The notes under the pieces were generated by a model, which was not told where the DNA came from, did not search any database, and saw only the letters and a program-made list of their open reading frames with translations. Source: Saccharopolyspora galaxeae (GTDB lineage: Bacteria; Actinomycetota; Actinomycetes; Mycobacteriales; Pseudonocardiaceae). Taken from it: DNA of 64,000 nucleotides. Shown here in pieces: positions 1-64,000 of the stretch (the first letter of the stretch is position 1; every line of letters begins with the position of its first letter). The stretch is taken from contig NZ_JADDUE010000009.1 of assembly GCF_016526145.1 (NCBI RefSeq), forward strand, positions 1 through 64,000. Reading direction: 5' to 3'. The translations under genes and the position numbers were made by a program.

Positions 1-144
1 CTGCAACACCGCCTGCGACGCGAAGTTCTCCGACGCGATCATCTCCAGCGTGTTCTGCTGCCGCGACAACTCAGCGCCGACCGCGGCCGCCACCTCCGGA
101 TCCACCGCCGACAGCGAATCGTTGAACAGGTCCGGTGCGGACAT
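1..144 (-). CDS. glyA: Serine hydroxymethyltransferase, N-terminal part
   Basis: The 48 codons visible here are the N-terminus of serine hydroxymethyltransferase, the PLP enzyme that interconverts serine and glycine with tetrahydrofolate. The segment [11 protein letters not shown] matches the conserved start of the family. The gene runs off the left edge, so PLP-binding residues are not visible. The ATG at 144 is preceded by AGGAGG with a 7-base gap, which fixes the start. It lies downstream of gcvT on the same strand, 147 bases away, so both are probably expressed from the glycine-riboswitch-controlled transcript and together handle glycine C1 units. Confidence 0.95.
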
Positions 145-180
145 CGCATTGCCTCCTGTGCTCGATGTGGGCCCTGCACG

Positions 181-214
181 TGGGCTCTGAATGTGCTCGA
201 TGGGCTCTGAATGG
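181..214. repeat. 20-bp tandem duplication between gcvT and glyA
   Basis: A 20-base unit beginning TGGGCTCTGAATG is present at 181-200 and again, partially, at 201-214. A third fragment, TGTGCTCGATG, occurs at 157-167 as well as inside the unit at 192-202. It lies in the gcvT-glyA gap just upstream of the glyA ribosome binding site. No function is evident. Confidence 0.7.
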
Positions 215-291
215 TGATGTGGGCCGTGCCGGATGCGGGCCGCGCTGCCCTCCGGCCGGCGTGGGCGTGCGGGCATCTCGCCCGCGGGTGG

Positions 292-1407
292 TCAGTTCGA
301 CCGTCGGTAGAACGGCAGCTCGACGACCTGCACGTCGATGCTCCTGCCGCGGATGTCGATCTTCAGCTCGGTGCCGGGCGCGCTGTGCGCGCGGTCCACG
401 TAAGCCATCCCGATCGGATGTCCCAGCGTGGGCGACGGCGCACCGCTGGTCACCTCGCCGACCTCGGCACCCGCGGCGTCCAGCACCGGGTACCCGTGCC
501 GCGGCGCGCGGCGCGCATCGGTGCTGAGCCCGACCAGGGTGCGTTCGGTGGGCTCCTCGGCGACGCGGGCCAGCGCGGCCTTGCCGACGAAGTCACCCGG
601 CTTGTCCAGCTTCACCACCCGCCCGAGGTTCGCGTGGAACGGGGTGAGGCCGGTGGAGAGCTCGTGGCCGTGCAGCGGCATCCCCGCCTCCAACCGCAAG
701 GTGTCCCGGCAGGACAGCCCGGCAGGGGCCAGCTCGTGCTGCTGCCCGGACTCGGCCAGCGCGTGCCAGACCGCCGGGGCGTCGGCGGGTGAGGTGAACA
801 GCTCGAAGCCGTCCTCACCGGTGTAGCCGGTGCGCGCCAGCATCACCTGCGCGCCCGCGACCGTGCTGCGGTAGCCGGCGAAGTACTTGACCGTGGACAG
901 GTCCGTGTCGGTCAGCGGCGCGAGGATCTCGACGGCCTTCGGGCCCTGTACCGCGATCAGCGCGTAGTCCGCGGAAACGTCCTCGTACGCGGCGTCGAAG
1001 CCCTGCACGCGCCGTTCCAGCTCGGCGGAGACCACGTCGGCGTTCGCGGCGTTGGCGACCACCAGGTATTCCTGCTCGGCCAGCCGGTAGACGATCAGGT
1101 CGTCGAGCACGCCGCCGTCGGCGTCGCAGAGCATCGTGTAGCGGGCACGCCCGGCCGTTATGCCGGATGCCTTCGCCACCAGCGCGTAGTCCAGCGCCTC
1201 GGCGGCCTGCGGGCCGCTGATCCGGATCTCGCCCATGTGCGAGAGGTCGAACAGGCCCGCGGTGTTGCGCACCGCTTGGTGCTCGGCGGTGTCACCGGAG
1301 TAGCGCACCGGCATCTGCCAGCCCGCGAACTCGGTGAAGTGGGCGCCTAGCGCTCGGTGCACCTCGTGGAGAGGTGTCTGACGCGCGGAGGGCGGCGACG
1401 ACGTCAT
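292..1407 (-). CDS. gcvT: Glycine cleavage system T protein (aminomethyltransferase)
   Basis: This 371-residue protein is the T protein of the glycine cleavage system. It takes the aminomethyl group from lipoylated H protein and transfers its C1 unit to tetrahydrofolate, releasing ammonia. Segments such as FAGWQMPVRYSG and GLFDLSHMGEIRISG near the N-terminus and ARTGYTGEDGFELF in the middle are characteristic. The ATG at 1407 has a good GAGGAG ribosome binding site. The open frame continues far upstream, but that part is the riboswitch leader, not protein. The tandem glycine riboswitch upstream strongly supports the call. glyA follows on the same strand. Confidence 0.97.
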   Translation of the reverse strand: MTSSPPSARQTPLHEVHRALGAHFTEFAGWQMPVRYSGDTAEHQAVRNTAGLFDLSHMGEIRISGPQAAEALDYALVAKASGITAGRARYTMLCDADGGVLDDLIVYRLAEQEYLVVANAANADVVSAELERRVQGFDAAYEDVSADYALIAVQGPKAVEILAPLTDTDLSTVKYFAGYRSTVAGAQVMLARTGYTGEDGFELFTSPADAPAVWHALAESGQQHELAPAGLSCRDTLRLEAGMPLHGHELSTGLTPFHANLGRVVKLDKPGDFVGKAALARVAEEPTERTLVGLSTDARRAPRHGYPVLDAAGAEVGEVTSGAPSPTLGHPIGMAYVDRAHSAPGTELKIDIRGRSIDVQVVELPFYRRSN

Positions 1408-1544
1408 GGTGCGGAACTCCTCCTCATCGGCACCGATCACGTCCGAGGACCGGCTGCGGCCACTTCCAGCGGAAACCATAGCCCCAGCGGAAGCTGCAGC
1501 TCGAGCACCTCGGCGGCGACGGGCGCGGTGGGCGCCGGCCGGCC

Positions 1545-1743
1545 TCCCCGGAGTCATTAGCCTGAGAGTTTCGCCGCGCTCGTGCGGCTTGCACCGTGGG
1601 CGAGGGATGCGGATCCCTGCTTTTCTCCGTGATCGCCTGCTGTCGTGCGGTGCGGGGCCTGAGAGTTTGGTGGGGAGGATTGCTCCTTCGGCGCTCCACG
1701 GCCGCATACCAGGGGCTCCTGGTGGGGGGAGTCTCTCCCGCAC
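1545..1743 (-). promoter_or_regulatory. Tandem glycine riboswitch upstream of gcvT
   Basis: Read on the minus strand, aptamer 1 (1743 to 1650) has the P1 arms GTGCGGG and CCCGCAC, the core GCGCCGAAGGAGCAA and the hallmark ACTCTCAGGC. Aptamer 2 (about 1636 to 1545) has a weaker core, CACGGTGCAAGC, and a second AAACTCTCAGGC. Two aptamers in series before gcvT is the classic glycine-sensing arrangement. The expression platform would lie in the roughly 135 bases before the gcvT start. Aptamer 2 is the more degenerate, so its ligand binding is less certain. Confidence 0.92.
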
Positions 1744-1869
1744 GACGTCGTCGGCGGCTGTTCAGTTGGGCTTTCGGTTGCTGGCTGACGCTACGGAGAT
1801 CACGTTTCGCAGTCAACCGAACGTGAGCCCTGTCCCGTCACGAATAGTGTTCTTCGGATTCGCTGCGTA

Positions 1870-1914
1870 GCGGTGTCGGTGGCTTGCACGGTCGGCTGCT
1901 CGGCGGCTGCGCCG
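1870..1914. repeat. Dispersed 45-bp repeat, copy 1
   Basis: This stretch matches 44082-44126 at about 40 of 45 positions, with the shared core CGGTCGGCTGCTC followed by a GC-rich inverted segment. It lies in the gap between the end of the tetR gene and the gcvT leader. The rest of 1744-1954 holds nothing I recognise. Confidence 0.6.
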
Positions 1915-1954
1915 CCGGCGAGGCGAAGATCGAAAATTCAGTATTAATGATCAA

Positions 1955-2590
1955 TCACGACGTGTTCGCTGCGACCAGCTCGAACTGCGCGCGCAGACCA
2001 TCCACCAGCGCTCGCAGCGCCAGCTCGAAGCTGTCGTCGTCGATCTCCGCGGCGTGCTCGCGCAGCTTGTGCGCCTGCCGCAGGTGCGGGAACCGGTCGT
2101 CGTAGATCTCGGCGTCGTCCGGGAACCCGCCCGCGAACGAGCCCATGGCGGAGCCGACCACCAGGTACTTCGTGGAGGCCCCGATCATGGTGGCGTAGCG
2201 CGGCGGCCAGCCCGCGCTGGTCAGCCCGCCGTGCACGGCGTCGGCGCGGCTGAGCGAGGTCTCCCGCCGGGCCGGTCCCGAGGCCATGAACGGCACCAGG
2301 TTCGGATGCGCGGCCAGCGCGGCCCGGTAGGAGCGGGCCCAGCGCAGCAGCCCGGTGGTCCAGTCGGTGCCGAAACCGCTGGTGTCCACGCTGGCCATCA
2401 CGCCGTTGGCGATCTCGTGCAGCAGCGCGTCCTTGGTGGCGACGTGGTTGTACAGCGAGGCGGCGCGCACGCCGAGCGCGTCGGCGAGGCGGCGCATGGA
2501 CAGCGCTTCGAGGCCGTGCGAGTCGATGATCTCCAGCCCGCAGGTGCGGATGCGTTCGGAGGTCAGCAGCGGGCTCTTCGGCCGTCCCAT
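1955..2590 (-). CDS. TetR-family transcriptional regulator
   Basis: A 211-residue one-component regulator. Residues about 10-57 form a TetR helix-turn-helix, including ALSMRRLADALGVRAASLYNH. The rest is a ligand-binding domain resembling the TetR_C family. The ATG at 2590 follows GGGGAAG. The gene is divergent from an acyl-CoA ligase and acyl-CoA dehydrogenase pair, and a 17-bp palindrome lies between them. I infer that it represses that pair and itself and responds to an acyl-CoA or a related ligand. The ligand cannot be read from sequence. Confidence 0.93.
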   Translation of the reverse strand: MGRPKSPLLTSERIRTCGLEIIDSHGLEALSMRRLADALGVRAASLYNHVATKDALLHEIANGVMASVDTSGFGTDWTTGLLRWARSYRAALAAHPNLVPFMASGPARRETSLSRADAVHGGLTSAGWPPRYATMIGASTKYLVVGSAMGSFAGGFPDDAEIYDDRFPHLRQAHKLREHAAEIDDDSFELALRALVDGLRAQFELVAANTS

Positions 2591-2694
2591 CCGCGCTTCC
2601 CCCTGTTCGACGCTCCGCTCCGGGGTCTTCCCGGCACCGACAGTGTCCGGTGCTGCGCTCTTGCCGCAGCGCTCGGGGTGGTCCTAGAGTCCAA

Positions 2695-2711
2695 AACTAA
2701 CGACGTTAGTT
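2695..2711. promoter_or_regulatory. 17-bp palindromic operator for the TetR regulator
   Basis: AACTAAC-GAC-GTTAGTT is a perfect inverted repeat apart from the central base. It lies 56 bases before the acyl-CoA ligase start and 105 bases before the tetR start, in an AT-rich patch that is unusual for this genome. Position and symmetry fit a TetR-family dimer operator acting on the divergent promoters. Confidence 0.82.
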
Positions 2712-2766
2712 GCCGGGTGTCCACTTCTCGCGGGAGCGCCCGGCGCGTCCGGCGAGGAGGCCGCCG

Positions 2767-4368
<1,602 letters not shown>

Positions 4369-4400
4369 GCCCGGGCCGGATTCGGAAAGGAACAGCACTG

Positions 4401-5579
4401 ATGGTCGACTTTTCGCTCACCGAGGAAGAGCGGGACATCCGCGACTGGGTGCGCACCTTCGTGCAGCGCGAACTCATGCCGCTGGAGCAGGAGGTGCTGC
4501 GCCGCGAGCGCAACCACGAGCGCGGGCTGACCAAGCAAGAGCTCGGGCAGCTGCGGCAGAAGGCCCGCGACGCCGGATTCTGGGGCGTGCAGACCCCGGA
4601 GGAGTACGGCGGGATGGGGCTTTCCGCGGTGCTGACCGCGCTGATCGAGATCGAGCTCGGCCGCACGTTCGTGCCGTTCAGCTTCGGCGGCTACGCCGAC
4701 AACATCCTCTACCACGCCAACGAGGACCAGCAGCGGCGCTACCTGCTGCCCACCATCGAAGGCGAGCGCAAGTCCTGCTTCGCGATCACCGAACCCGGCG
4801 CCGGATCGGACGCGAAGGACATCCGCACCACCGCCCGCAAGGAGGGCTCGGAGTGGGTGATCGACGGCGAGAAGACGTTCATCACCGGCGGCATCGACGC
4901 CGACTTCACGATGGTCTTCGCCGTCACCGACAAGGACAAGGGCGCCGACGGCGGAGTCACCTGCTTCCTCGCCGACCGGGACGCGGGCTGGAAGTCCGAG
5001 CCGATCGAGATCATGGGCGAGTGGGACCGGCAGCCCGCCGCGCTGCAGTTCGACGGCGTGCGGGTGCCGGAGGAGAACGTGCTCGGCGAGGTCGGCGGCG
5101 GCTTCAAGCTCGCCATGCAGTGGATCGGCCGCGGCCGGTACCTGCTGCCCGCCCGCGCGCTCGGCGGCTGCGAACGCATGATGGAGATGTCCATGGATTA
5201 CGCGCGCAGCAGGAAGACCTTCGGCGCGCCGATCGCCGATCGCCAGGCCATCCAGTGGATGATCGCCGACTCCGCGGTGGAGATCGAATCGCTGCGCTGG
5301 CTGGTGCTGCAGGCCGCGTGGCAGTCCGACCAGGGCATGGACTCGCGGCACGCGCAGAGCATCGCCAAGCTCTACGGCGGCACCCGCGCCAACGAGATCG
5401 TGGACCGGATGATGCAGATCCACGGCGGCATGGGCTACACCCGCGAACTGCCCATCGAGCGCTGGTACCGCGACATCCGGCTGCTGCGCATCTTCGAGGG
5501 AACCGACGAGATCCAGCGCCGCACCATCGCCCGCAACCTGCTCAAGGGGCACTCATCGGTCAGCGGTGTGCTCGGCTAG
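4401..5579 (+). CDS. Acyl-CoA dehydrogenase
   Basis: A 392-residue FAD enzyme that introduces the alpha,beta double bond of acyl-CoA in beta-oxidation. It shows FAITEPGAGSDAKDIRTTA (FAD/substrate loop), HGGMGYTRELPIERWYRD, and near the C-terminus RIFEGTDEIQRRTIARNLL, where the Glu of the FEGT segment is the usual catalytic base. Length is normal for the family. AAAGGAACAG upstream of the ATG serves as ribosome binding site. It is the second gene of the operon with the acyl-CoA ligase, so the two catalyse the first two steps of breakdown of the same acid. Confidence 0.95.
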   Translation: MVDFSLTEEERDIRDWVRTFVQRELMPLEQEVLRRERNHERGLTKQELGQLRQKARDAGFWGVQTPEEYGGMGLSAVLTALIEIELGRTFVPFSFGGYADNILYHANEDQQRRYLLPTIEGERKSCFAITEPGAGSDAKDIRTTARKEGSEWVIDGEKTFITGGIDADFTMVFAVTDKDKGADGGVTCFLADRDAGWKSEPIEIMGEWDRQPAALQFDGVRVPEENVLGEVGGGFKLAMQWIGRGRYLLPARALGGCERMMEMSMDYARSRKTFGAPIADRQAIQWMIADSAVEIESLRWLVLQAAWQSDQGMDSRHAQSIAKLYGGTRANEIVDRMMQIHGGMGYTRELPIERWYRDIRLLRIFEGTDEIQRRTIARNLLKGHSSVSGVLG

Positions 5580-5671
5580 GAGCGTTCGCGGGGCTGCAGG
5601 GCTCGATCGGGTGCCCGAAATGCCGGTACCCTGTGGGTAACCGTGCCCGAACGGTCCGAGTGGGAGCGACC

Positions 5672-5824
5672 ATGTCTCTGTTCAAGAAGGTGACCGACTT
5701 CGCCAAGAGCCCGCAGGGCAAGAAGGCGATCGACCAGGCCAAGCGCTACGCGTCCGACCCCAAGAACAAGGCGAAGATCGACCAGGTCAAGAACCGCTTC
5801 ATGGGCAAGGGCAAGAGCCAGTGA
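5672..5824 (+). CDS. Small basic helical protein, Rv0909/MT0933 antitoxin-like
   Basis: A 50-residue, lysine-rich, strongly helical protein beginning MSLFKKVTDFAKSPQGKKAI. Its pattern of alternating Lys, Ala and Asp resembles the small actinobacterial proteins annotated as MT0933/Rv0909-type antitoxins. No toxin partner is adjacent, so the antitoxin label is only by resemblance and a nucleic-acid-binding or stress role is equally possible. GGGAGCGACC precedes the ATG. A candidate -10 (TACCCT) lies near 5628, and a strong terminator follows 16 bases after the stop, so it is probably a monocistronic transcript. Confidence 0.75.
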   Translation: MSLFKKVTDFAKSPQGKKAIDQAKRYASDPKNKAKIDQVKNRFMGKGKSQ

Positions 5825-5840
5825 CCTGAGCCCGCAAGCG

Positions 5841-5868
5841 ACGGCCCCCGGCGAAGTCCGGGGGCCGT
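5841..5868 (+). terminator. Hairpin terminator after the small basic protein gene
   Basis: The arms ACGGCCCCCGG and CCGGGGGCCGT enclose the loop CGAAGT and are followed by TCTCTC. The 11-bp perfect stem 16 bases after a stop codon fits an actinobacterial intrinsic terminator with a weak T tract. Confidence 0.85.
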
Positions 5869-5925
5869 TCTCTCGCCCGGGAAATGAGCGGCAGCGCGTG
5901 GTAGTAGGCGGTTGGCGTGGTGACG

Positions 5926-6069
5926 ATGGTTCTGAGGTTGAACGAGGTGCACGAGCACCCGCCGCGCGAGGCCGCCGAGCGGGAAGACCGCGAGGAGCTG
6001 CGCGCCCGTGAAGTTCGCCGGTTCCTGGACGAGGACGCGGAGCTGCTGGGATCGCTCGCCGATTGGTGA
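5926..6069 (+). CDS. Small acidic hypothetical protein
   Basis: A 47-residue charged protein beginning MVLRLNEVHEHPPREAAERE and ending LLGSLADW. Codon third positions are strongly GC-biased, as in a real gene. In-frame GTG codons at 5917 and 5920 are alternative starts, and no clear Shine-Dalgarno site is visible. It is probably one helix with alternating Glu and Arg. I do not recognise the family. It stands between a terminator and the Tm-1-like operon and may be transcribed with neither. Confidence 0.5.
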   Translation: MVLRLNEVHEHPPREAAEREDREELRAREVRRFLDEDAELLGSLADW

Positions 6070-6143
6070 TCAACGGGCTGTGCCCGCGCCGCTGCGCGAA
6101 GTAGGCTTCGGCTCCGGTGGACCCCGACGGCGAAGGCGGTGCG

Positions 6144-7406
6144 ATGGGCCGGGCGTACGTGGTGGGCACGTTCGACACCAAGGGTGCGGAGTTGCGGTAC
6201 GTGGCCGGTCTGGCCGCGGCCGTCGGTGTCCAGGTCGGCACCGTCGACCTGAGCACCTCCGGCGATCCCGCCGACCACCCGGACGACGTGGACGTCTCCG
6301 CCACCGAGGTCGCGGCCGCGCACCCGCGCGGAGCCGGCGCCGTGTTCACCGGCGACCGCGGTTCCGCCGTCGCGGCGATGGCCGAGGCGTTCGAGCACTG
6401 GCTGACCGCCCGCGACGACGTCGCCGGTGTGCTGGGGCTGGGTGGCTCCGGGGGCACGGCGCTGATCACCCCGGCGATGCGCGCGCTGCCGGTCGGGGTG
6501 CCGAAGCTGATGGTCTCCACCGTGGCCGCGGGCGACGTGTCCGGCTACGTCGACGCCTCGGACATCGCGATGTTCCCGTCGGTCACCGACGTGGCCGGGC
6601 TGAACCGGATCTCCCGGCGGGTGCTGGGCAACGCCGCGCACGCGCTCGCAGGCGCGGTCCGCGACCCCGTCCCACCGGCCGATGACCTGCCCGCGGTGGC
6701 GCTGTCGATGTTCGGCGTGACCACGCCGTGCGTGACCGCGACCGCGCGCGGGCTCGGTGCCGGGTTCGACCCGCTGGTGTTCCACTCCACCGGAACCGGT
6801 GGCCGGGCGATGGAGAAGCTGGTCGACGACGGGCTGATCGCGACCGTCCTGGACATCACCACCACCGAGGTCTGCGACCTGATCGCCGGGGGAGTGATGA
6901 GCGCGGGCGAGCAGCGCCTGGACGCCATCGCCCGCACCGGCGTGCCCTACGTCGGCTCCTGCGGCGCACTGGACATGGTCAACTTCGGTGCCTTCGACAC
7001 CGTCCCCGAGCAGTACCGCGAGCGGCACCTCTACCGGCACAACCCGCAGGTCACGCTGATGCGCACCACCGCGGACGAATGCCGCCGCATCGGTGAGTTC
7101 CTGGCCGCGAAGCTCAACGCCTGCTCCGGTCCGGTGCGCTTCCTGCTGCCCGAAGGCGGGCTGTCGGTGCTGGACGCGTCCGGCCAGCCCTTCCACGACC
7201 CCGCGGCCGACGAGGTGCTGTTCGAGACGCTGGAGAACGAGGTCCGGCAGCACGCCGACCGGCAGGTGCTGCGGCTGCCGCACAACATCAACGACACCGA
7301 GTTCGTCGACGCGCTGCTGCGGGAGTTCCACGCCGTGCGGGAAGCGGGCAGTCCTGCAGCAGCGGTTGGGCAGCCAGCGGGCAGGCAGACAGGAGGGCGG
7401 GAATGA
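6144..7406 (+). CDS. UPF0261 / Tm-1-like ATP-binding domain protein
   Basis: A 420-residue protein of the UPF0261 family, equivalent to the N-terminal half of plant Tm-1-type proteins. [17 protein letters not shown] at the start and [20 protein letters not shown] around residues 95-115 are typical. Plant Tm-1 binds tobamovirus replication proteins, but the bacterial reaction is not established. A TAGGCT -10 near 6103 would give a short leader. It overlaps the next gene by ATGA (7403-7406), so the two halves are translationally coupled. Together they probably act on one substrate as a two-subunit enzyme. Confidence 0.88.
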
Positions 7407-8233
7407 CGCAGTTCGACCGGGCGGCCCTGCGCCGCCGGTTCCGCGACATGGCCGAGCACGGCGAGCCGATCATCGGCGGCGGCGCGGGCACCGGCCTGTC
7501 CGCCAAGTGCGAGGAATCCGGCGGGATCGACCTGATCGTGCTGTACAACTCCGGGCGCTACCGGATGGCCGGACGCGGTTCGCTGGCCGGGCTGCTGGCC
7601 TACGGCAACGCCAACGACATCGTCGTGGAGATGGCGAGCGAGGTGCTGCCGGTGGTGCGCCGCACGCCGGTGCTGGCCGGGGTGAACGGCACCGACCCGT
7701 TCCTGCGGACCGGGCCGTTCCTGGCGAAGCTGCGCGAACTCGGGTTCGCCGGGATCCAGAACTTCCCCACGGTCGGGCTCATCGACGGCAACTTCCGGGC
7801 CAACCTGGAGGAGACCGGGATGAGCTTCCGCCAGGAGGTCGAGCTGATCGCCGAGGCGCACGAGGCGGACCTGTTCACCACGCCGTACGTGTTCTCCGCC
7901 GCCGACGCGCGCGCGATGACCCGCGCCGGTGCGGACATCATCGTCTGCCACATGGGCCTGACCACCGGCGGTTCGATCGGCGCGGAGACCGCGAACGACC
8001 TGGACGGCTGCGTGAACCTGATCGACGAGTGGTCCGCGGCCGCCGCCGAAGTGCGCGAGGACGTGCTGGTGCTGTGCCACGGCGGCCCGATCGCCACGCC
8101 GGACGACGCGGCCTACGTGCTCGGCCGCACCAAGCGCTGCCACGGCTTCTACGGCGCCAGCAGCATGGAGCGCCTGCCGGTCGAGCAGGCGCTCACCGAG
8201 CGGACCCGCGAGTTCAAGAACCTCAAGCGGTGA
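7403..8233 (+). CDS. Phosphoenolpyruvate hydrolase-like TIM-barrel protein (Tm-1 C-terminal half)
   Basis: A 276-residue TIM-barrel protein of the PEP hydrolase-like family, equivalent to the C-terminal half of Tm-1 proteins. It begins with [20 protein letters not shown] and contains [15 protein letters not shown] and a C-terminal barrel segment [18 protein letters not shown]. Similar folds act on PEP-like or 2-oxoacid substrates through an enolate, but this substrate is unknown. The start overlaps the upstream stop in ATGA, and the SRPBCC gene follows after 28 bases, so three genes form one operon. Confidence 0.88.
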
Positions 8234-8261
8234 ACCCGGCTAGAACGAGGAGGAATCTGCG

Positions 8262-8699
8262 ATGGCGCGTGCCTACGCGAGTGCGGTGATCCCGGCCCCG
8301 GCCGAACAGGTCTGGGAGCTGGTGCGCGAGTTCAACGGGTTGCCGGACTGGCACCCGGCGATCGCCAGCAGCGAGATCGAGAGCGGCCGGTCGGCAGGCG
8401 AGATCGGCGCTGTGCGGCTGCTCGGCCTCCCCGACGGCGGCGGCGCGATCCGGGAGCGGCTGGTGGCGCTGGACGACACGGCCCGCTCCTACACCTACGA
8501 CATGATCGAAGGCCCGTTCCCGATCCGCACCTACCGCAGCACCATCACGGTCTTCCCGATCACCGCAACGGGGCAGGCGTTCGTCGAGTGGTTCGGCGAC
8601 TACGACGCCGAGGCTGCCGAGGAGAGCAAGCTCGAGCAGACCTTCGGCGGCGGTGTGTACGCGGCGGGTCTCAAGGCACTCGTGGAGCGCTTCTCCTGA
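8262..8699 (+). CDS. SRPBCC (START-like) family protein
   Basis: A 145-residue helix-grip protein of the polyketide cyclase/SRPBCC superfamily, recognised from ASAVIPAPAEQVWELVREFNGLPDWHPA at the N-terminus (read as two adjoining segments) and a C-terminal helix ending LKALVERFS. Such proteins bind or transform hydrophobic ligands in an internal cavity. GAGGAGGAATCTGCG provides a strong ribosome binding site. As the third gene of the Tm-1-like operon, it probably handles a product or ligand of those two proteins. The ligand is unknown. Confidence 0.88.
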   Translation: MARAYASAVIPAPAEQVWELVREFNGLPDWHPAIASSEIESGRSAGEIGAVRLLGLPDGGGAIRERLVALDDTARSYTYDMIEGPFPIRTYRSTITVFPITATGQAFVEWFGDYDAEAAEESKLEQTFGGGVYAAGLKALVERFS

Positions 8700-8719
8700 A
8701 GACTGCCGGGGAAGTGCCG

Positions 8720-8741
8720 GCGAGCGGCTTCGCCGCTTCAA
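8720..8741. repeat. Short dispersed hairpin (AGCGGC-TTC-GCCGCT), copy 1
   Basis: GCGAGCGGCTTCGCCGCTTCAA recurs almost identically at 26168-26191, in both cases shortly after a gene end. It folds as a 6-bp hairpin around TTC. It may be a small terminator or a dispersed repeat. Confidence 0.5.
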
Positions 8742-8783
8742 GATGAAGAACCGAGTCTTGCCGCGCACGGCTCAACGGGTGAA

Positions 8784-8821
8784 CGGACCGCTCGACCGGC
8801 CAGGACCGGGCGAGCGGTCCG
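8784..8821. repeat. Intergenic palindrome family, copy A
   Basis: The arms CGGACCGCTCG and CGAGCGGTCCG enclose a second short stem, CCGG/CCGG. It is preceded by GTGAA and followed by CTT. It lies downstream of the SRPBCC gene and upstream of the epimerase promoter, and shares its GTGAACGGACCG arm with copies E and B of the same family. It is probably a terminator for the operon ending at 8699. Confidence 0.75.
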
Positions 8822-8938
8822 CTTGCTGCGCGCCCGGCGAGGTCGTGACCGGCCCGTTCCGCGGACCGGGACGGATGGCGCCGAAGTGCCACGCGGGTTA
8901 GGCGCCGAGGGGTAGCAGCGGCCGGTTAGAGTCTGCGC

Positions 8939-9940
8939 GTGCCAAGCAGCCAGACTTCCCCCGATCGAGGCGAAAACGCCGAGTCCGCAGCAACTCTGAG
9001 TGATCAGTTTGGTTCCGCAGGCGGCGTCGTGGTCACCGGCGGCTCCGGTTTCGTCGGCCGGGCCGTGGTGCGGGCCTTCGTCGAACGCGGCACCCCGGTC
9101 ACCGTCGCCGACGAGCAGCCGCTGCCCGCGTCGCTGCGCGGCGACCTCGTCCGGCACGTCGCGGGCGATCTCACCGACCCGCAGGTGCGGGAAGCTGCCG
9201 TGCCGGAAGGCACCGCGGGCATCGTGCACCTGGCCGCGATCACCTCGGTGCTGCGCTCGGTGGACCGGCCCGACGAGACCTACCGCGCCAACGTCGAGGT
9301 CACCCACGAACTGCTGGAGCTGGCGCGGCGGCGGCACGCCGGGCAGTTCGTGCTGGCCTCCACCAACGCGGTCGTCGGCGACATCGGCCGCGGCACCATC
9401 TCCGAACAGTTGCCGCTGCAGCCCCTCACGCCCTACGGCGCCACCAAGGCCGCCTGCGAGATGCTGCTGTCCGGCTACGCGGGCGCTTACGGCATCGCCA
9501 CCACCGCGCTGCGGTTCACCAACATCTACGGCCCCGGCATGAACCACAAGGACAGCTTCATCCCGCGGCTGATGCGCGCCGCGCTGTCCGGCGGCGGCGT
9601 GGAGGTCTACGGCGACGGCGCGCAGAGCCGCGACTTCGTGCACGTCGACGACGTGGTGCAGGGAATCCTCGCGGCGTGGGACAAGCAGTACACCGGTCCC
9701 GCGATCATCGGCTCCGGGCGGTCCATCTCGGTGCTCGAACTGATCGAGGCGGTCCGCGCCGCCACCGGCGAACCGCTGCCGATCACCCACGTGCCCGCCA
9801 AGAACGGTGAAATGCCCGCGGTGATCGTGGACGTCGCCAAGGCCGGTCGGGAACTGGGCTACACCCCGTCCGTCGAGCTCACCGACGGCCTGCGGACCGT
9901 GTGGGAGGACTTCCGCGCGGTCGCCGCCGAGGCGCCGTGA
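8939..9940 (+). CDS. NAD-dependent nucleotide-sugar epimerase/dehydratase
   Basis: A 333-residue extended short-chain dehydrogenase. It has the Rossmann motif VVVTGGSGFVGRA near residue 30, LAAITSV, the STNAV segment, the catalytic YGATK and the C-terminal signature YGDGAQSRDFVHVDDVV typical of GalE/RmlB-like enzymes. Residues 1-28 are a polar extension. TAGAGT at about 8927-8932 stands 6-7 bases before the GTG with no Shine-Dalgarno, so the mRNA is probably leaderless. It overlaps the next gene by GTGA, linking this sugar-nucleotide enzyme to the glycosyltransferase that follows. Substrate is unknown. Confidence 0.9.
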   Translation: MPSSQTSPDRGENAESAATLSDQFGSAGGVVVTGGSGFVGRAVVRAFVERGTPVTVADEQPLPASLRGDLVRHVAGDLTDPQVREAAVPEGTAGIVHLAAITSVLRSVDRPDETYRANVEVTHELLELARRRHAGQFVLASTNAVVGDIGRGTISEQLPLQPLTPYGATKAACEMLLSGYAGAYGIATTALRFTNIYGPGMNHKDSFIPRLMRAALSGGGVEVYGDGAQSRDFVHVDDVVQGILAAWDKQYTGPAIIGSGRSISVLELIEAVRAATGEPLPITHVPAKNGEMPAVIVDVAKAGRELGYTPSVELTDGLRTVWEDFRAVAAEAP

Positions 9941-12222
9941 TCGCGGCGCTGGGGCGCAGTCTCCGCAAGCACTGGCTGCTCGTGCTGCTGGTGCTGTGCG
10001 GAGCCGTGCTGCGCGTCCTGGCGCAGCTGGCCTACCAGCCGGCACTGCTCTACATCGACTCGTTCCGCTACCTCGACGACCTCGGCATCTTCTACCCGGG
10101 CGGGATCAACCCCATCGGTTACGGGCTGCTGCTGCTCGGCCCGCTGCTGCTGGTGGGGAACCTGGCGTTCGTGGCCGCGGTGCAGCACCTGATCGGCCTC
10201 GCGCTCGGCGTCGCGAGCTACGCGCTGCTGGTGCGCTTCGGCGCGCGGTACTGGATCGCCGCGCTGGCGACCGCGCCGGTGCTGCTGGACGCCTACCAGG
10301 TGCAGATCGAGCACAACATCATGTCCGACGTGCTGTTCCAGGTCATGCTGCTGGCGGCGATCCTGGTGCTGACCTGGCGCGGAGCACCCGGGCCGCGCAC
10401 CGCCGCGATCGGCGGGCTGCTGCTGGCGGTGTCGGTGCTGGTGCGCATCGTCGGGCTGACGCTGGTGCTTCCGGCCGTGGTGTTCGTGCTGCTGGCCGCG
10501 GGGATCCGGCCGCGGGACGGCTGGCGGCGGCGGTTGCGCTCGGCAGGCGCGCTGGCCGGGGCCTTCGCCGGTGCGCTGTTCCTCTACGCGATGTACCACA
10601 TGATCTGGACCGGCGTGCCCGCGCTGGGCGGCTCGACCGGCAGCGTCGTCTATGGGCGCACCGCCGTCGTCGCGCAGTGCGGCGAACTCGACCTCACGCC
10701 GCAGGAAGAACTGGTCTGCCCGCGCGACCCGGTCGAAGCGCGCAAGGCGACCGGCATCGACTTCTACATCCACCGCTACCACACCCCGCAGGGCAAGAAC
10801 ACGTTGCCGCCGGGCGTCGATGTGGAGGCGGCGCAGAGCGGCATGGCCCGCAAGGTGCTGCTGCACCAGCCGTTCGACGTCGTCGGCGGAGTGCTGGAGG
10901 ACTTCTTCAAGGGATTCGCGCCGACCCGAACCCAAAGCCCCGGCGACGTGCCGCTGGACCGCTGGCAGTTCAAGACCGAATACCCGCTGTACGCCGACGC
11001 CTGGTACGTCACCGAGTGGACCGAGCTCTACGGCGACGGCACCTACTCGGTCGATCCCGGCATCGCCGGATTCCTGCGCTCCTACCAGCTCGGCGGCGGC
11101 TACACGCCGGGCACCGCGCTCGGCGGGATGCTCGCCGTCTCGGCGCTGGCCGTGCTCGGCGTCGGCCGAGCCCGCCGCAGCGGGATGCGCGCGGTCGTAC
11201 TGCTGCCCGCAGGGCTGGCGACCACCGTGCTGGGCACCGCCGCGGCCATGGAATTCTCCTGGCGCTACCAGCTGCCCGGCCTGGTGCTGCTGCCGCTGTC
11301 GGCCGGGCTCGCCGTGACCGCGATCATCGGGCGGCGGCCCGGCGCGCCACCGCTGCCTTATTTGAGACCGCCCACCCCGAAGGAGACGAAGATGTCCACG
11401 ACCTGTCCCGACGAGGTCGACCGGGCAGCCATGGACGGCTACGCCGAGCGCTACGGCGACCGCCGGTTAGCACCCGTGGTCGTGCTGATCGCGGCCTACA
11501 ACGAGCAGGAAGCGCTGGGCCCGGTGCTCGACGGCATCCCGGCGAACAGCTGCGGATTGGACGTCGACGCCCTCGTCGTCGTGGACGGGGCCACCGACGA
11601 CACCGCCGAGGTCGCGCTGCGCCACGGCGCGCAGACCTGCGTCGCCCCCGAGAACCGCGGGCAGGGCGCTGCGCTGCGCCTCGGCTACCGGTTGGCCGCC
11701 GAGCGCGGCGCGCGCTACGTGATCACCACAGACGCCGACGGCCAGTACGACATCACCGAGCTGCCGGACCTGCTGCAGCCGCTGGTCGACGACCGCGCGG
11801 ACTTCGTCACCGGTTCGCGGCGCCTCGGCCGCACCGAGAGCACCGACCTGGTGCGCCGCGCCGGGACCTACGTGTTCGCCTGGATGGTCAGCGCGATGAC
11901 CAGGCAGCGGATCACCGACACCTCGTTCGGCTTCCGCGCGATGAAGGTGCAGGTGCCGAACTCGGTGCGGCTGGAACAGCAGCAGTACCAGTCCTCCGAG
12001 CTGCTGGTCGGCGTGCTCGCCCGCGGTTACCGGGTGCTGGAGCGGCCGATGACGATGCTGGCCCGCACCGCGGGCGAGAGCAAGAAGGGCAACAACGTGC
12101 TCTACGGCTACCGCTACGCCAAGGTCGTCATCGGCACCTGGCTGCGCGAACGCCGCGCCCCGGTCGCGGCAACGGCCCCGGAGCCGGTCAGCGAGCCCGT
12201 TGCGGCCGCGAGCGAGCGGTGA
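9937..12222 (+). CDS. GT-C-type membrane glycosyltransferase fused to a DPM1-like GT2 domain
   Basis: This 761-residue open frame joins two modules. Residues about 1-485 are a polytopic membrane protein with an early acidic loop (YIDSFRYLDDLG), like GT-C mannosyltransferases that use polyprenyl-phosphate sugars. Residues from about 486 are a soluble GT2 domain with VVLIAAYNEQEA and TTDADGQYD, resembling polyprenyl-phosphate mannose synthase. At the junction, AAGGAG stands before an in-frame ATG at 11392, so the second module may also be made separately. The frame is open across the junction, but TGA occurs out of frame in TTATTTGAG at 11359-11367, so a one-base indel cannot be excluded. It overlaps the upstream epimerase by GTGA and the convergent gtrA end by 35 bases. 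Confidence 0.85.
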   Translation: MIAALGRSLRKHWLLVLLVLCGAVLRVLAQLAYQPALLYIDSFRYLDDLGIFYPGGINPIGYGLLLLGPLLLVGNLAFVAAVQHLIGLALGVASYALLVRFGARYWIAALATAPVLLDAYQVQIEHNIMSDVLFQVMLLAAILVLTWRGAPGPRTAAIGGLLLAVSVLVRIVGLTLVLPAVVFVLLAAGIRPRDGWRRRLRSAGALAGAFAGALFLYAMYHMIWTGVPALGGSTGSVVYGRTAVVAQCGELDLTPQEELVCPRDPVEARKATGIDFYIHRYHTPQGKNTLPPGVDVEAAQSGMARKVLLHQPFDVVGGVLEDFFKGFAPTRTQSPGDVPLDRWQFKTEYPLYADAWYVTEWTELYGDGTYSVDPGIAGFLRSYQLGGGYTPGTALGGMLAVSALAVLGVGRARRSGMRAVVLLPAGLATTVLGTAAAMEFSWRYQLPGLVLLPLSAGLAVTAIIGRRPGAPPLPYLRPPTPKETKMSTTCPDEVDRAAMDGYAERYGDRRLAPVVVLIAAYNEQEALGPVLDGIPANSCGLDVDALVVVDGATDDTAEVALRHGAQTCVAPENRGQGAALRLGYRLAAERGARYVITTDADGQYDITELPDLLQPLVDDRADFVTGSRRLGRTESTDLVRRAGTYVFAWMVSAMTRQRITDTSFGFRAMKVQVPNSVRLEQQQYQSSELLVGVLARGYRVLERPMTMLARTAGESKKGNNVLYGYRYAKVVIGTWLRERRAPVAATAPEPVSEPVAAASER

Positions 12223-12676
12223 AGATGAACCGGTCGATGATCAGGAACTTCACCACGAACATCACCAGGTAGGTCGCCGCGTACGCACCCCACACGACCG
12301 CGACCCGCGGGGCGTGGTCGTGCGGGAACGCCCCGAGCGCCAGCCGCTCGGCACCGCTGGTGGCGAGCGCGGCCAGCAGCGCGGTTCCCACCGACATCAC
12401 CGCGTAGCGGGTGATCTCCCCGCGCAGCGCCGCGCGCCCGCCGCCGCCCCAGGTGCGCCGGTTGAGCACGAAGTTCGGCACCGCACCGGCCAGCCATGCC
12501 AGCACCGTCGAGAACACCGCCGGGGCGCCCACCGCGTAGGAGCCGACGAACACGACCTGGCTGATCCCGGTCGCCACGACCGACGCGGCCGCGAACCGGC
12601 TCACCAGCTGCCAGTAGCGGCCGCGCCGCTCCCGCCCGGTCATTCCGGAGGGTTCCGTGGTTTCCGCGGCCTGCAT
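12188..12676 (-). CDS. GtrA-family membrane protein
   Basis: A 162-residue protein with four predicted membrane helices, of the GtrA family. VSRFAAASVVATGISQVVF and NFVLNRRTWGGGG (the conserved NFxLNRxWTF-like motif) are clear, and the C-terminus KFLIIDRFIFTARS is typical. Family members are thought to move undecaprenyl-phosphate-linked sugars across the membrane or to assist DPM1-like synthases. Convergent overlap with the GT-C/GT2 gene fits that role. The ATG at 12676 follows GGAAGGACGGG. Confidence 0.9.
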   Translation of the reverse strand: MQAAETTEPSGMTGRERRGRYWQLVSRFAAASVVATGISQVVFVGSYAVGAPAVFSTVLAWLAGAVPNFVLNRRTWGGGGRAALRGEITRYAVMSVGTALLAALATSGAERLALGAFPHDHAPRVAVVWGAYAATYLVMFVVKFLIIDRFIFTARSRPQRAR

Positions 12677-13021
12677 TTTCCCGTCCTTCCCAGACAGCTT
12701 TCCGGCGAGTACCGCGCCGTTGCCGGTGCGGTTCGTGTCCGCACGATAGCGAGGTGCCGCGAAGTGCCGTTGCTCTCTCATCCGCGGCAGGTTCGACTCT
12801 TCGCTACGCCGCCGAAGGATGAGACCATTTCGATGTCTTCGGGGCGGGATCCGGGCCGCACGAGCGCCTTCACCTCGTTCCGACAGGATGTTTCCTACCG
12901 TGCCGATCGTCGCCGGCGCCGAGTCCGGGTTCCGGTGACCGTGGCCGCCGGTGTTCGCGCTCCCGGGGCGGAACCGCAGGCGCCGGTGGCACACCCGCAA
13001 TGACGTAGAGGAGAACAAGGC
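12677..13021. other. Divergent intergenic region between gtrA and sqdB
   Basis: These 345 bases separate the divergent starts of gtrA and the sulfoquinovose synthase gene and must hold both promoters. The sqdB end carries the ribosome binding site GAGGAG. I see no coding frame with convincing codon bias and no clear palindrome. Confidence 0.5.
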
Positions 13022-14191
13022 GTGCGAATCCTCGTCCTCGGGGGCGATGGCTACCTGGGCTGGCCGACCGCTCTGCACCTGTCCGATCACGGCCACGAGG
13101 TGGCGGTGGCCGACAACTTCGCCAGGCGCGGCTACGACCACGAGATGGGCGTGCAGAGCCTGGTACCGATCGAGCCGATGCAGTCCCGCGTCGACACTTG
13201 GCGGGAGGTATCCGGAAAAGCCATCAAGTCCTACTACGGCGATCTGTGCGATGCCGATTTCACCTACGAGATGGTTCGTGATTTCCGGCCGGACACCATC
13301 GTGCACTACGCGGAGCAGCGCGCCGCGCCGTACTCGATGATCGACCGCAAGCACGCGGTCTACACCCAGCAGAACAACGTGGTCGGCAACCTCAACGTGC
13401 TGTTCGCGATCCAGGAGATCGACCCCGAGATCCACCTGGTGAAGCTGGGCACGATGGGCGAGTACGGGACGCCGAACATCGACATCGAAGAGGGCTGGCT
13501 GGAGGTCACGCACAAGGGGCGGACCGACCGGATGCTGTACCCGAAGAAGCCGGGCTCCTTCTACCACCTCAGCAAGGTGCACGACAGCCACAACATCGAG
13601 TTCGCCTGCCGGATCTGGGGGCTTCGCGCGACCGACCTGAACCAGGGCGTGGTCTACGGCCAGGAGACGCCGCAAACCCTGCGCGACCCGCGGCTGGCGA
13701 CCCGTTTCGATTACGACGCGGTGTTCGGCACGGTGCTGAACCGGTTTGTGATCCAGGCGGTGCTGGGGCACCCGCTGACGGTGTACGGCAGCGGCGGGCA
13801 GACCCGCGGGCTGATCGACATCCGGGACACCGTGGAGTGCATCCGGCTGGCCGCGGAGAACCCGGCCGAGCCGGGCGAGTTCCGGGTGTTCAACCAGATG
13901 ACCGAGAGCTTCTCGGTGGAGGAGATCGCCAAGGTCGTGGCCAACAGCTTCGACGGCGCGGTCGAGGTCGAGTACCTGGACAACCCGCGGGTGGAGCAGT
14001 CCGAGCACCACTACAACGTGGTGCACACCGGGCTGGTCGAGCTGGGCCTGCAGCCGCACCTGCTGTCGAACACGCTGATCGAGTCGCTGTTCGGGGTGGC
14101 CCAGCAGCACGTCGGCCGGGTCGATCTGGGCGCGATGCGCCCGACCGTGCAGTGGCGGACGGCTTCCAGCCCGCTGCGTTCGGAGAGCTGA
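13022..14191 (+). CDS. sqdB: UDP-sulfoquinovose synthase (SQD1/SqdB-like)
   Basis: A 389-residue extended SDR closely resembling plant SQD1 and bacterial SqdB, which form UDP-sulfoquinovose from UDP-glucose and sulfite. Features seen: GGDGYLGWPTALHL (NAD binding), KLGTMGEYGTPNIDIEEG with Thr144, SFYHLSKVHDSHNI with Tyr181 and Lys185, the DLNQGVVYG segment, and GQTRGLIDIRDTVECI. These match the catalytic Thr/Tyr/Lys of SQD1 within one residue of its numbering. GAGGAG precedes the GTG start. Nearby glycosyltransferase genes and a TauE/SafE permease fit a sulfosugar pathway. Another sugar substrate is possible, but the match is unusually specific. Confidence 0.9.
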   Translation: MRILVLGGDGYLGWPTALHLSDHGHEVAVADNFARRGYDHEMGVQSLVPIEPMQSRVDTWREVSGKAIKSYYGDLCDADFTYEMVRDFRPDTIVHYAEQRAAPYSMIDRKHAVYTQQNNVVGNLNVLFAIQEIDPEIHLVKLGTMGEYGTPNIDIEEGWLEVTHKGRTDRMLYPKKPGSFYHLSKVHDSHNIEFACRIWGLRATDLNQGVVYGQETPQTLRDPRLATRFDYDAVFGTVLNRFVIQAVLGHPLTVYGSGGQTRGLIDIRDTVECIRLAAENPAEPGEFRVFNQMTESFSVEEIAKVVANSFDGAVEVEYLDNPRVEQSEHHYNVVHTGLVELGLQPHLLSNTLIESLFGVAQQHVGRVDLGAMRPTVQWRTASSPLRSES

Positions 14192-14224
14192 GCCGCAGGC
14201 TCGGCGGACCGAAGTTCCGCGGAT

Positions 14225-14261
14225 CCGGCGGGTGCCCGTTTCGGGCGCCCGCCGGCTTTTT
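14225..14261 (+). terminator. Rho-independent terminator after sqdB
   Basis: The arms CCGGCGGGTGCCCG and CGGGCGCCCGCCGG enclose the tetraloop-like TTT and are followed by CTTTTT. This is the most canonical terminator in the window, 34 bases after the sqdB stop. Confidence 0.95.
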
Positions 14262-14762
14262 GCCCGGCCCGGTCGCCGGCGATCACGCCGCCGATTCGGT
14301 GCTGTGCTCGAACTGTGCGCCCCAAGGGCTGGAATATTCCAAATTAGGCGTGCACACTGTGAACCAACGCGCCTCGCCGGAACGGCTGCCAACGGTGCGG
14401 GGTCGCCGAGGTGGCACCGAGCGAGCCGCGGTTCGCCCATCGCGGGCGGAAACACGATGCGGCCGTGCGACGGCCGCGGTACGGGGAGCGGCGTCCCGGG
14501 CGCGAGCACTAGCACCTGTTCGCACCCGGGGCGCCTACCGCGTGTCGGGGGGCTTCCACACGGCCCACAGACCGTAGCCCTTTCGTATGATTCGCGCGAT
14601 ACGGCACGTGGGTAATTCCCGACGCTGCGTGCGTTATGATCAGCTTTTCGGTCCTGGCTTTCTCGCCGGTCCCGGCGGATGCCGCGAGCCGACCGGCCGC
14701 ACTCGGCCGCTCCAGCGACTCGACCGGCCGGTCACTCGTTCGGCGCAGCGACGCCTGCCGAT
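14262..14762. other. Gene-free stretch between sqdB and the TauE/SafE gene
   Basis: About 500 bases between convergent genes, beyond the sqdB terminator. It includes short AT-rich patches (for example around 14335-14350 and 14580-14650) that differ from flanking coding DNA. No frame has protein-like composition, and I see no RNA gene. Confidence 0.4.
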
Positions 14763-15653
14763 TCAGCCGACCGGCTCACCGGCCTCGTCCGGAACCTCCT
14801 CGCGCCGGTCCCGCACGATCTGGCGCACCGTGAACACCAGCGCCGCCACCCAGGCCAGCACGATCACCGCGTAGATCACCGACGGCGCGGGCAGCTCGAA
14901 CGCCTTGATCAGCGTGCGGGCGTTGGTGAGCACGATCAGCCCGCCCGCACCGACGCCGATCATCCGCATCGGCACGATCCGCACCAGGTAAGCCGCCAGC
15001 GGCGCGGCCACCACGCCACCGACCAGCAGCGCGCCCACCGTCATCCAGGACAGCGGTTCGCCGGCCAGCGAGGTGAGGAACCCGACGCTGGCGGCCATCG
15101 CCACCAGGAACTCGCTGGTGTCCACCGAACCGACGATCTTGCGCGGCTCGACCTTGCCGGTGCTCAGCAACGTCGGCGTGGACACCGGGCCCCAACCGCC
15201 GCCGCCGGTGGCGTCGACGAAACCCGCCACCAGGCCCAGCGGCGCCAGCAGTTTCGGGCTCACCCCGGTCAATTGGCGCTTGCGCAGCGGGCGCAGCGCG
15301 AACCGCAGCAGCACGTAGGCGCCCAGCACCAGCAGGATCGTCGACATCCAGGGCTCGGCCGCCTCGGTCGAAATGTTGCTCAGCGCGGTGGCACCGAGGA
15401 ACGCCCCGACCGCGCCCGGCACGCCGAGCTGCAGCACGACCTTCCAGTCCACGTTGCCGAACCGCCAGTGCGAGACCCCGGAGGCCACCGACGTGCCGAT
15501 CTCGGCCAGGTGCACCGAGGCCGAGGCCAGCGCCGGGCTCAGGCCCGCCGTCAGCAGGATCGTCGTGGAGGTCACCCCGTAGGCCATGCCGAGGGAACCG
15601 TCGACGAGCTGGGCTATGAACCCGCCGAGCGCGAAGATCAGGAAGGTCTGCAC
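14763..15653 (-). CDS. TauE/SafE-family (TSUP) permease
   Basis: A 296-residue membrane protein of the TauE/SafE (sulfite exporter, TSUP) family with about eight membrane helices and two repeated halves. The N-terminal FALGGFIAQLVDGSLGMAYG and the second-half GLVAGFVDATGGGGWGPVST are family signatures. Members move sulfite, sulfonates or related anions. A GTG at 15653 with GGAGAG just upstream fits better than the longer open frame. It is convergent with sqdB, whose product uses sulfite, so a role in sulfite handling is an attractive inference but not proven. Confidence 0.9.
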   Translation of the reverse strand: MQTFLIFALGGFIAQLVDGSLGMAYGVTSTTILLTAGLSPALASASVHLAEIGTSVASGVSHWRFGNVDWKVVLQLGVPGAVGAFLGATALSNISTEAAEPWMSTILLVLGAYVLLRFALRPLRKRQLTGVSPKLLAPLGLVAGFVDATGGGGWGPVSTPTLLSTGKVEPRKIVGSVDTSEFLVAMAASVGFLTSLAGEPLSWMTVGALLVGGVVAAPLAAYLVRIVPMRMIGVGAGGLIVLTNARTLIKAFELPAPSVIYAVIVLAWVAALVFTVRQIVRDRREEVPDEAGEPVG

Positions 15654-16700
15654 GATCTCTCCGTGGGGTGGCGTTCGGGAAGGCCCCGGCAGTGCCGGAT
15701 CTTTCGCGGCACGCATCTTTCGGGGCGTGGTGGGACGGGCGCGGACCTCCGCAGCGGCTCTGCCCGGCGCGCGGTGGAGTTCAGGCGCGGCACGCGGCAG
15801 GCGCTGCGCGGCGCGGGCAGGGCGCAGGAACGGCCTGGGACTCGGGAGCTACTGGACCCGGTCGAGCGCAGGACGGTTCAGGATGCGCCGACGACACCCG
15901 GATGAACAGACGAGCAGCAGATCCACATGCAGGCGTTGCACGAGCACGCCCCACTGGTCACCGCACGTCATGCCCGCCAGTGAACCAGATCGACCCATCG
16001 TGCGGCAGCCATGTCCCAAAGTCCGGGAGTCCGGCGGCGTTCGGTCACCGCGCTCGCACACGCCGGAATCTCGATCACCCGGTTCAGCGCCGAGCGCTGT
16101 CGGAGGCGATCGTTGCGGGAGCCCGCGGTGCAGGCTGTGGACGGCTCCTCACCGCCTCGCTCACGGCGGCTTCATCGAGGGTTGTGTCGGTCTTGTGCCC
16201 AAGACCACTTTCGCCGATCTGACGCCTTGGTCGACGACCCACTCGCAAGATCCATCGTCCTGATCGAATGCGCAGGTCACCGGCGAGTCCGGCGGAGTCC
16301 GCCCGCCGCCCCGCGCGGTCGGGCGCGGCTTCGCCGAACGTTCGGCCGCAGCGCCCATTATGCCGTTGACCAGGGAAAAACACTGATCGCGGGCAGGTGG
16401 GTGCACGCGGTCGCCGATCTCGGCGGACCCTCGCGGAGGCCGGTTCCCGGAGCGCCTCAAGCTAGATCATCTGCGTAACCTGAAGGTCATCTCTTCCTGT
16501 CACTAAATGTGCTCGTGTGAGCCGCGTGCGGCAGGCGTACTTCCTGCTGAAGGGTGATGAATTGCCGCCCTTGGTGACGCTTAGCTACCTTTTTCGCTGG
16601 AACGTCACGGTTCGGTCACGAAAAGATCTCGCCCCCGAAGAGGTCACCCGCGTCCCCCGGCGGGAGTGCCCGGACCATCCCCGAAGACGGAAAGGCGATA
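15654..16700. other. 1-kb gene-poor stretch upstream of the M23 peptidase
   Basis: I find no convincing gene in about 1,050 bases. Open frames on both strands have mixed composition and weaker third-position GC than neighbouring genes. Two overlapping minus-strand frames at 16084-16460 each contain protein-like pieces (for example DQDDGSCEWVVDQGVRSAK and GHKTDTTLDEAAVSEAVR), which would fit a decayed gene with a frameshift. The last 200 bases must contain the M23 peptidase promoter and leader. Confidence 0.45.
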
Positions 16701-17486
16701 ATGGCCAAGCAAAGCGAGGAGACCGGTCAGACCCCGAAGCCGGCTCTCCGCGAGTCCCTGCTGAACTCGTTCCGCCCCCGGCCCGGGAACAAGTTCCCCA
16801 TCGGCAACAAGATCGCCGCGGCCGCGGTCGCGGTCGGTGCCTTCGCCGCGATCGGCCAGCCGCTGGCCGCGAACGCGACCGGAGGCGCCGAGGAGCACGC
16901 CGTGCGCCCGGTCGCCGAGCAGCAGGCCGCCCCGGTCCACCTGCCCGCGGCGCCCGCCGCGGGTGCGCAGGACGCCGCCAAGCAGCTCGACAAGAGCAAG
17001 GCGATCGCCGCGGAGCAGGCCAACCAGGCCCCTGCGCCTGCGGCTCAACCCGCGGCCGCGGCCAAGCCGGCAGCTCCGGCCAAGCCCGCCGCGGCGAAGG
17101 CGGACTTCGTCAAGCCCGCCGAAGGCACCCTCAGCTCCGGCTTCGGCACCCGCTGGGGCAGCTCGCACAAGGGCATCGACATCGCCAACAAGATCGGCAC
17201 CCCGATCAAGAGCGTCGCCGACGGCAAGGTCATCAGCGCCGGTCCGGCCAGCGGTTTCGGCCAGTGGGTGCGGGTGCAGCACAACGACGGCACGATCACC
17301 GTCTACGGCCACATCAACACCATCGACGTGAAGACCGGGCAAAAGGTGAACGCAGGCGACAAGATCGCCACTCTTGGCAACAAGGGCAAGTCCACCGGCC
17401 CGCACCTGCACTTCGGTGTGCAGAAGGGTGGCACCAAGGTCGACCCGCAGCCCTGGCTGCAGCAGCACGGCATCTCGGTCAAGTGA
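16701..17486 (+). CDS. M23-family peptidoglycan endopeptidase, membrane-anchored
   Basis: A 261-residue envelope protein. Residues about 35-58 are a hydrophobic export segment after a basic N-terminus. An Ala/Pro/Lys-rich linker follows (about 85-135) and then a LytM/M23 domain. Zinc ligands are visible as His156 and Asp160 in SSHKGIDIAN, and the HxH motif is His235/His237 in GPHLHFG. It probably cleaves peptidoglycan cross-bridges outside the membrane during growth. The ATG at 16701 follows ACGGAAAGGCGATA. A long leader region precedes it, but I could not identify the c-di-AMP riboswitch sometimes found before such genes. A 12-bp hairpin follows the stop. Confidence 0.93.
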   Translation: MAKQSEETGQTPKPALRESLLNSFRPRPGNKFPIGNKIAAAAVAVGAFAAIGQPLAANATGGAEEHAVRPVAEQQAAPVHLPAAPAAGAQDAAKQLDKSKAIAAEQANQAPAPAAQPAAAAKPAAPAKPAAAKADFVKPAEGTLSSGFGTRWGSSHKGIDIANKIGTPIKSVADGKVISAGPASGFGQWVRVQHNDGTITVYGHINTIDVKTGQKVNAGDKIATLGNKGKSTGPHLHFGVQKGGTKVDPQPWLQQHGISVK

Positions 17487-17491
17487 TGCCC

Positions 17492-17518
17492 GGTTCCGGG
17501 CCCGCCGGGCCCGGAACC
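17492..17518. terminator. Hairpin after the M23 peptidase gene
   Basis: A perfect 12-bp stem, GGTTCCGGGCCC / GGGCCCGGAACC, with loop GCC, starts 6 bases after the stop. No T tract follows, so termination would rely on the GC-rich stem alone. Confidence 0.7.
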
Positions 17519-17606
17519 CCGCAAGCCGGCCGTCCGAGGTCCGAGCTCCTTCCCCCGGCCGGGCCCCGGACGGTCCTTCCAACCGCCTAGGCGCGAACAG
17601 CCCCCG

Positions 17607-18425
17607 TCAGTCCTGTGCGGACTCGGCGGGGGTTCGTTCGCTCTCCATCCGCTCGCGAAGCCACACGAGCGTCCGGGACAGCAGCCGGGACACGTGCATC
17701 TGCGAGATGCCGACCTGCTCGGCGATCTGGGTCTGGGTCATCGAGCGGAAGAACCGCATCACCAGGATCCGGCGCTCCCGCTCGTCCAGCTCGGCCAGCA
17801 GCGGGCGGATCGTCTCCCGGTTCTCCACCTCGGCCAGCTCGGCGTCGTCCGAGCCGATCGCGTCCCCGAGCGGGATCTCGTCGGTGGCGGTGAGCAGCTC
17901 GTCCAGCGAAGCGCTGCGGTAGGCGTTGCCCGCCTCCAGTCCCCGGTAGACGTCGTCCCTGCTGATGCCCAGGTGCTCGGCCAGCTCGCTGGGCGTGGGG
18001 GCGCGGCCGAGTTCCTGGGACTGCCGCGCGATCGCCGAGGACACCGACAGGTGCAGCTCCTGCAGCCTGCGCGGCATCCGCACCGCCCAGCCGGTGTCCC
18101 GGAAGTGCCTGCGGACCTCACCCATGATCGTCGGAACCGCGTAGGACAGGAAGTCCACGCCGCGTTCGGGATCGAACCGGTCCACCGCGTTGATCAGACC
18201 GAGGGTGGCGACCTGGGTGAGGTCCTCCTGGGACTCGCCGCGGTGGCTGAACCGGCGCGCGATGTGCTCGGCCACCGGGAGATGTTCGGTGACCAGCCGG
18301 TCCCGCAGTTGTTCGTAGCGGGGGTCTTGCTTACTCACACCCGCGAGTTCGGCGAACAGCGGCGCCAGTTCGTCGTACCGTTGATGTCGCGAGTGCGCAG
18401 CGTGATCGGAATCCGCCTGCTTCAC
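17607..18425 (-). CDS. sigF: RNA polymerase sigma factor of the SigF/SigB stress group
   Basis: A 272-residue group 3 sigma factor. Region 2 lies at about residues 45-115 (HIARRFSHRGESQEDLTQVATLGL, read in two parts), region 3 at about 120-195 and region 4 at about 210-260 with the helix-turn-helix MTQTQIAEQVGISQMHVSRL. It resembles actinobacterial SigF/SigB sigma factors for stress and development. The GTG start overlaps the upstream anti-sigma stop in GTGA (18422-18425). A stem (CCCCCG/CGGGGG with an inner AGTCC/GGACT) covers the stop codon and may terminate transcription. Confidence 0.93.
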   Translation of the reverse strand: MKQADSDHAAHSRHQRYDELAPLFAELAGVSKQDPRYEQLRDRLVTEHLPVAEHIARRFSHRGESQEDLTQVATLGLINAVDRFDPERGVDFLSYAVPTIMGEVRRHFRDTGWAVRMPRRLQELHLSVSSAIARQSQELGRAPTPSELAEHLGISRDDVYRGLEAGNAYRSASLDELLTATDEIPLGDAIGSDDAELAEVENRETIRPLLAELDERERRILVMRFFRSMTQTQIAEQVGISQMHVSRLLSRTLVWLRERMESERTPAESAQD

Positions 18426-18862
18426 TCGTGAGTCCGTCCCTTGGTCAACTCAATGCGAACGACGTGGGCACCGTCGGTGTCCGCGTCCGGTTGCACCGAG
18501 GTTGACACAGTGTCGGTGAGTGCGCTCAGGACGCGCCAACTGAACGTGTCCTGCCGCGGTGCCTGAGCGGAATCACTGCGCACCGACGCGGAGACGGTCA
18601 ATTCGTGGTCCTGGCCCGCGAACCGGCAGACCAGCGGCGCGGACCCGGCCGCGAGCCGCACCAGGGTCGAGCACGCCTCGTCCACGGCCAGCCGCAGGTC
18701 GGCGATCGAGTCCACGTCGAAGTCCGCTCGCATGGCCAGATCACCGGTCACCGCGCGCAACACCGACAGCTGGGACGCCTCGGCGGCGACCCGCACCTCC
18801 ACCACGGAGGAGTCCGGGACCTGCGCGGTCCGTTCGCCGTGTCCGGACTCGGGTGCTGACAC
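18422..18862 (-). CDS. Anti-sigma factor, RsbW-type ATP-binding protein
   Basis: A 146-residue GHKL-fold anti-sigma factor paired with the downstream sigma gene. IADLRLAVDEACSTLVRLAA is the N-box helix of RsbW-like proteins. The glycine-rich ATP lid is poorly conserved, as in many actinobacterial members. The family holds sigma factors inactive and can phosphorylate anti-anti-sigma factors, though none is encoded nearby. I chose GTG at 18862 because GAGG lies 7 bases upstream. The frame stays open to an ATG at 18967, so about 35 more residues cannot be excluded. Confidence 0.85.
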   Translation of the reverse strand: MSAPESGHGERTAQVPDSSVVEVRVAAEASQLSVLRAVTGDLAMRADFDVDSIADLRLAVDEACSTLVRLAAGSAPLVCRFAGQDHELTVSASVRSDSAQAPRQDTFSWRVLSALTDTVSTSVQPDADTDGAHVVRIELTKGRTHE

Positions 18863-19158
18863 TGGCACACCTCTATTCGACCTCGGGGTCCTCGTTCGGG
18901 GACCGGTCTCCGGCACCCATGGCCGGGTGCCGGGTGGCTCCCGCCGCGCGTCGGGTTCTGACCTCATCGCCGGCCACCTCGTTCCGTGCCGCGCCGTCCC
19001 GGCACGCCAGGTGCCGGTCCGCTTGGTACCGGCGCGCCTCCCGGCGTGCCGTCCGGCCTGTGCCTCCGCGGCTGTGGTCCCGGCCGGGGCGCCCGGGCAG
19101 CGGGTGCGCCCGGCCGGCCCGCCGGGACGTCGCGCACTTCATCACTCACAGTCGCCAG

Positions 19159-19184
19159 GTACCCGCGCCATTGGCCAGACAAAC
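19159..19184 (-). promoter_or_regulatory. Candidate SigF/SigB-type promoter for the anti-sigma/sigma operon
   Basis: On the minus strand GTTTGT (-35), a 14-base spacer and GGGTAC (-10) match the SigB/SigF consensus GTTT-N14-16-GGGTA(C/T). It lies about 300 bases upstream of the anti-sigma gene and directly after the VKOR gene end, implying autoregulation of the operon by its own sigma factor. Between this promoter and 18863 lies a GC-rich stretch with no confident gene. Confidence 0.75.
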
Positions 19185-19208
19185 GGGTGTTCCAGGCTCA
19201 CGTGGGCG

Positions 19209-19835
19209 TCAGAACAGTGAGGTCCAGAAGCTCCAGAACGCTTGCAGCACCATTACCACGATCGCCAGGTACCAGACCACCAGCACGAGGCTGTGGAACC
19301 GGGACAACGCCGCGCCCGCGGACGTGCCCCCGCCCAGGTGGCCGCCGCGCAGCGCGTGCAGCGTCGTGTACCAGAACATCGGGATCACCACGGCCCACAC
19401 CACCATGCAGTACGGGCACAGCGCGCCGATGTCGTACAGGCTCTGCACGATCAGCCAGTGCACGAACACCACGCCGAGCGTGGTGCCCAGCTGCAGGCCG
19501 ATCCAGAACCACCGTGGCGCGGCGAACCCGGCCAGCAGCACGACCCCCGCGGTGATCATCACCGGGAACGTGAACAGGCCGATCAGCGGGTTCGGGAACC
19601 CGAACAGCGCGGCCTGGGTGCTGTCCATGACCGTGCCGCAGGACACGATCGGATTCATGCTGCAGGACGGGATGTAGGACGGATTGCCCAGCTTGGTGAT
19701 CTTCTCGACGGTCAGCGCGAACGAGGCCACCAGGCCGATCGCGCCGCCGATCAGGTACAGCCAGCCCAGCCCGGCCTGCCGCGTTGGTGGCTCCGCGGCG
19801 GCCGCGGCCGGGTGCGCCTGCTGCGTGGCGGTCAT
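19209..19835 (-). CDS. Vitamin K epoxide reductase (VKOR)-family protein
   Basis: A 208-residue membrane protein with four to five helices, of the VKOR family. It reoxidises DsbA-like proteins and passes electrons to quinone. The loop cysteines in IPSCSMNPIVSCGTVMD and the redox pair CPYC (ALCPYCMVVWAVV) are present, as expected for the active enzyme. Its ATG overlaps the stop of the upstream DsbA-like gene in ATGA, so the pair forms a disulfide-forming unit. Confidence 0.95.
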   Translation of the reverse strand: MTATQQAHPAAAAAEPPTRQAGLGWLYLIGGAIGLVASFALTVEKITKLGNPSYIPSCSMNPIVSCGTVMDSTQAALFGFPNPLIGLFTFPVMITAGVVLLAGFAAPRWFWIGLQLGTTLGVVFVHWLIVQSLYDIGALCPYCMVVWAVVIPMFWYTTLHALRGGHLGGGTSAGAALSRFHSLVLVVWYLAIVVMVLQAFWSFWTSLF

Positions 19836-20590
19836 CGCGCCAGCTCCTGGTCGATCCGGGCCCGCAGCTGCTGGGCGACATCAGCGGTGGACTTGCCGGA
19901 GCCCTCCCACTTCTGGCCGTTGATGAAGAACGACGGGGTGCCGGAGATGCCGGCCTTCTCCGCGTCGGCCTGGTCGGCAGCGATCCGGTCGCTGGCCGCC
20001 TTGGACTCCTTGTCCTGCTTGAACTTGTTCACGTCCAGCCCGATCTGCTGGGCGTACTGGGTGAACATCTGGTTGGCGCGGCCGGTGTCATCGCTGACCT
20101 GCTGGCCGTCCGGGGAGACCGCCCATGCGCGGTAGTTGTCGAAGATGGCGTGGTACATCTCCTTGTACTTGCCCTGCATCGCCGCGGCCTCGGCGGACTT
20201 GGCCGCTTCCATCGCCAGCGGGTGGGCGTTGGTCAGCGGGTACATCCGGTTCACGAAGTTGATGCGGCCCTTGTACTCCTGCTCGATGTTCTTGGTGACC
20301 CCGTTGTAGTACTGGAAGCAGGACGGGCACTGGAAGTCCAGGAACTCGGTCACGGTGACCTTGGCGTCGGGGGCTTCGGTGAGCTTGTGGCTGTCCGGCT
20401 TGCTCACCACCTGGCTCATGTCCTGACCCGGCGCGGGGGACTGGCCGCCTGCGGCGTTGTCCCCCTTGCCCGCGGTGAACAGCAGGACCCCGCCGATGAT
20501 CACGACTGCGGCCACGACCACCACGATGCTCAGGATCGCGTTGGTCGATGGCCCGCTCTTCTTCAGCAACGGGTTGGTTGTCTTCGGCAT
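19832..20590 (-). CDS. Membrane-anchored DsbA-like thiol oxidase
   Basis: A 252-residue protein with an N-terminal anchor (residues about 18-40, AILSIVVVVAAVVIIGGVLL) and an extracytoplasmic DsbA-type thioredoxin domain. The active-site motif is FQCPSC, and the cis-proline loop appears as GISGTPSFFING. It introduces disulfides into exported proteins and is probably recycled by the VKOR protein encoded immediately downstream. ATG at 20590 is preferred; an in-frame GTG at 20602 lies too close to its GAAG. The divergent neighbour is the DNA ligase gene. Confidence 0.94.
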   Translation of the reverse strand: MPKTTNPLLKKSGPSTNAILSIVVVVAAVVIIGGVLLFTAGKGDNAAGGQSPAPGQDMSQVVSKPDSHKLTEAPDAKVTVTEFLDFQCPSCFQYYNGVTKNIEQEYKGRINFVNRMYPLTNAHPLAMEAAKSAEAAAMQGKYKEMYHAIFDNYRAWAVSPDGQQVSDDTGRANQMFTQYAQQIGLDVNKFKQDKESKAASDRIAADQADAEKAGISGTPSFFINGQKWEGSGKSTADVAQQLRARIDQELAR

Positions 20591-20733
20591 CGCTTCGTGC
20601 ACCTTCGCGGTCGGGCGCGGGGCTGGGCTTGCCCCGCATCTGCGGCAGGTCGATATCCAGTCTCACCCACTGACACGAAAGTGTGAGGAAGCGGGTGGTC
20701 GGGAAAGGCGCCCCTACCGGGTATACCGCATCC

Positions 20734-21729
20734 GTGAGCGAGCCCGATCCGACCGAACTGCTCGGCGCCGACCAGCTGCCGCTGCTGCGCTCCTGGTCTG
20801 GAACCTGGCTGGAGCCCGAGCTGGCCACCCTGACCGACAGCCGGTTCTCCGACCCGGACTGGCTCTACGAGCGCAAGCTCGACGGCGCCCGGGTGCTGGC
20901 CGGGCGCGACGGGGGCGATCCGGTGCTGTGGTCGCGCAACCACAAGCGGGTCGACGCCTCCTACCCGGAGCTGCTGGACGCGCTGGCCGGGCAGGGGGAG
21001 CGGTTCGTGGTGGACGGCGAGGTGGTGGCCTTCGACGGCGACCGCACCAGCTTCGCCAAGCTGCAGAACCGGATGCACCTGACCGACCCGCGCGCGGCCC
21101 GGCGGACCGGGGTGCGGGTGTTCTACTACCTGTTCGACCTGATCGCGATCGGCGGCGTGGACGTGACCCGGCTGCCGCTGCGCACCCGCAAGCGGCTGTT
21201 GTCCGAGTGCTTCGGCTTCGACGACCCGCTGCGCTACAGCGAGCACCGCCGCGGCGACGGGGAGGAGTTCTTCCGGCAGGCGTGCGAACGCGGCTGGGAG
21301 GGTCTGATCGCCAAGCGCGCGGACCGGCCCTACCGGGGCGGCCGTTCCCGGGAGTGGCTGAAGTTCAAGTGCGTCTCCGGGCAGGAGTTCGTCATCGGCG
21401 GCTTCACCGAGCCGAAAGGCGCGCGCCACGGGTTCGGCGCGCTGCTGGTCGGCTATTTCCAAGGCGACGAGCTGCGCTACGCGGGCAAGGTCGGGACCGG
21501 ATACGACGAGAAGACCTTGCGCGATCTGCGGGCTCGAATGGAAAGGCTGGAGAAGTCCGAATCACCGTTCGCCGATCGGATCGGGGAACGGGAGGTGCAT
21601 TGGGTGGCGCCGGAAATGGTCGCGGAGATCGGTTTCTCCGAATGGACCGCGGACGGGCGGTTGCGGCACCCGAGGTTCACCGGGCTGCGCGAGGACAAGC
21701 CGGCGACGAGCGTCGTCCGGGAGGACTGA
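20734..21729 (+). CDS. ATP-dependent DNA ligase (LigC/LigD ligase-domain type)
   Basis: A 331-residue ligase containing only the nucleotidyltransferase and OB-fold domains. The AMP-accepting lysine is Lys48 in YERKLDGARVLA. Other motifs follow: FVVDGEVVAFD, FYYLFDLI, GWEGLIAKR and WLKFKC. It resembles stand-alone LigC-type enzymes and the ligase domain of LigD, used in end-joining or excision repair. No Ku or polymerase gene is adjacent. GGGTATACC lies just before the GTG with no Shine-Dalgarno, suggesting a leaderless mRNA. Confidence 0.92.
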   Translation: MSEPDPTELLGADQLPLLRSWSGTWLEPELATLTDSRFSDPDWLYERKLDGARVLAGRDGGDPVLWSRNHKRVDASYPELLDALAGQGERFVVDGEVVAFDGDRTSFAKLQNRMHLTDPRAARRTGVRVFYYLFDLIAIGGVDVTRLPLRTRKRLLSECFGFDDPLRYSEHRRGDGEEFFRQACERGWEGLIAKRADRPYRGGRSREWLKFKCVSGQEFVIGGFTEPKGARHGFGALLVGYFQGDELRYAGKVGTGYDEKTLRDLRARMERLEKSESPFADRIGEREVHWVAPEMVAEIGFSEWTADGRLRHPRFTGLREDKPATSVVRED

Positions 21730-21756
21730 TCGTCGCCGGCGCACCGCCGTTCCCAC

Positions 21757-21897
21757 TCATCGCACGACGCTGACCGCCGCGTTCGCCGGCGGCCCGGCAG
21801 CGGGCTGAGGTTGGGACCATGCGGCCAGGAGAACGGTCGTCACGACCATCAGCACCGTTCCGACAACCGACACGAAAGTGCGGCTGCTGCTCTGCAT
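21757..21897 (-). CDS. Small membrane or secreted hypothetical protein
   Basis: A 46-residue peptide with one hydrophobic segment (FVSVVGTVLMVVTTVLLAAW) followed by a Pro/Ala-rich tail. It looks like a single-pass membrane peptide or an exported peptide. The ribosome binding site is weak (AAGCGGGG, far from the ATG). It is convergent with the ligase gene. I do not recognise the family. Confidence 0.45.
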   Translation of the reverse strand: MQSSSRTFVSVVGTVLMVVTTVLLAAWSQPQPAAGPPANAAVSVVR

Positions 21898-22222
21898 GAT
21901 TCGCGCCCCGCTTTTCTTGGGAGGAGGGAATGATTGCCACGCGGCGCGCCGGAACCGATCAATGCTTTGGCGGCCGACCGGTCTGCTCGTGCTCCGGGCG
22001 CGCCCGTCGGCCCGGCGAGCCGATGAGGGACCGGAAGTACTTCGGGGAACCGGACGAACCGCCGGGGACACTGCTGCGAACCCGACCGCCACCAGGACTG
22101 TCGTCCGCAGGCGACGATACGTTACGCGGTCGCAATCTTGGTTTTCGGGCTCCGATGCCACCGGTGTGGGTGAGCCCGGCCGAAAGCCCTGCCGCCGGTC
22201 GCGACCGAACGCGACGATTCGG

Positions 22223-22894
22223 TCATTGATCCCAGATTTTCTGCTCGTCGAGGTAGCGAAGCAGCGCCCGCCCGGTGTTGATCGCGTGCTCGTGCATCGC
22301 CCACCGCGCGGCTTCGGCGTCCCGGTTGCGCAAGGCGCGCAGGATCTCGCGGTGCTCGGATTCGGTCAGCTCGGTCAGTCCGGGCGTGGCCGCGCCGATC
22401 CGCTGCGGCACGTAGCGGGACGCCAGCCGCAGGAACCAGTCCAGCTTGGCGGACTCCGCGACGTCGTGGATCGCGGTGTGGAACCGCTGGTCGAGCTGCA
22501 CCGCGTCGCCGATGCCGAAGCGGGTGGCGTGCTCCAGCTCCGCCTGCACCGCCTCCAGCGCGTCCAGCTGCGCGATGCTGATCCGCTCGGCGGTGCGGGC
22601 GGCCAGCTCGCCCGCCAGCCCGGCCCGCAACCGGTTGGCGTCGGCCACGTCCTGCCGGTTCAGCGGCACGACGGTGAAGCCGCGGCGAGGTTCGAGCTCG
22701 ACGAACCCTTCGCCGCGCAACGCCAGCAGCGCCTCCCGCACGGGGGTCACGCTGACCCCGATCTCCTCCGCGAGGCGCTCCAGGGGCAGGTGCTGGCCGC
22801 GGCGCAGCTTGCCCGTCATGATCCGGTCGCGGATCCGGACGGCCACTTCGTCGGACAGCTGCGGGCGGGGTGCTCTGTGGGGCGCTGGGGGCAT
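22223..22894 (-). CDS. GntR-family regulator, FadR subfamily (FCD domain)
   Basis: A 223-residue regulator. The winged helix at residues about 12-75 contains LERLAEEIGVSVTPVREALL, and the FCD effector domain follows with ELTESEHREILRALRNRD and a metal-type His pattern (FHTAIHD, HREI, MHEH). FadR-type members sense organic or fatty acids. It is divergent from the PucR gene across about 255 bases. GAGAAAG precedes the ATG at 22894. Target genes are not obvious. Confidence 0.92.
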   Translation of the reverse strand: MPPAPHRAPRPQLSDEVAVRIRDRIMTGKLRRGQHLPLERLAEEIGVSVTPVREALLALRGEGFVELEPRRGFTVVPLNRQDVADANRLRAGLAGELAARTAERISIAQLDALEAVQAELEHATRFGIGDAVQLDQRFHTAIHDVAESAKLDWFLRLASRYVPQRIGAATPGLTELTESEHREILRALRNRDAEAARWAMHEHAINTGRALLRYLDEQKIWDQ

Positions 22895-23149
22895 TCGCTT
22901 TCTCGATCGTCGCCTGCGCCGACCGCCGCGTCGGCTGATTTCCTGGGGCCGGTTGCTCGGGGCCGGGTTCTGGCGGTCAGGCCGTTCACCGTGCATGACC
23001 GGTGGTCGTGTGGCACCGGTCACCGCGAACTTGATACCAGGTGGGCCCGACCGGACCGGCCGGTGCCGAACCCGGCCGCGGCAGCCGGCCCGCGGAGCCG
23101 GCGAAGCGGCGCGGACGTCGATCGTCGCGCGCGGGTATCGTCGCAGGGC

Positions 23150-24376
23150 GTGGCCGCAGATCCCGCCCGCCCGCTGCCCGATCCGGGGCACGTCGCGGCG
23201 ATCACGCATTCGCTCGCCGCGGCCCGGCTCGGGGATGCCGAGCGGCTCGCCCGGCGGTTGATGGGGGCGATCTTCACCGACAACCCGGAGTGGACCGACT
23301 ACCGCCCGGTCCCGCGGGAGGACCTCTACGACGGCTGCAAGCGCTACCTGGAGCGGGTGCTGCAGATTCTCAGCGGCGAGGTCGGCGGCCCGGACGGCGA
23401 CGACGTCGCCGCCGCGATCGGGCGCCGCCGCGCCGAGCAGGGCGTGCCGCTGGAGGTCATGCTGCGCACCTTCCGGCTCGGCGGGCGCATCGTGTGGGAG
23501 GCGCTGGTCGAGCAGGCGCACGCCGACCGCGCCGACCCGGACGTGGTGCTGGGCGCGGCCACCTCGATGTGGACGGTGATCGACGGGTTGTCCTCGACGC
23601 TGTCGACCTCCTACCGCAACACCGAGCTGGAGCGGTTGCGCCGCGACGACCAGCGCAGGCACGCCCTGGTGGAGGACCTGCTCAGCGGCCGCGCGCGGGA
23701 CACCGCGTTCGCGCAACGCACCGCGAAGGAACTCGACCTGCCGACCGGCGGCCGCTACCTGGTGGTGGTCGCCGAGATGCGCGCCGATGGCAGCTTCGCG
23801 CTGGCCGGGCAGAGCGAAGCGTTGGGCGGTGTGCACATCCGCTCGGTGTGGCAAGTGCGCGCGGACACACTCGTCGGGCTCGTCGCCCTGGAGCAGCGCG
23901 CTGAGCCGGGCGCGCTGGAGGTGCTGCGCCCGCTGGCCCGCGGCCGGGTGGCGGCGTCACCGCCGGTGAAAGGCCTGGCCGAGGTGGGTCTGGCGCACCA
24001 GCTCGCGCTCACCGCGCTGGGCACCGCCTCTTACAACACGCCGCAGCTGGTGTCGCTGGAGCAGCGCTACCCGGAGGCGCTGCTGGTGCAGTCGCCCGAC
24101 CTGGCGCAGCGGCTGCTGGATTCGCAGCTGGGGCCGGTGCTGGAGCTGCCGGTCAAGGAGCGCGACATGCTGCTGGAGACGCTGTCGGCGTGGCTGGAGG
24201 AGAACTGCTCGACGGCCAACGCCGCGGTGCGGCTGCACTGCCACCGCAACACGGTGCTCAACCGGCTGCACCGGATCGGCGCGCTGATCGACCGGCCGCT
24301 GCACGGGCGGGCGGCGTACGTGTCGCTGTCGCTGGCGTTGTCGGCACTACACCTGCGGGATGGGCTCCGCGACTGA
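23150..24376 (+). CDS. PucR/CdaR-type transcriptional regulator
   Basis: A 408-residue regulator. The N-terminal two thirds form an all-helical sensor followed by a degenerate GGDEF-like domain. The C-terminus has the PucR helix-turn-helix, NAAVRLHCHRNTVLNRLHRIG. Family members regulate purine, amino-acid or lipid metabolism. TATCGT at about 23136-23141 lies 8 bases before the GTG, with no Shine-Dalgarno, again suggesting a leaderless transcript. The pdh genes lie downstream, but a regulatory link is only a possibility. Confidence 0.9.
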   Translation: MAADPARPLPDPGHVAAITHSLAAARLGDAERLARRLMGAIFTDNPEWTDYRPVPREDLYDGCKRYLERVLQILSGEVGGPDGDDVAAAIGRRRAEQGVPLEVMLRTFRLGGRIVWEALVEQAHADRADPDVVLGAATSMWTVIDGLSSTLSTSYRNTELERLRRDDQRRHALVEDLLSGRARDTAFAQRTAKELDLPTGGRYLVVVAEMRADGSFALAGQSEALGGVHIRSVWQVRADTLVGLVALEQRAEPGALEVLRPLARGRVAASPPVKGLAEVGLAHQLALTALGTASYNTPQLVSLEQRYPEALLVQSPDLAQRLLDSQLGPVLELPVKERDMLLETLSAWLEENCSTANAAVRLHCHRNTVLNRLHRIGALIDRPLHGRAAYVSLSLALSALHLRDGLRD

Positions 24377-24490
24377 GCCTCCGGGGCAACTTTTGGCGTT
24401 TTTCCGCTATCGGTGTTGACTTTCTGATTTCTCCGCCGTGAACCGCCCTGATCGTCACCGTCGGTGCCGAATCGCGACCTTGTGTGATCA

Positions 24491-24528
24491 AACCGGGCCG
24501 AAATGTGCGCTGTGCACATCGGCCGGTT
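24491..24528. promoter_or_regulatory. Long interrupted inverted repeat upstream of the pdh operon
   Basis: ATGTGC-GCTGT-GCACAT (24503-24519) is flanked by AACCGGGCCG and CGGCCGGTT, giving a nearly continuous inverted repeat with two small bulges. It stands about 145 bases before the lpd start. It may be a regulator operator for the dehydrogenase operon or an mRNA hairpin. I cannot name the binding protein. Confidence 0.6.
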
Positions 24529-24673
24529 CCGAAGTCTGGGCGGTCGAGCATGGCGCGCGAGTGTCCGCGCTCACGAGACTCGCGGTGCAACATCCGGGAT
24601 TCACCCAGCGGCGAAGCACCTGCATCGAGACGGGCTCCGCGCTGGTCCGTGCGGCTCGAAGGAGCACAGCGAA

Positions 24674-26146
24674 GTGCAGGAATACGACCTCCTTGTGGTG
24701 GGCGGCGGCCCCGGCGGGTACGTCGCCGCGATCCGGGCCGCGCAGCGCGGCCTGTCCGTGGCCGTGGTGGAGAAGGAGAAGCCCGGCGGGGTGTGCCTGA
24801 ACTGGGGCTGCATCCCGACCAAGGCGATGCTGCGCTCCGCCGAGGTCTACGAGACCGTCCTGCACGCCGCCGAGTACGGCGTGCGCGCCGAGAACGTCGC
24901 GCTGGACTACGACACCGTCAGCCGCCGCAAGGACAGCGTGGTCAAGGGGCTGACCGACGGGGTCGCGGGCCTGCTCAAGGCCAACGGCGTCAGCGTGCTC
25001 ATCGGGCACGCCCGGTTCACCGGCCCGACCACCGTGGACGTCTACGCCACCGGTGAGTCCGAGCTCGGCGCGAACGGACCCCGCTACGCCGCCGACCCGG
25101 TCGGCGATGCGCCCATCGACCAGGTCCGCGCGAAGGACGTGATCATCGCGACCGGTTCGGTCCCGGTGCAGCTGCCGCTGCCCGGCGCCGACCTGCCCGG
25201 CGTGATCACCTCGGACGGCGCGTTCGGCCTGACCGAGGTGCCCGGGCGGCTGCTGGTCATCGGCGGCAGCGCGGTCGGTGCGGAGTGGGCCAGCCTGTTC
25301 GGCTCGCTGGGCAGCGAGGTCAGCATCGTCGAGATGCAGTCCACGCTGGTCCCGGCCGAGGACGCCGAGGTCGGCAAGGCGCTGGGCCGCTCGTTCGGCA
25401 AGCGCGGCATCAACGTGCTCACCGGCGCCACCGTCTCGAAGATCGAACGTTCCGGGCGCGGCAAGAACTCCGCGCTGAAGGTCACCGTGGACGGCGCCAA
25501 GCCCCAGGAGATCGAAGCCGACGTCGTGCTGTTCGGCGTCGGCCGCAAGCCGAACACCGCCGCGCTGGACTTGGACCGCGCCGGTGTGGCGCTGGACCCG
25601 CGCGGGTTCGTGCAGGTCGACGACAAGCTGCGCACCAGCGTCGAGCACGTGCACGCGATCGGCGACGTCACCGGCAAGGCGCTGCTCGCGCACGTCGCCT
25701 CGCACCAGGGGATCGTGGCCGCCGAGACGATCGCGGGCCACGAGTCGCACATCGACTACGACGTCATCCCGGCCGCGACGTTCACCCACCCCGAGATCGC
25801 CAGCGTCGGGCTCACCGAGGCGCAGGCCGCTGAAGCGGGGCACGAGGTCGTCGCCGCGAAGTTCCCGTTCGCCGCGCTGGGCCGCGCGCAGACCTACGGC
25901 GACACCGAGGGCTTCATGAAGGTCGTCGCGGGCAAGCAGTACGGCGAGGTGCTGGGCGTGCACGTGTTCGGCCCGTCGGCCAGCGACCTGATCACCGAGG
26001 GCGCGCTGGCGATGACGCTGGAGGCGACGCTCGACGAGCTCGCCGAAACCGTCCACGCGCACCCGACGCTCGGCGAGGTCGGCATGGAGGCGGCGATGTC
26101 CGCCCTCGGTTTGCCGGTCCACACGGCTCCGCCGAAGAAGCGCTAA
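24674..26146 (+). CDS. lpdA: Dihydrolipoamide dehydrogenase (E3)
   Basis: A 490-residue FAD/NAD enzyme that reoxidises dihydrolipoyl groups of the E2 core. It has LLVVGGGPGGYVAAIRAAQ (FAD), the redox disulfide in GGVCLNWGCIPTK, a second Rossmann motif LLVIGGSAVGAEWASLF, and the C-terminal interface HAHPTLGEVGMEA, whose His completes the active site of the other subunit. The GTG at 24674 follows AAGGAG by 11 bases. It is the first gene of lpd-pdhA-pdhB-pdhC, an order that gives E3 its own place in the complex. Confidence 0.96.
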   Translation: MQEYDLLVVGGGPGGYVAAIRAAQRGLSVAVVEKEKPGGVCLNWGCIPTKAMLRSAEVYETVLHAAEYGVRAENVALDYDTVSRRKDSVVKGLTDGVAGLLKANGVSVLIGHARFTGPTTVDVYATGESELGANGPRYAADPVGDAPIDQVRAKDVIIATGSVPVQLPLPGADLPGVITSDGAFGLTEVPGRLLVIGGSAVGAEWASLFGSLGSEVSIVEMQSTLVPAEDAEVGKALGRSFGKRGINVLTGATVSKIERSGRGKNSALKVTVDGAKPQEIEADVVLFGVGRKPNTAALDLDRAGVALDPRGFVQVDDKLRTSVEHVHAIGDVTGKALLAHVASHQGIVAAETIAGHESHIDYDVIPAATFTHPEIASVGLTEAQAAEAGHEVVAAKFPFAALGRAQTYGDTEGFMKVVAGKQYGEVLGVHVFGPSASDLITEGALAMTLEATLDELAETVHAHPTLGEVGMEAAMSALGLPVHTAPPKKR

Positions 26147-26167
26147 GGACGGCCCGAGTCCCGCACC

Positions 26168-26191
26168 GCGAGCGGCTTCCGCCGCTTACAA
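26168..26191. repeat. Short dispersed hairpin, copy 2
   Basis: This is a near-copy of 8720-8741, with AGCGGC and GCCGCT around TTCC. It lies between lpdA and pdhA. Confidence 0.45.
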
Positions 26192-26239
26192 CGCCCTAGT
26201 CCGGCTCCAGTCCCGCACGATTTTCGAAAGGGTTCCGTG

Positions 26240-27334
26240 ATGGCGCAGACCGCGACCCGCAGCAAGCCCGCGACCCGCACCAAGTCCGGCCGCACGCCCG
26301 CACGCGCCGCCAAGAGCGGCCCGTTCGGCGGGGAGTCGCACGAGCTGCTGCGCGGCTACTTCCAGCAGATGACGCTGATCCGCCGCTTCGAGGAGCGCGC
26401 CGCGCAGGGCTACACCCAGGCCAAGATCGGCGGCTACTGCCACCTAAACCTGGGTGAGGAGGCCACCGTCGTCGGCCTGATGTCGGCGCTGCGCAAGACC
26501 GACCTGCTGTTCACCAACTACCGCGAGCACGGCTACGCGATCGCCAAGGGCATCGAGCCGGGCCGGGTGATGGCCGAGCTCTACGGCCGCAGCACCGGCA
26601 CTTCCAAGGGCTGGGGCGGTTCGATGCACATGTTCGACTCCGACGCCGGGCTGCTCGGCGGCTACGGCATCGTCGGCGGGCAGATCCCGCTGGCCACGGG
26701 TGCCGCGATGGCCGTCGACTACCGCGGTGGCGACCAGGTCGTGATGTGCCAGATGGGCGATGGCACCACCAACATCGGCGCGTTCCACGAGGCGCTGAAC
26801 ATCGCCGCGCTGTGGAACCTCCCGGTGGTGTTCGTGGTGGTGAACAACCACATGGGCATGGGCACCACGGTGGACAAGGCTTCGGCGGAGTCGGACCTGT
26901 ACAAGCGCGCCGCGGCTTACCGGATGCACGGCGAGCGGGTGGACGGCAACAACGTGCTCGAGGTCCGCGACGCGGCCACGAAGCTGGTCGAGCAGGCCCG
27001 CGAGTCCGGCACGCCCGCGCTGCTGGAGGCGGTCAGCGACCGGCTCAAGGGCCACTCGGTGGTGGACCCGGGCAAGTACCGCAGCGAGGACTCGGTGCAG
27101 CAGGCCCGCGCGAACGACCCGGTGGTGAACTTCCGGGCGAAGCTGATCGATGCAGGCGTGCTCGACGAGGACGCCGCCGCGGAGATCGAGAAGCAGGCGC
27201 AGGCCGACGCCGACGCCGCGGTCGCCTTCGCCGACGACAGCCCGCACCCCGAGGTGTCCACGCTGTTCGACTACACCTACGCCACCCCGGTGGCGAACGA
27301 TTCCCGGCGCCTGCCCGCCGACCCGGTGTTCTGA
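26240..27334 (+). CDS. pdhA: Pyruvate dehydrogenase E1 component, alpha subunit
   Basis: A 364-residue thiamine-diphosphate subunit. The ThDP motif starts MGDGTTNIGAFHEALNIAAL and ends VVNN. RRFEERAAQGYTQAKIGG and GKGWGGSMHMF-like segments (here SKGWGGSMHMFD) match PDH rather than branched-chain E1. The first 30 residues are a basic Ala/Lys/Arg-rich tail. ATG at 26240 follows AAAGGG. It forms the heterotetramer with PdhB. A 100-base gap separates it from pdhB. Confidence 0.94.
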   Translation: MAQTATRSKPATRTKSGRTPARAAKSGPFGGESHELLRGYFQQMTLIRRFEERAAQGYTQAKIGGYCHLNLGEEATVVGLMSALRKTDLLFTNYREHGYAIAKGIEPGRVMAELYGRSTGTSKGWGGSMHMFDSDAGLLGGYGIVGGQIPLATGAAMAVDYRGGDQVVMCQMGDGTTNIGAFHEALNIAALWNLPVVFVVVNNHMGMGTTVDKASAESDLYKRAAAYRMHGERVDGNNVLEVRDAATKLVEQARESGTPALLEAVSDRLKGHSVVDPGKYRSEDSVQQARANDPVVNFRAKLIDAGVLDEDAAAEIEKQAQADADAAVAFADDSPHPEVSTLFDYTYATPVANDSRRLPADPVF

Positions 27335-27434
27335 GCCGCTCACCGCACACCCCGCCACCCGCTCCCGCGCGGCACTCGGCTCGATCGCCGGGTGCCGCCG
27401 AGGCGCGGATCCGAAGTCTCAGGAGTTAGTTCCC

Positions 27435-28430
27435 TTGGCCGTCATGACTTACCGCCAGGCGTTGCACGACACGCTGCGCGACGAGATGCACCGCGACGAA
27501 GACGTGTTCCTCATCGGTGAGGAGATCGGTGTCTTCGAGGGCTCTTACAAGATCACCGCCGGGCTGCTGGAAGAGTTCGGCGAGAAGCGGGTGCGCGACA
27601 CCCCGATCGCCGAGGAGGGCTTCGTCGGCGCAGCGGTCGGTGCGGCGATGCTGGGGCTGCGCCCGGTCGTGGAGCTCATGACGATCAACTTCTCGCTGAT
27701 CGCGCTGGACCAGATCGTCAACCACGCGGCCAAGATCTACGGCATGTTCGGCGGGCAGACCAGCGTGCCGATGGTGCTGCGCACGCCCGGTGGCGGCGGT
27801 CAGCAGCTGGGCGCGACGCACTCGCAGAACATCGAGTTGTACTACGCGTTCGTGCCGGGCTTGAAGGTCGTCGCCCCGAGCACGCCCGCGGACGCGAAGG
27901 CGCTGCTGCTGGCGTCGCTGCGGGACGACGATCCGGTGCTGTTCCTGGAGAACCTGGCGCTTTACAACACCAAGGGCGAGGTGCCGGACGACGTCGCGCC
28001 CGCGGAGATCGGCAAGGCCGCGGTGACCCGCGAGGGCTCGGACGTGACGATCATCGGCTACTCCCGGATGGCCGGGATCGCCGGGCAGGTGGCCGCGAAG
28101 CTGCACGACGAGGAAGGCATCGACGCCGAGGTCGTGGACCTGCGCAGCCTGCGCCCGCTGGACCGGGAGACCGTGGTGAACTCGGTGCGCAAGACCGGGT
28201 GCGCGGTGGTGGCCGAGGACGACTGGCTGACCTACGGCATCGGCGCGGAGATCGCCGCGTCCATTTCGGACGGTGCGTTCGACTACCTGGACGCGCCGGT
28301 GCGCCGGGTGGCGGCCGCCGAGGTGCCGCTGCCCTACGCCAAGCCGCTGGAGAAGGCCGCGTTGCCGTCGGCCGAGTCGTTGACCACCGCCGTCCGGGAA
28401 ACCTTGGACGCCGTCGGCGCTCGCCGCTGA
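27435..28430 (+). CDS. pdhB: Pyruvate dehydrogenase E1 component, beta subunit
   Basis: A 331-residue transketolase-fold subunit that completes the E1 active site. MTYRQALHDTLRDEMHRDE, ITAGLLEEFGEKRVRDTPIAE and the C-terminal VVAEDDWLTYGIGAEIA are typical. TTG at 27435 is chosen because AGGAG lies 9 bases upstream and because relatives begin with a similar Met-Ala-x-Met-Thr-Tyr sequence. ATG at 27444 is the alternative. It is followed by pdhC after 20 bases. Confidence 0.94.
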   Translation: MAVMTYRQALHDTLRDEMHRDEDVFLIGEEIGVFEGSYKITAGLLEEFGEKRVRDTPIAEEGFVGAAVGAAMLGLRPVVELMTINFSLIALDQIVNHAAKIYGMFGGQTSVPMVLRTPGGGGQQLGATHSQNIELYYAFVPGLKVVAPSTPADAKALLLASLRDDDPVLFLENLALYNTKGEVPDDVAPAEIGKAAVTREGSDVTIIGYSRMAGIAGQVAAKLHDEEGIDAEVVDLRSLRPLDRETVVNSVRKTGCAVVAEDDWLTYGIGAEIAASISDGAFDYLDAPVRRVAAAEVPLPYAKPLEKAALPSAESLTTAVRETLDAVGARR

Positions 28431-28450
28431 GACTTCCCGAGGAATTGCTG

Positions 28451-29746
28451 ATGACTGAGATCCAGATGCCGCGCCTTTCCGACACGATGGAGGAAGGCGT
28501 GATCGCCGGCTGGCAGAAGAAGGTCGGCGATCAGATCAAGCGCGGCGAGGTCGTCGCCGAGATCGAGACCGACAAGGCGATCATGGAGCTGGAGGCCTAC
28601 GACGACGGGGTGCTGGAGAAGGTGCTCGTCGGCGAGGGCACGACGGTTCCGATCGGCACGCCGATCGCGCTGGTCGGGGACGGGTCCGGGGCGGTCGCCG
28701 AGGCGGCTGAGCCTGCCGCGCCTGCCGGTGCGCCTGCGGATGCTTCGGCGGAGGCGGCAGCGCCTGCCGGGGAGTCGGGCCCTGCCGCGGAGCCTGCGCC
28801 TGCTTCTGCGCCGGAGCCGGTGAACGGCAGCGCGCCGTCGAAGCCGAAGGCGTCGCCGCTGGCGAAGGCGGTGGCCAAGGACCGCGGTGTGGACTTGGCC
28901 GGGGTCACCGGAACCGGTCCGGGCGGGCGCATCATCCGCGCCGACATCGACGCCGCGGCCGCCGAACCGGCTGCCGCTCGGTCCGCGGCCGAGCCCGCTC
29001 CGGCTCCGGCCGCGCCCGCCCAGCCCGCGACGGCCCCGGTTTCCGGCGCTGGCGAGGACGTCGAGGAGCTGCCGCTGAGCAACGTCCGCAAGGTCACCGC
29101 CAAGCGGCTCGCCGAGAGCAAGCAGCAGGCCCCGCACTTCTACCTGACCAGCGCGATCGACGTGACCGACCTGGTGGCGTTCCGCGGCAACCTCAACGAG
29201 CGCTTGCAGGCCGCGGGCGGTCCGAAGGTCAGCCTCAACGACCTGGTGGTCAAGGCGGTGGCGACCGCGCTGCGCGCGAACCCCTCGGTCAACGTCTCCT
29301 TCGGCGGCGACAAGCTGTTGCAGCACAAGCGGATTCACTTGGGCGTGGCGGTCGCGATCGACGACGGTCTGGTGGTGCCGGTCATCCGGGACACCGACCG
29401 CAAGAGCGTTTCGGAGATCGCCACCGAGGGCCGCGAGAAGGCCGGGCGCGCTCGCGAGGGCAAGCTGAAGCTCGACGAGATGTCCGGCGGCACGTTCACC
29501 ATCTCGAACCTGGGCATGTTCGGCATCGAGCAGTTCTCCGCGGTGATCAACCCGCCGGAGGCGGCGATCCTCGCGGTCGGCGCCGCCAAGGAGGAGCTGC
29601 AACTGGTCGATGGGGAAGTGGTGGCCCGCAAGATCCTGCGAGTGACGCTCTCGGCGGACCACCGCGCCATCGACGGCGCCGTCGGCGCGGCCTTCTTGCA
29701 GCAGCTCACAGCTCTGCTGGAAGATCCCCTCCGCATCATCGCCTGA
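28451..29746 (+). CDS. pdhC: Dihydrolipoamide acetyltransferase (E2)
   Basis: A 431-residue core protein with one lipoyl domain (residues 1-78; lipoyl-lysine in EIETDKAIMELEA), an Ala/Pro linker, a peripheral-subunit-binding domain (SPLAKAVAKDRGVDLAGVTG), a second linker and a catalytic acyltransferase domain ending in DHRAIDGAVGAAFL, where His and Asp are catalytic. Repetitive Ala/Pro codons in the linkers are normal. GAGGAA precedes the ATG. It ends the operon, followed by palindrome copy B. Confidence 0.95.
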   Translation: MTEIQMPRLSDTMEEGVIAGWQKKVGDQIKRGEVVAEIETDKAIMELEAYDDGVLEKVLVGEGTTVPIGTPIALVGDGSGAVAEAAEPAAPAGAPADASAEAAAPAGESGPAAEPAPASAPEPVNGSAPSKPKASPLAKAVAKDRGVDLAGVTGTGPGGRIIRADIDAAAAEPAAARSAAEPAPAPAAPAQPATAPVSGAGEDVEELPLSNVRKVTAKRLAESKQQAPHFYLTSAIDVTDLVAFRGNLNERLQAAGGPKVSLNDLVVKAVATALRANPSVNVSFGGDKLLQHKRIHLGVAVAIDDGLVVPVIRDTDRKSVSEIATEGREKAGRAREGKLKLDEMSGGTFTISNLGMFGIEQFSAVINPPEAAILAVGAAKEELQLVDGEVVARKILRVTLSADHRAIDGAVGAAFLQQLTALLEDPLRIIA

Positions 29747-29762
29747 GACAGCAGCATTCGAG

Positions 29763-29800
29763 CGGTCCGTTCACCCCGCGAATCCGGGGTGGACGGACCG
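29763..29800. repeat. Intergenic palindrome family, copy B
   Basis: The arms CGGTCCGTTCACCCCG and CGGGGTGGACGGACCG pair along 16 bases with one G-U, around a short CGAAT loop. It lies 17 bases after pdhC and shares the GGTCCGTTCAC arm with copy E. It is probably the terminator of the pdh operon. Beyond it, 29801-30030 holds no gene I can support. Confidence 0.8.
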
Positions 29801-30030
29801 TCCGTCCGGTACGTGATTCCTGGGATTCCTTGGGTTCTGCGAACCGTCGCCGCCGCGGAGTGAGCGACGCGCTCGTGCGGGCCGCGATTGAACGCGCCGG
29901 TGCCGCGGTTGCGAGTACGCTCGGTCAAGATCGTCGATGATCGAGGGATCGACGGTCGCGGCATGGCCGTTGGCCGTCGTTCCGAAGGGCGAGGCGGGTG
30001 CGCCGTCGCCGGAACAAGGAGGAGTTCCGC

Positions 30031-30375
30031 ATGAGTGCCGTTACCGTCGCGGGTCGTTATTTGAACAAGCTCGTCGCGCCGTGCGTGCGGAGGTTTTCGC
30101 GGTGGCCCTCGGAGGTCGGCGGTACGGGCATGGTGAACGTTTCCTACCGGGGGCGACGTTCGGGACGCGAGGTCGCACTGGTCGTCGCCGTCCGCCGCAC
30201 CGAATCCGGCGCCACCATCGACGTGATGCTGCCGGACCAGAAGCGCTGGTGGCGCAATTTCCTGGGACAGCGCAGCCCGATCACTCTCGAAGCCGCGGGT
30301 GAACGGCGCACCGGTCAGGCCCTCGCGGTCCGTGACGAGGACGGCAAGGTGCAGGTGCACGTCGACTTCGACTGA
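30031..30375 (+). CDS. Small split-barrel protein, deazaflavin-dependent nitroreductase-like
   Basis: A 114-residue protein starting after a perfect AAGGAGGAG. MVNVSYRGRRSGREVALVVAV followed by WWRNFLGQRSPITLEAAGERRTG recalls the F420-dependent Ddn-type family, where a GRKSG element and a [WY]xxNL segment line the cofactor site. The first 34 residues have no clear match. Oxidoreductase activity is not certain. It stands alone between palindrome B and the convergent PPOX gene. Confidence 0.65.
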   Translation: MSAVTVAGRYLNKLVAPCVRRFSRWPSEVGGTGMVNVSYRGRRSGREVALVVAVRRTESGATIDVMLPDQKRWWRNFLGQRSPITLEAAGERRTGQALAVRDEDGKVQVHVDFD

Positions 30376-30515
30376 CCCGCGATCAGCGCGGTGTGGCCGG
30401 TGTCCTGCTACGAGCTGTGGGAGGAGTCGCCGGGCGAAGCACTGGAGAACTCCGTCCGGATGGTCGATCCGGACCGAGCCCCAGAGCGACCCCGACCGTC
30501 GGCTCGGACAAGCGC

Positions 30516-30938
30516 TCAGCCGGCTCGGCGACTGCGGATTCCGACCGCGTGCGGGGAATCGTCGAGATCGCCGGGATGCAACCCGAGGCTGAGGATGCGT
30601 TCCGGGTGCACCCGGATGATCGGCCCGAACCGGGCCTGGTCCTGCGCGTCGGCCGGCTCGCCGATCGCCTCGGCGTGCCCCCGGATCTCCAGGAAGCGCA
30701 CCCGCCACGGATCGACCGAGTACACGTCGTCCACCACGAACGCGGCCCGCCCGTTGTCGAGCACGTTGCGGTACTTGCGGCTGCGGCTCATGTCGTAGCC
30801 GCCGATGTCGATGCTCCCCAGCGCCCGGTTGACCCCGAACCCCACCGGATTCACCTGCAACGTCCCGTCCGGCTGGCTGGTGGACAACCGCCCGACCCAC
30901 TGCCCCGTCAGATACTCGAGTTCCTCTTCGCTGAACAC
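30516..30938 (-). CDS. PPOX-class (pyridoxamine-phosphate-oxidase-like) F420/flavin-binding protein
   Basis: A 140-residue split-barrel protein. LEYLTGQWVGRLSTSQPDGT, QVNPVGFG and SRSRKYRNVLDNGRAAFVVDD are typical of PPOX-class F420-dependent enzymes in actinobacteria, which reduce unsaturated or xenobiotic substrates. The start is a GTG at 30938. The promoter just upstream carries an 8+8 inverted repeat inside a long spacer, so it may be activated by a MerR-type regulator in response to stress or a drug. That regulator gene is not in the window. Confidence 0.88.
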   Translation of the reverse strand: MFSEEELEYLTGQWVGRLSTSQPDGTLQVNPVGFGVNRALGSIDIGGYDMSRSRKYRNVLDNGRAAFVVDDVYSVDPWRVRFLEIRGHAEAIGEPADAQDQARFGPIIRVHPERILSLGLHPGDLDDSPHAVGIRSRRAG

Positions 30939-30945
30939 CCCGCGA

Positions 30946-30975
30946 AGCTAAGACTTGGACAAGACTCCAAGTCAA
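30946..30975 (-). promoter_or_regulatory. MerR-type promoter/operator for the PPOX gene
   Basis: On the minus strand TTGACT (-35) and TTAGCT (-10) are 18 bases apart, and GACTTGGA-N6-TCCAAGTC lies across the spacer. An inverted repeat centred between -35 and -10 with an over-long spacer is the hallmark of MerR-family operators. The -10 is 8 bases before the GTG, so the mRNA leader is very short. Confidence 0.75.
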
Positions 30976-31018
30976 GCCGAGCGGCCGTCGCCGCTTCCGC
31001 GCACCTTTCCGGAGTGAA

Positions 31019-31053
31019 GGACCTCTTCGTCCGATCTAGCGGGGCGAAGGTCC
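31019..31053. repeat. Intergenic palindrome family, copy C
   Basis: GGACCTCTTCGTCCG and CGGGGCGAAGGTCC pair with a one-base bulge around ATCTAG, preceded by GTGAA. It lies 20 bases past the TPR gene end (minus strand) and resembles copy D in the CTTCG/CGAAG part. Probably a terminator. Confidence 0.65.
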
Positions 31054-31072
31054 CCATCCCTCGATCCCCGCT

Positions 31073-31897
31073 TCACCGTTGCGGGTCTTTCTCGGCCAGT
31101 GCGCGGCGTTCGGATGCCCATTCGGTGTCGCGCCACTCGGTGGGTAGCTCGGATAGGCACGCGGTTGCGGACTCGCGTGCCGCGGTCGTTTCGCCGAGCG
31201 CGTCGAGTACGAATGCGCGCTCGCCGAGGAAGAACGCGGGCACGTACCAATAGCCGCTCTCCGGCAGCTCGTCGGCTTGCGGAAGCCGCGCCACGAGCCG
31301 GTCCGCCTGCACCAGCAGCTGCGACGCCTGCCGCCTCTCACCTTGGCACGCAAGGATTTCGGCGCGCTGGAAGTGCAGGTACGTCCGGAGACCGGGGTAG
31401 ATCCGCTCGTTCCGTGCGGCAGCAGTCGCCAGCGTTGCGGCCTGCCGCGAGTCACCGGAACGCTGGTGCGCGTAAGCCCGGAAGCTCAGAGCCGTCGCCA
31501 ACCGCACTGGGTCATCGGCTTCCAGCGCGAGCAGCGCTGCCCGCTTCAGGTGATGCAGAGCTCCCGCGAAGTCGTCCTGTGGCAGGTGCAGCCAACCGAG
31601 GTACTGGTAGATCTCCGAAACCAGCCCGACGGCCGCACTCCGCACACCGCGCGCAGCGCCCGCCAGTCGCTCGAGCACGTCCCGCTGCCCTGCCACTGCC
31701 GGCAACACCGCCGCCGCCGAAGTCCGATCCTCCAGCCGTCGAGCGCCGGCCAGCGCGCCTTCCAACGCGATCAGTGCCGCACCGTCCGGGCGCATTCTTC
31801 CGTGCAGGGCAAGGGAAATCCGCTCGGAGTCCGTGCTGCTGAGCACTCCGGCGACGTCCGCGGCAGCCAGCGGACCGCCGGACGGGTGGTCGGTCAC
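31073..31897 (-). CDS. Tetratricopeptide-type helical protein of the XRE/DUF397 cluster
   Basis: A 274-residue all-helical protein with TPR-like repeats, for example QYLGWLHLPQDDFAGALHHL, ALSFRAYAHQRSGDSRQAATL and FLGERAFVLDALGETTAARES. It has no DNA-binding domain. It looks like the C-terminal sensor half of the helix-turn-helix/TPR regulators common in actinobacteria, detached from a DNA-binding part. GTG at 31897 overlaps the DUF397 stop as GTGA, so it is translationally coupled. A GTG at 31942 is an alternative start. It is the last gene of the operon starting at 33170. Confidence 0.8.
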   Translation of the reverse strand: MTDHPSGGPLAAADVAGVLSSTDSERISLALHGRMRPDGAALIALEGALAGARRLEDRTSAAAVLPAVAGQRDVLERLAGAARGVRSAAVGLVSEIYQYLGWLHLPQDDFAGALHHLKRAALLALEADDPVRLATALSFRAYAHQRSGDSRQAATLATAAARNERIYPGLRTYLHFQRAEILACQGERRQASQLLVQADRLVARLPQADELPESGYWYVPAFFLGERAFVLDALGETTAARESATACLSELPTEWRDTEWASERRALAEKDPQR

Positions 31898-32106
31898 ACC
31901 TCGAAGCGCCCGGACTTGATCACGGTGAGGAAGGTGGCCCACTGGTCGGCAGTGGCGGCGAAGTGACCTGCCGCGCGGTCCTTGGTGTCGCGGACGGCGG
32001 CGCCGCCGGAGATACGGCCGACCTCGACGCAGTTGCTCGCGCCGCCGCTACTGCGACTGCTCTTGCGCCATGCTGTCGGATGCTGGTCGCTGTTCATTTC
32101 GTCCAT
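31894..32106 (-). CDS. DUF397 protein (second copy)
   Basis: A 70-residue DUF397 protein: TAWRKSSRSSGGASNCVEVG at the N-terminus, AVRDTKDRAAGHFAATADQW and the end FLTVIKSGRFEV. These small proteins usually accompany XRE regulators in actinobacteria and modulate them (WhiJ-type clusters). This is one of two adjacent copies. The start is uncertain among GTG 32115, ATG 32106 and ATG 32097. Its stop overlaps the next gene's GTG. Confidence 0.9.
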   Translation of the reverse strand: MDEMNSDQHPTAWRKSSRSSGGASNCVEVGRISGGAAVRDTKDRAAGHFAATADQWATFLTVIKSGRFEV

Positions 32107-32127
32107 CCCGATCACTCGTGCTGCGGA

Positions 32128-32331
32128 TCATGCGCAGATGTCGTAGCGGCCCATCTTGATCGCTGAGACGAAGCTGGACCACTGCTGCGAGCTGATGGTG
32201 AAGTAGCCCGCGGAACGGTTTTTCGTGTCGCGCACTCTGGCGCAACCGGCGACTCCGCCGACCTCAACGCAGTTGTTCCCGCCGCTGTAGCTCGACGTGC
32301 GCCAGTGTCCTGCTGAGTGTTGAGTCAGCAT
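32128..32331 (-). CDS. DUF397 protein (first copy)
   Basis: A 67-residue DUF397 protein with HWRTSSYSGGNNCVEVGG, ARVRDTKNRSAGYFTISSQQ and FVSAIKMGRY near the C-terminus. It overlaps the end of the XRE gene by 7 bases, and its Shine-Dalgarno AAGGAG lies within that gene's last codons, so the two are translationally coupled. The two DUF397 copies differ at more than half of positions, which suggests old duplication and separate partners or roles. Confidence 0.93.
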   Translation of the reverse strand: MLTQHSAGHWRTSSYSGGNNCVEVGGVAGCARVRDTKNRSAGYFTISSQQWSSFVSAIKMGRYDICA

Positions 32332-33170
32332 GACTTCTCCTTGCCTCCTAAAATTTCTGCGATGAGTTCAGCCGACTCGATCGCATTCATTGCTACTTCG
32401 CAGAGCATGTCGGCGGCGTTTCGGTAGCGGCCGACCGCTCTCACGTCGGTGATGGTCGTGGAGGTGTCGTAATGTTCGAGCTGCACCACTGGTCTGGTAT
32501 CAGCGAACTCGATCAGTGCCCAGGAACCGCTCATGGCCGGACCGGCCGGGCGATCGATCGGGAGAACTCGAATGTCGATGTGGTCCCGTGCGCCCCACCG
32601 TTGCAGTTCGTGGAGCTGTCCGGCCATTACCTCGGCTGGGCACGGCGGATAGCGCAATGCTGCCTCGCCTATGATCGCGATGAGCTGCTTCGGGGAGCTG
32701 CCGGTAAGGACGTGCTGACGCCCGACTCGAAGCTGCGCGCGCTGGTCGGCTTCGCTGCGGCCGGATGCTCCGAACTCGGCGATGATGTGTCGTGCGTAGT
32801 CATAGGTCTGCAGCAGTCCGGGAATCATCAGCGGTTCCACGTTGATGATTGTCGTAGCGGTTCGTTCGTAGTCGGTCAATGCCGCTAACTGTTTGTCCGT
32901 GCCGGGGGCAACCCAGTTCGGTTCGAGAGCGTCTCGTGCCAATTCGAGCATTCGCTCACGATCCGCGCCGTTGACTCCAAGGACGGCGAGTATCGTTGCC
33001 GTGTCAGTTTCGCTCGGCGTTAGCTTTCCGTTTTCCCAACGCGATACGTGCGAGCTGCTGCGATCGACCGACTCGGCGAGTTCCCGAGTGGTCATGCCGC
33101 TGCGTTGGCGTGCTTGTCGGAGCTCGGCGCCGAGAGCACGCGCTCGCGGTGTGTCTGCGCTGCTGACCAT
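32325..33170 (-). CDS. XRE-family regulator with DUF5753 domain
   Basis: A 281-residue regulator. Residues about 12-65 are an XRE helix-turn-helix (MTTRELAESVDRSSSHVSRW), followed by a DUF5753 domain from about residue 95 (EPLMIPGLLQTYDYARHII and later VLPIDRPAGPAMSGSW). This is the standard partner of DUF397 proteins. TACGAT ends 7 bases before the ATG at 33170 with no Shine-Dalgarno, so the mRNA is probably leaderless. A perfect 18-bp palindrome 84 bases upstream is its likely operator, shared with the divergent gene at 33326. Confidence 0.94.
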   Translation of the reverse strand: MVSSADTPRARALGAELRQARQRSGMTTRELAESVDRSSSHVSRWENGKLTPSETDTATILAVLGVNGADRERMLELARDALEPNWVAPGTDKQLAALTDYERTATTIINVEPLMIPGLLQTYDYARHIIAEFGASGRSEADQRAQLRVGRQHVLTGSSPKQLIAIIGEAALRYPPCPAEVMAGQLHELQRWGARDHIDIRVLPIDRPAGPAMSGSWALIEFADTRPVVQLEHYDTSTTITDVRAVGRYRNAADMLCEVAMNAIESAELIAEILGGKEKSC

Positions 33171-33253
33171 GCGCCACATCGTATGTCGTCACCGAGCTAT
33201 CCAAGGTCGTCACTCGAAGGTGGATCTTGCTCAACGATCAGCATGCAGCAATC

Positions 33254-33271
33254 CTTGATGCATGCATCAAG
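33254..33271. promoter_or_regulatory. Perfect 18-bp palindrome in the XRE divergent promoter region
   Basis: CTTGATGCATGCATCAAG is a perfect palindrome midway between the XRE gene (start 33170) and the small-protein gene (start 33326). It includes TTGATG elements that could overlap a -35 box. Symmetry and location make it the probable binding site of the XRE dimer. Confidence 0.85.
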
Positions 33272-33325
33272 TGAGGTTGCAGGGTGCGAACAGCATCTCG
33301 TTAGGACGTTGATCAGAGGTGGCAC

Positions 33326-33595
33326 ATGGATGAGCAAGCTCCTGTCTCCGCCGACTACCCAAGGCGCGTCCGCTACCGCGCGGGCCTGGTGGGGGAGAGG
33401 CAGCGCGTCGTGCACATCGCGATGCCGTTGGCGTGCGGGGATTTTCTGGCGTTGTGCGAGTTGCGGTTGCCTGCCGCGGAGGCCGAGGAGGTCTCCGACC
33501 TGCTGGGGATGCCGTGCATGGTGTGCACGCGGGTGTTGGCGCTGCGATCACAGGAACGGCCTGAGCGGGAATGGCCGCAGCTCGAAGCGGGGTGA
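33326..33595 (+). CDS. Small hypothetical protein divergent from the XRE regulator
   Basis: An 89-residue protein with RVRYRAGLVGERQRVVHIAM, a block LPAAEAEEVSDLLGMPCMVC and a CxxC pair near residue 70. The Shine-Dalgarno GAGGTGG is clear. It overlaps the next small gene by GTGA and shares a divergent promoter with the XRE/DUF397 operon, so it is probably one of its targets. I do not know the family by name. The CxxC suggests a metal or redox site. Confidence 0.75.
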   Translation: MDEQAPVSADYPRRVRYRAGLVGERQRVVHIAMPLACGDFLALCELRLPAAEAEEVSDLLGMPCMVCTRVLALRSQERPEREWPQLEAG

Positions 33596-33786
33596 TCGCG
33601 TGGGTCAGCTCCGAGTGGTCCTCGACCTGGCACGCCGTGGCGCGCGATGCGATCGGCCCGGTGCTGGTCGGCATCTGCGGCCACCCGATTTCCGGGCGCG
33701 TGCACCGGTTGCTCGACCGGCCCGTGTCCGATGACGAGCAGCGCACGACGTGCGCGTCCTGCGTCGCGCTGATCGCCGAACTCTGA
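33592..33786 (+). CDS. Small hypothetical protein with a Cys/His pattern
   Basis: A 64-residue protein with WHAVARDAIGPVLVGICGHP, then TTCASCVALIAEL at the C-terminus. The CGH and CxxC elements could form one zinc site. GTG at 33592 overlaps the upstream stop in GTGA, so it is coupled to it. Family unrecognised. The pair looks like a two-protein unit under the XRE palindrome. Confidence 0.7.
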   Translation: MIAWVSSEWSSTWHAVARDAIGPVLVGICGHPISGRVHRLLDRPVSDDEQRTTCASCVALIAEL

Positions 33787-33847
33787 TCCTCCCGGAATAG
33801 CCCCGAAACCCGGTCCGCCGCCGCAAGCCTCCCCTGCGGTGGGCCGC

Positions 33848-33898
33848 GCCCCGCCGGTCCCGCTCGTGCCTCCCCCGACCACGAGTGACCGGCGGGGC
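33848..33898. terminator. Hairpin after the small Cys protein genes
   Basis: GCCCCGCCGGTC and GACCGGCGGGGC form a perfect 12-bp stem, with an inner CTCGTG/CACGAG pair. It lies about 60 bases after the stop at 33786. Confidence 0.6.
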
Positions 33899-33937
33899 AT
33901 CCAGCCGGCGTCCGAACTCCCTCCCCGGGCGCCGACC

Positions 33938-33973
33938 GGCCGGGCGGTGCGAACACTCCCGCACCGCCCGGCC
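33938..33973. terminator. Second hairpin before asnB
   Basis: GGCCGGGCGGTGCG and CGCACCGCCCGGCC form a perfect 14-bp stem with an 8-base loop. With the preceding hairpin it isolates asnB from upstream transcription. The asnB promoter must lie in 33974-34100. Confidence 0.65.
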
Positions 33974-34100
33974 ACCGCTGATTCGAGGCGGGCCGAAGAT
34001 GTGTCCGAGATCTCACACCGGAGCCGTATTGCTCGTGCAACGAGGCCGTAACAAGGTGTAGTTAGCTCGCCTAAGTAAAAGCTTGCGGAGAGGTGGCCTC

Positions 34101-35930
34101 ATGTGCGGCATCACGGGTTGGGTGTCCTACCAGCGGGACATGACAGCTCAGGACCGGATTCTGCGAGAGATGACCGAGACCATGTCCTGCCGCGGACCGG
34201 ATGATCAGGGCGTCTGGACCGCGCACCACGCCGCGCTGGGACACCGGCGGCTCGCGGTGATCGACCTGCCTGGCGGCACCCAGCCGATGCAGGTCGACAC
34301 TCCGGACGGGCCGGTCGCGATGGTCTACTCCGGAGAGGCTTACAACTACACCGAACTGCGCGCCGAGCTGCGCCAGCGCGGGCACCGGTTCGACACCGAC
34401 TCGGACACCGAAGTAGTGCTGCGCGGCTACGTCGAGTGGGGCGAAGCGGTGGCCGACCGGCTCAACGGGATGTACGCGTTCGCGATCTGGGACTCCCGGA
34501 CCGAAAAGCTCGTGATGATCCGCGACCGGATGGGCATCAAGCCGTTCTACTACTACGAGACCGACGACGGCGTGCTGTTCGGCTCCGAGCCGAAGGCGAT
34601 CCTGGCCAACCCGCTGGCCGAGGCCGTGGTGGGCTCGGACGGGATGCGGGAGATCTTCGCATCGGCCAAGACTCCCGGATTCGCCATCTGGGAAGGGATG
34701 CGCGAGCTGCAGCCCGGGCACCTGGCCGTGGTCGACCGCAACGGGCTGCGCGAGCGGTGCTACTGGCGGCTGGAGGTCTCCGAGCACACCGACGACGAGC
34801 AGGCCACCGCCGCGCACGTGCGCGAGCTGCTCGACGACATCATCGGCAGGCAGCTGGTCGCCGACGTGCCGCGCTGCGCGTTGCTCTCCGGCGGGCTGGA
34901 CTCCTCGGCGATGACCGCGCTGGCCGCCCAGCAGCTCGGTGCGAAGGGCGAGACCGTGCGCAGCTTCGCGGTCGACTTCCCCGAGCAGGCCGAGAACTTC
35001 CAGGCCATCGAGGTGGCCCCCACGCAGGACACGCCGTACGTGCACGCGGTCGCCGAACACGTCGCCAGCGACCACTCCGACATCATGCTCGACGGGGCGT
35101 CGCTGGCCGACCCGGCCGTGCGGCGGGCAGCGGTGGCCTCCCGGGATTTCCCCGTCGGCATGGGAGATCGGGACAACTCGCTGTACCTGCTGTTCCGGGC
35201 GATCCGGGAGCAGTCGACGGTGGCGCTGTCCGGCGAGTCGGCCGACGAGATCTTCGGCGGCTACCCCTGGTTCCACAACGACCGGCAGCGCTACGCCGAC
35301 ACGTTCCCGTGGCTGGTCGATTCGCCGCTGTTCTCGATGGAGGTGCTCGACGAGCAGACCCGGCGCAAACTCGACCTGCCCGCCTACATCGCCGATCACT
35401 ACCGGTCCGCGCTGCGCGAGGCCCCGCTCAAGGACTCCGAAACCGGACTGGAAAAGCGCATGCGGCAGGTCTGCTACCTGCACCTGACCCGCATGGTGCA
35501 GACGCTGCTCGACCGCAAGGACCGGCTGAGCATGGCCGTCGGGCTGGAAGTGCGGGTGCCGTTCTGCGACCACCGCCTCGTGCAGTACGTGTTCAACACG
35601 CCGTGGTCGTTGAAGACCTTCGACGGGCGGGAGAAGAGCATCCTGCGGGCGGCCACCCGCGACGTGCTGCCCGCCTCGGTCGCCGACCGCAAGAAGAGCG
35701 GCTACCCCGGCAGCTTCGACCCGAACTACCTCGCGGCGATCCAGTCGCAGGCCCGCGAGCTGTTCTCGGCCAACCACGAAGTCCTGGAGTTCTTCGACCG
35801 CGACTCGCTCAAGACCGCCACCGAGACCACCGGTGATGCGGTCACGACCGCGCAGCGCAACGGAATCGAACGAGCCCTGGACATCGCGGCCTGGTACGAC
35901 CTGCGCAAGCCGACGCTGAAGCTGGACTGA
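34101..35930 (+). CDS. asnB: Asparagine synthase (glutamine-hydrolysing)
   Basis: A 609-residue class-II glutamine amidotransferase. Cys2 (MCGITGWVSY) is the nucleophile that hydrolyses glutamine, and RGPDDQGVW and a YSGEAYNYTELR segment follow. The synthetase domain has the PPi loop LLSGGLDSSAMTALAA and an SGESADEIFGGYPWF motif. Length and both active sites are complete, so it makes asparagine or amidates a related substrate, rather than being a lasso cyclase. GGAGAGG precedes the ATG. It is convergent with the peptide methyltransferase gene across palindrome D. Confidence 0.93.
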   Translation: MCGITGWVSYQRDMTAQDRILREMTETMSCRGPDDQGVWTAHHAALGHRRLAVIDLPGGTQPMQVDTPDGPVAMVYSGEAYNYTELRAELRQRGHRFDTDSDTEVVLRGYVEWGEAVADRLNGMYAFAIWDSRTEKLVMIRDRMGIKPFYYYETDDGVLFGSEPKAILANPLAEAVVGSDGMREIFASAKTPGFAIWEGMRELQPGHLAVVDRNGLRERCYWRLEVSEHTDDEQATAAHVRELLDDIIGRQLVADVPRCALLSGGLDSSAMTALAAQQLGAKGETVRSFAVDFPEQAENFQAIEVAPTQDTPYVHAVAEHVASDHSDIMLDGASLADPAVRRAAVASRDFPVGMGDRDNSLYLLFRAIREQSTVALSGESADEIFGGYPWFHNDRQRYADTFPWLVDSPLFSMEVLDEQTRRKLDLPAYIADHYRSALREAPLKDSETGLEKRMRQVCYLHLTRMVQTLLDRKDRLSMAVGLEVRVPFCDHRLVQYVFNTPWSLKTFDGREKSILRAATRDVLPASVADRKKSGYPGSFDPNYLAAIQSQARELFSANHEVLEFFDRDSLKTATETTGDAVTTAQRNGIERALDIAAWYDLRKPTLKLD

Positions 35931-35949
35931 CGAGCTGCTGCTCTCGCCG

Positions 35950-35996
35950 GTGATGGGCCCCTTCGCCTCGCAAGATCGAGCGAAGGGGCCCATCAC
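35950..35996. repeat. Intergenic palindrome family, copy D
   Basis: GTGATGGGCCCCTTCGC and GCGAAGGGGCCCATCAC form a perfect 17-bp stem with a loop that itself has CTCG/CGAG. It stands between convergent asnB (ends 35930) and the methyltransferase (ends 36002), only 6 bases from the latter, so it probably terminates both. Confidence 0.85.
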
Positions 35997-36001
35997 TCGC
36001 A

Positions 36002-37117
36002 CTACGACCCGGGTCGGAGCGGGAGGCGCCAGTGCCGCCCTGGCAGGCGCACCGAGTGCGCGCCGTCCGCGGCGATCGTCAGCTCGTACTGGTCCGGTGC
36101 GGGTTTTCCGGCGTCCTGCCACCACGAATACGCCGTGTCGGCCTCGTCCCAGAGCCGCCGCGGACCCAGCTGGTGCACCGTCCACGGATGTTCTCCGCGC
36201 ACCATGGTGACCCGCGCCCAGGAATGCGACCGGATGTCGTGCAGCTCGATCAGCCGGTGAGCGTCGTCGGTGTCCTCCACGGTGAGGTAGCAGTCCGGCA
36301 CCCGGAGGCCGATGGTGAACGAAGCCGCGGAGAAATCCACCATCTCGAACAACTCCAGCGGTTCGCGTGCGGTGCTGCTGCGTTCGGCATCGTCGAGCTC
36401 GTCCGCCGCCGGGTCGAGGAATCCGCGGCGCTGCCCGCGCATCCGCATGAAAGCGAGGCGCTGCCCGAAACTCCCGGAAGCCGAACCGTCCGCGTGCACT
36501 TCCAGCGCGGTCAGCGCGTCTTCGCCGTAGTCGGTGCCCCACGGCGCAAGAATCCGCCCGCCCGGGCGGGATTGCTCGATCCACGTGCGCGCGATCGCGC
36601 GGACCGAGGCGGTTGCGAGCACGCGGTCGTACGGGGCACCGGGCGGGTATCCCGCCGCCCCATCGGCCGTGATCACCAGCGGTGCTTGGCCGGAGGCCGC
36701 CAGCGCGCGCCGGGCGTTGTCCGCGACGACCGGGTCGATCTCGACCGAGACCACCTGCCCGGTTCCGCCGACCCGTTCGCAGAGCAAAGCCGCGTTCCAG
36801 CCGGTTCCGGTGCCGATTTCCAGCACTCGGTGCCCTGGACGCACGTCCAGTGCGTCGAGCATGTCCGCGACCAGCGACGGCTGGCTGCACGAACTGCTCG
36901 GGACGCGGGTGCGGTCGTGCGGCTGCCCGTCGTCGGGCTGCCCGTCGTCCAGTTGCGTGGTGATCGGCTGGTCGGCGGCCACCATCCCGTGCCACCGCGC
37001 GGGGTCGGAATCCCTGCTGATCCTGGTGAACTCGTCGGTCTCCGGCTCGTAGTCCCAGATCACCGCGGGGATGAAGGCGGCACGCGGCACCGCGAGCCGC
37101 TCGCGCCAATCCGGCAC
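36002..37117 (-). CDS. PIMT-like peptide O-methyltransferase, RiPP-associated
   Basis: A 371-residue SAM methyltransferase of the protein-isoaspartate methyltransferase type found in RiPP clusters. Residues about 1-60 are a family-specific N-terminal part (DWRERLAVPRAAFIPAVIWD). VPSSSCSQPSLVADMLDAL (72-90) precedes SAM motif I, RVLEIGTGTGWNAALL (97-112). An extension of about 150 residues follows the Rossmann fold, longer than housekeeping PIMT. Residues 58-66 contain a short DDGQP duplication. GTG at 37117 is 6 bases after the stop of a 39-residue peptide gene. I infer that it methylates an Asp of that peptide, giving an aspartimide or isoaspartate. Palindrome D follows. Confidence 0.86.
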   Translation of the reverse strand: MPDWRERLAVPRAAFIPAVIWDYEPETDEFTRISRDSDPARWHGMVAADQPITTQLDDGQPDDGQPHDRTRVPSSSCSQPSLVADMLDALDVRPGHRVLEIGTGTGWNAALLCERVGGTGQVVSVEIDPVVADNARRALAASGQAPLVITADGAAGYPPGAPYDRVLATASVRAIARTWIEQSRPGGRILAPWGTDYGEDALTALEVHADGSASGSFGQRLAFMRMRGQRRGFLDPAADELDDAERSSTAREPLELFEMVDFSAASFTIGLRVPDCYLTVEDTDDAHRLIELHDIRSHSWARVTMVRGEHPWTVHQLGPRRLWDEADTAYSWWQDAGKPAPDQYELTIAADGAHSVRLPGRHWRLPLRPGS

Positions 37118-37123
37118 CGCTGC

Positions 37124-37243
37124 CTACTTCTTCTCGCCGCCGGGGCGTTCGTGCTTGTTGCCGTCGTCGTCGCTTTGCCAGGTCTCCCACTTGTCCGGTT
37201 GCGGTTTTCCCTGCCCGTCCCGGTCGGAGTCTCGTTTGCCCAT
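37124..37243 (-). CDS. 39-residue Asp-rich peptide, candidate RiPP precursor
   Basis: A peptide of 39 residues with AGGAGG 7 bases before its ATG, the best ribosome binding site nearby. It contains seven Asp, two Trp and six to eight Lys/Arg, with Asp-Gly at residues 9-10 and 27-28. The C-terminal part, SDDDGNKHERPGGEKK, holds the most attractive modification site, because Asp-Gly is the sequence most prone to aspartimide formation by PIMT-type enzymes. It has no export signal, no Cys and no Ser/Thr-rich core, so lanthipeptide chemistry is unlikely. It forms a two-gene operon with the methyltransferase that follows after 6 bases. A structural role for the peptide cannot be excluded. Confidence 0.8.
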   Translation of the reverse strand: MGKRDSDRDGQGKPQPDKWETWQSDDDGNKHERPGGEKK

Positions 37244-37450
37244 TCGTCGCCTCCTGGTTTTCGGTCCTTTCCTGGTTGTATCGGATCGAAACCGGGTAGG
37301 TTTATCCGCCGATCGGCGGTCTTTTCCGCAGGAAATTTGCTAGCGGAAAATGGATCGCGCAATTTCCGGAAAGTTGATTCGGCCGCCCGCGGTGGCGCGA
37401 GCGCGGCGAGGGGCTGCGCCCCGCGCACCCGAGTGCGCGACGATGGGCGC

Positions 37451-37666
37451 ATGAACGACCGCGACGAGCAAGACGGACCCGGCTTCGAAGAAGGACCGAA
37501 CACGGTGTGCTTCGGCTGCGCCGGGTTCCGCAAGCTGAGCGAGCCGCGGCTCTACCTGATCCAGGCGACCACCGACACCCAGACCGGCATGACGATGGGC
37601 GAGTGGCGGACCTGCCCGCACTGCAACGGCGCGGGCAAGCTGCCCGGTGTCCGGCCGCCGGTGTGA
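37451..37666 (+). CDS. Small zinc-ribbon-like protein (two CxxC)
   Basis: A 71-residue acidic protein with NTVCFGCAGFRKLSE and later WRTCPHCNGAGKLPG, a DnaJ-type CxxCxGxG element. Two CxxC motifs about 32 residues apart could bind one zinc. No Shine-Dalgarno is obvious. It lies divergent from the peptide gene and 56 bases before the DUF5996 gene. Function unknown. Confidence 0.7.
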   Translation: MNDRDEQDGPGFEEGPNTVCFGCAGFRKLSEPRLYLIQATTDTQTGMTMGEWRTCPHCNGAGKLPGVRPPV

Positions 37667-37722
37667 CGGCTGCGTTCAGCTGAACGCGGACTCACCATTG
37701 GTCTCCGGGGAAGGAGGCCGCG

Positions 37723-38655
37723 ATGGAGCAATGGCCGAGCCTGCGGGTCGCCGACTGGGCGGAAACGCGGGAAACGCTGCACATGTGGACGCAGATCGTC
37801 GGCAAGGTCCGGTTGGCGCACGCACCGCTGGTGAACCACTGGTGGCAGGTGGCGTTGTACGTGACCCCGCGCGGGCTGACCACCTCGGCGGTGCCCTCCG
37901 AAACCGGCGTGTTCGACGCCGAGTTCGACTTCTGCGAGCACGTGCTGCGCATCCGCTCGTCCACCGGGGACGAGCGGCGGGTCGGGCTGGAACCGAAACC
38001 GGTGGCGCTGTTCTACGAGGAGACGATGGCCGGGCTGGACGCGCTGGGCCTGCACACCTCGATCCAGGCGGTGCCCAACGAGATCGAAGAAGCCGTGCCG
38101 TTCGCCGAGGACACCCTGCACGCCTCCTACGATCCCGCTGCCGCGCACCTGTGGTGGCGCCAGCTGGTGGCCGCGCACCGCGTGCTGAGCCGGTTCCGCG
38201 CCGAATTCACCGGCAAGGTCAGCCCGGTGCACTTCTTCTGGGGCGCGATGGACCTCGCGGTGACCCGGTTCTCCGGGCGCCCGGCGCCGCGGCATCCGGG
38301 CGGGGCGCCGAACTGCCCGGACCGGGTCATGGTGGAGGGGTACTCGCACGAGCTCAGCAGCTGCGGCTTCTGGCCCGGCGGTGCGGGCGAGGGCTTGTTC
38401 TACGCCTACGCCTACCCGGAACCGGCCGGTTTCCAGGATCATCCGGTGCAGCCGGGCGAAGCCGCTTACCACCCGGAACTCGGCGAGTTCGTACTGCCCT
38501 ACGACGCGGTGCGCACTGCCGAAGACCCGGACGGCACGCTGCTGCGGTTCCTGCGGACCAGCTACGAAGCCGCTGCCGAGAACGGCGGCTGGGACCGGCG
38601 GGCGTTGGAGGACCAACCGACGCAGCGCGCCTACACCGCCCGGACTCCTGCGTGA
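37723..38655 (+). CDS. DUF5996-family protein
   Basis: A 310-residue protein recognised as DUF5996 from WTQIVGKVRLAHAPLVNHWW and the later HFFWGAMDLAVTRFSGR segment, plus GYSHELSSCGFWPGG. It is conserved in actinobacteria and proteobacteria without known function. GGAAGGAGGCCGCG provides a good ribosome binding site. It is convergent with the iron-binding protein gene, separated by 10 bases. Confidence 0.85.
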   Translation: MEQWPSLRVADWAETRETLHMWTQIVGKVRLAHAPLVNHWWQVALYVTPRGLTTSAVPSETGVFDAEFDFCEHVLRIRSSTGDERRVGLEPKPVALFYEETMAGLDALGLHTSIQAVPNEIEEAVPFAEDTLHASYDPAAAHLWWRQLVAAHRVLSRFRAEFTGKVSPVHFFWGAMDLAVTRFSGRPAPRHPGGAPNCPDRVMVEGYSHELSSCGFWPGGAGEGLFYAYAYPEPAGFQDHPVQPGEAAYHPELGEFVLPYDAVRTAEDPDGTLLRFLRTSYEAAAENGGWDRRALEDQPTQRAYTARTPA

Positions 38656-38665
38656 GCGGTGGAGA

Positions 38666-39667
38666 TCAGGCCCGCTGCAACGCCTGCGTGATCATCGGCG
38701 TCAACCGCTGCAGCGCGAACGGGATGCTGGTGACCGTCGCCGACCCGAGCGCCATCGTCACGTCGTAGTCGTCCAGCAGCAGCAGCGAACCGCGCTTGGC
38801 CGCTGGCAGGTTGTTCAGCAGCGGATCGGCCCGCACCGTCGCCACGTCGGACGGTTTGGCGGTGGTCACGATGACCACGTCCGCGTCCAGCAGCGACACC
38901 TGCTCCTTGCTGACCTTCACGTTGAACTTGCCGCCGTCGTCCAGGTCGTCGATCGAGGGGGCCAGCTTCAGGCCGAGCTGCTCGAGCAGCGCGGTCCGCG
39001 CGTCCTGCTTGGTGTAGGCGGCGTAGGTGCCCGCGGAGTCGGTGCGCACCGTCACGTGCGTGCGGCCCTCGAACTGCGGGTTGGCCTGCCGGGTGCGGTC
39101 GATGCGGGTTTGGGTGTCCGCGATCAGCCTGTCCGCCTCGGCCTTCTTGCCCAGCGCGCGGCCCATCGTCTCGGCCTGCACCCGCCAGTTCACGCCGTAG
39201 TCGATCGAGCCGGGCGGCTGCGCCACGACCGGGGCGAACGCGGAGAGCCGGTTGTACTGGTCCTGCGTGAGCGCGCTCTGCAGCCCGACGATCACCTCCG
39301 GCGCCAGCGCGATGACCTGCTCCACGTCGACCTCGCTGCCCAGCAGCTTCGGGTGCTGCCCGCGCAGCATCGGCTCCACCCACGGGCCGACGCCGGACTG
39401 CCACGGTCCCCACTGGGTCAGCCCGGCGGGCACCACGCCCAGCGGCAGCGCCGCGTCGTGGTCGGTGATGCCCAGCGTGACGATGTTGCCGGGCGCGGCG
39501 GGAACCTCCGCGGTGCCGAACTTGTTGGGGATCCGCGCCGCCGGTGCCGCTCGGCCGGCGGGGGAACCACCGGCGCAGGCGGACAGTCCGGCGGCGGCGA
39601 GGCCGGTGGCACCGGCGAGGAACGCACGGCGGCCGAACCGGGCGTGCGGGGTTCGGGCAGAGGTCAT
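38666..39667 (-). CDS. Iron-siderophore ABC transporter substrate-binding lipoprotein
   Basis: A 333-residue periplasmic-binding-type lipoprotein. The export signal has twin arginines and a lipobox (FGRRAFLAGATGLAAAGLSAC), so it may use the Tat pathway. The mature part resembles FecB/FepB-type proteins: IVTLGITDHDAALPLG, VDVEQVIALAPEVIVGLQ and a long central helix. It captures an Fe(III)-siderophore outside the membrane. The permease and ATPase are not encoded next to it. An IdeR/DtxR-like box lies 25 bases upstream, so iron repression is likely. GGAGGGAAG precedes the ATG. Confidence 0.93.
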   Translation of the reverse strand: MTSARTPHARFGRRAFLAGATGLAAAGLSACAGGSPAGRAAPAARIPNKFGTAEVPAAPGNIVTLGITDHDAALPLGVVPAGLTQWGPWQSGVGPWVEPMLRGQHPKLLGSEVDVEQVIALAPEVIVGLQSALTQDQYNRLSAFAPVVAQPPGSIDYGVNWRVQAETMGRALGKKAEADRLIADTQTRIDRTRQANPQFEGRTHVTVRTDSAGTYAAYTKQDARTALLEQLGLKLAPSIDDLDDGGKFNVKVSKEQVSLLDADVVIVTTAKPSDVATVRADPLLNNLPAAKRGSLLLLDDYDVTMALGSATVTSIPFALQRLTPMITQALQRA

Positions 39668-39692
39668 CGCGCTTCCCTCCAAGTCGACAAGG

Positions 39693-39706
39693 AAGGCTAA
39701 CCTAAC
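39693..39706 (-). promoter_or_regulatory. IdeR/DtxR-like iron box (half site)
   Basis: GTTAGGTTAGCCTT on the minus strand matches the left and central part of the actinobacterial iron box TTAGGTTAGSCTAACCTAA. It lies 25 bases before the siderophore-binding-protein start, the expected position for iron-dependent repression. The right half is poorly matched. Confidence 0.8.
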
Positions 39707-39758
39707 AAATGAGCGGATCTCTGCGCTGTGACTTGTGCGTCGTTTTCGCGCCGGGCGC

Positions 39759-40724
39759 TCAGGAATCCGGGGATTCCGGGGCTTCCGGAGAACCGGGGAG
39801 TTCGAGCGCGCGGCGGGCCCGCGCCGTGGCACGGGACGGCTGAACGCTGTCCAACTCCGCATTGATCGTGGCGCCGAGCAGCACCGCGAACGCGGTGACG
39901 TAGAGCCACAGCAGCACGCCCATCGGAGCCGCCAGCGCGCCGTAGACCGGGGAGTGCTCGATGGTCACGTCCAGGTAGATCCGCAGCCCGAAACTGCCCC
40001 CCAGCCACACCAGCAACGCCAGCGCGGCCCCCGGCACGTGCTCCAGCCAAGGCGTGCGCAGCGGGACGGACAGCACGTACAGCGTGCTCAGCGACGCGAT
40101 CGAACCGACCACGATCAGCGGCCAGTACAGCGCGTACACCACGACCGCGGCCTGCGGGAACCACCCGGCGATCACCGACGGCCCCACCGCCAGCAGCGGC
40201 AGCAGCACGATCCCGCCGAACAGCGCGGCCGTGTACAGCCCCACCGACATCAGCCGCTGCCGCACCAGATTGCGCTGCCCGCCGAGCCCGTAGACCACCG
40301 AGATCGTGTCGATGTAGACGTTCAGCGCCGCCGAACCGGACCACAGCGCCAGCACGAACCCGAGCGAGATGATCCCGGCCCGCCCGGTGCTGAGCACCTC
40401 GTCCAGCACCGGCTGCATCATCTGGTCGATGGCCTGCTGGGACAGCACCGCGGACGCGCCGTGCACCAGCGAGTTCCGCACCGCCGCGACGGTGCCACCA
40501 CCGAGCACGCCCGCCAGGTAGCCGAGCGTGCCGACCAGCCCCAGCAGCACCGGCGGCAGCGAGATGAGGGTGAAGAACGCGGCCTCCCCGGCCAGTCCGG
40601 TGAGCCGGTGCCGGGAGCTGGCGGCCACCGTCTTCTTGGTGAGCCGCCACAGCCCCCGCAGGTGCCGGTTGCGCGGCTGACCGTGCCGGATGCGGTCGAG
40701 GATCGTCGGCTGCTGTCCCAACAC
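39759..40724 (-). CDS. YihY/BrkB-family membrane protein
   Basis: A 321-residue polytopic membrane protein of the YihY/virulence-factor-BrkB family with about six helices. LTGLAGEAAFFTLISLPPVL at the N-terminus and SGSAALNVYIDTISVVYG in the middle are typical. Function is poorly defined, possibly transport or envelope integrity. The C-terminal tail is Pro/Glu/Ser-rich. GTG at 40724 follows AAGGGG. It is divergent from the EI24 gene. Confidence 0.92.
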   Translation of the reverse strand: MLGQQPTILDRIRHGQPRNRHLRGLWRLTKKTVAASSRHRLTGLAGEAAFFTLISLPPVLLGLVGTLGYLAGVLGGGTVAAVRNSLVHGASAVLSQQAIDQMMQPVLDEVLSTGRAGIISLGFVLALWSGSAALNVYIDTISVVYGLGGQRNLVRQRLMSVGLYTAALFGGIVLLPLLAVGPSVIAGWFPQAAVVVYALYWPLIVVGSIASLSTLYVLSVPLRTPWLEHVPGAALALLVWLGGSFGLRIYLDVTIEHSPVYGALAAPMGVLLWLYVTAFAVLLGATINAELDSVQPSRATARARRALELPGSPEAPESPDS

Positions 40725-40878
40725 GGTTGCCCCTTCTCGGCTCGGGCGGCGCCGGTGCGTCGCGAGTCGTGCGGAGTCCGATACCCGCTGGCCGACCAGT
40801 GTTACGGCATAGTGCAGTGGATCACCCGGCCGGGGTAAGGAGTTGGTCCGGTCGGCCCGGTCGCCGCGGTCGGATCTC

Positions 40879-40927
40879 AGTGAACGGACTGTTCGCCCCA
40901 GTGGTTCGGACGAACGGTCCGTTCACT
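40879..40927. repeat. Intergenic palindrome family, copy E (divergent promoter region)
   Basis: AGTGAACGGACTGTTCG and CGAACGGTCCGTTCACT pair over 17 bases with one G-U. Unlike the other copies it lies between divergent genes (starts 40724 and 40981), so it cannot be a normal terminator for either. Confidence 0.8.
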
Positions 40928-40980
40928 CCAGGAGGACCGGATAGCGTGGGGGCTCCGGCACAGCAGTCCCAGGAGAACCA

Positions 40981-41730
40981 GTGCAGAACTTCCTCACCGG
41001 TGCCCGCACGCTCGGCACCGGCTTCCGCGTGCTCCTGCGTTCGCCGAAGCTGCTGGTGATCGGCGCGATCCCGGCGCTGATCAGCGCGGTGCTGCTGGTC
41101 GGCGCGCTGGGTTCGCTGGTGTACTTCAGCGGTGATCTGGTCGGCTGGATGACCCCGTTCGCGGACGGCTGGGCCGAAGGTCTGCGCCGGGCGGTGCGGG
41201 TGCTGCTCGGCGTGGTGCTCGTCGGCGCCGCCGCGCTGCTGGCCTCGATCACGTTCATCGCGCTAACGCTGCTGATCGGCGGCCCGTTCTACGAGTACAT
41301 CGCCGAACGCACCGAGCAGCGGCTCGGGCTGGACGACCGCGCCGACGGGGCGGGGTTCGCCAGGCAACTCGGCCGCGGCATCCGGGATTCGGTCAAGCTC
41401 GTGGCGGTGGCCGCCCTCGGCGCGGTCGTGCTGTTCGGGTTCGGGTTCGTGCCGGTGCTCGGACAGACCGTGATCCCGGTGCTGGGCGCGATGTTCGGTG
41501 CCTGGATGGTGGCGCTGGAGATGGTGGGGCTGGTGTTCCAGCGGCGCGGGCGCACGCTGCGCGATCGGCACCGGTCGCTGTGGGCGAACAAGGCGGCGAC
41601 CCTCGGGTTCGGGCTGCCCGCCTACCTGCTGTGCCTGATCCCGGTGCTGCAGCTGGTGGTGATCCCGTCCGCCGTGGTCGGCGGCACGCTGCTGGCGCAC
41701 CGGTTCGAGGACGGCGTGGAGACCGTCTAA
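40981..41730 (+). CDS. EI24-domain (CysZ-like) membrane protein
   Basis: A 249-residue EI24/CysZ-family membrane protein: GFRVLLRSPKLLVIGAIPAL, ASITFIALTLLIGGPFYEYI and the C-terminal PVLQLVVIPSAVVGGTLLA. CysZ moves sulfate in proteobacteria; the actinobacterial branch has no proven substrate. GTG at 40981 follows CCAGGAGAACCA. A -10 box, TAGCGT, lies about 35 bases upstream, giving a normal leader. Confidence 0.92.
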   Translation: MQNFLTGARTLGTGFRVLLRSPKLLVIGAIPALISAVLLVGALGSLVYFSGDLVGWMTPFADGWAEGLRRAVRVLLGVVLVGAAALLASITFIALTLLIGGPFYEYIAERTEQRLGLDDRADGAGFARQLGRGIRDSVKLVAVAALGAVVLFGFGFVPVLGQTVIPVLGAMFGAWMVALEMVGLVFQRRGRTLRDRHRSLWANKAATLGFGLPAYLLCLIPVLQLVVIPSAVVGGTLLAHRFEDGVETV

Positions 41731-41884
41731 CAGTTTGCGTAGCGGATCGGGTGGCGGAACCTCATCGGCTCCGCCGCTGACAGGACCCGCGGACCGCGGC
41801 GCGCGGTACCGGCGGGTGTCCACTGCTCCATGCGCCGGAACGCGGCGTGCCCGGAACGCGGGCACGGACGCCTAGGGTGCGGGA

Positions 41885-43207
41885 ATGACCGCTGACGCTG
41901 AACCCACCGCACCGGACGACTCCTACCTGCGCGCGGTCGCCGAGGCGACCGAACGCGCGGTGGCCTCGGCCGAGCCGATCCGCTCCGAGTTCGACGGCGC
42001 GCCCGAGCCGTTGCGCGCCCGCGCGGAGAGCCGCATCGGCGAACTGGCCGAGCCGCTGCTGGAGCTCAGCCACGACCTGCACGCCCACCCCGAGGAGGGC
42101 TTCGGCGAGCACCGCGCGGTGGCGGGCGTGGCGGAGCTGTTGCGCGCACAGGGCTTCGACGTGCAGGTCGGAGCCGGCGGCCTGGAAACCGCGCTGGTCG
42201 CGCGCGGCGGCGGGGACGGACCGCACGTGGCGGTGCTGGCCGAGTACGACGCGCTGCCCGGCATCGGGCACGCCTGCGGGCACAACATCATCTGCACCTC
42301 GGCGACCGGCGGTTTCCTCGGTGCGGCGGCCGCGCTGGAGCAGACCAGGGGGCGGCTGAGCCTGTTCGGCACGCCCGCCGAGGAAGGCGGCGGCGGCAAG
42401 GAGATCCTCGCCCGCGCGGGCCTGTTCGACGACGTCGACGCGGTGCTGATGCTGCACCCGTTCTCGCACGACATCGCCGCGCACCCGTTCCTCGGCCGCA
42501 GGCAGCTGGACGTGACCTTCCACGGCATCGCCGCGCACGCCTCCGCACAGCCGTTCATGGGCCGCAACGCGCTGGACGCGGTCGTGGCGACTTACCAAGG
42601 CGTGGCCGCGCTGCGCCAGCACATGCCGTCCGGAGACCGGGTGCACGGGATCATCACCGACGGCGGGGCGCGCCCGAACGTGGTGCCGGAGCGGGCCGCC
42701 GCCCAGTTCTACGTGCGCTCGGCCGACGCCGGTTCGCTGCGGGACGTGGCGGGGCGCATCGAAGCGATCGCGCGCGGTGCCGCGGAGATGACCGGCTGCG
42801 GAGTGGAACTGCTCTGGGACCGGCAGGTGCCGTACCTGCCGATCCGGCACAACCAGGCGCTGTCCGCGCGGTGGGCGCAGCACCAGGGGCGGCGCGGCCG
42901 CAACGCGCTGCCGCGCGGGGTGGTGCCGGAGTACCTGACCGGCTCCACCGACCTGGGCAACCTGAGCTTCCGGATGCCCGCGATGCATCCGATGATCGGT
43001 CTCGAAGACCCGGGACTTTCGCTGCACACCGCCCGGTTCGCCACTGCCGCGGGCTCGGCGGCGGGGGATCGGGCGGTCCTCGACGGCGCGGTCGGGCTGG
43101 CGCTGACCGCGCTGGACTACCTCGCGGACGACCGCCTGCGCAGCGCCGTGCACGCGGAGTTCGAGTCCGCGGGCGGCTCCGTGGACGTCCCGGCCTTCTT
43201 CGACTGA
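41885..43207 (+). CDS. M20-family amidohydrolase / peptidase
   Basis: A 440-residue metal-dependent amidohydrolase of the M20D group. SHDLHAHPEEGFGEHRAV, VLAEYDALPGIGHACGHNII and GTPAEEGGGGKEIL contain the metal ligands and the catalytic Glu. It probably removes acyl or amino groups from amides, as in indole-acetamide or p-aminobenzoyl-glutamate hydrolases. TAGGGT lies 6-7 bases before the ATG with no Shine-Dalgarno, a clear leaderless arrangement. Confidence 0.93.
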   Translation: MTADAEPTAPDDSYLRAVAEATERAVASAEPIRSEFDGAPEPLRARAESRIGELAEPLLELSHDLHAHPEEGFGEHRAVAGVAELLRAQGFDVQVGAGGLETALVARGGGDGPHVAVLAEYDALPGIGHACGHNIICTSATGGFLGAAAALEQTRGRLSLFGTPAEEGGGGKEILARAGLFDDVDAVLMLHPFSHDIAAHPFLGRRQLDVTFHGIAAHASAQPFMGRNALDAVVATYQGVAALRQHMPSGDRVHGIITDGGARPNVVPERAAAQFYVRSADAGSLRDVAGRIEAIARGAAEMTGCGVELLWDRQVPYLPIRHNQALSARWAQHQGRRGRNALPRGVVPEYLTGSTDLGNLSFRMPAMHPMIGLEDPGLSLHTARFATAAGSAAGDRAVLDGAVGLALTALDYLADDRLRSAVHAEFESAGGSVDVPAFFD

Positions 43208-43338
43208 GGCCGCAGCGCGCCGGCCCGGAGTGATGGACTCCGTCGCCCAGCTCGGCCCCGGAACGGTGCGTGTGGTGGCCGCGCGGAACCTCCGCGGGCG
43301 CTGCGTAGGATCGGCGCGGCCCCGAACCCCGACCAGGT

Positions 43339-44055
43339 GTGTCTACTGTGGACGAATTAGTACAGCGCTGGACCGCGCAACTGCTGGACTCCGGCAGCGC
43401 GCTGACCCTCCTGCTCGGTCTGGTGGCGCTCGGCCTGATCAGCAACCACGGCACGTGGCGGCTGCTGCGCAACGTGGTCACCATCGCCCATGAAGGCGGG
43501 CACGCCGTGGTCGCGCTGCTCAGCGGCCGAACCCTCAACGGCATCCGGCTGCACTCCGACACCTCTGGGCTGACGCTGTCCACCGGCAGGCCCAGCGGCC
43601 CCGGCATGGTGTTCACCCTGTTCGCCGGCTACCCGGCGGTGTCGCTGCTCGGCCTGGGCGGTGCGGCCATGGTCGGGTTCGACCTGGCCCGCCAAGCGCT
43701 GTGGGTGGCGATCGGGCTGCTGGTGATCATGCTGCTGGCCATCCGCAACGCCTACGGGGTGCTGTCGGTGGTGCTCACCGGCGGCGCGCTGTTCGCGGTG
43801 TCCTGGTTCGCCGCGCCCGCATGGCAGGCGGTGTGCTGCGTGCTGGTGAGCTGGTTCCTGCTGCTCGGCGGACTGCGCCCGATCGCTGAGCTGCGCGGCA
43901 AGCGCAATCGCGGCAGGGCGCCCAGCTCGGACGCCGACCAGCTCGCCCGGCTGACCCGCGTCCCCGCCGGGGCGTGGCTCGGCGTTTGGTTCCTGATCGG
44001 CATCGCCGCGTTGGTGATCGGCGGCCGCTGGCTGTTGCTGATCCCGCAGCTCTGA
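43339..44055 (+). CDS. M50B-like membrane metalloprotease
   Basis: A 238-residue polytopic membrane protein with the zinc motif HEGGH in VVTIAHEGGHAVVALLSG, of the M50B-like group. A second acidic ligand is not clear. Such proteins may process membrane proteins, but many lack proven activity. GTG at 43339 has a weak AGG; GTG at 43348 is an alternative. A TAGGAT -10 lies near 43306. Confidence 0.88.
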   Translation: MSTVDELVQRWTAQLLDSGSALTLLLGLVALGLISNHGTWRLLRNVVTIAHEGGHAVVALLSGRTLNGIRLHSDTSGLTLSTGRPSGPGMVFTLFAGYPAVSLLGLGGAAMVGFDLARQALWVAIGLLVIMLLAIRNAYGVLSVVLTGGALFAVSWFAAPAWQAVCCVLVSWFLLLGGLRPIAELRGKRNRGRAPSSDADQLARLTRVPAGAWLGVWFLIGIAALVIGGRWLLLIPQL

Positions 44056-44081
44056 GGGGCCCGTCCAGGAAGGTTTGCGCG

Positions 44082-44126
44082 GCGGTGCCGGTTGCTTGCG
44101 CGGTCGGCTGCTCAGCGGCGGCGCCG
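44082..44126. repeat. Dispersed 45-bp repeat, copy 2
   Basis: This matches 1870-1914 at about 40 of 45 positions. It lies just after the M50 gene end. The gap to the aldo/keto reductase holds nothing else I can support. Confidence 0.6.
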
Positions 44127-44251
44127 AGACGAGCGAAGCCACCTGGCCCGCAGCCCCGCCACCTGCGCGAACAAGCCCAGCAGCACCGAGGAGTCCATTG
44201 TGGTCAACTCGGCTCTTGCTCCGCGTGGTAGGCGTGCCGCAGCATTTCAGC

Positions 44252-45142
44252 GTGACGAACGACGTTGTTGACGTTCCCGGAGCCGGCCCGGTGCACCGCA
44301 TCGGCTTCGGCGCCATGCAACTGGCCGGGCCGGGCGTGTTTGGGCCGCCCGGCGACCGGGACCGCGCCGCGCGGGTGCTGCGCCGAGCCGCGGAACTGGG
44401 CATCGACCACATCGACACCTCGGACTTCTACGGGCCGTGGGTGGTCAACGAGCTGATCGCGGAAGTGCTGCGGCCCTACCCGCAGAACCTGCTGCTGGCC
44501 ACCAAGATCGGCGCGTACCGGGACCACCGCGGCGGCTGGCCGCCACTGGTGCACCCGGACGCGCTGCGGGCGCAGGTGCACGACAACCTCCGCCGCCTGC
44601 ACCTGGAGGCGCTGGACCTGGTCTACCTGCGGCACAGCGCCGAACAGCCAGGCATCCCGTGGGAGGACCAGGTCGGCGCGCTGGCCGAACTACGCGAAGC
44701 GGGCCTGGTGCGCAGCATCGGGCTGTCCAACGTCGACCTCGCGCAGTTCGAGCAGGCACGGGCGATCGCGCCGATCTCGGCGGTGCAGAACTCCTACAAC
44801 GTGGTCGACCGCGCCGCCGCGGACCTGCTGGACCGGACCGCGGCGCTCGGGGTTCCGTTCGTGCCGTTCTTCCCGCTGGGCTCGGCGTTCCAGCCGAACA
44901 GCCGCGCGCTCGGCGATCAGGTGGTGCGCGGCGTGGCCGAGCGGCTCGGGGTGGTACCCGCCCAGGTGTCGCTGGCTTGGCTGCTGCACCGCGCGCCGAA
45001 CACGCTGCTGATCCCCGGCACGTCCTCGATCGAACACCTGGAGAGCAACTGCGCGGCCGATCAGGTGAAGCTGGGTGAGGCGGACGTGCAGGAGCTGGAC
45101 GATCTGGTCGCTGAGGGCACGACGGCCGAGCGGCCCCTGTGA
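44252..45142 (+). CDS. Aldo/keto reductase
   Basis: A 296-residue NADPH-dependent reductase. IDHIDTSDFYGPWVVNELI carries the catalytic Asp and Tyr, LLATKIGAYRD the Lys, and DLVYLRHSAEQ the His of the AKR tetrad; SIGLSNVDL and LIPGTSSIEHL line the cofactor site. It reduces an aldehyde or ketone, substrate unknown. The start is uncertain: GTG 44234 and GTG 44252 are both in frame with no clear ribosome binding site. Confidence 0.9.
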   Translation: MTNDVVDVPGAGPVHRIGFGAMQLAGPGVFGPPGDRDRAARVLRRAAELGIDHIDTSDFYGPWVVNELIAEVLRPYPQNLLLATKIGAYRDHRGGWPPLVHPDALRAQVHDNLRRLHLEALDLVYLRHSAEQPGIPWEDQVGALAELREAGLVRSIGLSNVDLAQFEQARAIAPISAVQNSYNVVDRAAADLLDRTAALGVPFVPFFPLGSAFQPNSRALGDQVVRGVAERLGVVPAQVSLAWLLHRAPNTLLIPGTSSIEHLESNCAADQVKLGEADVQELDDLVAEGTTAERPL

Positions 45143-45357
45143 TCATCTCCCGGCCATCCGGGGCATGATGATCACGAACGTGGCACGGCCGATCCGGCAT
45201 TCGGGCGAGGTCGACTTCGCGCCGCGAGCTGGACGTCACCCAGTAGTCTGGCCGACACGTCGGCGATGTTCGGGGTGGCGATGTTCGAGGCGGGAACGCT
45301 CCGCCTCGGCCGGTGCGCGATCAGCCGGCAGGTGGTCGATGGACGGGTGAGCTGAGC

Positions 45358-47547
45358 ATGGGAGATCCGACCCCGGTGCGCGGGACCGCGGCCGAGCCGG
45401 CCGTGCGCCCGGACAGCACCGGCTGGCGCAGGACCTTCACGCTGCGGTGGGCCAAGCGCCTGGTGGACACCTCGGACATCGCGCTGCCCCCGGACGAGCT
45501 GCAGCGGCAGCTGTCCGAACTCGTCGACGTGCTCGCCGAAGCGCTGCAAGACCCCGGCAAGGTCGAAGCAGCCGGCCATGCCGTCGGCGAACGGCTGGTG
45601 GACCTGCACGCCACCGGCGAAGGCGCGTTGCCGCGCACGCTCGAACTCATCCGGGACTACGTGGTCGGCGAGTCCAGCGTCGGCGCGGTGGGCCACCTGA
45701 TGCACTTGCTCACCGCGATCACCGCGGGTTTCGCCACGGCCGAACGCGAACGCTCGGTGGCGCGCGAGGAGTTCACCACCCGGGCGCTGCTGCACTCGAA
45801 GCTGCGCGCCGACCGGGAACGCGACGCCAGCGACGAGCGGTTCCGCGAAGTGTTCACCAGCACCCCGGTCGGCGTGGCGATCTGCTCGCTGGACGGCCGG
45901 TTCGTCGAGGTGAACCCGGCGCTGGCGGAAACCCTCGGGCATCGCGAATCCGATCTGCTCTCGATGACGATCCACGACCTGTTCCACCCGGAGGAGGCCG
46001 CCTACCTCACCGCCGCCTACGCCGAACTCGCCGAGGGCGGACCGGCGCAACGGCTGCGCGAGCGGCGCAGGCTGCTGCGCGCCGACGGGGAGCAGGCTTG
46101 GACGTACCTGGCGGTGTCGCTGCTGCGCGACGCCGAGGACGAACCGAAGCACTTCGTCACGATGGTCGAGGACATCAGCGAACTGCACCTGCTGCAGGAG
46201 CGGTTCCAGTACCAGGCGCTGCACGACGCGATGACCGGCCTGGCGAACCGGCAGTTCTTCCGCACCCGGCTGGAAGCCGCGCTCGGCAACCTCGCGCCGG
46301 ACGACGTGCTCACCCTCTACCACCTGGGCCTGGACGGGTTCGAGCTGATCAACGACGGGCTCGGCTACGAGGTCGGCGACAGCATCATCCGCGCGGTCGC
46401 GCGCCGCCTGGAACAACTGGTGGAAGGCGAACAGGCGCTGGTGGCCCGGTTCGGCGGCACCGAGTTCGCCATCCTGGTCGCGGAATCCCCGCGCACCGCG
46501 CAGATCCCGGAGTTCGCCGCACTGATCAACGAGGAGCTCTCCGAGCCGATCTACATCGGCGAGCACGGCATCGCCACCTCGGCCAGCATCGGCGTGGTGC
46601 GCCGCAGCGTCGCCGACGGCGACCCGACGAGCATGATCTGGGAGGCCGACGTCGCGCTGCGCCGCGCCGAGATCGCCGGCAAGCGGCAGTGGGCGCTGTT
46701 CGACCCGGACGTGGCCCCGGACGAGCGCACCGAGGCGAAGCTGGCCGCGATCATGCCTGGCGCGCTGGAACTGGGCGGGTTCGACGTGCGCTACCGCCCG
46801 GTCGCCGATACCGGCAGCGGTGCGCTGGTGTCGGTCGAGGCGCAGCTGGCTTGGCAGCCGGACGGGCACGAACCGCTGGAGCACGCCGAGATCCTGCGGC
46901 TCGCGGAAGGTTCCGGGGTCACGCTCGAACTGCGGGACTGGATGCTGCGCTGCGTGTGGGAGCAGCTCGCGGAGTGGAGCCGCGCCGGGCACGACACCTG
47001 CGTGCTGATCGAGCTGAGCACGAACCAGTCGCGGGACCCCGACCTGGTGGCGCTGGTGCGCGGCGTGCTCGGAGCCGGTGACGAGCTGGACGCGAGCTGG
47101 CTGCACCTGTGCATGCCGACCGACGCGGTGATGAACTCGCCGGAGGAGATCCGCGAGAACATCCGGGTGCTGCGGTCGATGGGCGTGCGCACGATGCTGC
47201 ACTCGTTCCGCGGCGCACCGCAGGAACTCCGGGTGCTGCGGGAACTTCCGGTGCGGGGTGTGCGGCTCGCGGTGGAACTGGTGGAGCTGGTGAACGGGCG
47301 CTGCGCCGACGACGAGCCGGAGGTGCGCGCGGTGCGCCAGCTCGTTGGGCTGCTGCGGGACAGCGACGTGCGGGTGTGCGTGGGCGATGTGCACGACGAG
47401 GAGCAGGCGCGGTGGTGGCAGCAGCTCGGCTGCGACTTCGCCGTCGGCCCGCGCTACGGAGAAGCGCTGACCGCGGGCGAATTCGCCGCAGTGCTGGAAA
47501 CGTTCGGCCCGCCCCAGGCGCCGCACACCGGCTCCGACGGGGAGTGA
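45358..47547 (+). CDS. PAS-GGDEF-EAL protein with degenerate active sites
   Basis: A 729-residue signalling protein: an N-terminal helical region (1-165), a PAS domain (about 160-280, RFREVFTSTPVGVAICSLDG), a GGDEF domain (about 290-450) and an EAL domain (from about 465). The GGDEF signature reads GGTEF at residues 366-370, and the EAL signature reads EAQ at 494-496. The DDFGTG loop of phosphodiesterases is absent. Both enzymatic activities of c-di-GMP metabolism are therefore doubtful, and a nucleotide-binding or regulatory role is more likely. The ribosome binding site is weak. Confidence 0.93.
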   Translation: MGDPTPVRGTAAEPAVRPDSTGWRRTFTLRWAKRLVDTSDIALPPDELQRQLSELVDVLAEALQDPGKVEAAGHAVGERLVDLHATGEGALPRTLELIRDYVVGESSVGAVGHLMHLLTAITAGFATAERERSVAREEFTTRALLHSKLRADRERDASDERFREVFTSTPVGVAICSLDGRFVEVNPALAETLGHRESDLLSMTIHDLFHPEEAAYLTAAYAELAEGGPAQRLRERRRLLRADGEQAWTYLAVSLLRDAEDEPKHFVTMVEDISELHLLQERFQYQALHDAMTGLANRQFFRTRLEAALGNLAPDDVLTLYHLGLDGFELINDGLGYEVGDSIIRAVARRLEQLVEGEQALVARFGGTEFAILVAESPRTAQIPEFAALINEELSEPIYIGEHGIATSASIGVVRRSVADGDPTSMIWEADVALRRAEIAGKRQWALFDPDVAPDERTEAKLAAIMPGALELGGFDVRYRPVADTGSGALVSVEAQLAWQPDGHEPLEHAEILRLAEGSGVTLELRDWMLRCVWEQLAEWSRAGHDTCVLIELSTNQSRDPDLVALVRGVLGAGDELDASWLHLCMPTDAVMNSPEEIRENIRVLRSMGVRTMLHSFRGAPQELRVLRELPVRGVRLAVELVELVNGRCADDEPEVRAVRQLVGLLRDSDVRVCVGDVHDEEQARWWQQLGCDFAVGPRYGEALTAGEFAAVLETFGPPQAPHTGSDGE

Positions 47548-47641
47548 ACGCCGCCGCGTTCCGGAAGGAGTTCGCCGCAGGCGCACATGAGCGGACCGCC
47601 GGCCGGGGAGCCGGCTGCCCGCGTCATCTGTCCACTTCGGA

Positions 47642-49102
<1,461 letters not shown>

Positions 49103-49207
49103 CACCCCACTTCCTCGATCAGCGGCTACCCCTCGCCGCATTCGATCAGTATGTTCGGAATCCGCGGTTCGACCAATAGGCCGGGCGGATGTCTTCAGGG
49201 GGACGCG

Positions 49208-49834
49208 GTGTCCGATCGTCGCGCGGTGTTCGCCGCCTTCCTGCTGCTGACCGGGGTGGTGAGCGGCTGTTCGGCGCAGCAGCCGGAAACTTCCTCGGCC
49301 TCGCCGCCAGTGGTGCTGCCCGGTGCGCCTGGAGATGAACCGCGCGTCGTGCGCTCGGTCGAGGCCCGCGCGGATGACGGGCCGATGGCCGCGGAAGTCT
49401 CCTACGCCGGTTCGATGATCGAGCACCACCGGCAGGCGGTGCGGATGACCGAACTCGCCGCGACGCGGGCCGCGGACCCGCGGGTGCGCGCGCTGGCCGA
49501 ACGCATCGGCGCCGCGCAGCCCGCGGAAATCGGTGCGATGCAAGGGTGGCTGAGCACGCACGGCGCTGGCGGGCACGGGAATCACGCGGCACACGGCGGA
49601 ATGCCCGGCATGGCCACTCCGGAGCAGTTGCGGGAACTCGCGGATTCGCGCGGCGCCGACTTCGACGAGCTGTTCCTGCGGCTGATGGCCACGCACCACG
49701 AGGGCGCGCTGCGGATGGCCACCGACCTGCTCACCACCGGCCACGACGAGCAGCTGCACGAGATGGCGCAGGACGTCCTGGCCACCCAGACCGACGAGAT
49801 CGCCGCGATGCGGCGGCTGCTGGACGGGCACTGA
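49208..49834 (+). CDS. DUF305 lipoprotein (ferritin-like helical bundle)
   Basis: A 208-residue lipoprotein with lipobox VVSGC near residue 21 and a DUF305 domain. Paired histidines in YAGSMIEHHRQAVRM and LMATHHEGALRMATD, with intervening Met/His-rich GGHGNHAAHGGMPGM, suggest binding of copper or a similar metal. GTG at 49208 follows AGGGGG. It stands divergent from the LVIVD gene. Confidence 0.93.
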   Translation: MSDRRAVFAAFLLLTGVVSGCSAQQPETSSASPPVVLPGAPGDEPRVVRSVEARADDGPMAAEVSYAGSMIEHHRQAVRMTELAATRAADPRVRALAERIGAAQPAEIGAMQGWLSTHGAGGHGNHAAHGGMPGMATPEQLRELADSRGADFDELFLRLMATHHEGALRMATDLLTTGHDEQLHEMAQDVLATQTDEIAAMRRLLDGH

Positions 49835-49882
49835 TCCGCACCCCGCCCCGCCCGCGCGAGCGCGATGCCACATCATCGGGTG

Positions 49883-50719
49883 ATGGCCGTGGACGACACC
49901 CCCAGCGAAGAAGCCGACGAGATTTTCGGCGAGTGGATGCGGCAGAACCTGGACCGCGCCGCCGAGCACTTCGAGGTGGCGGTGGTCGGCGAGCCGGTGT
50001 TCGGCTGGCGGCTGCGCTCCATCAGCGCGGCCGTGCGCAGCACCTCAGGTCCGAGGTGGCTGCGCGTCGTGTCCGAGCAGGTCGAATGGGCCGACGGGGA
50101 CTGGTGGACCGGCAACGCCGACTCGAACGCGATCACCGGCGTGCGCAAGCCCAAGGTGCTCGGCCTCGTGCAATGGGACGTCGAGCAGGCGCGGCGGCAA
50201 CGCGGTGAGCTGATGACGTTCGTGCCCGGGCAGCGGTGCTCGGACACCGATGTGCTGCGCGCCGAACTGGACCTGCCCGCCGAGTGGTGGGAGCAGTTGC
50301 GCGGCACCATCGACGCGGTCCGCGAGGTGGCGACCGAGCGGATGCGCGACGACGAACCGGCGATGCGGCGGGCCGTGCACGACGCGCTCGGCATCGACCT
50401 GCGCATCGAGCACTGGGAAACCGTGCACGGCGACCTGCACTGGGCGAACCTGCTGCGGCCGCGGTTCGGGCTGCTGGACTGGGAGCTGTGGGGGCGCGGC
50501 CCGGCGGGCACGGACGCGGCTTCGCTGTACTGCTACAGTCTGCTCACGCCGGGCACCGCCGCGCAGGTCTGGGAAACCTTCGCCGACGTGCTGGAGGCTC
50601 CGCACGGCCGCACCGCGCTGCGCTACGCGGCGGCGCGCATCCTGCACCGCGTCGACATGGGCGATCACCCGGATCTCGCCGAACCGCTGCGCGAACTCGT
50701 CGCGAACCTGCCGGAGTGA
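49883..50719 (+). CDS. Aminoglycoside-phosphotransferase-fold protein
   Basis: A 278-residue kinase-fold protein. The catalytic loop ETVHGDLHWANLLRP and metal motif FGLLDWELWG are intact. The N-lobe is weakly conserved and no glycine-rich loop is clear. It may phosphorylate a small molecule; resistance is not implied. ATG at 49883 is preferred; ATG at 49865 and GTG at 49880 are in frame. It is convergent with the YtrA-type regulator across palindrome F. Confidence 0.82.
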   Translation: MAVDDTPSEEADEIFGEWMRQNLDRAAEHFEVAVVGEPVFGWRLRSISAAVRSTSGPRWLRVVSEQVEWADGDWWTGNADSNAITGVRKPKVLGLVQWDVEQARRQRGELMTFVPGQRCSDTDVLRAELDLPAEWWEQLRGTIDAVREVATERMRDDEPAMRRAVHDALGIDLRIEHWETVHGDLHWANLLRPRFGLLDWELWGRGPAGTDAASLYCYSLLTPGTAAQVWETFADVLEAPHGRTALRYAAARILHRVDMGDHPDLAEPLRELVANLPE

Positions 50720-50764
50720 CGCGCCGGCTCGCGTCTCGCCGACTCGCCCCGCCCCCGGCGATCC

Positions 50765-50815
50765 GAGTGAACGACCTGTTCGCCCGGCTAGATTGGGCGA
50801 ACGGGCCGTTCACTC
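50765..50815. repeat. Intergenic palindrome family, copy F
   Basis: GAGTGAACG and CGTTCACTC are the outer arms; TGTTCGCCC and GGGCGAACG the inner arms. In all about 21 bp pair with two weak positions. It lies between convergent genes and closely matches copy E. It is probably a bidirectional terminator. Confidence 0.85.
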
Positions 50816-50829
50816 CTGGAGGAACGGGG

Positions 50830-51195
50830 TCAAGCCGGGGCGTCGAGGGCGGCGCGGACCATCGCCAAGGCTTCCGCGGGCGGGATGCCCAAAGCGTGCA
50901 CGGTGCGGGCGTACTCGGCGGCGGCTTCGGCGGCGCGCCTGCTGCTGCGGTCACCGGTGGAGCTGACGAACGTGCCCGCGCGGCCGCGGGTCTCGATCAG
51001 CCCGGCCTGCTCCAGCTCGCGGTACGCCTTGGCCGCGGTGTTCGCCGCGATGCCCAGATCCGCGGCCAGCGCCCGCACGGTCGGGAGCTTGCCGCCGACC
51101 GGCAGCGCACCCGAGTTGATCCGCTCGGCGATCCCGGAACGCACCTGCTCGAACGGCGCAACCCCGGAATCCGGTTCCACGCTCAGGTCCAACAT
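50830..51195 (-). CDS. Short GntR-family regulator, YtrA subfamily
   Basis: A 121-residue winged-helix regulator: PFEQVRSGIAERINSGALPV and PTVRALAADLGIAANTAAKA are the GntR DNA-binding part; only about 45 residues follow, as in YtrA-type proteins. Such genes usually sit with ABC transporter genes, but none is here. TTGTTGCCACAA just upstream is an inverted repeat that could be its own operator. The NB-ARC gene lies next on the same strand. Confidence 0.92.
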   Translation of the reverse strand: MLDLSVEPDSGVAPFEQVRSGIAERINSGALPVGGKLPTVRALAADLGIAANTAAKAYRELEQAGLIETRGRAGTFVSSTGDRSSRRAAEAAAEYARTVHALGIPPAEALAMVRAALDAPA

Positions 51196-51260
51196 GGAGC
51201 CATTGTGGCAACAAGTCCGTCGAACCGGTCGCACCGCGGCAACGCGCGCGCCGGTGCGGC

Positions 51261-53342
51261 TCAACCGGCGAGTTCGTGCGGGACTCCGAGCTCGTCGTAG
51301 AGCTGCGCGGCCAGCCCGCGCTGCTCGCGGGCCTGCACGGGACGCCCGGTGGTGTCCCAGATGTCGGCGAGCCGCTCGCGGTCCAGCGCCTCGCCGTAGC
51401 TGTACTCCACGTCCCGGTGCAGCTGCAGCGCCAGCTCCAAGTGCTCGACGGCTTCCCCGGTGCGGCCGGTGGCGCCGAGCACCAGGCCGATCTCGCTCAG
51501 GCAGCTGCCCTCGAGGCGGCGGTCGCCGTGCGAGCGGCGGATCTCGATGGTCCGTTGCAGGTGCCGGATCGCCTCGTCGTACTGGTGCAGGCGGTGCTCG
51601 GCCTTGGCCAGCGCGCTCAACGTGGTCGCCTCGCCCCACTCGTCACCCAGCTCGACGTGCATGCTCAGCGAGCGTTCCAGCGCCTCGTTCGCCTCCTCGT
51701 CGCGCCCCAGCGCGTAGTACGCGCCGCCGAGGTCGCGCAACGCCCACGCCTGCGCCCACTCCGGGCCGGACCGCTGCCACAGCGGCACCGCGCGCTGCAG
51801 TTCCGCCAGCGCCACCTGGTGCTGCTGCAGCGTGCTGCGCGGGATGGAGTCACTGGTCAGCAGCCACGCCTCGGCCAGCTCATCGCCGAGCGCGGCGGCC
51901 GAGGCCAGCCCGATGCGATGCGATTCCAGCCAGTAGGCCACCGGCCTGCGGGCCAGCATGAAGGCGAACATCGCCACCGGCAGCTGCCAGGCGAAAACGT
52001 GCTCGCCGCGGTCCGCGGCCTGCCGGACCGCGGCCAGCAGGTTCGCGCGTTCGGCGTCGTAGAAGTGCAAAGCCGTCGGCCGATCGGTGAATTCCGGCAC
52101 CGATCCCGGGGAATCCGGCAGCTGCATCGGGAGGCGGGTGAAGCTCGGCTCGGCCTTCCAGGACGCGCCGATCGTCGCGTGCAGGTACCAGGACAGCAGG
52201 CGGCGGACGGCCGCGTCGCGTTCCTCGGCGCTCTCGTCGTACTGCGCGCATTCCGCGGCGTAGAGGCCGACGAGGTCGTGGAAGCGGTAGCGCTGCGGCT
52301 GGTGCTCGTCGAGCAGGTGAGCACCGGTCAGGGATTCCAGCAGCCTGCGGGACTTGGGTCGGGAGATGTTGGCCAGCGCGGCTGCGGCGTCCAACCCGAT
52401 GTCGGCGCCCTCGGCGAGACCGAGCAGCCGGAACAGCCGTGCCGCCTCCGGCGCGAGCGAACGGTACGACCAGGAGAAAACCGCGCGCACAGTGGTGAAT
52501 TCGTCCTCGTCGATGGCCAGCGCGTCGAGCCGTTCTCGTTCGTCGGCCAGTTCCGCGACGAGATCGGCGATCCGCAGCTGTGCGCCGGCCACCAGCCGTT
52601 CGGCGGCGATGCGCAGCGCCAGCGGCAGGTATCCGCAGTAGTGGGCGAGCTCGGCGGTCGCGTCCGGCTCGGCGTCGACCCGGTCGGCTCCGGCGGTCCT
52701 GCGCAGCAGCTCGACCGCGCGGTCCGGGGGCAGCACGTCCAGCGACATCCGGCCGGCTCCTTCCCTGGTCGTCAGGCTCGTCAAGTGGCTGCGGCTGGTG
52801 ACCAGCACCCGGCAGTCCGGAGAACCGGGCAGCAACGGGCGGATCTGCTCGGCGGCGGCAGCGTTGTCGAGCACGATCAGCATACGGCGACCGTGCAGCA
52901 TGGTCCGGTACATCGTGGCCTTCGCGGCCGCGTCGACGGGTAATCGTTCGCTCGGCACGCCCAGCGCGCGCAGCACCTCGTCGAGCGCCTCGTCCGCGTC
53001 GCGCCTGCGGTTGACGTGGTAGCCGCGCAAGTCCACGTAGAGGTCGCCGTCGGGGAAGCTGTCCCGCACCCGGTGCGCCCAGAACGCGGCCAGCGAGGTC
53101 TTGCCGACGCCTCCGGAACCGACGATCAACCAGGTCGGTGCGGCGGAGTCGGACGGTTCGGCCAGCCAGGAGTCCAGCGCGGTCAGGCTCGCCTCGCGGT
53201 CGGTGAAGTGCGTGACGCGCTGCGGAAGTTGCCGCGGCACCGGGACTTCCGGCTGGTGCAGGTGCACACCGCCGTAGATGTGCTGCGCCTGCACCACGTT
53301 GCGCGCATTCCCGGAGAAGACGTTCGAGGCCCCGTCGCCCAT
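51261..53342 (-). CDS. NB-ARC/TPR STAND-type protein
   Basis: A 693-residue signal-transducing ATPase. Residues 1-35 include GNARNVVQAQHIYGGVHLHQ, a tag common in actinobacterial STAND proteins. NB-ARC follows with Walker A in VGSGGVGKTSLAAF (74-87) and Walker B in RRMLIVLDNA; then a winged-helix region and about eight TPR repeats to the C-terminus. It lacks an obvious effector domain or transcription-factor domain. It is probably a regulatory switch. ATG at 53342 follows GGGGG. It does not share an operon with meaB, whose end lies 283 bases upstream. Confidence 0.9.
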   Translation of the reverse strand: MGDGASNVFSGNARNVVQAQHIYGGVHLHQPEVPVPRQLPQRVTHFTDREASLTALDSWLAEPSDSAAPTWLIVGSGGVGKTSLAAFWAHRVRDSFPDGDLYVDLRGYHVNRRRDADEALDEVLRALGVPSERLPVDAAAKATMYRTMLHGRRMLIVLDNAAAAEQIRPLLPGSPDCRVLVTSRSHLTSLTTREGAGRMSLDVLPPDRAVELLRRTAGADRVDAEPDATAELAHYCGYLPLALRIAAERLVAGAQLRIADLVAELADERERLDALAIDEDEFTTVRAVFSWSYRSLAPEAARLFRLLGLAEGADIGLDAAAALANISRPKSRRLLESLTGAHLLDEHQPQRYRFHDLVGLYAAECAQYDESAEERDAAVRRLLSWYLHATIGASWKAEPSFTRLPMQLPDSPGSVPEFTDRPTALHFYDAERANLLAAVRQAADRGEHVFAWQLPVAMFAFMLARRPVAYWLESHRIGLASAAALGDELAEAWLLTSDSIPRSTLQQHQVALAELQRAVPLWQRSGPEWAQAWALRDLGGAYYALGRDEEANEALERSLSMHVELGDEWGEATTLSALAKAEHRLHQYDEAIRHLQRTIEIRRSHGDRRLEGSCLSEIGLVLGATGRTGEAVEHLELALQLHRDVEYSYGEALDRERLADIWDTTGRPVQAREQRGLAAQLYDELGVPHELAG

Positions 53343-53625
53343 GCCGACCCCCAACCGAAAGGCAGCGAACACCTCGCATGATCGCCCTCCGCCGCGGACC
53401 GCCGGCGCGGAACTTCCCGGAATTTCCGGAAAAACGACCGTACGGGCCAATGCCGCCACCCGAACGTCCGCACCCGGCCGGACGAATCCCGCCGGGGCCG
53501 GAGATCTTGCGCGAGGGACGCAGTGTGCAGCGGGAGGCTGCAACCGGAACAGCGAACGCCGGGACGGATTCAACTCCGCGCAGTGGTGGGTTTCGCCGCG
53601 CGCGGGCGGGCGGCCGGGGGAATCG

Positions 53626-54612
53626 TCATTCGCGGTCGAAGGCTTGCAGGAGTTGCTGGGCCGCCAGGCTCGCGGTGAGATCGCCCCGGCTGACGCGGGT
53701 TTCGACATCTTCGACGATGGCTCGGACGCCGGGATGGGCGGTGAGCTCGGCCATCAGCTGGTCGCGCACCAGCGACCACGTCCACTCGACCTGCTGGCGG
53801 CTGCGCTTCTGCGCCAGCTCGCCGGTTTCGGCGAGCGTGGCGCGGTGCTGCTCGACCTGCTCCCACAGCGAATCCAGCCCCGCCGCGGTCAGTCCGCTGC
53901 AGGTCAGCACCGGTGGTTTCCACGAGGCGCTGACCGGGGTGAGCAGCCGCAGCGCGCTGCGCAGCTCGCGCGCCGCCTTCCGCGCGTCCGTCTCATGTGG
54001 ACCGTCGGCCTTGTTCACCGCGACCAGGTCGGCGAGTTCCAGCACGCCCTTCTTGATGCCCTGCAACTGGTCGCCGGTGCGGGCCAGGGTCAGCAGCAGG
54101 AAGCAGTCCACCATCCCGGCCACGGTCACCTCGGATTGCCCGACGCCGACCGTTTCCACCAGCACCACGTCGAAGCCCGCGGCTTCCATCAGCACGATCG
54201 TCTCGCGGGTGGCGCGCGCGACCCCGCCGAGCGTTCCGGCCGAGGGGGAGGGGCGCACGAACGCGGCCGGATCCGCCGCCAGCGTCCCCATCCGGGTCTT
54301 GTCGCCGAGGATGCTGCCGCCGCTGCGGGTGGACGACGGGTCGACCGCGAGCACCGCGACCCGGTGCCCGGCCGCGGTCAGCGACGTCCCCAGCGATTCG
54401 ATGAACGTCGACTTGCCGACGCCGGGCACCCCGGTGATCCCCACCCGGTGCGCCCCGCCGCTGTGCGGCAGCAGCTGCACCAGCAATTCCTGCGCTTTGG
54501 CCCGGTGCGCCGGTTTGGTCGACTCGACCAGCGTGATCGCCTGCGCCAGTTTCGTGCGGGAACCTTCCAGCACGCCCTTGGCGTAATCCTCGACGTTGAT
54601 CTCGCGCGGCAT
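53626..54612 (-). CDS. meaB: Methylmalonyl-CoA mutase-associated GTPase MeaB
   Basis: A 328-residue G3E-type GTPase that gates cofactor delivery and protects methylmalonyl-CoA mutase. Walker A GITGVPGVGKSTFIESL, the VLAVDPSSTRSGGSILGDKT segment and VNKAD (base specificity) are present. AAGGACCCGTG precedes the ATG. It follows mutB after 49 bases on the same strand and is the third gene of the mutase operon. Confidence 0.96.
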   Translation of the reverse strand: MPREINVEDYAKGVLEGSRTKLAQAITLVESTKPAHRAKAQELLVQLLPHSGGAHRVGITGVPGVGKSTFIESLGTSLTAAGHRVAVLAVDPSSTRSGGSILGDKTRMGTLAADPAAFVRPSPSAGTLGGVARATRETIVLMEAAGFDVVLVETVGVGQSEVTVAGMVDCFLLLTLARTGDQLQGIKKGVLELADLVAVNKADGPHETDARKAARELRSALRLLTPVSASWKPPVLTCSGLTAAGLDSLWEQVEQHRATLAETGELAQKRSRQQVEWTWSLVRDQLMAELTAHPGVRAIVEDVETRVSRGDLTASLAAQQLLQAFDRE

Positions 54613-54661
54613 CACGGGTCCTTGCGGAATGGATCTGCTCAGTGGGTCGGGTAGCGAAACC

Positions 54662-56889
<2,228 letters not shown>

Positions 56890-56890
<1 letters not shown>

Positions 56891-58791
56891 CACTCGACTC
56901 CCAACGTGCGGTGCGCGGTGCGCAGGACCTCGACCGCGTCGCAGCCGGTGTGCACGAAACCGTCCACATCGTCCGGTCGGTCCTTCGGTTTTCCGGCCAG
57001 CAGCACGGATTCGGCGCCGGCTTCCTGCAACGCCCTGGCCGTTTCGGTGGCGCGCTCGGCGTAGATCTGGTCCGCCGAGCACAGGCACACCACCGGGCTG
57101 GGCTGCTCGGCGTAAGCCCGCAGGACCTCCTGCGTGGATTCTGTGGGGCCTGCTTCGGGCGTCGCCAGCCCACCGGCGGCGAACAGGTTCCGGGCGAAAC
57201 CGGAGCGTGCGTTGTAGGTCGCCAGCGGCCCGAGCGTGGCGAGGAAGACGGCGGGTCGCTCGCCGGTCCGCTCGGCCTGCGCGTCCGCGGCGTCGCGCAG
57301 CTGCTCGAAGTCCTGGGCGTAGCGCACCTTCGGCAGTCCGCCGGACGGTTCGGCCGGGACGGGCTCGCGATCCAGGGTTCGTTCGTCGAGGTTCGGGAAC
57401 TCGCTGACGCCGGTGATCGGGTCGTCGCGGTGCGCCAGCGCGGTCCGGCGGCGCTGCCAGGTCGCCGACAGCCGATCGGCGACCATCCCGGAACGCAGCG
57501 CAGCGGGCAGTCCGCCGGCGCCTTCGATCTCGCGGAACCAGCCCCAGGCGGCGTCGGCCAGCTCGTCGGTCAGCGTCTCGACGTACCAGGACCCGCCCGC
57601 CGGATCGATCACCTGCGCCAGGTGCGACTCGTCCAGCAGCAGTGCCTGCGTGTTCCGGGCGACGCGGCGGGCGAACGGGTCCGGAAGCCCGATCGCGGCG
57701 TCGAACGGCCGCACCGTGATCGCCTGCGCCCCGCCGACGCCGGCGGCGAAGGTGGCGATCGTCGAACGCAGCATGTTCACCCACGGGTCGCGGCGGGTCA
57801 GCATCGCCGCGGAGGTCACTGCGTGCTGGCGCTGCGCCCGCGCGGACGCGGGCGCGCCGGACTGCCGGGCGACCTGCTCCCACAGCCGCCGCGCGGCACG
57901 CAGCTTCGCGATGCTGAGGAATTGGTCGGCGGTCGCGGCGTAGCGGAACTCCAGCAACCCGCAGGCGGTACCGACGTCCAGCCCCGCGCCGTCCGGTGGT
58001 GGCGCCGTCAGCCAGCGCAGATAGGTCACGCCCGCCGCCAGCGAGGCACCGAGTTCTTCGCCGTCCGAGCCGCCCGCCTCGTGGTACGGCTGAGCGTCCA
58101 CGGTGATCGCCCGCATTCCCGGCAGCTCCGCGGCGCACTGCCGCGCCAGTTGCACGGCCTCCGCCGGCCCGGCCTCGCGGCCGGTGCGCGCCTCGACGCC
58201 GAGCGGGTCGGCACCGAGGTTGCCGCGCAGCGCGCTGGGCGCGACCTGCTGATCCGCGGCGATCTCCAGCAGCTTCGCCGCGGCCTGCGGGGCCTGCGCA
58301 CCCGCGTCCAGCACCACCCCGATCATGTCCAGGTGCACGCCGTGCAGCGCGTCGGCGAGGTCGTCGACGGCGATCCCGCCCGCGCCGAGCCGCAGCGTCA
58401 GGGAGGTGGCCCCGCCGTTGAGGTCGGCGAGCACCTCCTGGTTCGTCCGTGCCGCATCCGGGTCCGCGTGCTCCTGCCGCACGTCCCAGCCCTCCGGCGC
58501 GGATCCCTCCGGGCTGCTGCCGCGCACGTAGGGCGCGAAGCCGGGCAGACCGGAGTCACCGGCCGCGGAGGCGTACAGCGGCCGCACGGTGATCTCGTCG
58601 TAGGTGGTGGAGTTCAGCAGTGCGGCGGGATCGTCCGGCGCGGGCTCGCCCTCGGCGATCCGGCCGGTGCGGCGCAGGATCTTCTCCACCTGCGCCTGCC
58701 ATTCCTGGTAGGTGGGCTGCGGGAACTCACCGCCCAGGCGAAGCCCGGGGCGGGGGCTGCTCGGCGTTGAGAGCCGGTCTGAGGGCGCCAT
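56890..58791 (-). CDS. mutA: Methylmalonyl-CoA mutase, small subunit
   Basis: A 633-residue partner of MutB. It keeps the barrel fold ([37 protein letters not shown]) but lacks the DxHxxG B12 motif, so it is the non-catalytic subunit. ATG at 58791 has no Shine-Dalgarno but TACCAT (58800-58805) lies 8 bases upstream, suggesting a leaderless mRNA. The frame remains open upstream across a 15-bp tandem repeat, so a long, low-complexity N-terminal extension is a less likely alternative. Confidence 0.94.
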
Positions 58792-58924
58792 GGAGCCCGA
58801 TGGTAGGACTCGCGCAGGCGGCGGAACGGGCGCTGACCTGTGACTCACGTCCCAAGATTCCTGCGCCGCCCGCACGGCTCCGGCATGCGCGCGCTCGGCC
58901 CGACCGGGCGCGAAGCTCCGGGAG

Positions 58925-59008
58925 CCGGTCCCCGGAGATCCGGCCGCCCGGGTTCCGGTCGCCGGGGAGCCGGTCGCCGGGATTCCGGTCGCGGGGATTC
59001 CGGTCGCA
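58925..59008. repeat. 15-bp tandem repeat upstream of mutA
   Basis: About five and a half units of 15 bases, consensus CCGGTCGCCGGGGATT-like, run from 58925. The last three full units (58955, 58970, 58985) differ by one or two bases. It lies 130-220 bases upstream of mutA. Read on the minus strand in mutA's frame it would encode repeats of Ala-Thr-Gly-Ile/Ser-Pro, but the mutA start at 58791 makes translation unlikely. Confidence 0.85.
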
Positions 59009-59148
59009 CGCGGCGTGGTCATCAGGTTCATGACTTCATCATCCTGATCCGAACGCACGTTCGCATCGCTGAACCGGGTGGATCTCGGCCACGGCGCCCG
59101 GGAACCGGCCCTGCGCCCTGGAACGGAGCCCGCCTCAGTGCCCCCGCC

Positions 59149-59337
59149 TCAGTGCTCGGTGTGGTACTCCCAGCCCGCGTCGTTGCTGTAGTGCAGCCGG
59201 TACCGGGTGACGATCTTCGGCCCCTCGTGCAGGTGGATGTGCCGGAGCAGGCGCCCGTGCACCGCCTCCGATTCGCGCAGCTCCTGCTCGCGCCCGTCCA
59301 GCGGCCCGCCGATGAACCGCACCTGTCGTTCCGGCAT
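59149..59337 (-). CDS. Small conserved hypothetical protein
   Basis: A 62-residue protein beginning MPERQVRFIGGPLDGREQEL and ending with YRLHYSNDAGWEYHTEH. The RFIGGPLDGR segment is common in small actinobacterial proteins of unknown function. The weak GGGG ribosome binding site lies close to the ATG. It is divergent from the helicase gene. Confidence 0.75.
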   Translation of the reverse strand: MPERQVRFIGGPLDGREQELRESEAVHGRLLRHIHLHEGPKIVTRYRLHYSNDAGWEYHTEH

Positions 59338-59481
59338 GCCCCGAGTCTCCGCGTTCCGCGCCGCGGCGATCCACCCCCGAACAGCGACCGGCTACCCGAT
59401 CGGGTGAGAAACCGCGCGGGCCGTTGCGCGCGCGACCCCGGCTGCGGTGCGCCGAAGGCGGGCGGGGACGATTCGGGGGCC

Positions 59482-61980
59482 ATGAATCTGACGGACCACC
59501 TGCCCGGCGCCCCTGACCCCGACGGCCTGCTCGAGGCGTTCACCACCTGGACTTCCGGGCACGGCATCGAGCTGTACCCGGCGCAGGAAGAGGCGCTGAT
59601 GGAGGTGGTCACCGGCGCGAACGTCATCCTCAGCACCCCGACCGGGTCCGGCAAGAGCCTGGTCGCCACCGGAGCGCACTTCACCGCGCTGGCCGCGGGC
59701 GCGCGCAGCTTCTACACCGCGCCGATCAAGGCACTGGTCTCGGAGAAGTTCTTCGCGCTCGTCGACGTCTTCGGCCCGGACAACGTCGGCATGATGACCG
59801 GCGACAGCAGCGTCAACGCGGACGCGCCGATCATCTGCTGCACCGCGGAGATCCTGGCGAACATCGCGCTGCGGGACGGCGAACGCGCCGACGTGCGCCA
59901 GGTGGTGATGGACGAGTTCCACTTCTACGCGGAGCCGGAACGCGGCTGGGCGTGGCAGGTGCCGCTGCTGGAGCTCCCGCAGGCCCAGTTCGTGCTGATG
60001 TCGGCCACGCTCGGCGACGTCACCCGGTTCGAGCGGGACCTCACCCGCCGCACCGGCCGGGAGACCGCGGTGGTCAGCTCCGCCGAACGCCCGATCCCGC
60101 TGACGTTCCGCTACGCGATGACGCCGCTGCACGAGACGATCGAGGAGCTGCTCGGCGGCAACCAGGCACCTGTCTACATCGTGTACTTCAACCAGGCCTC
60201 CGCGCTGGAGCAGGCGCAAGGCCTGATGAGCGTCAACGTCGCCAGCCGCGAGCAGCGGGACCGGATCGCGGAGATGATCGGCGGCTTCCGGTTCACCGCC
60301 GGGTTCGGCAAGACGCTGTCCCGGCTGGTGCGCCACGGCATCGGCGTGCACCACGCGGGGATGCTGCCGAAGTACCGGCGGCTGGTGGAGCAGCTGGCGC
60401 AGGCGGGCCTGCTGAAGGTCATCTGCGGCACCGACACGCTCGGCGTCGGCATCAACGTGCCGATCCGCACGGTGCTGCTGACCGGGCTGACCAAGTTCGA
60501 CGGGACCCGAACCCGGCACCTCAAGGCCCGCGAGTTCCACCAGATCGCCGGGCGCGCGGGCCGGGCGGGCTACGACACCGCGGGTTACGTCGTGGTGCAG
60601 GCTCCCGAGCACGAGATCGAGAACGCCAAGGCGCTGGCCAAAGCGGGCGACGACCCGAAGAAGCGGCGCAAGGTGGTGCGCAAGAAGGCGCCCGAGGGTT
60701 TCGTGTCCTGGAGCGAGAAGACCTTCGACAAGCTCGTCGAAGCCGAGCCGGAACCGCTGGTGTCCAGCTTCGGGGTCAGCCACTCGATGCTGCTGAACGT
60801 GATCAACCGCCCCGGCGACGCGTTCGCCGCGATGAAGCACCTGCTCACCGACAACCACGAGGACCGCCCGGCGCAGCGCAGGCACATCCTGCGCGCCATC
60901 GCGATCTACCGGGCGCTGCTGGCCGCCGGGGTCGTCGAGGAGCTGGCCGAGCCCGACGAGCAGGGCCGCCGGGTGCGGGTGACGGTGGACCTGCAGTTCG
61001 ACTTCGCGCTCAACCAGCCGTTGTCCCCGTTCGCGCTGGCCGCGATCGAGCTGCTGGCGACCGACTCGCCGACTTACGCGCTGGACGTGCTGTCCATCAT
61101 CGAGTCCACGTTGGACGATCCGCGGCAGGTGCTCTCGGCGCAGCAGTTCAAGGCCCGCGGTGAGGCCGTGGCGCGGATGAAGGCCGACGGGATCGAATAC
61201 GACGAGCGGATGGAACTGCTCGAGGACATCACCTACCCGAAGCCGCTCGAAGACGTCCTCGAAGCCGCCTACGAGACCTACCGCAAGGGCCACCCGTGGG
61301 TCGCCGAGCACGAGCTGTCGCCCAAGTCGGTGGCCCGGGACATGTACGAGCGCGCGATGAACTTCGTGGAGTTCGTCAACCACTACGGGCTGGCCCGCTC
61401 GGAAGGGCTGGTGCTGCGCTACCTCGCCGACGTCTACAAGGCGCTGCGGCACACGGTGCCCGATGACGCCAAGACCGAAGAGCTCACCGACATCATCGAA
61501 TGGCTCGGCGAGTTGGTGCGGCAGGTCGACTCGAGCCTGCTCGACGAGTGGGAGAGGCTGCGCAATCCCGGTGCCGAGGTCACCGCGGAGGCGCCGGCCG
61601 AGCAGGGGCCCGCGAAGCTCTCGCAGAACAAGCGGGCGCTGCGGGTGCAGGTGCGCAACGCGATGTTCCGCCGCGTGGAGCTGGCCGCGCGGCGCTGGAC
61701 CGATCAGCTCGGCGAGCTGGATCCGGAGTTCGGCGCGCAGGCCTGGGACGAGGCGCTGGAGGGCTACTTCGCGGAGTACGACGAGATCGGCATCGACGCC
61801 GACGCGCGGGGCCCCGCGCTGCTCATGATCAGCGAGGAGGCCGGGCGCTGGCTGGTGCGGCAGATCTTCGCCGACCCGGAAGGCGATCACGACTGGGGCA
61901 TCAGCGCCGAAGTCGACCTGGCCGCGACCGACGAACAGGGGCACGCCGAGGTGAAGGTGAAGTCGGTCGGTCCGCAGTAA
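59482..61980 (+). CDS. DEAD/DEAH-box helicase with DUF3516-type C-terminus
   Basis: An 832-residue superfamily 2 helicase. Motif I is STPTGSGKSLVATGA, motif II a DEFH box in VVMDEFHFYAEPERG, motif III SATLGD and motif VI QIAGRAGRAGYDTAG. The C-terminal half (from about 420) is the DUF3516-type region of actinobacterial Ski2-like helicases. It probably unwinds RNA or RNA/DNA structures. ATG at 59482 follows GGGGGCC. The frame is open far upstream, but that part lies over the divergent small gene. Confidence 0.92.
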   Translation: MNLTDHLPGAPDPDGLLEAFTTWTSGHGIELYPAQEEALMEVVTGANVILSTPTGSGKSLVATGAHFTALAAGARSFYTAPIKALVSEKFFALVDVFGPDNVGMMTGDSSVNADAPIICCTAEILANIALRDGERADVRQVVMDEFHFYAEPERGWAWQVPLLELPQAQFVLMSATLGDVTRFERDLTRRTGRETAVVSSAERPIPLTFRYAMTPLHETIEELLGGNQAPVYIVYFNQASALEQAQGLMSVNVASREQRDRIAEMIGGFRFTAGFGKTLSRLVRHGIGVHHAGMLPKYRRLVEQLAQAGLLKVICGTDTLGVGINVPIRTVLLTGLTKFDGTRTRHLKAREFHQIAGRAGRAGYDTAGYVVVQAPEHEIENAKALAKAGDDPKKRRKVVRKKAPEGFVSWSEKTFDKLVEAEPEPLVSSFGVSHSMLLNVINRPGDAFAAMKHLLTDNHEDRPAQRRHILRAIAIYRALLAAGVVEELAEPDEQGRRVRVTVDLQFDFALNQPLSPFALAAIELLATDSPTYALDVLSIIESTLDDPRQVLSAQQFKARGEAVARMKADGIEYDERMELLEDITYPKPLEDVLEAAYETYRKGHPWVAEHELSPKSVARDMYERAMNFVEFVNHYGLARSEGLVLRYLADVYKALRHTVPDDAKTEELTDIIEWLGELVRQVDSSLLDEWERLRNPGAEVTAEAPAEQGPAKLSQNKRALRVQVRNAMFRRVELAARRWTDQLGELDPEFGAQAWDEALEGYFAEYDEIGIDADARGPALLMISEEAGRWLVRQIFADPEGDHDWGISAEVDLAATDEQGHAEVKVKSVGPQ

Positions 61981-62052
61981 CGGCGTGTGCTGGTGGCCTC
62001 CGTCCGATTTCGCCCATAAGATCTACTTTCGGCCGCGATCGGAAGGAGCGAC

Positions 62053-62466
62053 ATGCCGCAGACCGTTGTCGCAGGCATTGATGGGTCCGACGAGTCGCAG
62101 CGGGCGCTGCGCTGGGCCGCGGAGTACGTGCAGAAGGTGGGAGGTCTGGTGCACGCCGTTTCGGTGTGGCACCAGCCGGTGCAGTTCGGCTACCGGCTGC
62201 CCACCTCGGATTCCGAGCTGGAGCAGCGCGCCCGGCAGCAGCTCGACAAGGTGGCCGAGGCGGTGCGCGCGGAGTTCCCGTCCGTCGACATCCGCGAGCG
62301 GCTGATCCGCGGGCACGTGGTGGACGAGCTGGTGGGGTTGTCGCCGCAGGCGGACATGATGGTGCTGGGCAACAAGGGGCACGGTGCGTTCACCGGCATG
62401 ATGGTGGGCTCGGTGGCGTTGAAGCTCGTGCACCACGCCCGTTGCCCGGTTCTCGTGGTGCGGTAG
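62053..62466 (+). CDS. Universal stress protein
   Basis: A 137-residue single-domain USP. TVVAGIDGSDESQRALRWAA binds the nucleotide phosphate end and the ATP motif G-x2-G-x9-G is seen in MVLGNKGHGAFTGMMVGSVA. GGAAGGAGCGAC precedes the ATG; a TAAGAT -10 lies near 62017. Its last three codons and stop are the first part of a 25-bp tandem repeat. Confidence 0.95.
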   Translation: MPQTVVAGIDGSDESQRALRWAAEYVQKVGGLVHAVSVWHQPVQFGYRLPTSDSELEQRARQQLDKVAEAVRAEFPSVDIRERLIRGHVVDELVGLSPQADMMVLGNKGHGAFTGMMVGSVALKLVHHARCPVLVVR

Positions 62467-62548
62467 CACCGAAATTTGCGCCGTGCGGTAGCACCGAAAT
62501 CTGAGCCGTGCGGTAGCACCGAAATCTGAGCCGTGCGGTAGCACCGCC
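62458..62548. repeat. 25-bp tandem repeat overlapping the usp stop codon
   Basis: Three full 25-base units (62458, 62483, 62508) and a 16-base partial (62533) begin GTGCGGTAGCACCGAAAT. Unit 1 contains the last usp codons and stop. Units 2 and 3 are identical; unit 1 differs at two positions. GTGC/GCAC inside each unit can form small hairpins. It looks like recent expansion of a 3' end. Confidence 0.95.
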
Positions 62549-62585
62549 GGTTTGCGCTGAGCGCACCGCTGCGGCGAACCGCCGC

Positions 62586-62622
62586 CGATCGCCCCTGTTC
62601 CCGCCGAGAACAGGGGCGATCG
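62586..62622. terminator. Bidirectional hairpin between usp and the methyltransferase
   Basis: CGATCGCCCCTGTTC and GAACAGGGGCGATCG form a perfect 15-bp stem with loop CCGCCGA, between convergent genes. Confidence 0.88.
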
Positions 62623-62645
62623 CGCGTCGGATCCGGTGACCGGGT

Positions 62646-63506
62646 TCAGCCGTCCAGGTGCGCGGTGAGGAACTGACCGGCCTGCATCTGCTCCTCGAAC
62701 TCGCTGAAGGTGCGGCCGTAGCTCGCGGCGACTTCCAGCGCCGGGTCGTGGCGCACGGTCCAGCCGAGCTTGCGCAGCTCGTCATCGGCGTCGGGCCGCT
62801 CTTCGCCGCTGAACAGCGAGGGCAGGTCCATGCCCCATTCCTTGGCCATCTCGATGAGCTGCTCGTTCTGCAGCGCCGCGGCGATGTTGCCCGCGAAGTG
62901 CTCGATGGAGACACGGCTGCCCGGCGCGGAGAACTGGGTCACGGTCTGCAGCAGTTGCGCTTCGGCCGCCGCGGGCAGGTAGGGCAGCAGCCCTTCGGCG
63001 AGCCACGCGGTGGGAACGCCGGTGTCGAAACCGGCGTCCTTGAGCGCGGTCGCCCAGTCGTCGCGCAGGTCGACCGGGATCGGGTGCCATTCGGCGGTGG
63101 GCTGCGCGCCGAGCTGCCGCAGGGTGTCGACCTTGAAGTCGATGACCTTCTGCTGGTCGATCTCGAACACGCGCATCCCGTCCGGCCAGTTCAGCCGGTG
63201 CGCGCGGGTGTCCAGGCCGGAGGCGAGGATGACGGCCTGGCGGGCCCCGCTCGCGGCGGCGCGCAGGAAGAACTCGTCGAAGTAGCGGGTCCGCACGCCG
63301 AGGTAGCCGCCCGCGAACTGCTGCAGGATCTCGGCCGCTTCGGGTCCTTTGAACTGCGGCGCATCCGCGGCCGCGGCCAGGTCGGCGGCGTAGGGATCGT
63401 TGATCAGCCGGTTCTCCTGGCGGGATTCGATCGCGCGGCCTTCGGCGACGGCCAGCGCGGTGAAGCCGACGCTGGAGACGATGTCCCATTGCTCGTGAAC
63501 GGTCAC
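62646..63506 (-). CDS. SAM-dependent methyltransferase, leucine-carboxyl-methyltransferase family
   Basis: A 286-residue class I methyltransferase of the LCMT/TIGR00027 group that is expanded in mycobacteria and relatives. AVILASGLDTRAHRLNWPDG and RVFEIDQQKVIDFK bind SAM; YFDEFFLRAAASGARQAVIL precedes it. Substrate unknown. GTG at 63506 follows AAAGGTGCACTC. It stands alone; the 250 bases upstream hold its promoter and no gene I can support. Confidence 0.93.
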   Translation of the reverse strand: MTVHEQWDIVSSVGFTALAVAEGRAIESRQENRLINDPYAADLAAAADAPQFKGPEAAEILQQFAGGYLGVRTRYFDEFFLRAAASGARQAVILASGLDTRAHRLNWPDGMRVFEIDQQKVIDFKVDTLRQLGAQPTAEWHPIPVDLRDDWATALKDAGFDTGVPTAWLAEGLLPYLPAAAEAQLLQTVTQFSAPGSRVSIEHFAGNIAAALQNEQLIEMAKEWGMDLPSLFSGEERPDADDELRKLGWTVRHDPALEVAASYGRTFSEFEEQMQAGQFLTAHLDG

Positions 63507-63758
63507 GAGTGCACCTTTCCGTATGCCTTTCACATTCGTTGCCGACGAGGCTAACCGAAAGGTTGCGACACGCAACTATGTTGTGACGTGTTCGGCTTCC
63601 GGCTAATTGGGACGAATCGCATCCGTGCAGGTCACCGCCCAAGTCCGGTGCAAGATCGACTGATCGCGGTGATCCGTCTGAACTCAATGCAAATATTGAG
63701 CGTGCAGCAGGAAACGCGTCAACCGGTCGATCGCGGTCGTTTTCCGAGCGGAGTCCTC

Positions 63759-64000
63759 TCAGCCTTCCCGCCTGCGTTCTCCGCGGCGCTGCTCCTCGCG
63801 ATAGCCGTAAGCGGCCTGCCGCACCGCCTGATCCGATTCCAGGCTCGATCCGAGCGCACCGGCGACCACGCCCATGGTGGTGAATCCCCAGGCCAGCGAC
63901 ACGTAGACGCTGAACTCCGCGTGCCCGAGCGTGCTGGTCAACAGATTCGTCGGCACCAGGAACAGCGCCACGAGCAGGTTGACCACGAACAGCCCGGCGT
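63759..64000 (-). CDS. Membrane protein, C-terminal part (cut by window end)
   Basis: The last roughly 80 residues of a membrane protein enter from the right edge. They include AGLFVVNLLVALFLVPTNLL and YVSLAWGFTTMGVVAGALGS, two hydrophobic segments, then a charged C-terminus rich in Arg and Glu (EEQRRGERRREG). An in-frame GTG at 63986 is not needed because the frame stays open to the edge. Family unknown. Confidence 0.7.
   Translation of the reverse strand, partial: AGLFVVNLLVALFLVPTNLLTSTLGHAEFSVYVSLAWGFTTMGVVAGALGSSLESDQAVRQAAYGYREEQRRGERRREG

Follow-up and report, generated by a model that had tools for sequence, protein, structure and literature searches.

Type I pamtides have been described as the products of two-gene clusters in which a Gly/Pro/Asp-rich precursor of approximately 45 aa is accompanied by a peptide Asp methyltransferase (PAMT) that acts as the primary enzyme; the published precursor means are 17.3% Gly, 16.8% Pro and 10.2% Asp, and most precursors have an acidic N end and a basic C end (PMC10787088). 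In a 2026 review these peptides are named imiditides, with 1414 of type I and 125 of type II cited (PMC13001092). According to the sections of the two papers considered here, the type I enzymes SpaM and NmaM act on linear peptides (PMC10787088, section 2.5; PMC13001092, section 10). A GXGXG SAM-binding motif is described (PMC13001092), as is a WXXXGXP motif for PIMTs associated with RiPPs (section 11), and the role of aspartimide-bearing RiPPs is presented as the main open problem (section 12).

The window analyzed here is a stretch of 64,000 nucleotides from Saccharopolyspora galaxeae, whose genome is assembled into 34 contigs totaling 6.4 Mb. On its reverse strand, a precursor peptide gene of 39 aa with an ATG start (37124..37243 (-); MGKRDSDRDGQGKPQPDKWETWQSDDDGNKHERPGGEKK) is preceded by the ribosome-binding site AGGAGG (37250..37255 (-)), six bases 5' of the ATG, and its stop codon is separated by 6 nt from the GTG start of a PIMT-like methyltransferase of 371 aa (36002..37117 (-); PF01135, 108.6 bits). 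This arrangement of an Asp-rich peptide and an enzyme, together with the two Asp-Gly pairs that the earlier note had claimed, was verified by coordinates, the pairs being located at positions 9-10 and 27-28 of the peptide. The peptide contains 6 Gly, 7 Asp, 6 Lys and 3 Pro and no Cys, so that CXXCXGXG zinc motifs are absent; the charge of its first 12 residues is 0 and that of its last 12 is +2, compared with mostly -1 to -5 for the last 12 in the aligned peptides of clade relatives. In the enzyme, GTGTG at residues 102-106 (36800..36814 (-)) corresponds to the GXGXG motif, in columns that are invariant or nearly so in the alignment, and WQDAGKP at residues 333-339 (36101..36121 (-)) aligns as the WXXXGXP motif.

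A search with the enzyme in 297 genomes of the family provided 30 loci for comparison, among them the window, another copy from the same species and a frameshifted copy (L023), and a related small frame lies directly upstream at all 30. A search of 297 genomes with a peptide profile (A2, which includes the window's own peptide) identified 40 places in 33 genomes, 39 of which adjoin an enzyme match when compared by position and with extra stretches, some of these matches being broken. The enzyme is fragmented at the profile places in G198 and at one place in G076; a decayed copy in the latter genome (L219, ~1590-2742) has the enzyme in pieces and a peptide that reads GGQ where others have DGQ. 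At the fortieth place (L218, ~1658-1750, in G070), similarity is lost after about 30 residues and there is no enzyme match in the stretch. We conclude that the pair is real, that it is conserved, and that its two members decay jointly. Two further copies are irregular in other ways: G097 harbors two peptide-enzyme copies some 5.9 kb apart, the second of which (L220, 2416-3185) has an enzyme match to residues 1-218 only, without the C-terminal domain, and upstream of position 1501 in L023 (G001) the peptide is apparently frameshifted between its RDGQG and DDDGNEHE halves, with the enzyme frame open.

In a survey of named genomes, 80 loci were retained from among 564 relatives, and a candidate frame, selected by length (28-60 aa), ribosome-binding site and hydrophilic make-up, is present at 78 of them, with Asp-Gly in 76. 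No candidate was obtained at L048, where the peptide is truncated, or at L081; the picks at L103 and L106 lack Asp-Gly, and a few others (L055, L061) may have been taken from the wrong frame. When a fixed and stricter rule is applied, 57 of the 80 loci pass, as against none of 231 controls (0/80 antisense, 0/75 upstream, 0/76 downstream). Since the samples were ordered nearest relatives first, all these fractions describe this neighborhood of the family and not PAMTs at large. The conserved small frame that the earlier note had proposed to look for beside homologous methyltransferases is present, at a spacing that stays within -1 to 28 nt in most of the near clade and rises to approximately 120 nt in other subtypes. 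The picks measure 31-56 aa, and type I precursors about 45 aa, which contradicts the description of the window precursor as unusually short. Acidity was considered as a mark of the clade and rejected, since a net negative charge is shared by most of the picks from other subtypes.

The nearest named-genome loci belong to Actinopolyspora, Tamaricihabitans, Actinoalloteichus, Saccharopolyspora and other Pseudonocardiales. In a tree of 87 enzymes, from which L034 and L057 were excluded because of a stop in the stretch, the window groups, with support of 100/98, in a set of 20 rows whose labels are all of the DRDGQG type. Enzyme clades track peptide type, with 13 label changes compared with a shuffled mean of 49.6, the labels having been assigned from rough patterns and those of L045, L050, L053 and L088 being arguable. 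We consider it likely that the pair is a single unit encoding a type I pamtide/imiditide, in which the peptide is the substrate and the PAMT its dedicated modifier, converting Asp9 to aspartimide or isoaspartate.

The choice of Asp9 follows from the pattern of conservation within the peptide. In an alignment of 27 relatives, which left out the frameshifted L023 and the truncated L048, residue 9 (codon 37217..37219 (-), within DRDGQG) is Asp in 26 and Asn in one, residue 10 is Gly in all 27, and His31 of the NKHE box (residues 29-32, 37148..37159 (-)) is kept in 26. The row of L043 in this alignment is misframed, and as its true peptide has Asp-Gly at 9-10 and no KH box, the counts of 26, 27 and 26 stand. 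The second Asp-Gly (SDDDGNKHERPGG), which adjoins the KH box, is present in 14 of the 27, as counted by eye, and a KH/RH box recurs later in the peptides of other subtypes (NKHG, GKHRK, GRHEK), being absent from the LPGEPW...PDGGPGVPNPP picks of the named-genome survey. On these grounds Asp9 is probably the modified residue, the region of the second Asp-Gly is more likely a recognition sequence than a site, and the NKHE box is a possible recognition element. The single Asn at residue 9 belongs to Longimycelium tulufanense (L053, frame upstream of 5001), where EGNGQG represents a natural variant of the predicted site.

The reverse assignment within the same class, with the enzyme modifying Asp25-27 before Gly28 and DRDGQG serving as the recognition element, would make use of SDDDG as an Asp-Gly site and could appeal to the KDDGN stretch that is kept in many near relatives, as well as to the late position of Asp-Gly in Streptomyces subtypes. 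It is, however, unlikely given that the second Asp-Gly is retained about half as often as the first (which is Asn-Gly in the one exception) and that in some relatives (L045, L046, L047) the segment lacks any Asp; the emphasis that the earlier note had placed on the second pair accordingly shifts to the first. Replacement of the last five residues of SpaA is reported to abolish modification (PMC13001092, section 10), and we infer that these residues may constitute a box of the KH/RH kind, SpaA being known here by its description in a text that does not give its sequence.

The constraint on the peptide itself was assessed by pairwise comparison of 17 related peptides over codons 2-32, in which third codon positions account for 1541 differences, first positions for 508 and second positions for 437, and 1033 synonymous codon differences are found versus 842 non-synonymous ones, the pairs not being independent. 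The predominance of third-position differences among these near peptides suggests that their conservation is more than chance. Within the genus, however, the window differs over codons 2-38 by 11 non-synonymous and 2 synonymous codons from L004 and by 8 and 6, respectively, from L017; the changes in both comparisons are not mainly silent, which counts against the case for coding constraint. An alternative is that translation of the small frame does no more than couple or regulate that of the methyltransferase gene downstream, whose product would act on other proteins. The spacing of -1 to 28 nt in most of the near clade would be compatible with such a role, but the amino-acid conservation over residues 2-32 in the near clade, the wider spacing in other subtypes and the correspondence between enzyme clades and peptide type make it very unlikely.

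The best NCBIfam model for the enzyme is that of the graspetide methyltransferases (TIGR04188), at 319 bits and below the cutoff of 380, and the FxLD methyltransferase model (TIGR04364) also matches below its cutoff. An AlphaFold model (20 sequences) has a mean pLDDT of 87.6, and its best fold match in the PDB is the PIMT of Thermotoga maritima (1dl5), with 362 columns, a TM score of 0.51, 20% identity and an rmsd of 8.3, at which the domains are not superposed as one body. Because the alignment spans 362 columns, the C-terminal domain is included; the enzyme thus shares with RiPP-modifying PIMTs an additional domain at the C terminus, an extension of more than 100 aa, and also their WXXXGXP motif. 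That the enzyme is instead a protein-repair PIMT standing beside an unrelated small hydrophilic protein would agree with its PF01135 match, but is highly improbable in view of the score with the repair model TIGR00080 (88.5 bits, cutoff 159), the extra domain and the fact that the pair is kept together.

No family besides the enzyme occurs in more than 3 of 21 neighborhoods (20 related loci and the window), as seen with a simple gene caller that can miss genes, having detected the enzyme in only 15 of the 21. The absence of a recurrent third gene suggests a self-sufficient pair. The statement that no protease or transporter is encoded nearby holds for the adjacent genes only, as a periplasmic binding protein (38666-39862) and M20 and M50B peptidases (41885-44055) lie further along the window. 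The methyltransferase and asparagine synthase genes converge on a 17-bp perfect inverted repeat (35950-35966 / 35980-35996, loop of 13 nt), which is probably a terminator common to both; the strong terminator of the earlier note is borne out as to the repeat, but there is no T tract and a terminator scan with a loop limit of 8 did not list it. The asparagine synthase (34083-35930) was considered as a partner and rejected, with 480 bits for TIGR01536 (cutoff 267) and 207 for the lasso cyclase model (cutoff 525). Similarly rejected as a second substrate was a divergent frame of 71 aa (37451-37666 (+)), whose matches in G101, G120 and G079 lie far from the pair; this frame has a CxxC...CxxCxGxG pattern that recalls type II precursors and is matched in 12 of 41 relatives. 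Membership of the pair in a graspetide, lanthipeptide or lasso cluster with its primary enzyme nearby, to which TIGR04188 as best model and the adjacent asparagine synthase homologue, from the superfamily of lasso cyclases, could point, is hardly credible when the former stays below cutoff, the best match of the latter is remote from the region of the pair in four of the six genus genomes, and a scan of 24 other frames from 21878 to 53708 gave no ATP-grasp, LanB or radical-SAM family. An 815-aa protein with NB-ARC and TPR domains is encoded at 51261-53708 (-).

Within the genus, the pair is present in five of six genomes. In all five the enzyme lies beyond F0 (a 2-oxoacid dehydrogenase acyltransferase) and before F1, and where F3 (DUF5996) was called it is found between F0 and F1 along with the enzyme; in G079 it was uncalled, but a search located an F3 match with one stop. 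The sixth genome, G137, has F0, F3 and F1 and lacks the enzyme. This pattern is better explained by a stable site in the chromosome, with the pair lost or absent once, than by a mobile unit. Elsewhere in the source genome (L171:9798-11000; G000:C21, ~525.8-527.0 kb), a second PAMT-like enzyme (285 bits) is preceded by an Asp-rich frame of 32 aa (VGEEKNDHSVEDDKQTGKTSGDVDPKKYEDDA), and similar frames at L183, L184 and L180 bring the count to 4 of 11 related loci examined; the two may form a second, different pamtide pair.

For the type I unit that we favor, the chemistry at the window pair can be extrapolated from the characterized relatives. The enzyme would bind the peptide in its linear form, with the Trp-containing middle and the NKHE box as possible contacts, and use SAM to methylate the Asp9 side chain; methanol would then be displaced by the backbone NH of Gly10 to give an aspartimide, which could hydrolyze to a mixture with isoaspartate. 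A more tentative proposal, which we put forward as possible rather than probable, is that the Pseudonocardiales clade and its Actinomadura and Nocardiopsis cousins represent a reversed pamtide subtype, in which the site, DRDGQG with Asp9, comes first, at the N terminus, and the recognition segment, consisting of QPDKW..W....NKHE and the tail, lies C-terminal to it and stays uncleaved, the whole peptide working inside the cell; subtypes would then differ in the order of two modules, Asp-Gly and the KH/RH box. The clade constitutes a compact test set, with one predicted site, the Asn variant of L053, the decayed, Asp-less pair of L219, a genus in which a single genome, G137, is without the pair, and the KH box as a candidate recognition element.

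Comparison with known systems places the pair, on the available sequences, among the type I pamtides/imiditides, a class already in print (PMC10787088, PMC13001092), whose features of a two-gene cluster, a precursor in the range of about 45 aa that is rich in Gly and Asp, if with few Pro, a conserved Asp-Gly and a C-terminal extension of more than 100 aa with WXXXGXP are all found here. The class proposed in the earlier note is thus supported, by the conserved pair, the C-terminal domain with its motif and the lack of any other recurring gene, and its views on site and length are not. The window pair may already be in the published type I list; Saccharopolyspora, Pseudonocardia, Actinopolyspora and Amycolatopsis have no occurrences in the main text of PMC10787088, and no paper on this clade is among the literature matches listed, for which subscription papers and preprints were mostly outside the scope. 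The likeness is greatest to SpaA-SpaM of Streptomyces sparsogenes and NmaA-NmaM of Nonomuraea maritima: a two-gene unit with no other RiPP enzyme, a small Gly/Asp/Lys-rich precursor without Cys that has a conserved Asp beside Gly, and a PAMT with the C-terminal domain and motif. Compared by description and not by sequence, the window clade differs from these type I peptides in its own pattern, DRDGQG..QPDKW..W....NKHE, in an Asp-Gly near the N terminus, as in the Actinomadura and Nocardiopsis relatives, and in the low Pro content of the window peptide and the mostly acidic tails of the clade, which, the +2 of the window peptide apart, are at odds with the basic C ends published for most type I precursors. 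Type II pamtides or cysimiditides (FcaA-FcaM) are likewise two-gene units with a PAMT, but the window peptide lacks their CXXCXGXG and any Cys. The graspetide and FxLD methyltransferases (TIGR04188, TIGR04364) belong to the same family, but both models stay below cutoff and no ATP-grasp or lanthipeptide enzyme was found near the pair. T. maritima PIMT, for which we know of no peptide partner, resembles the enzyme in fold, C-terminal domain included, and differs from it at 20% identity.
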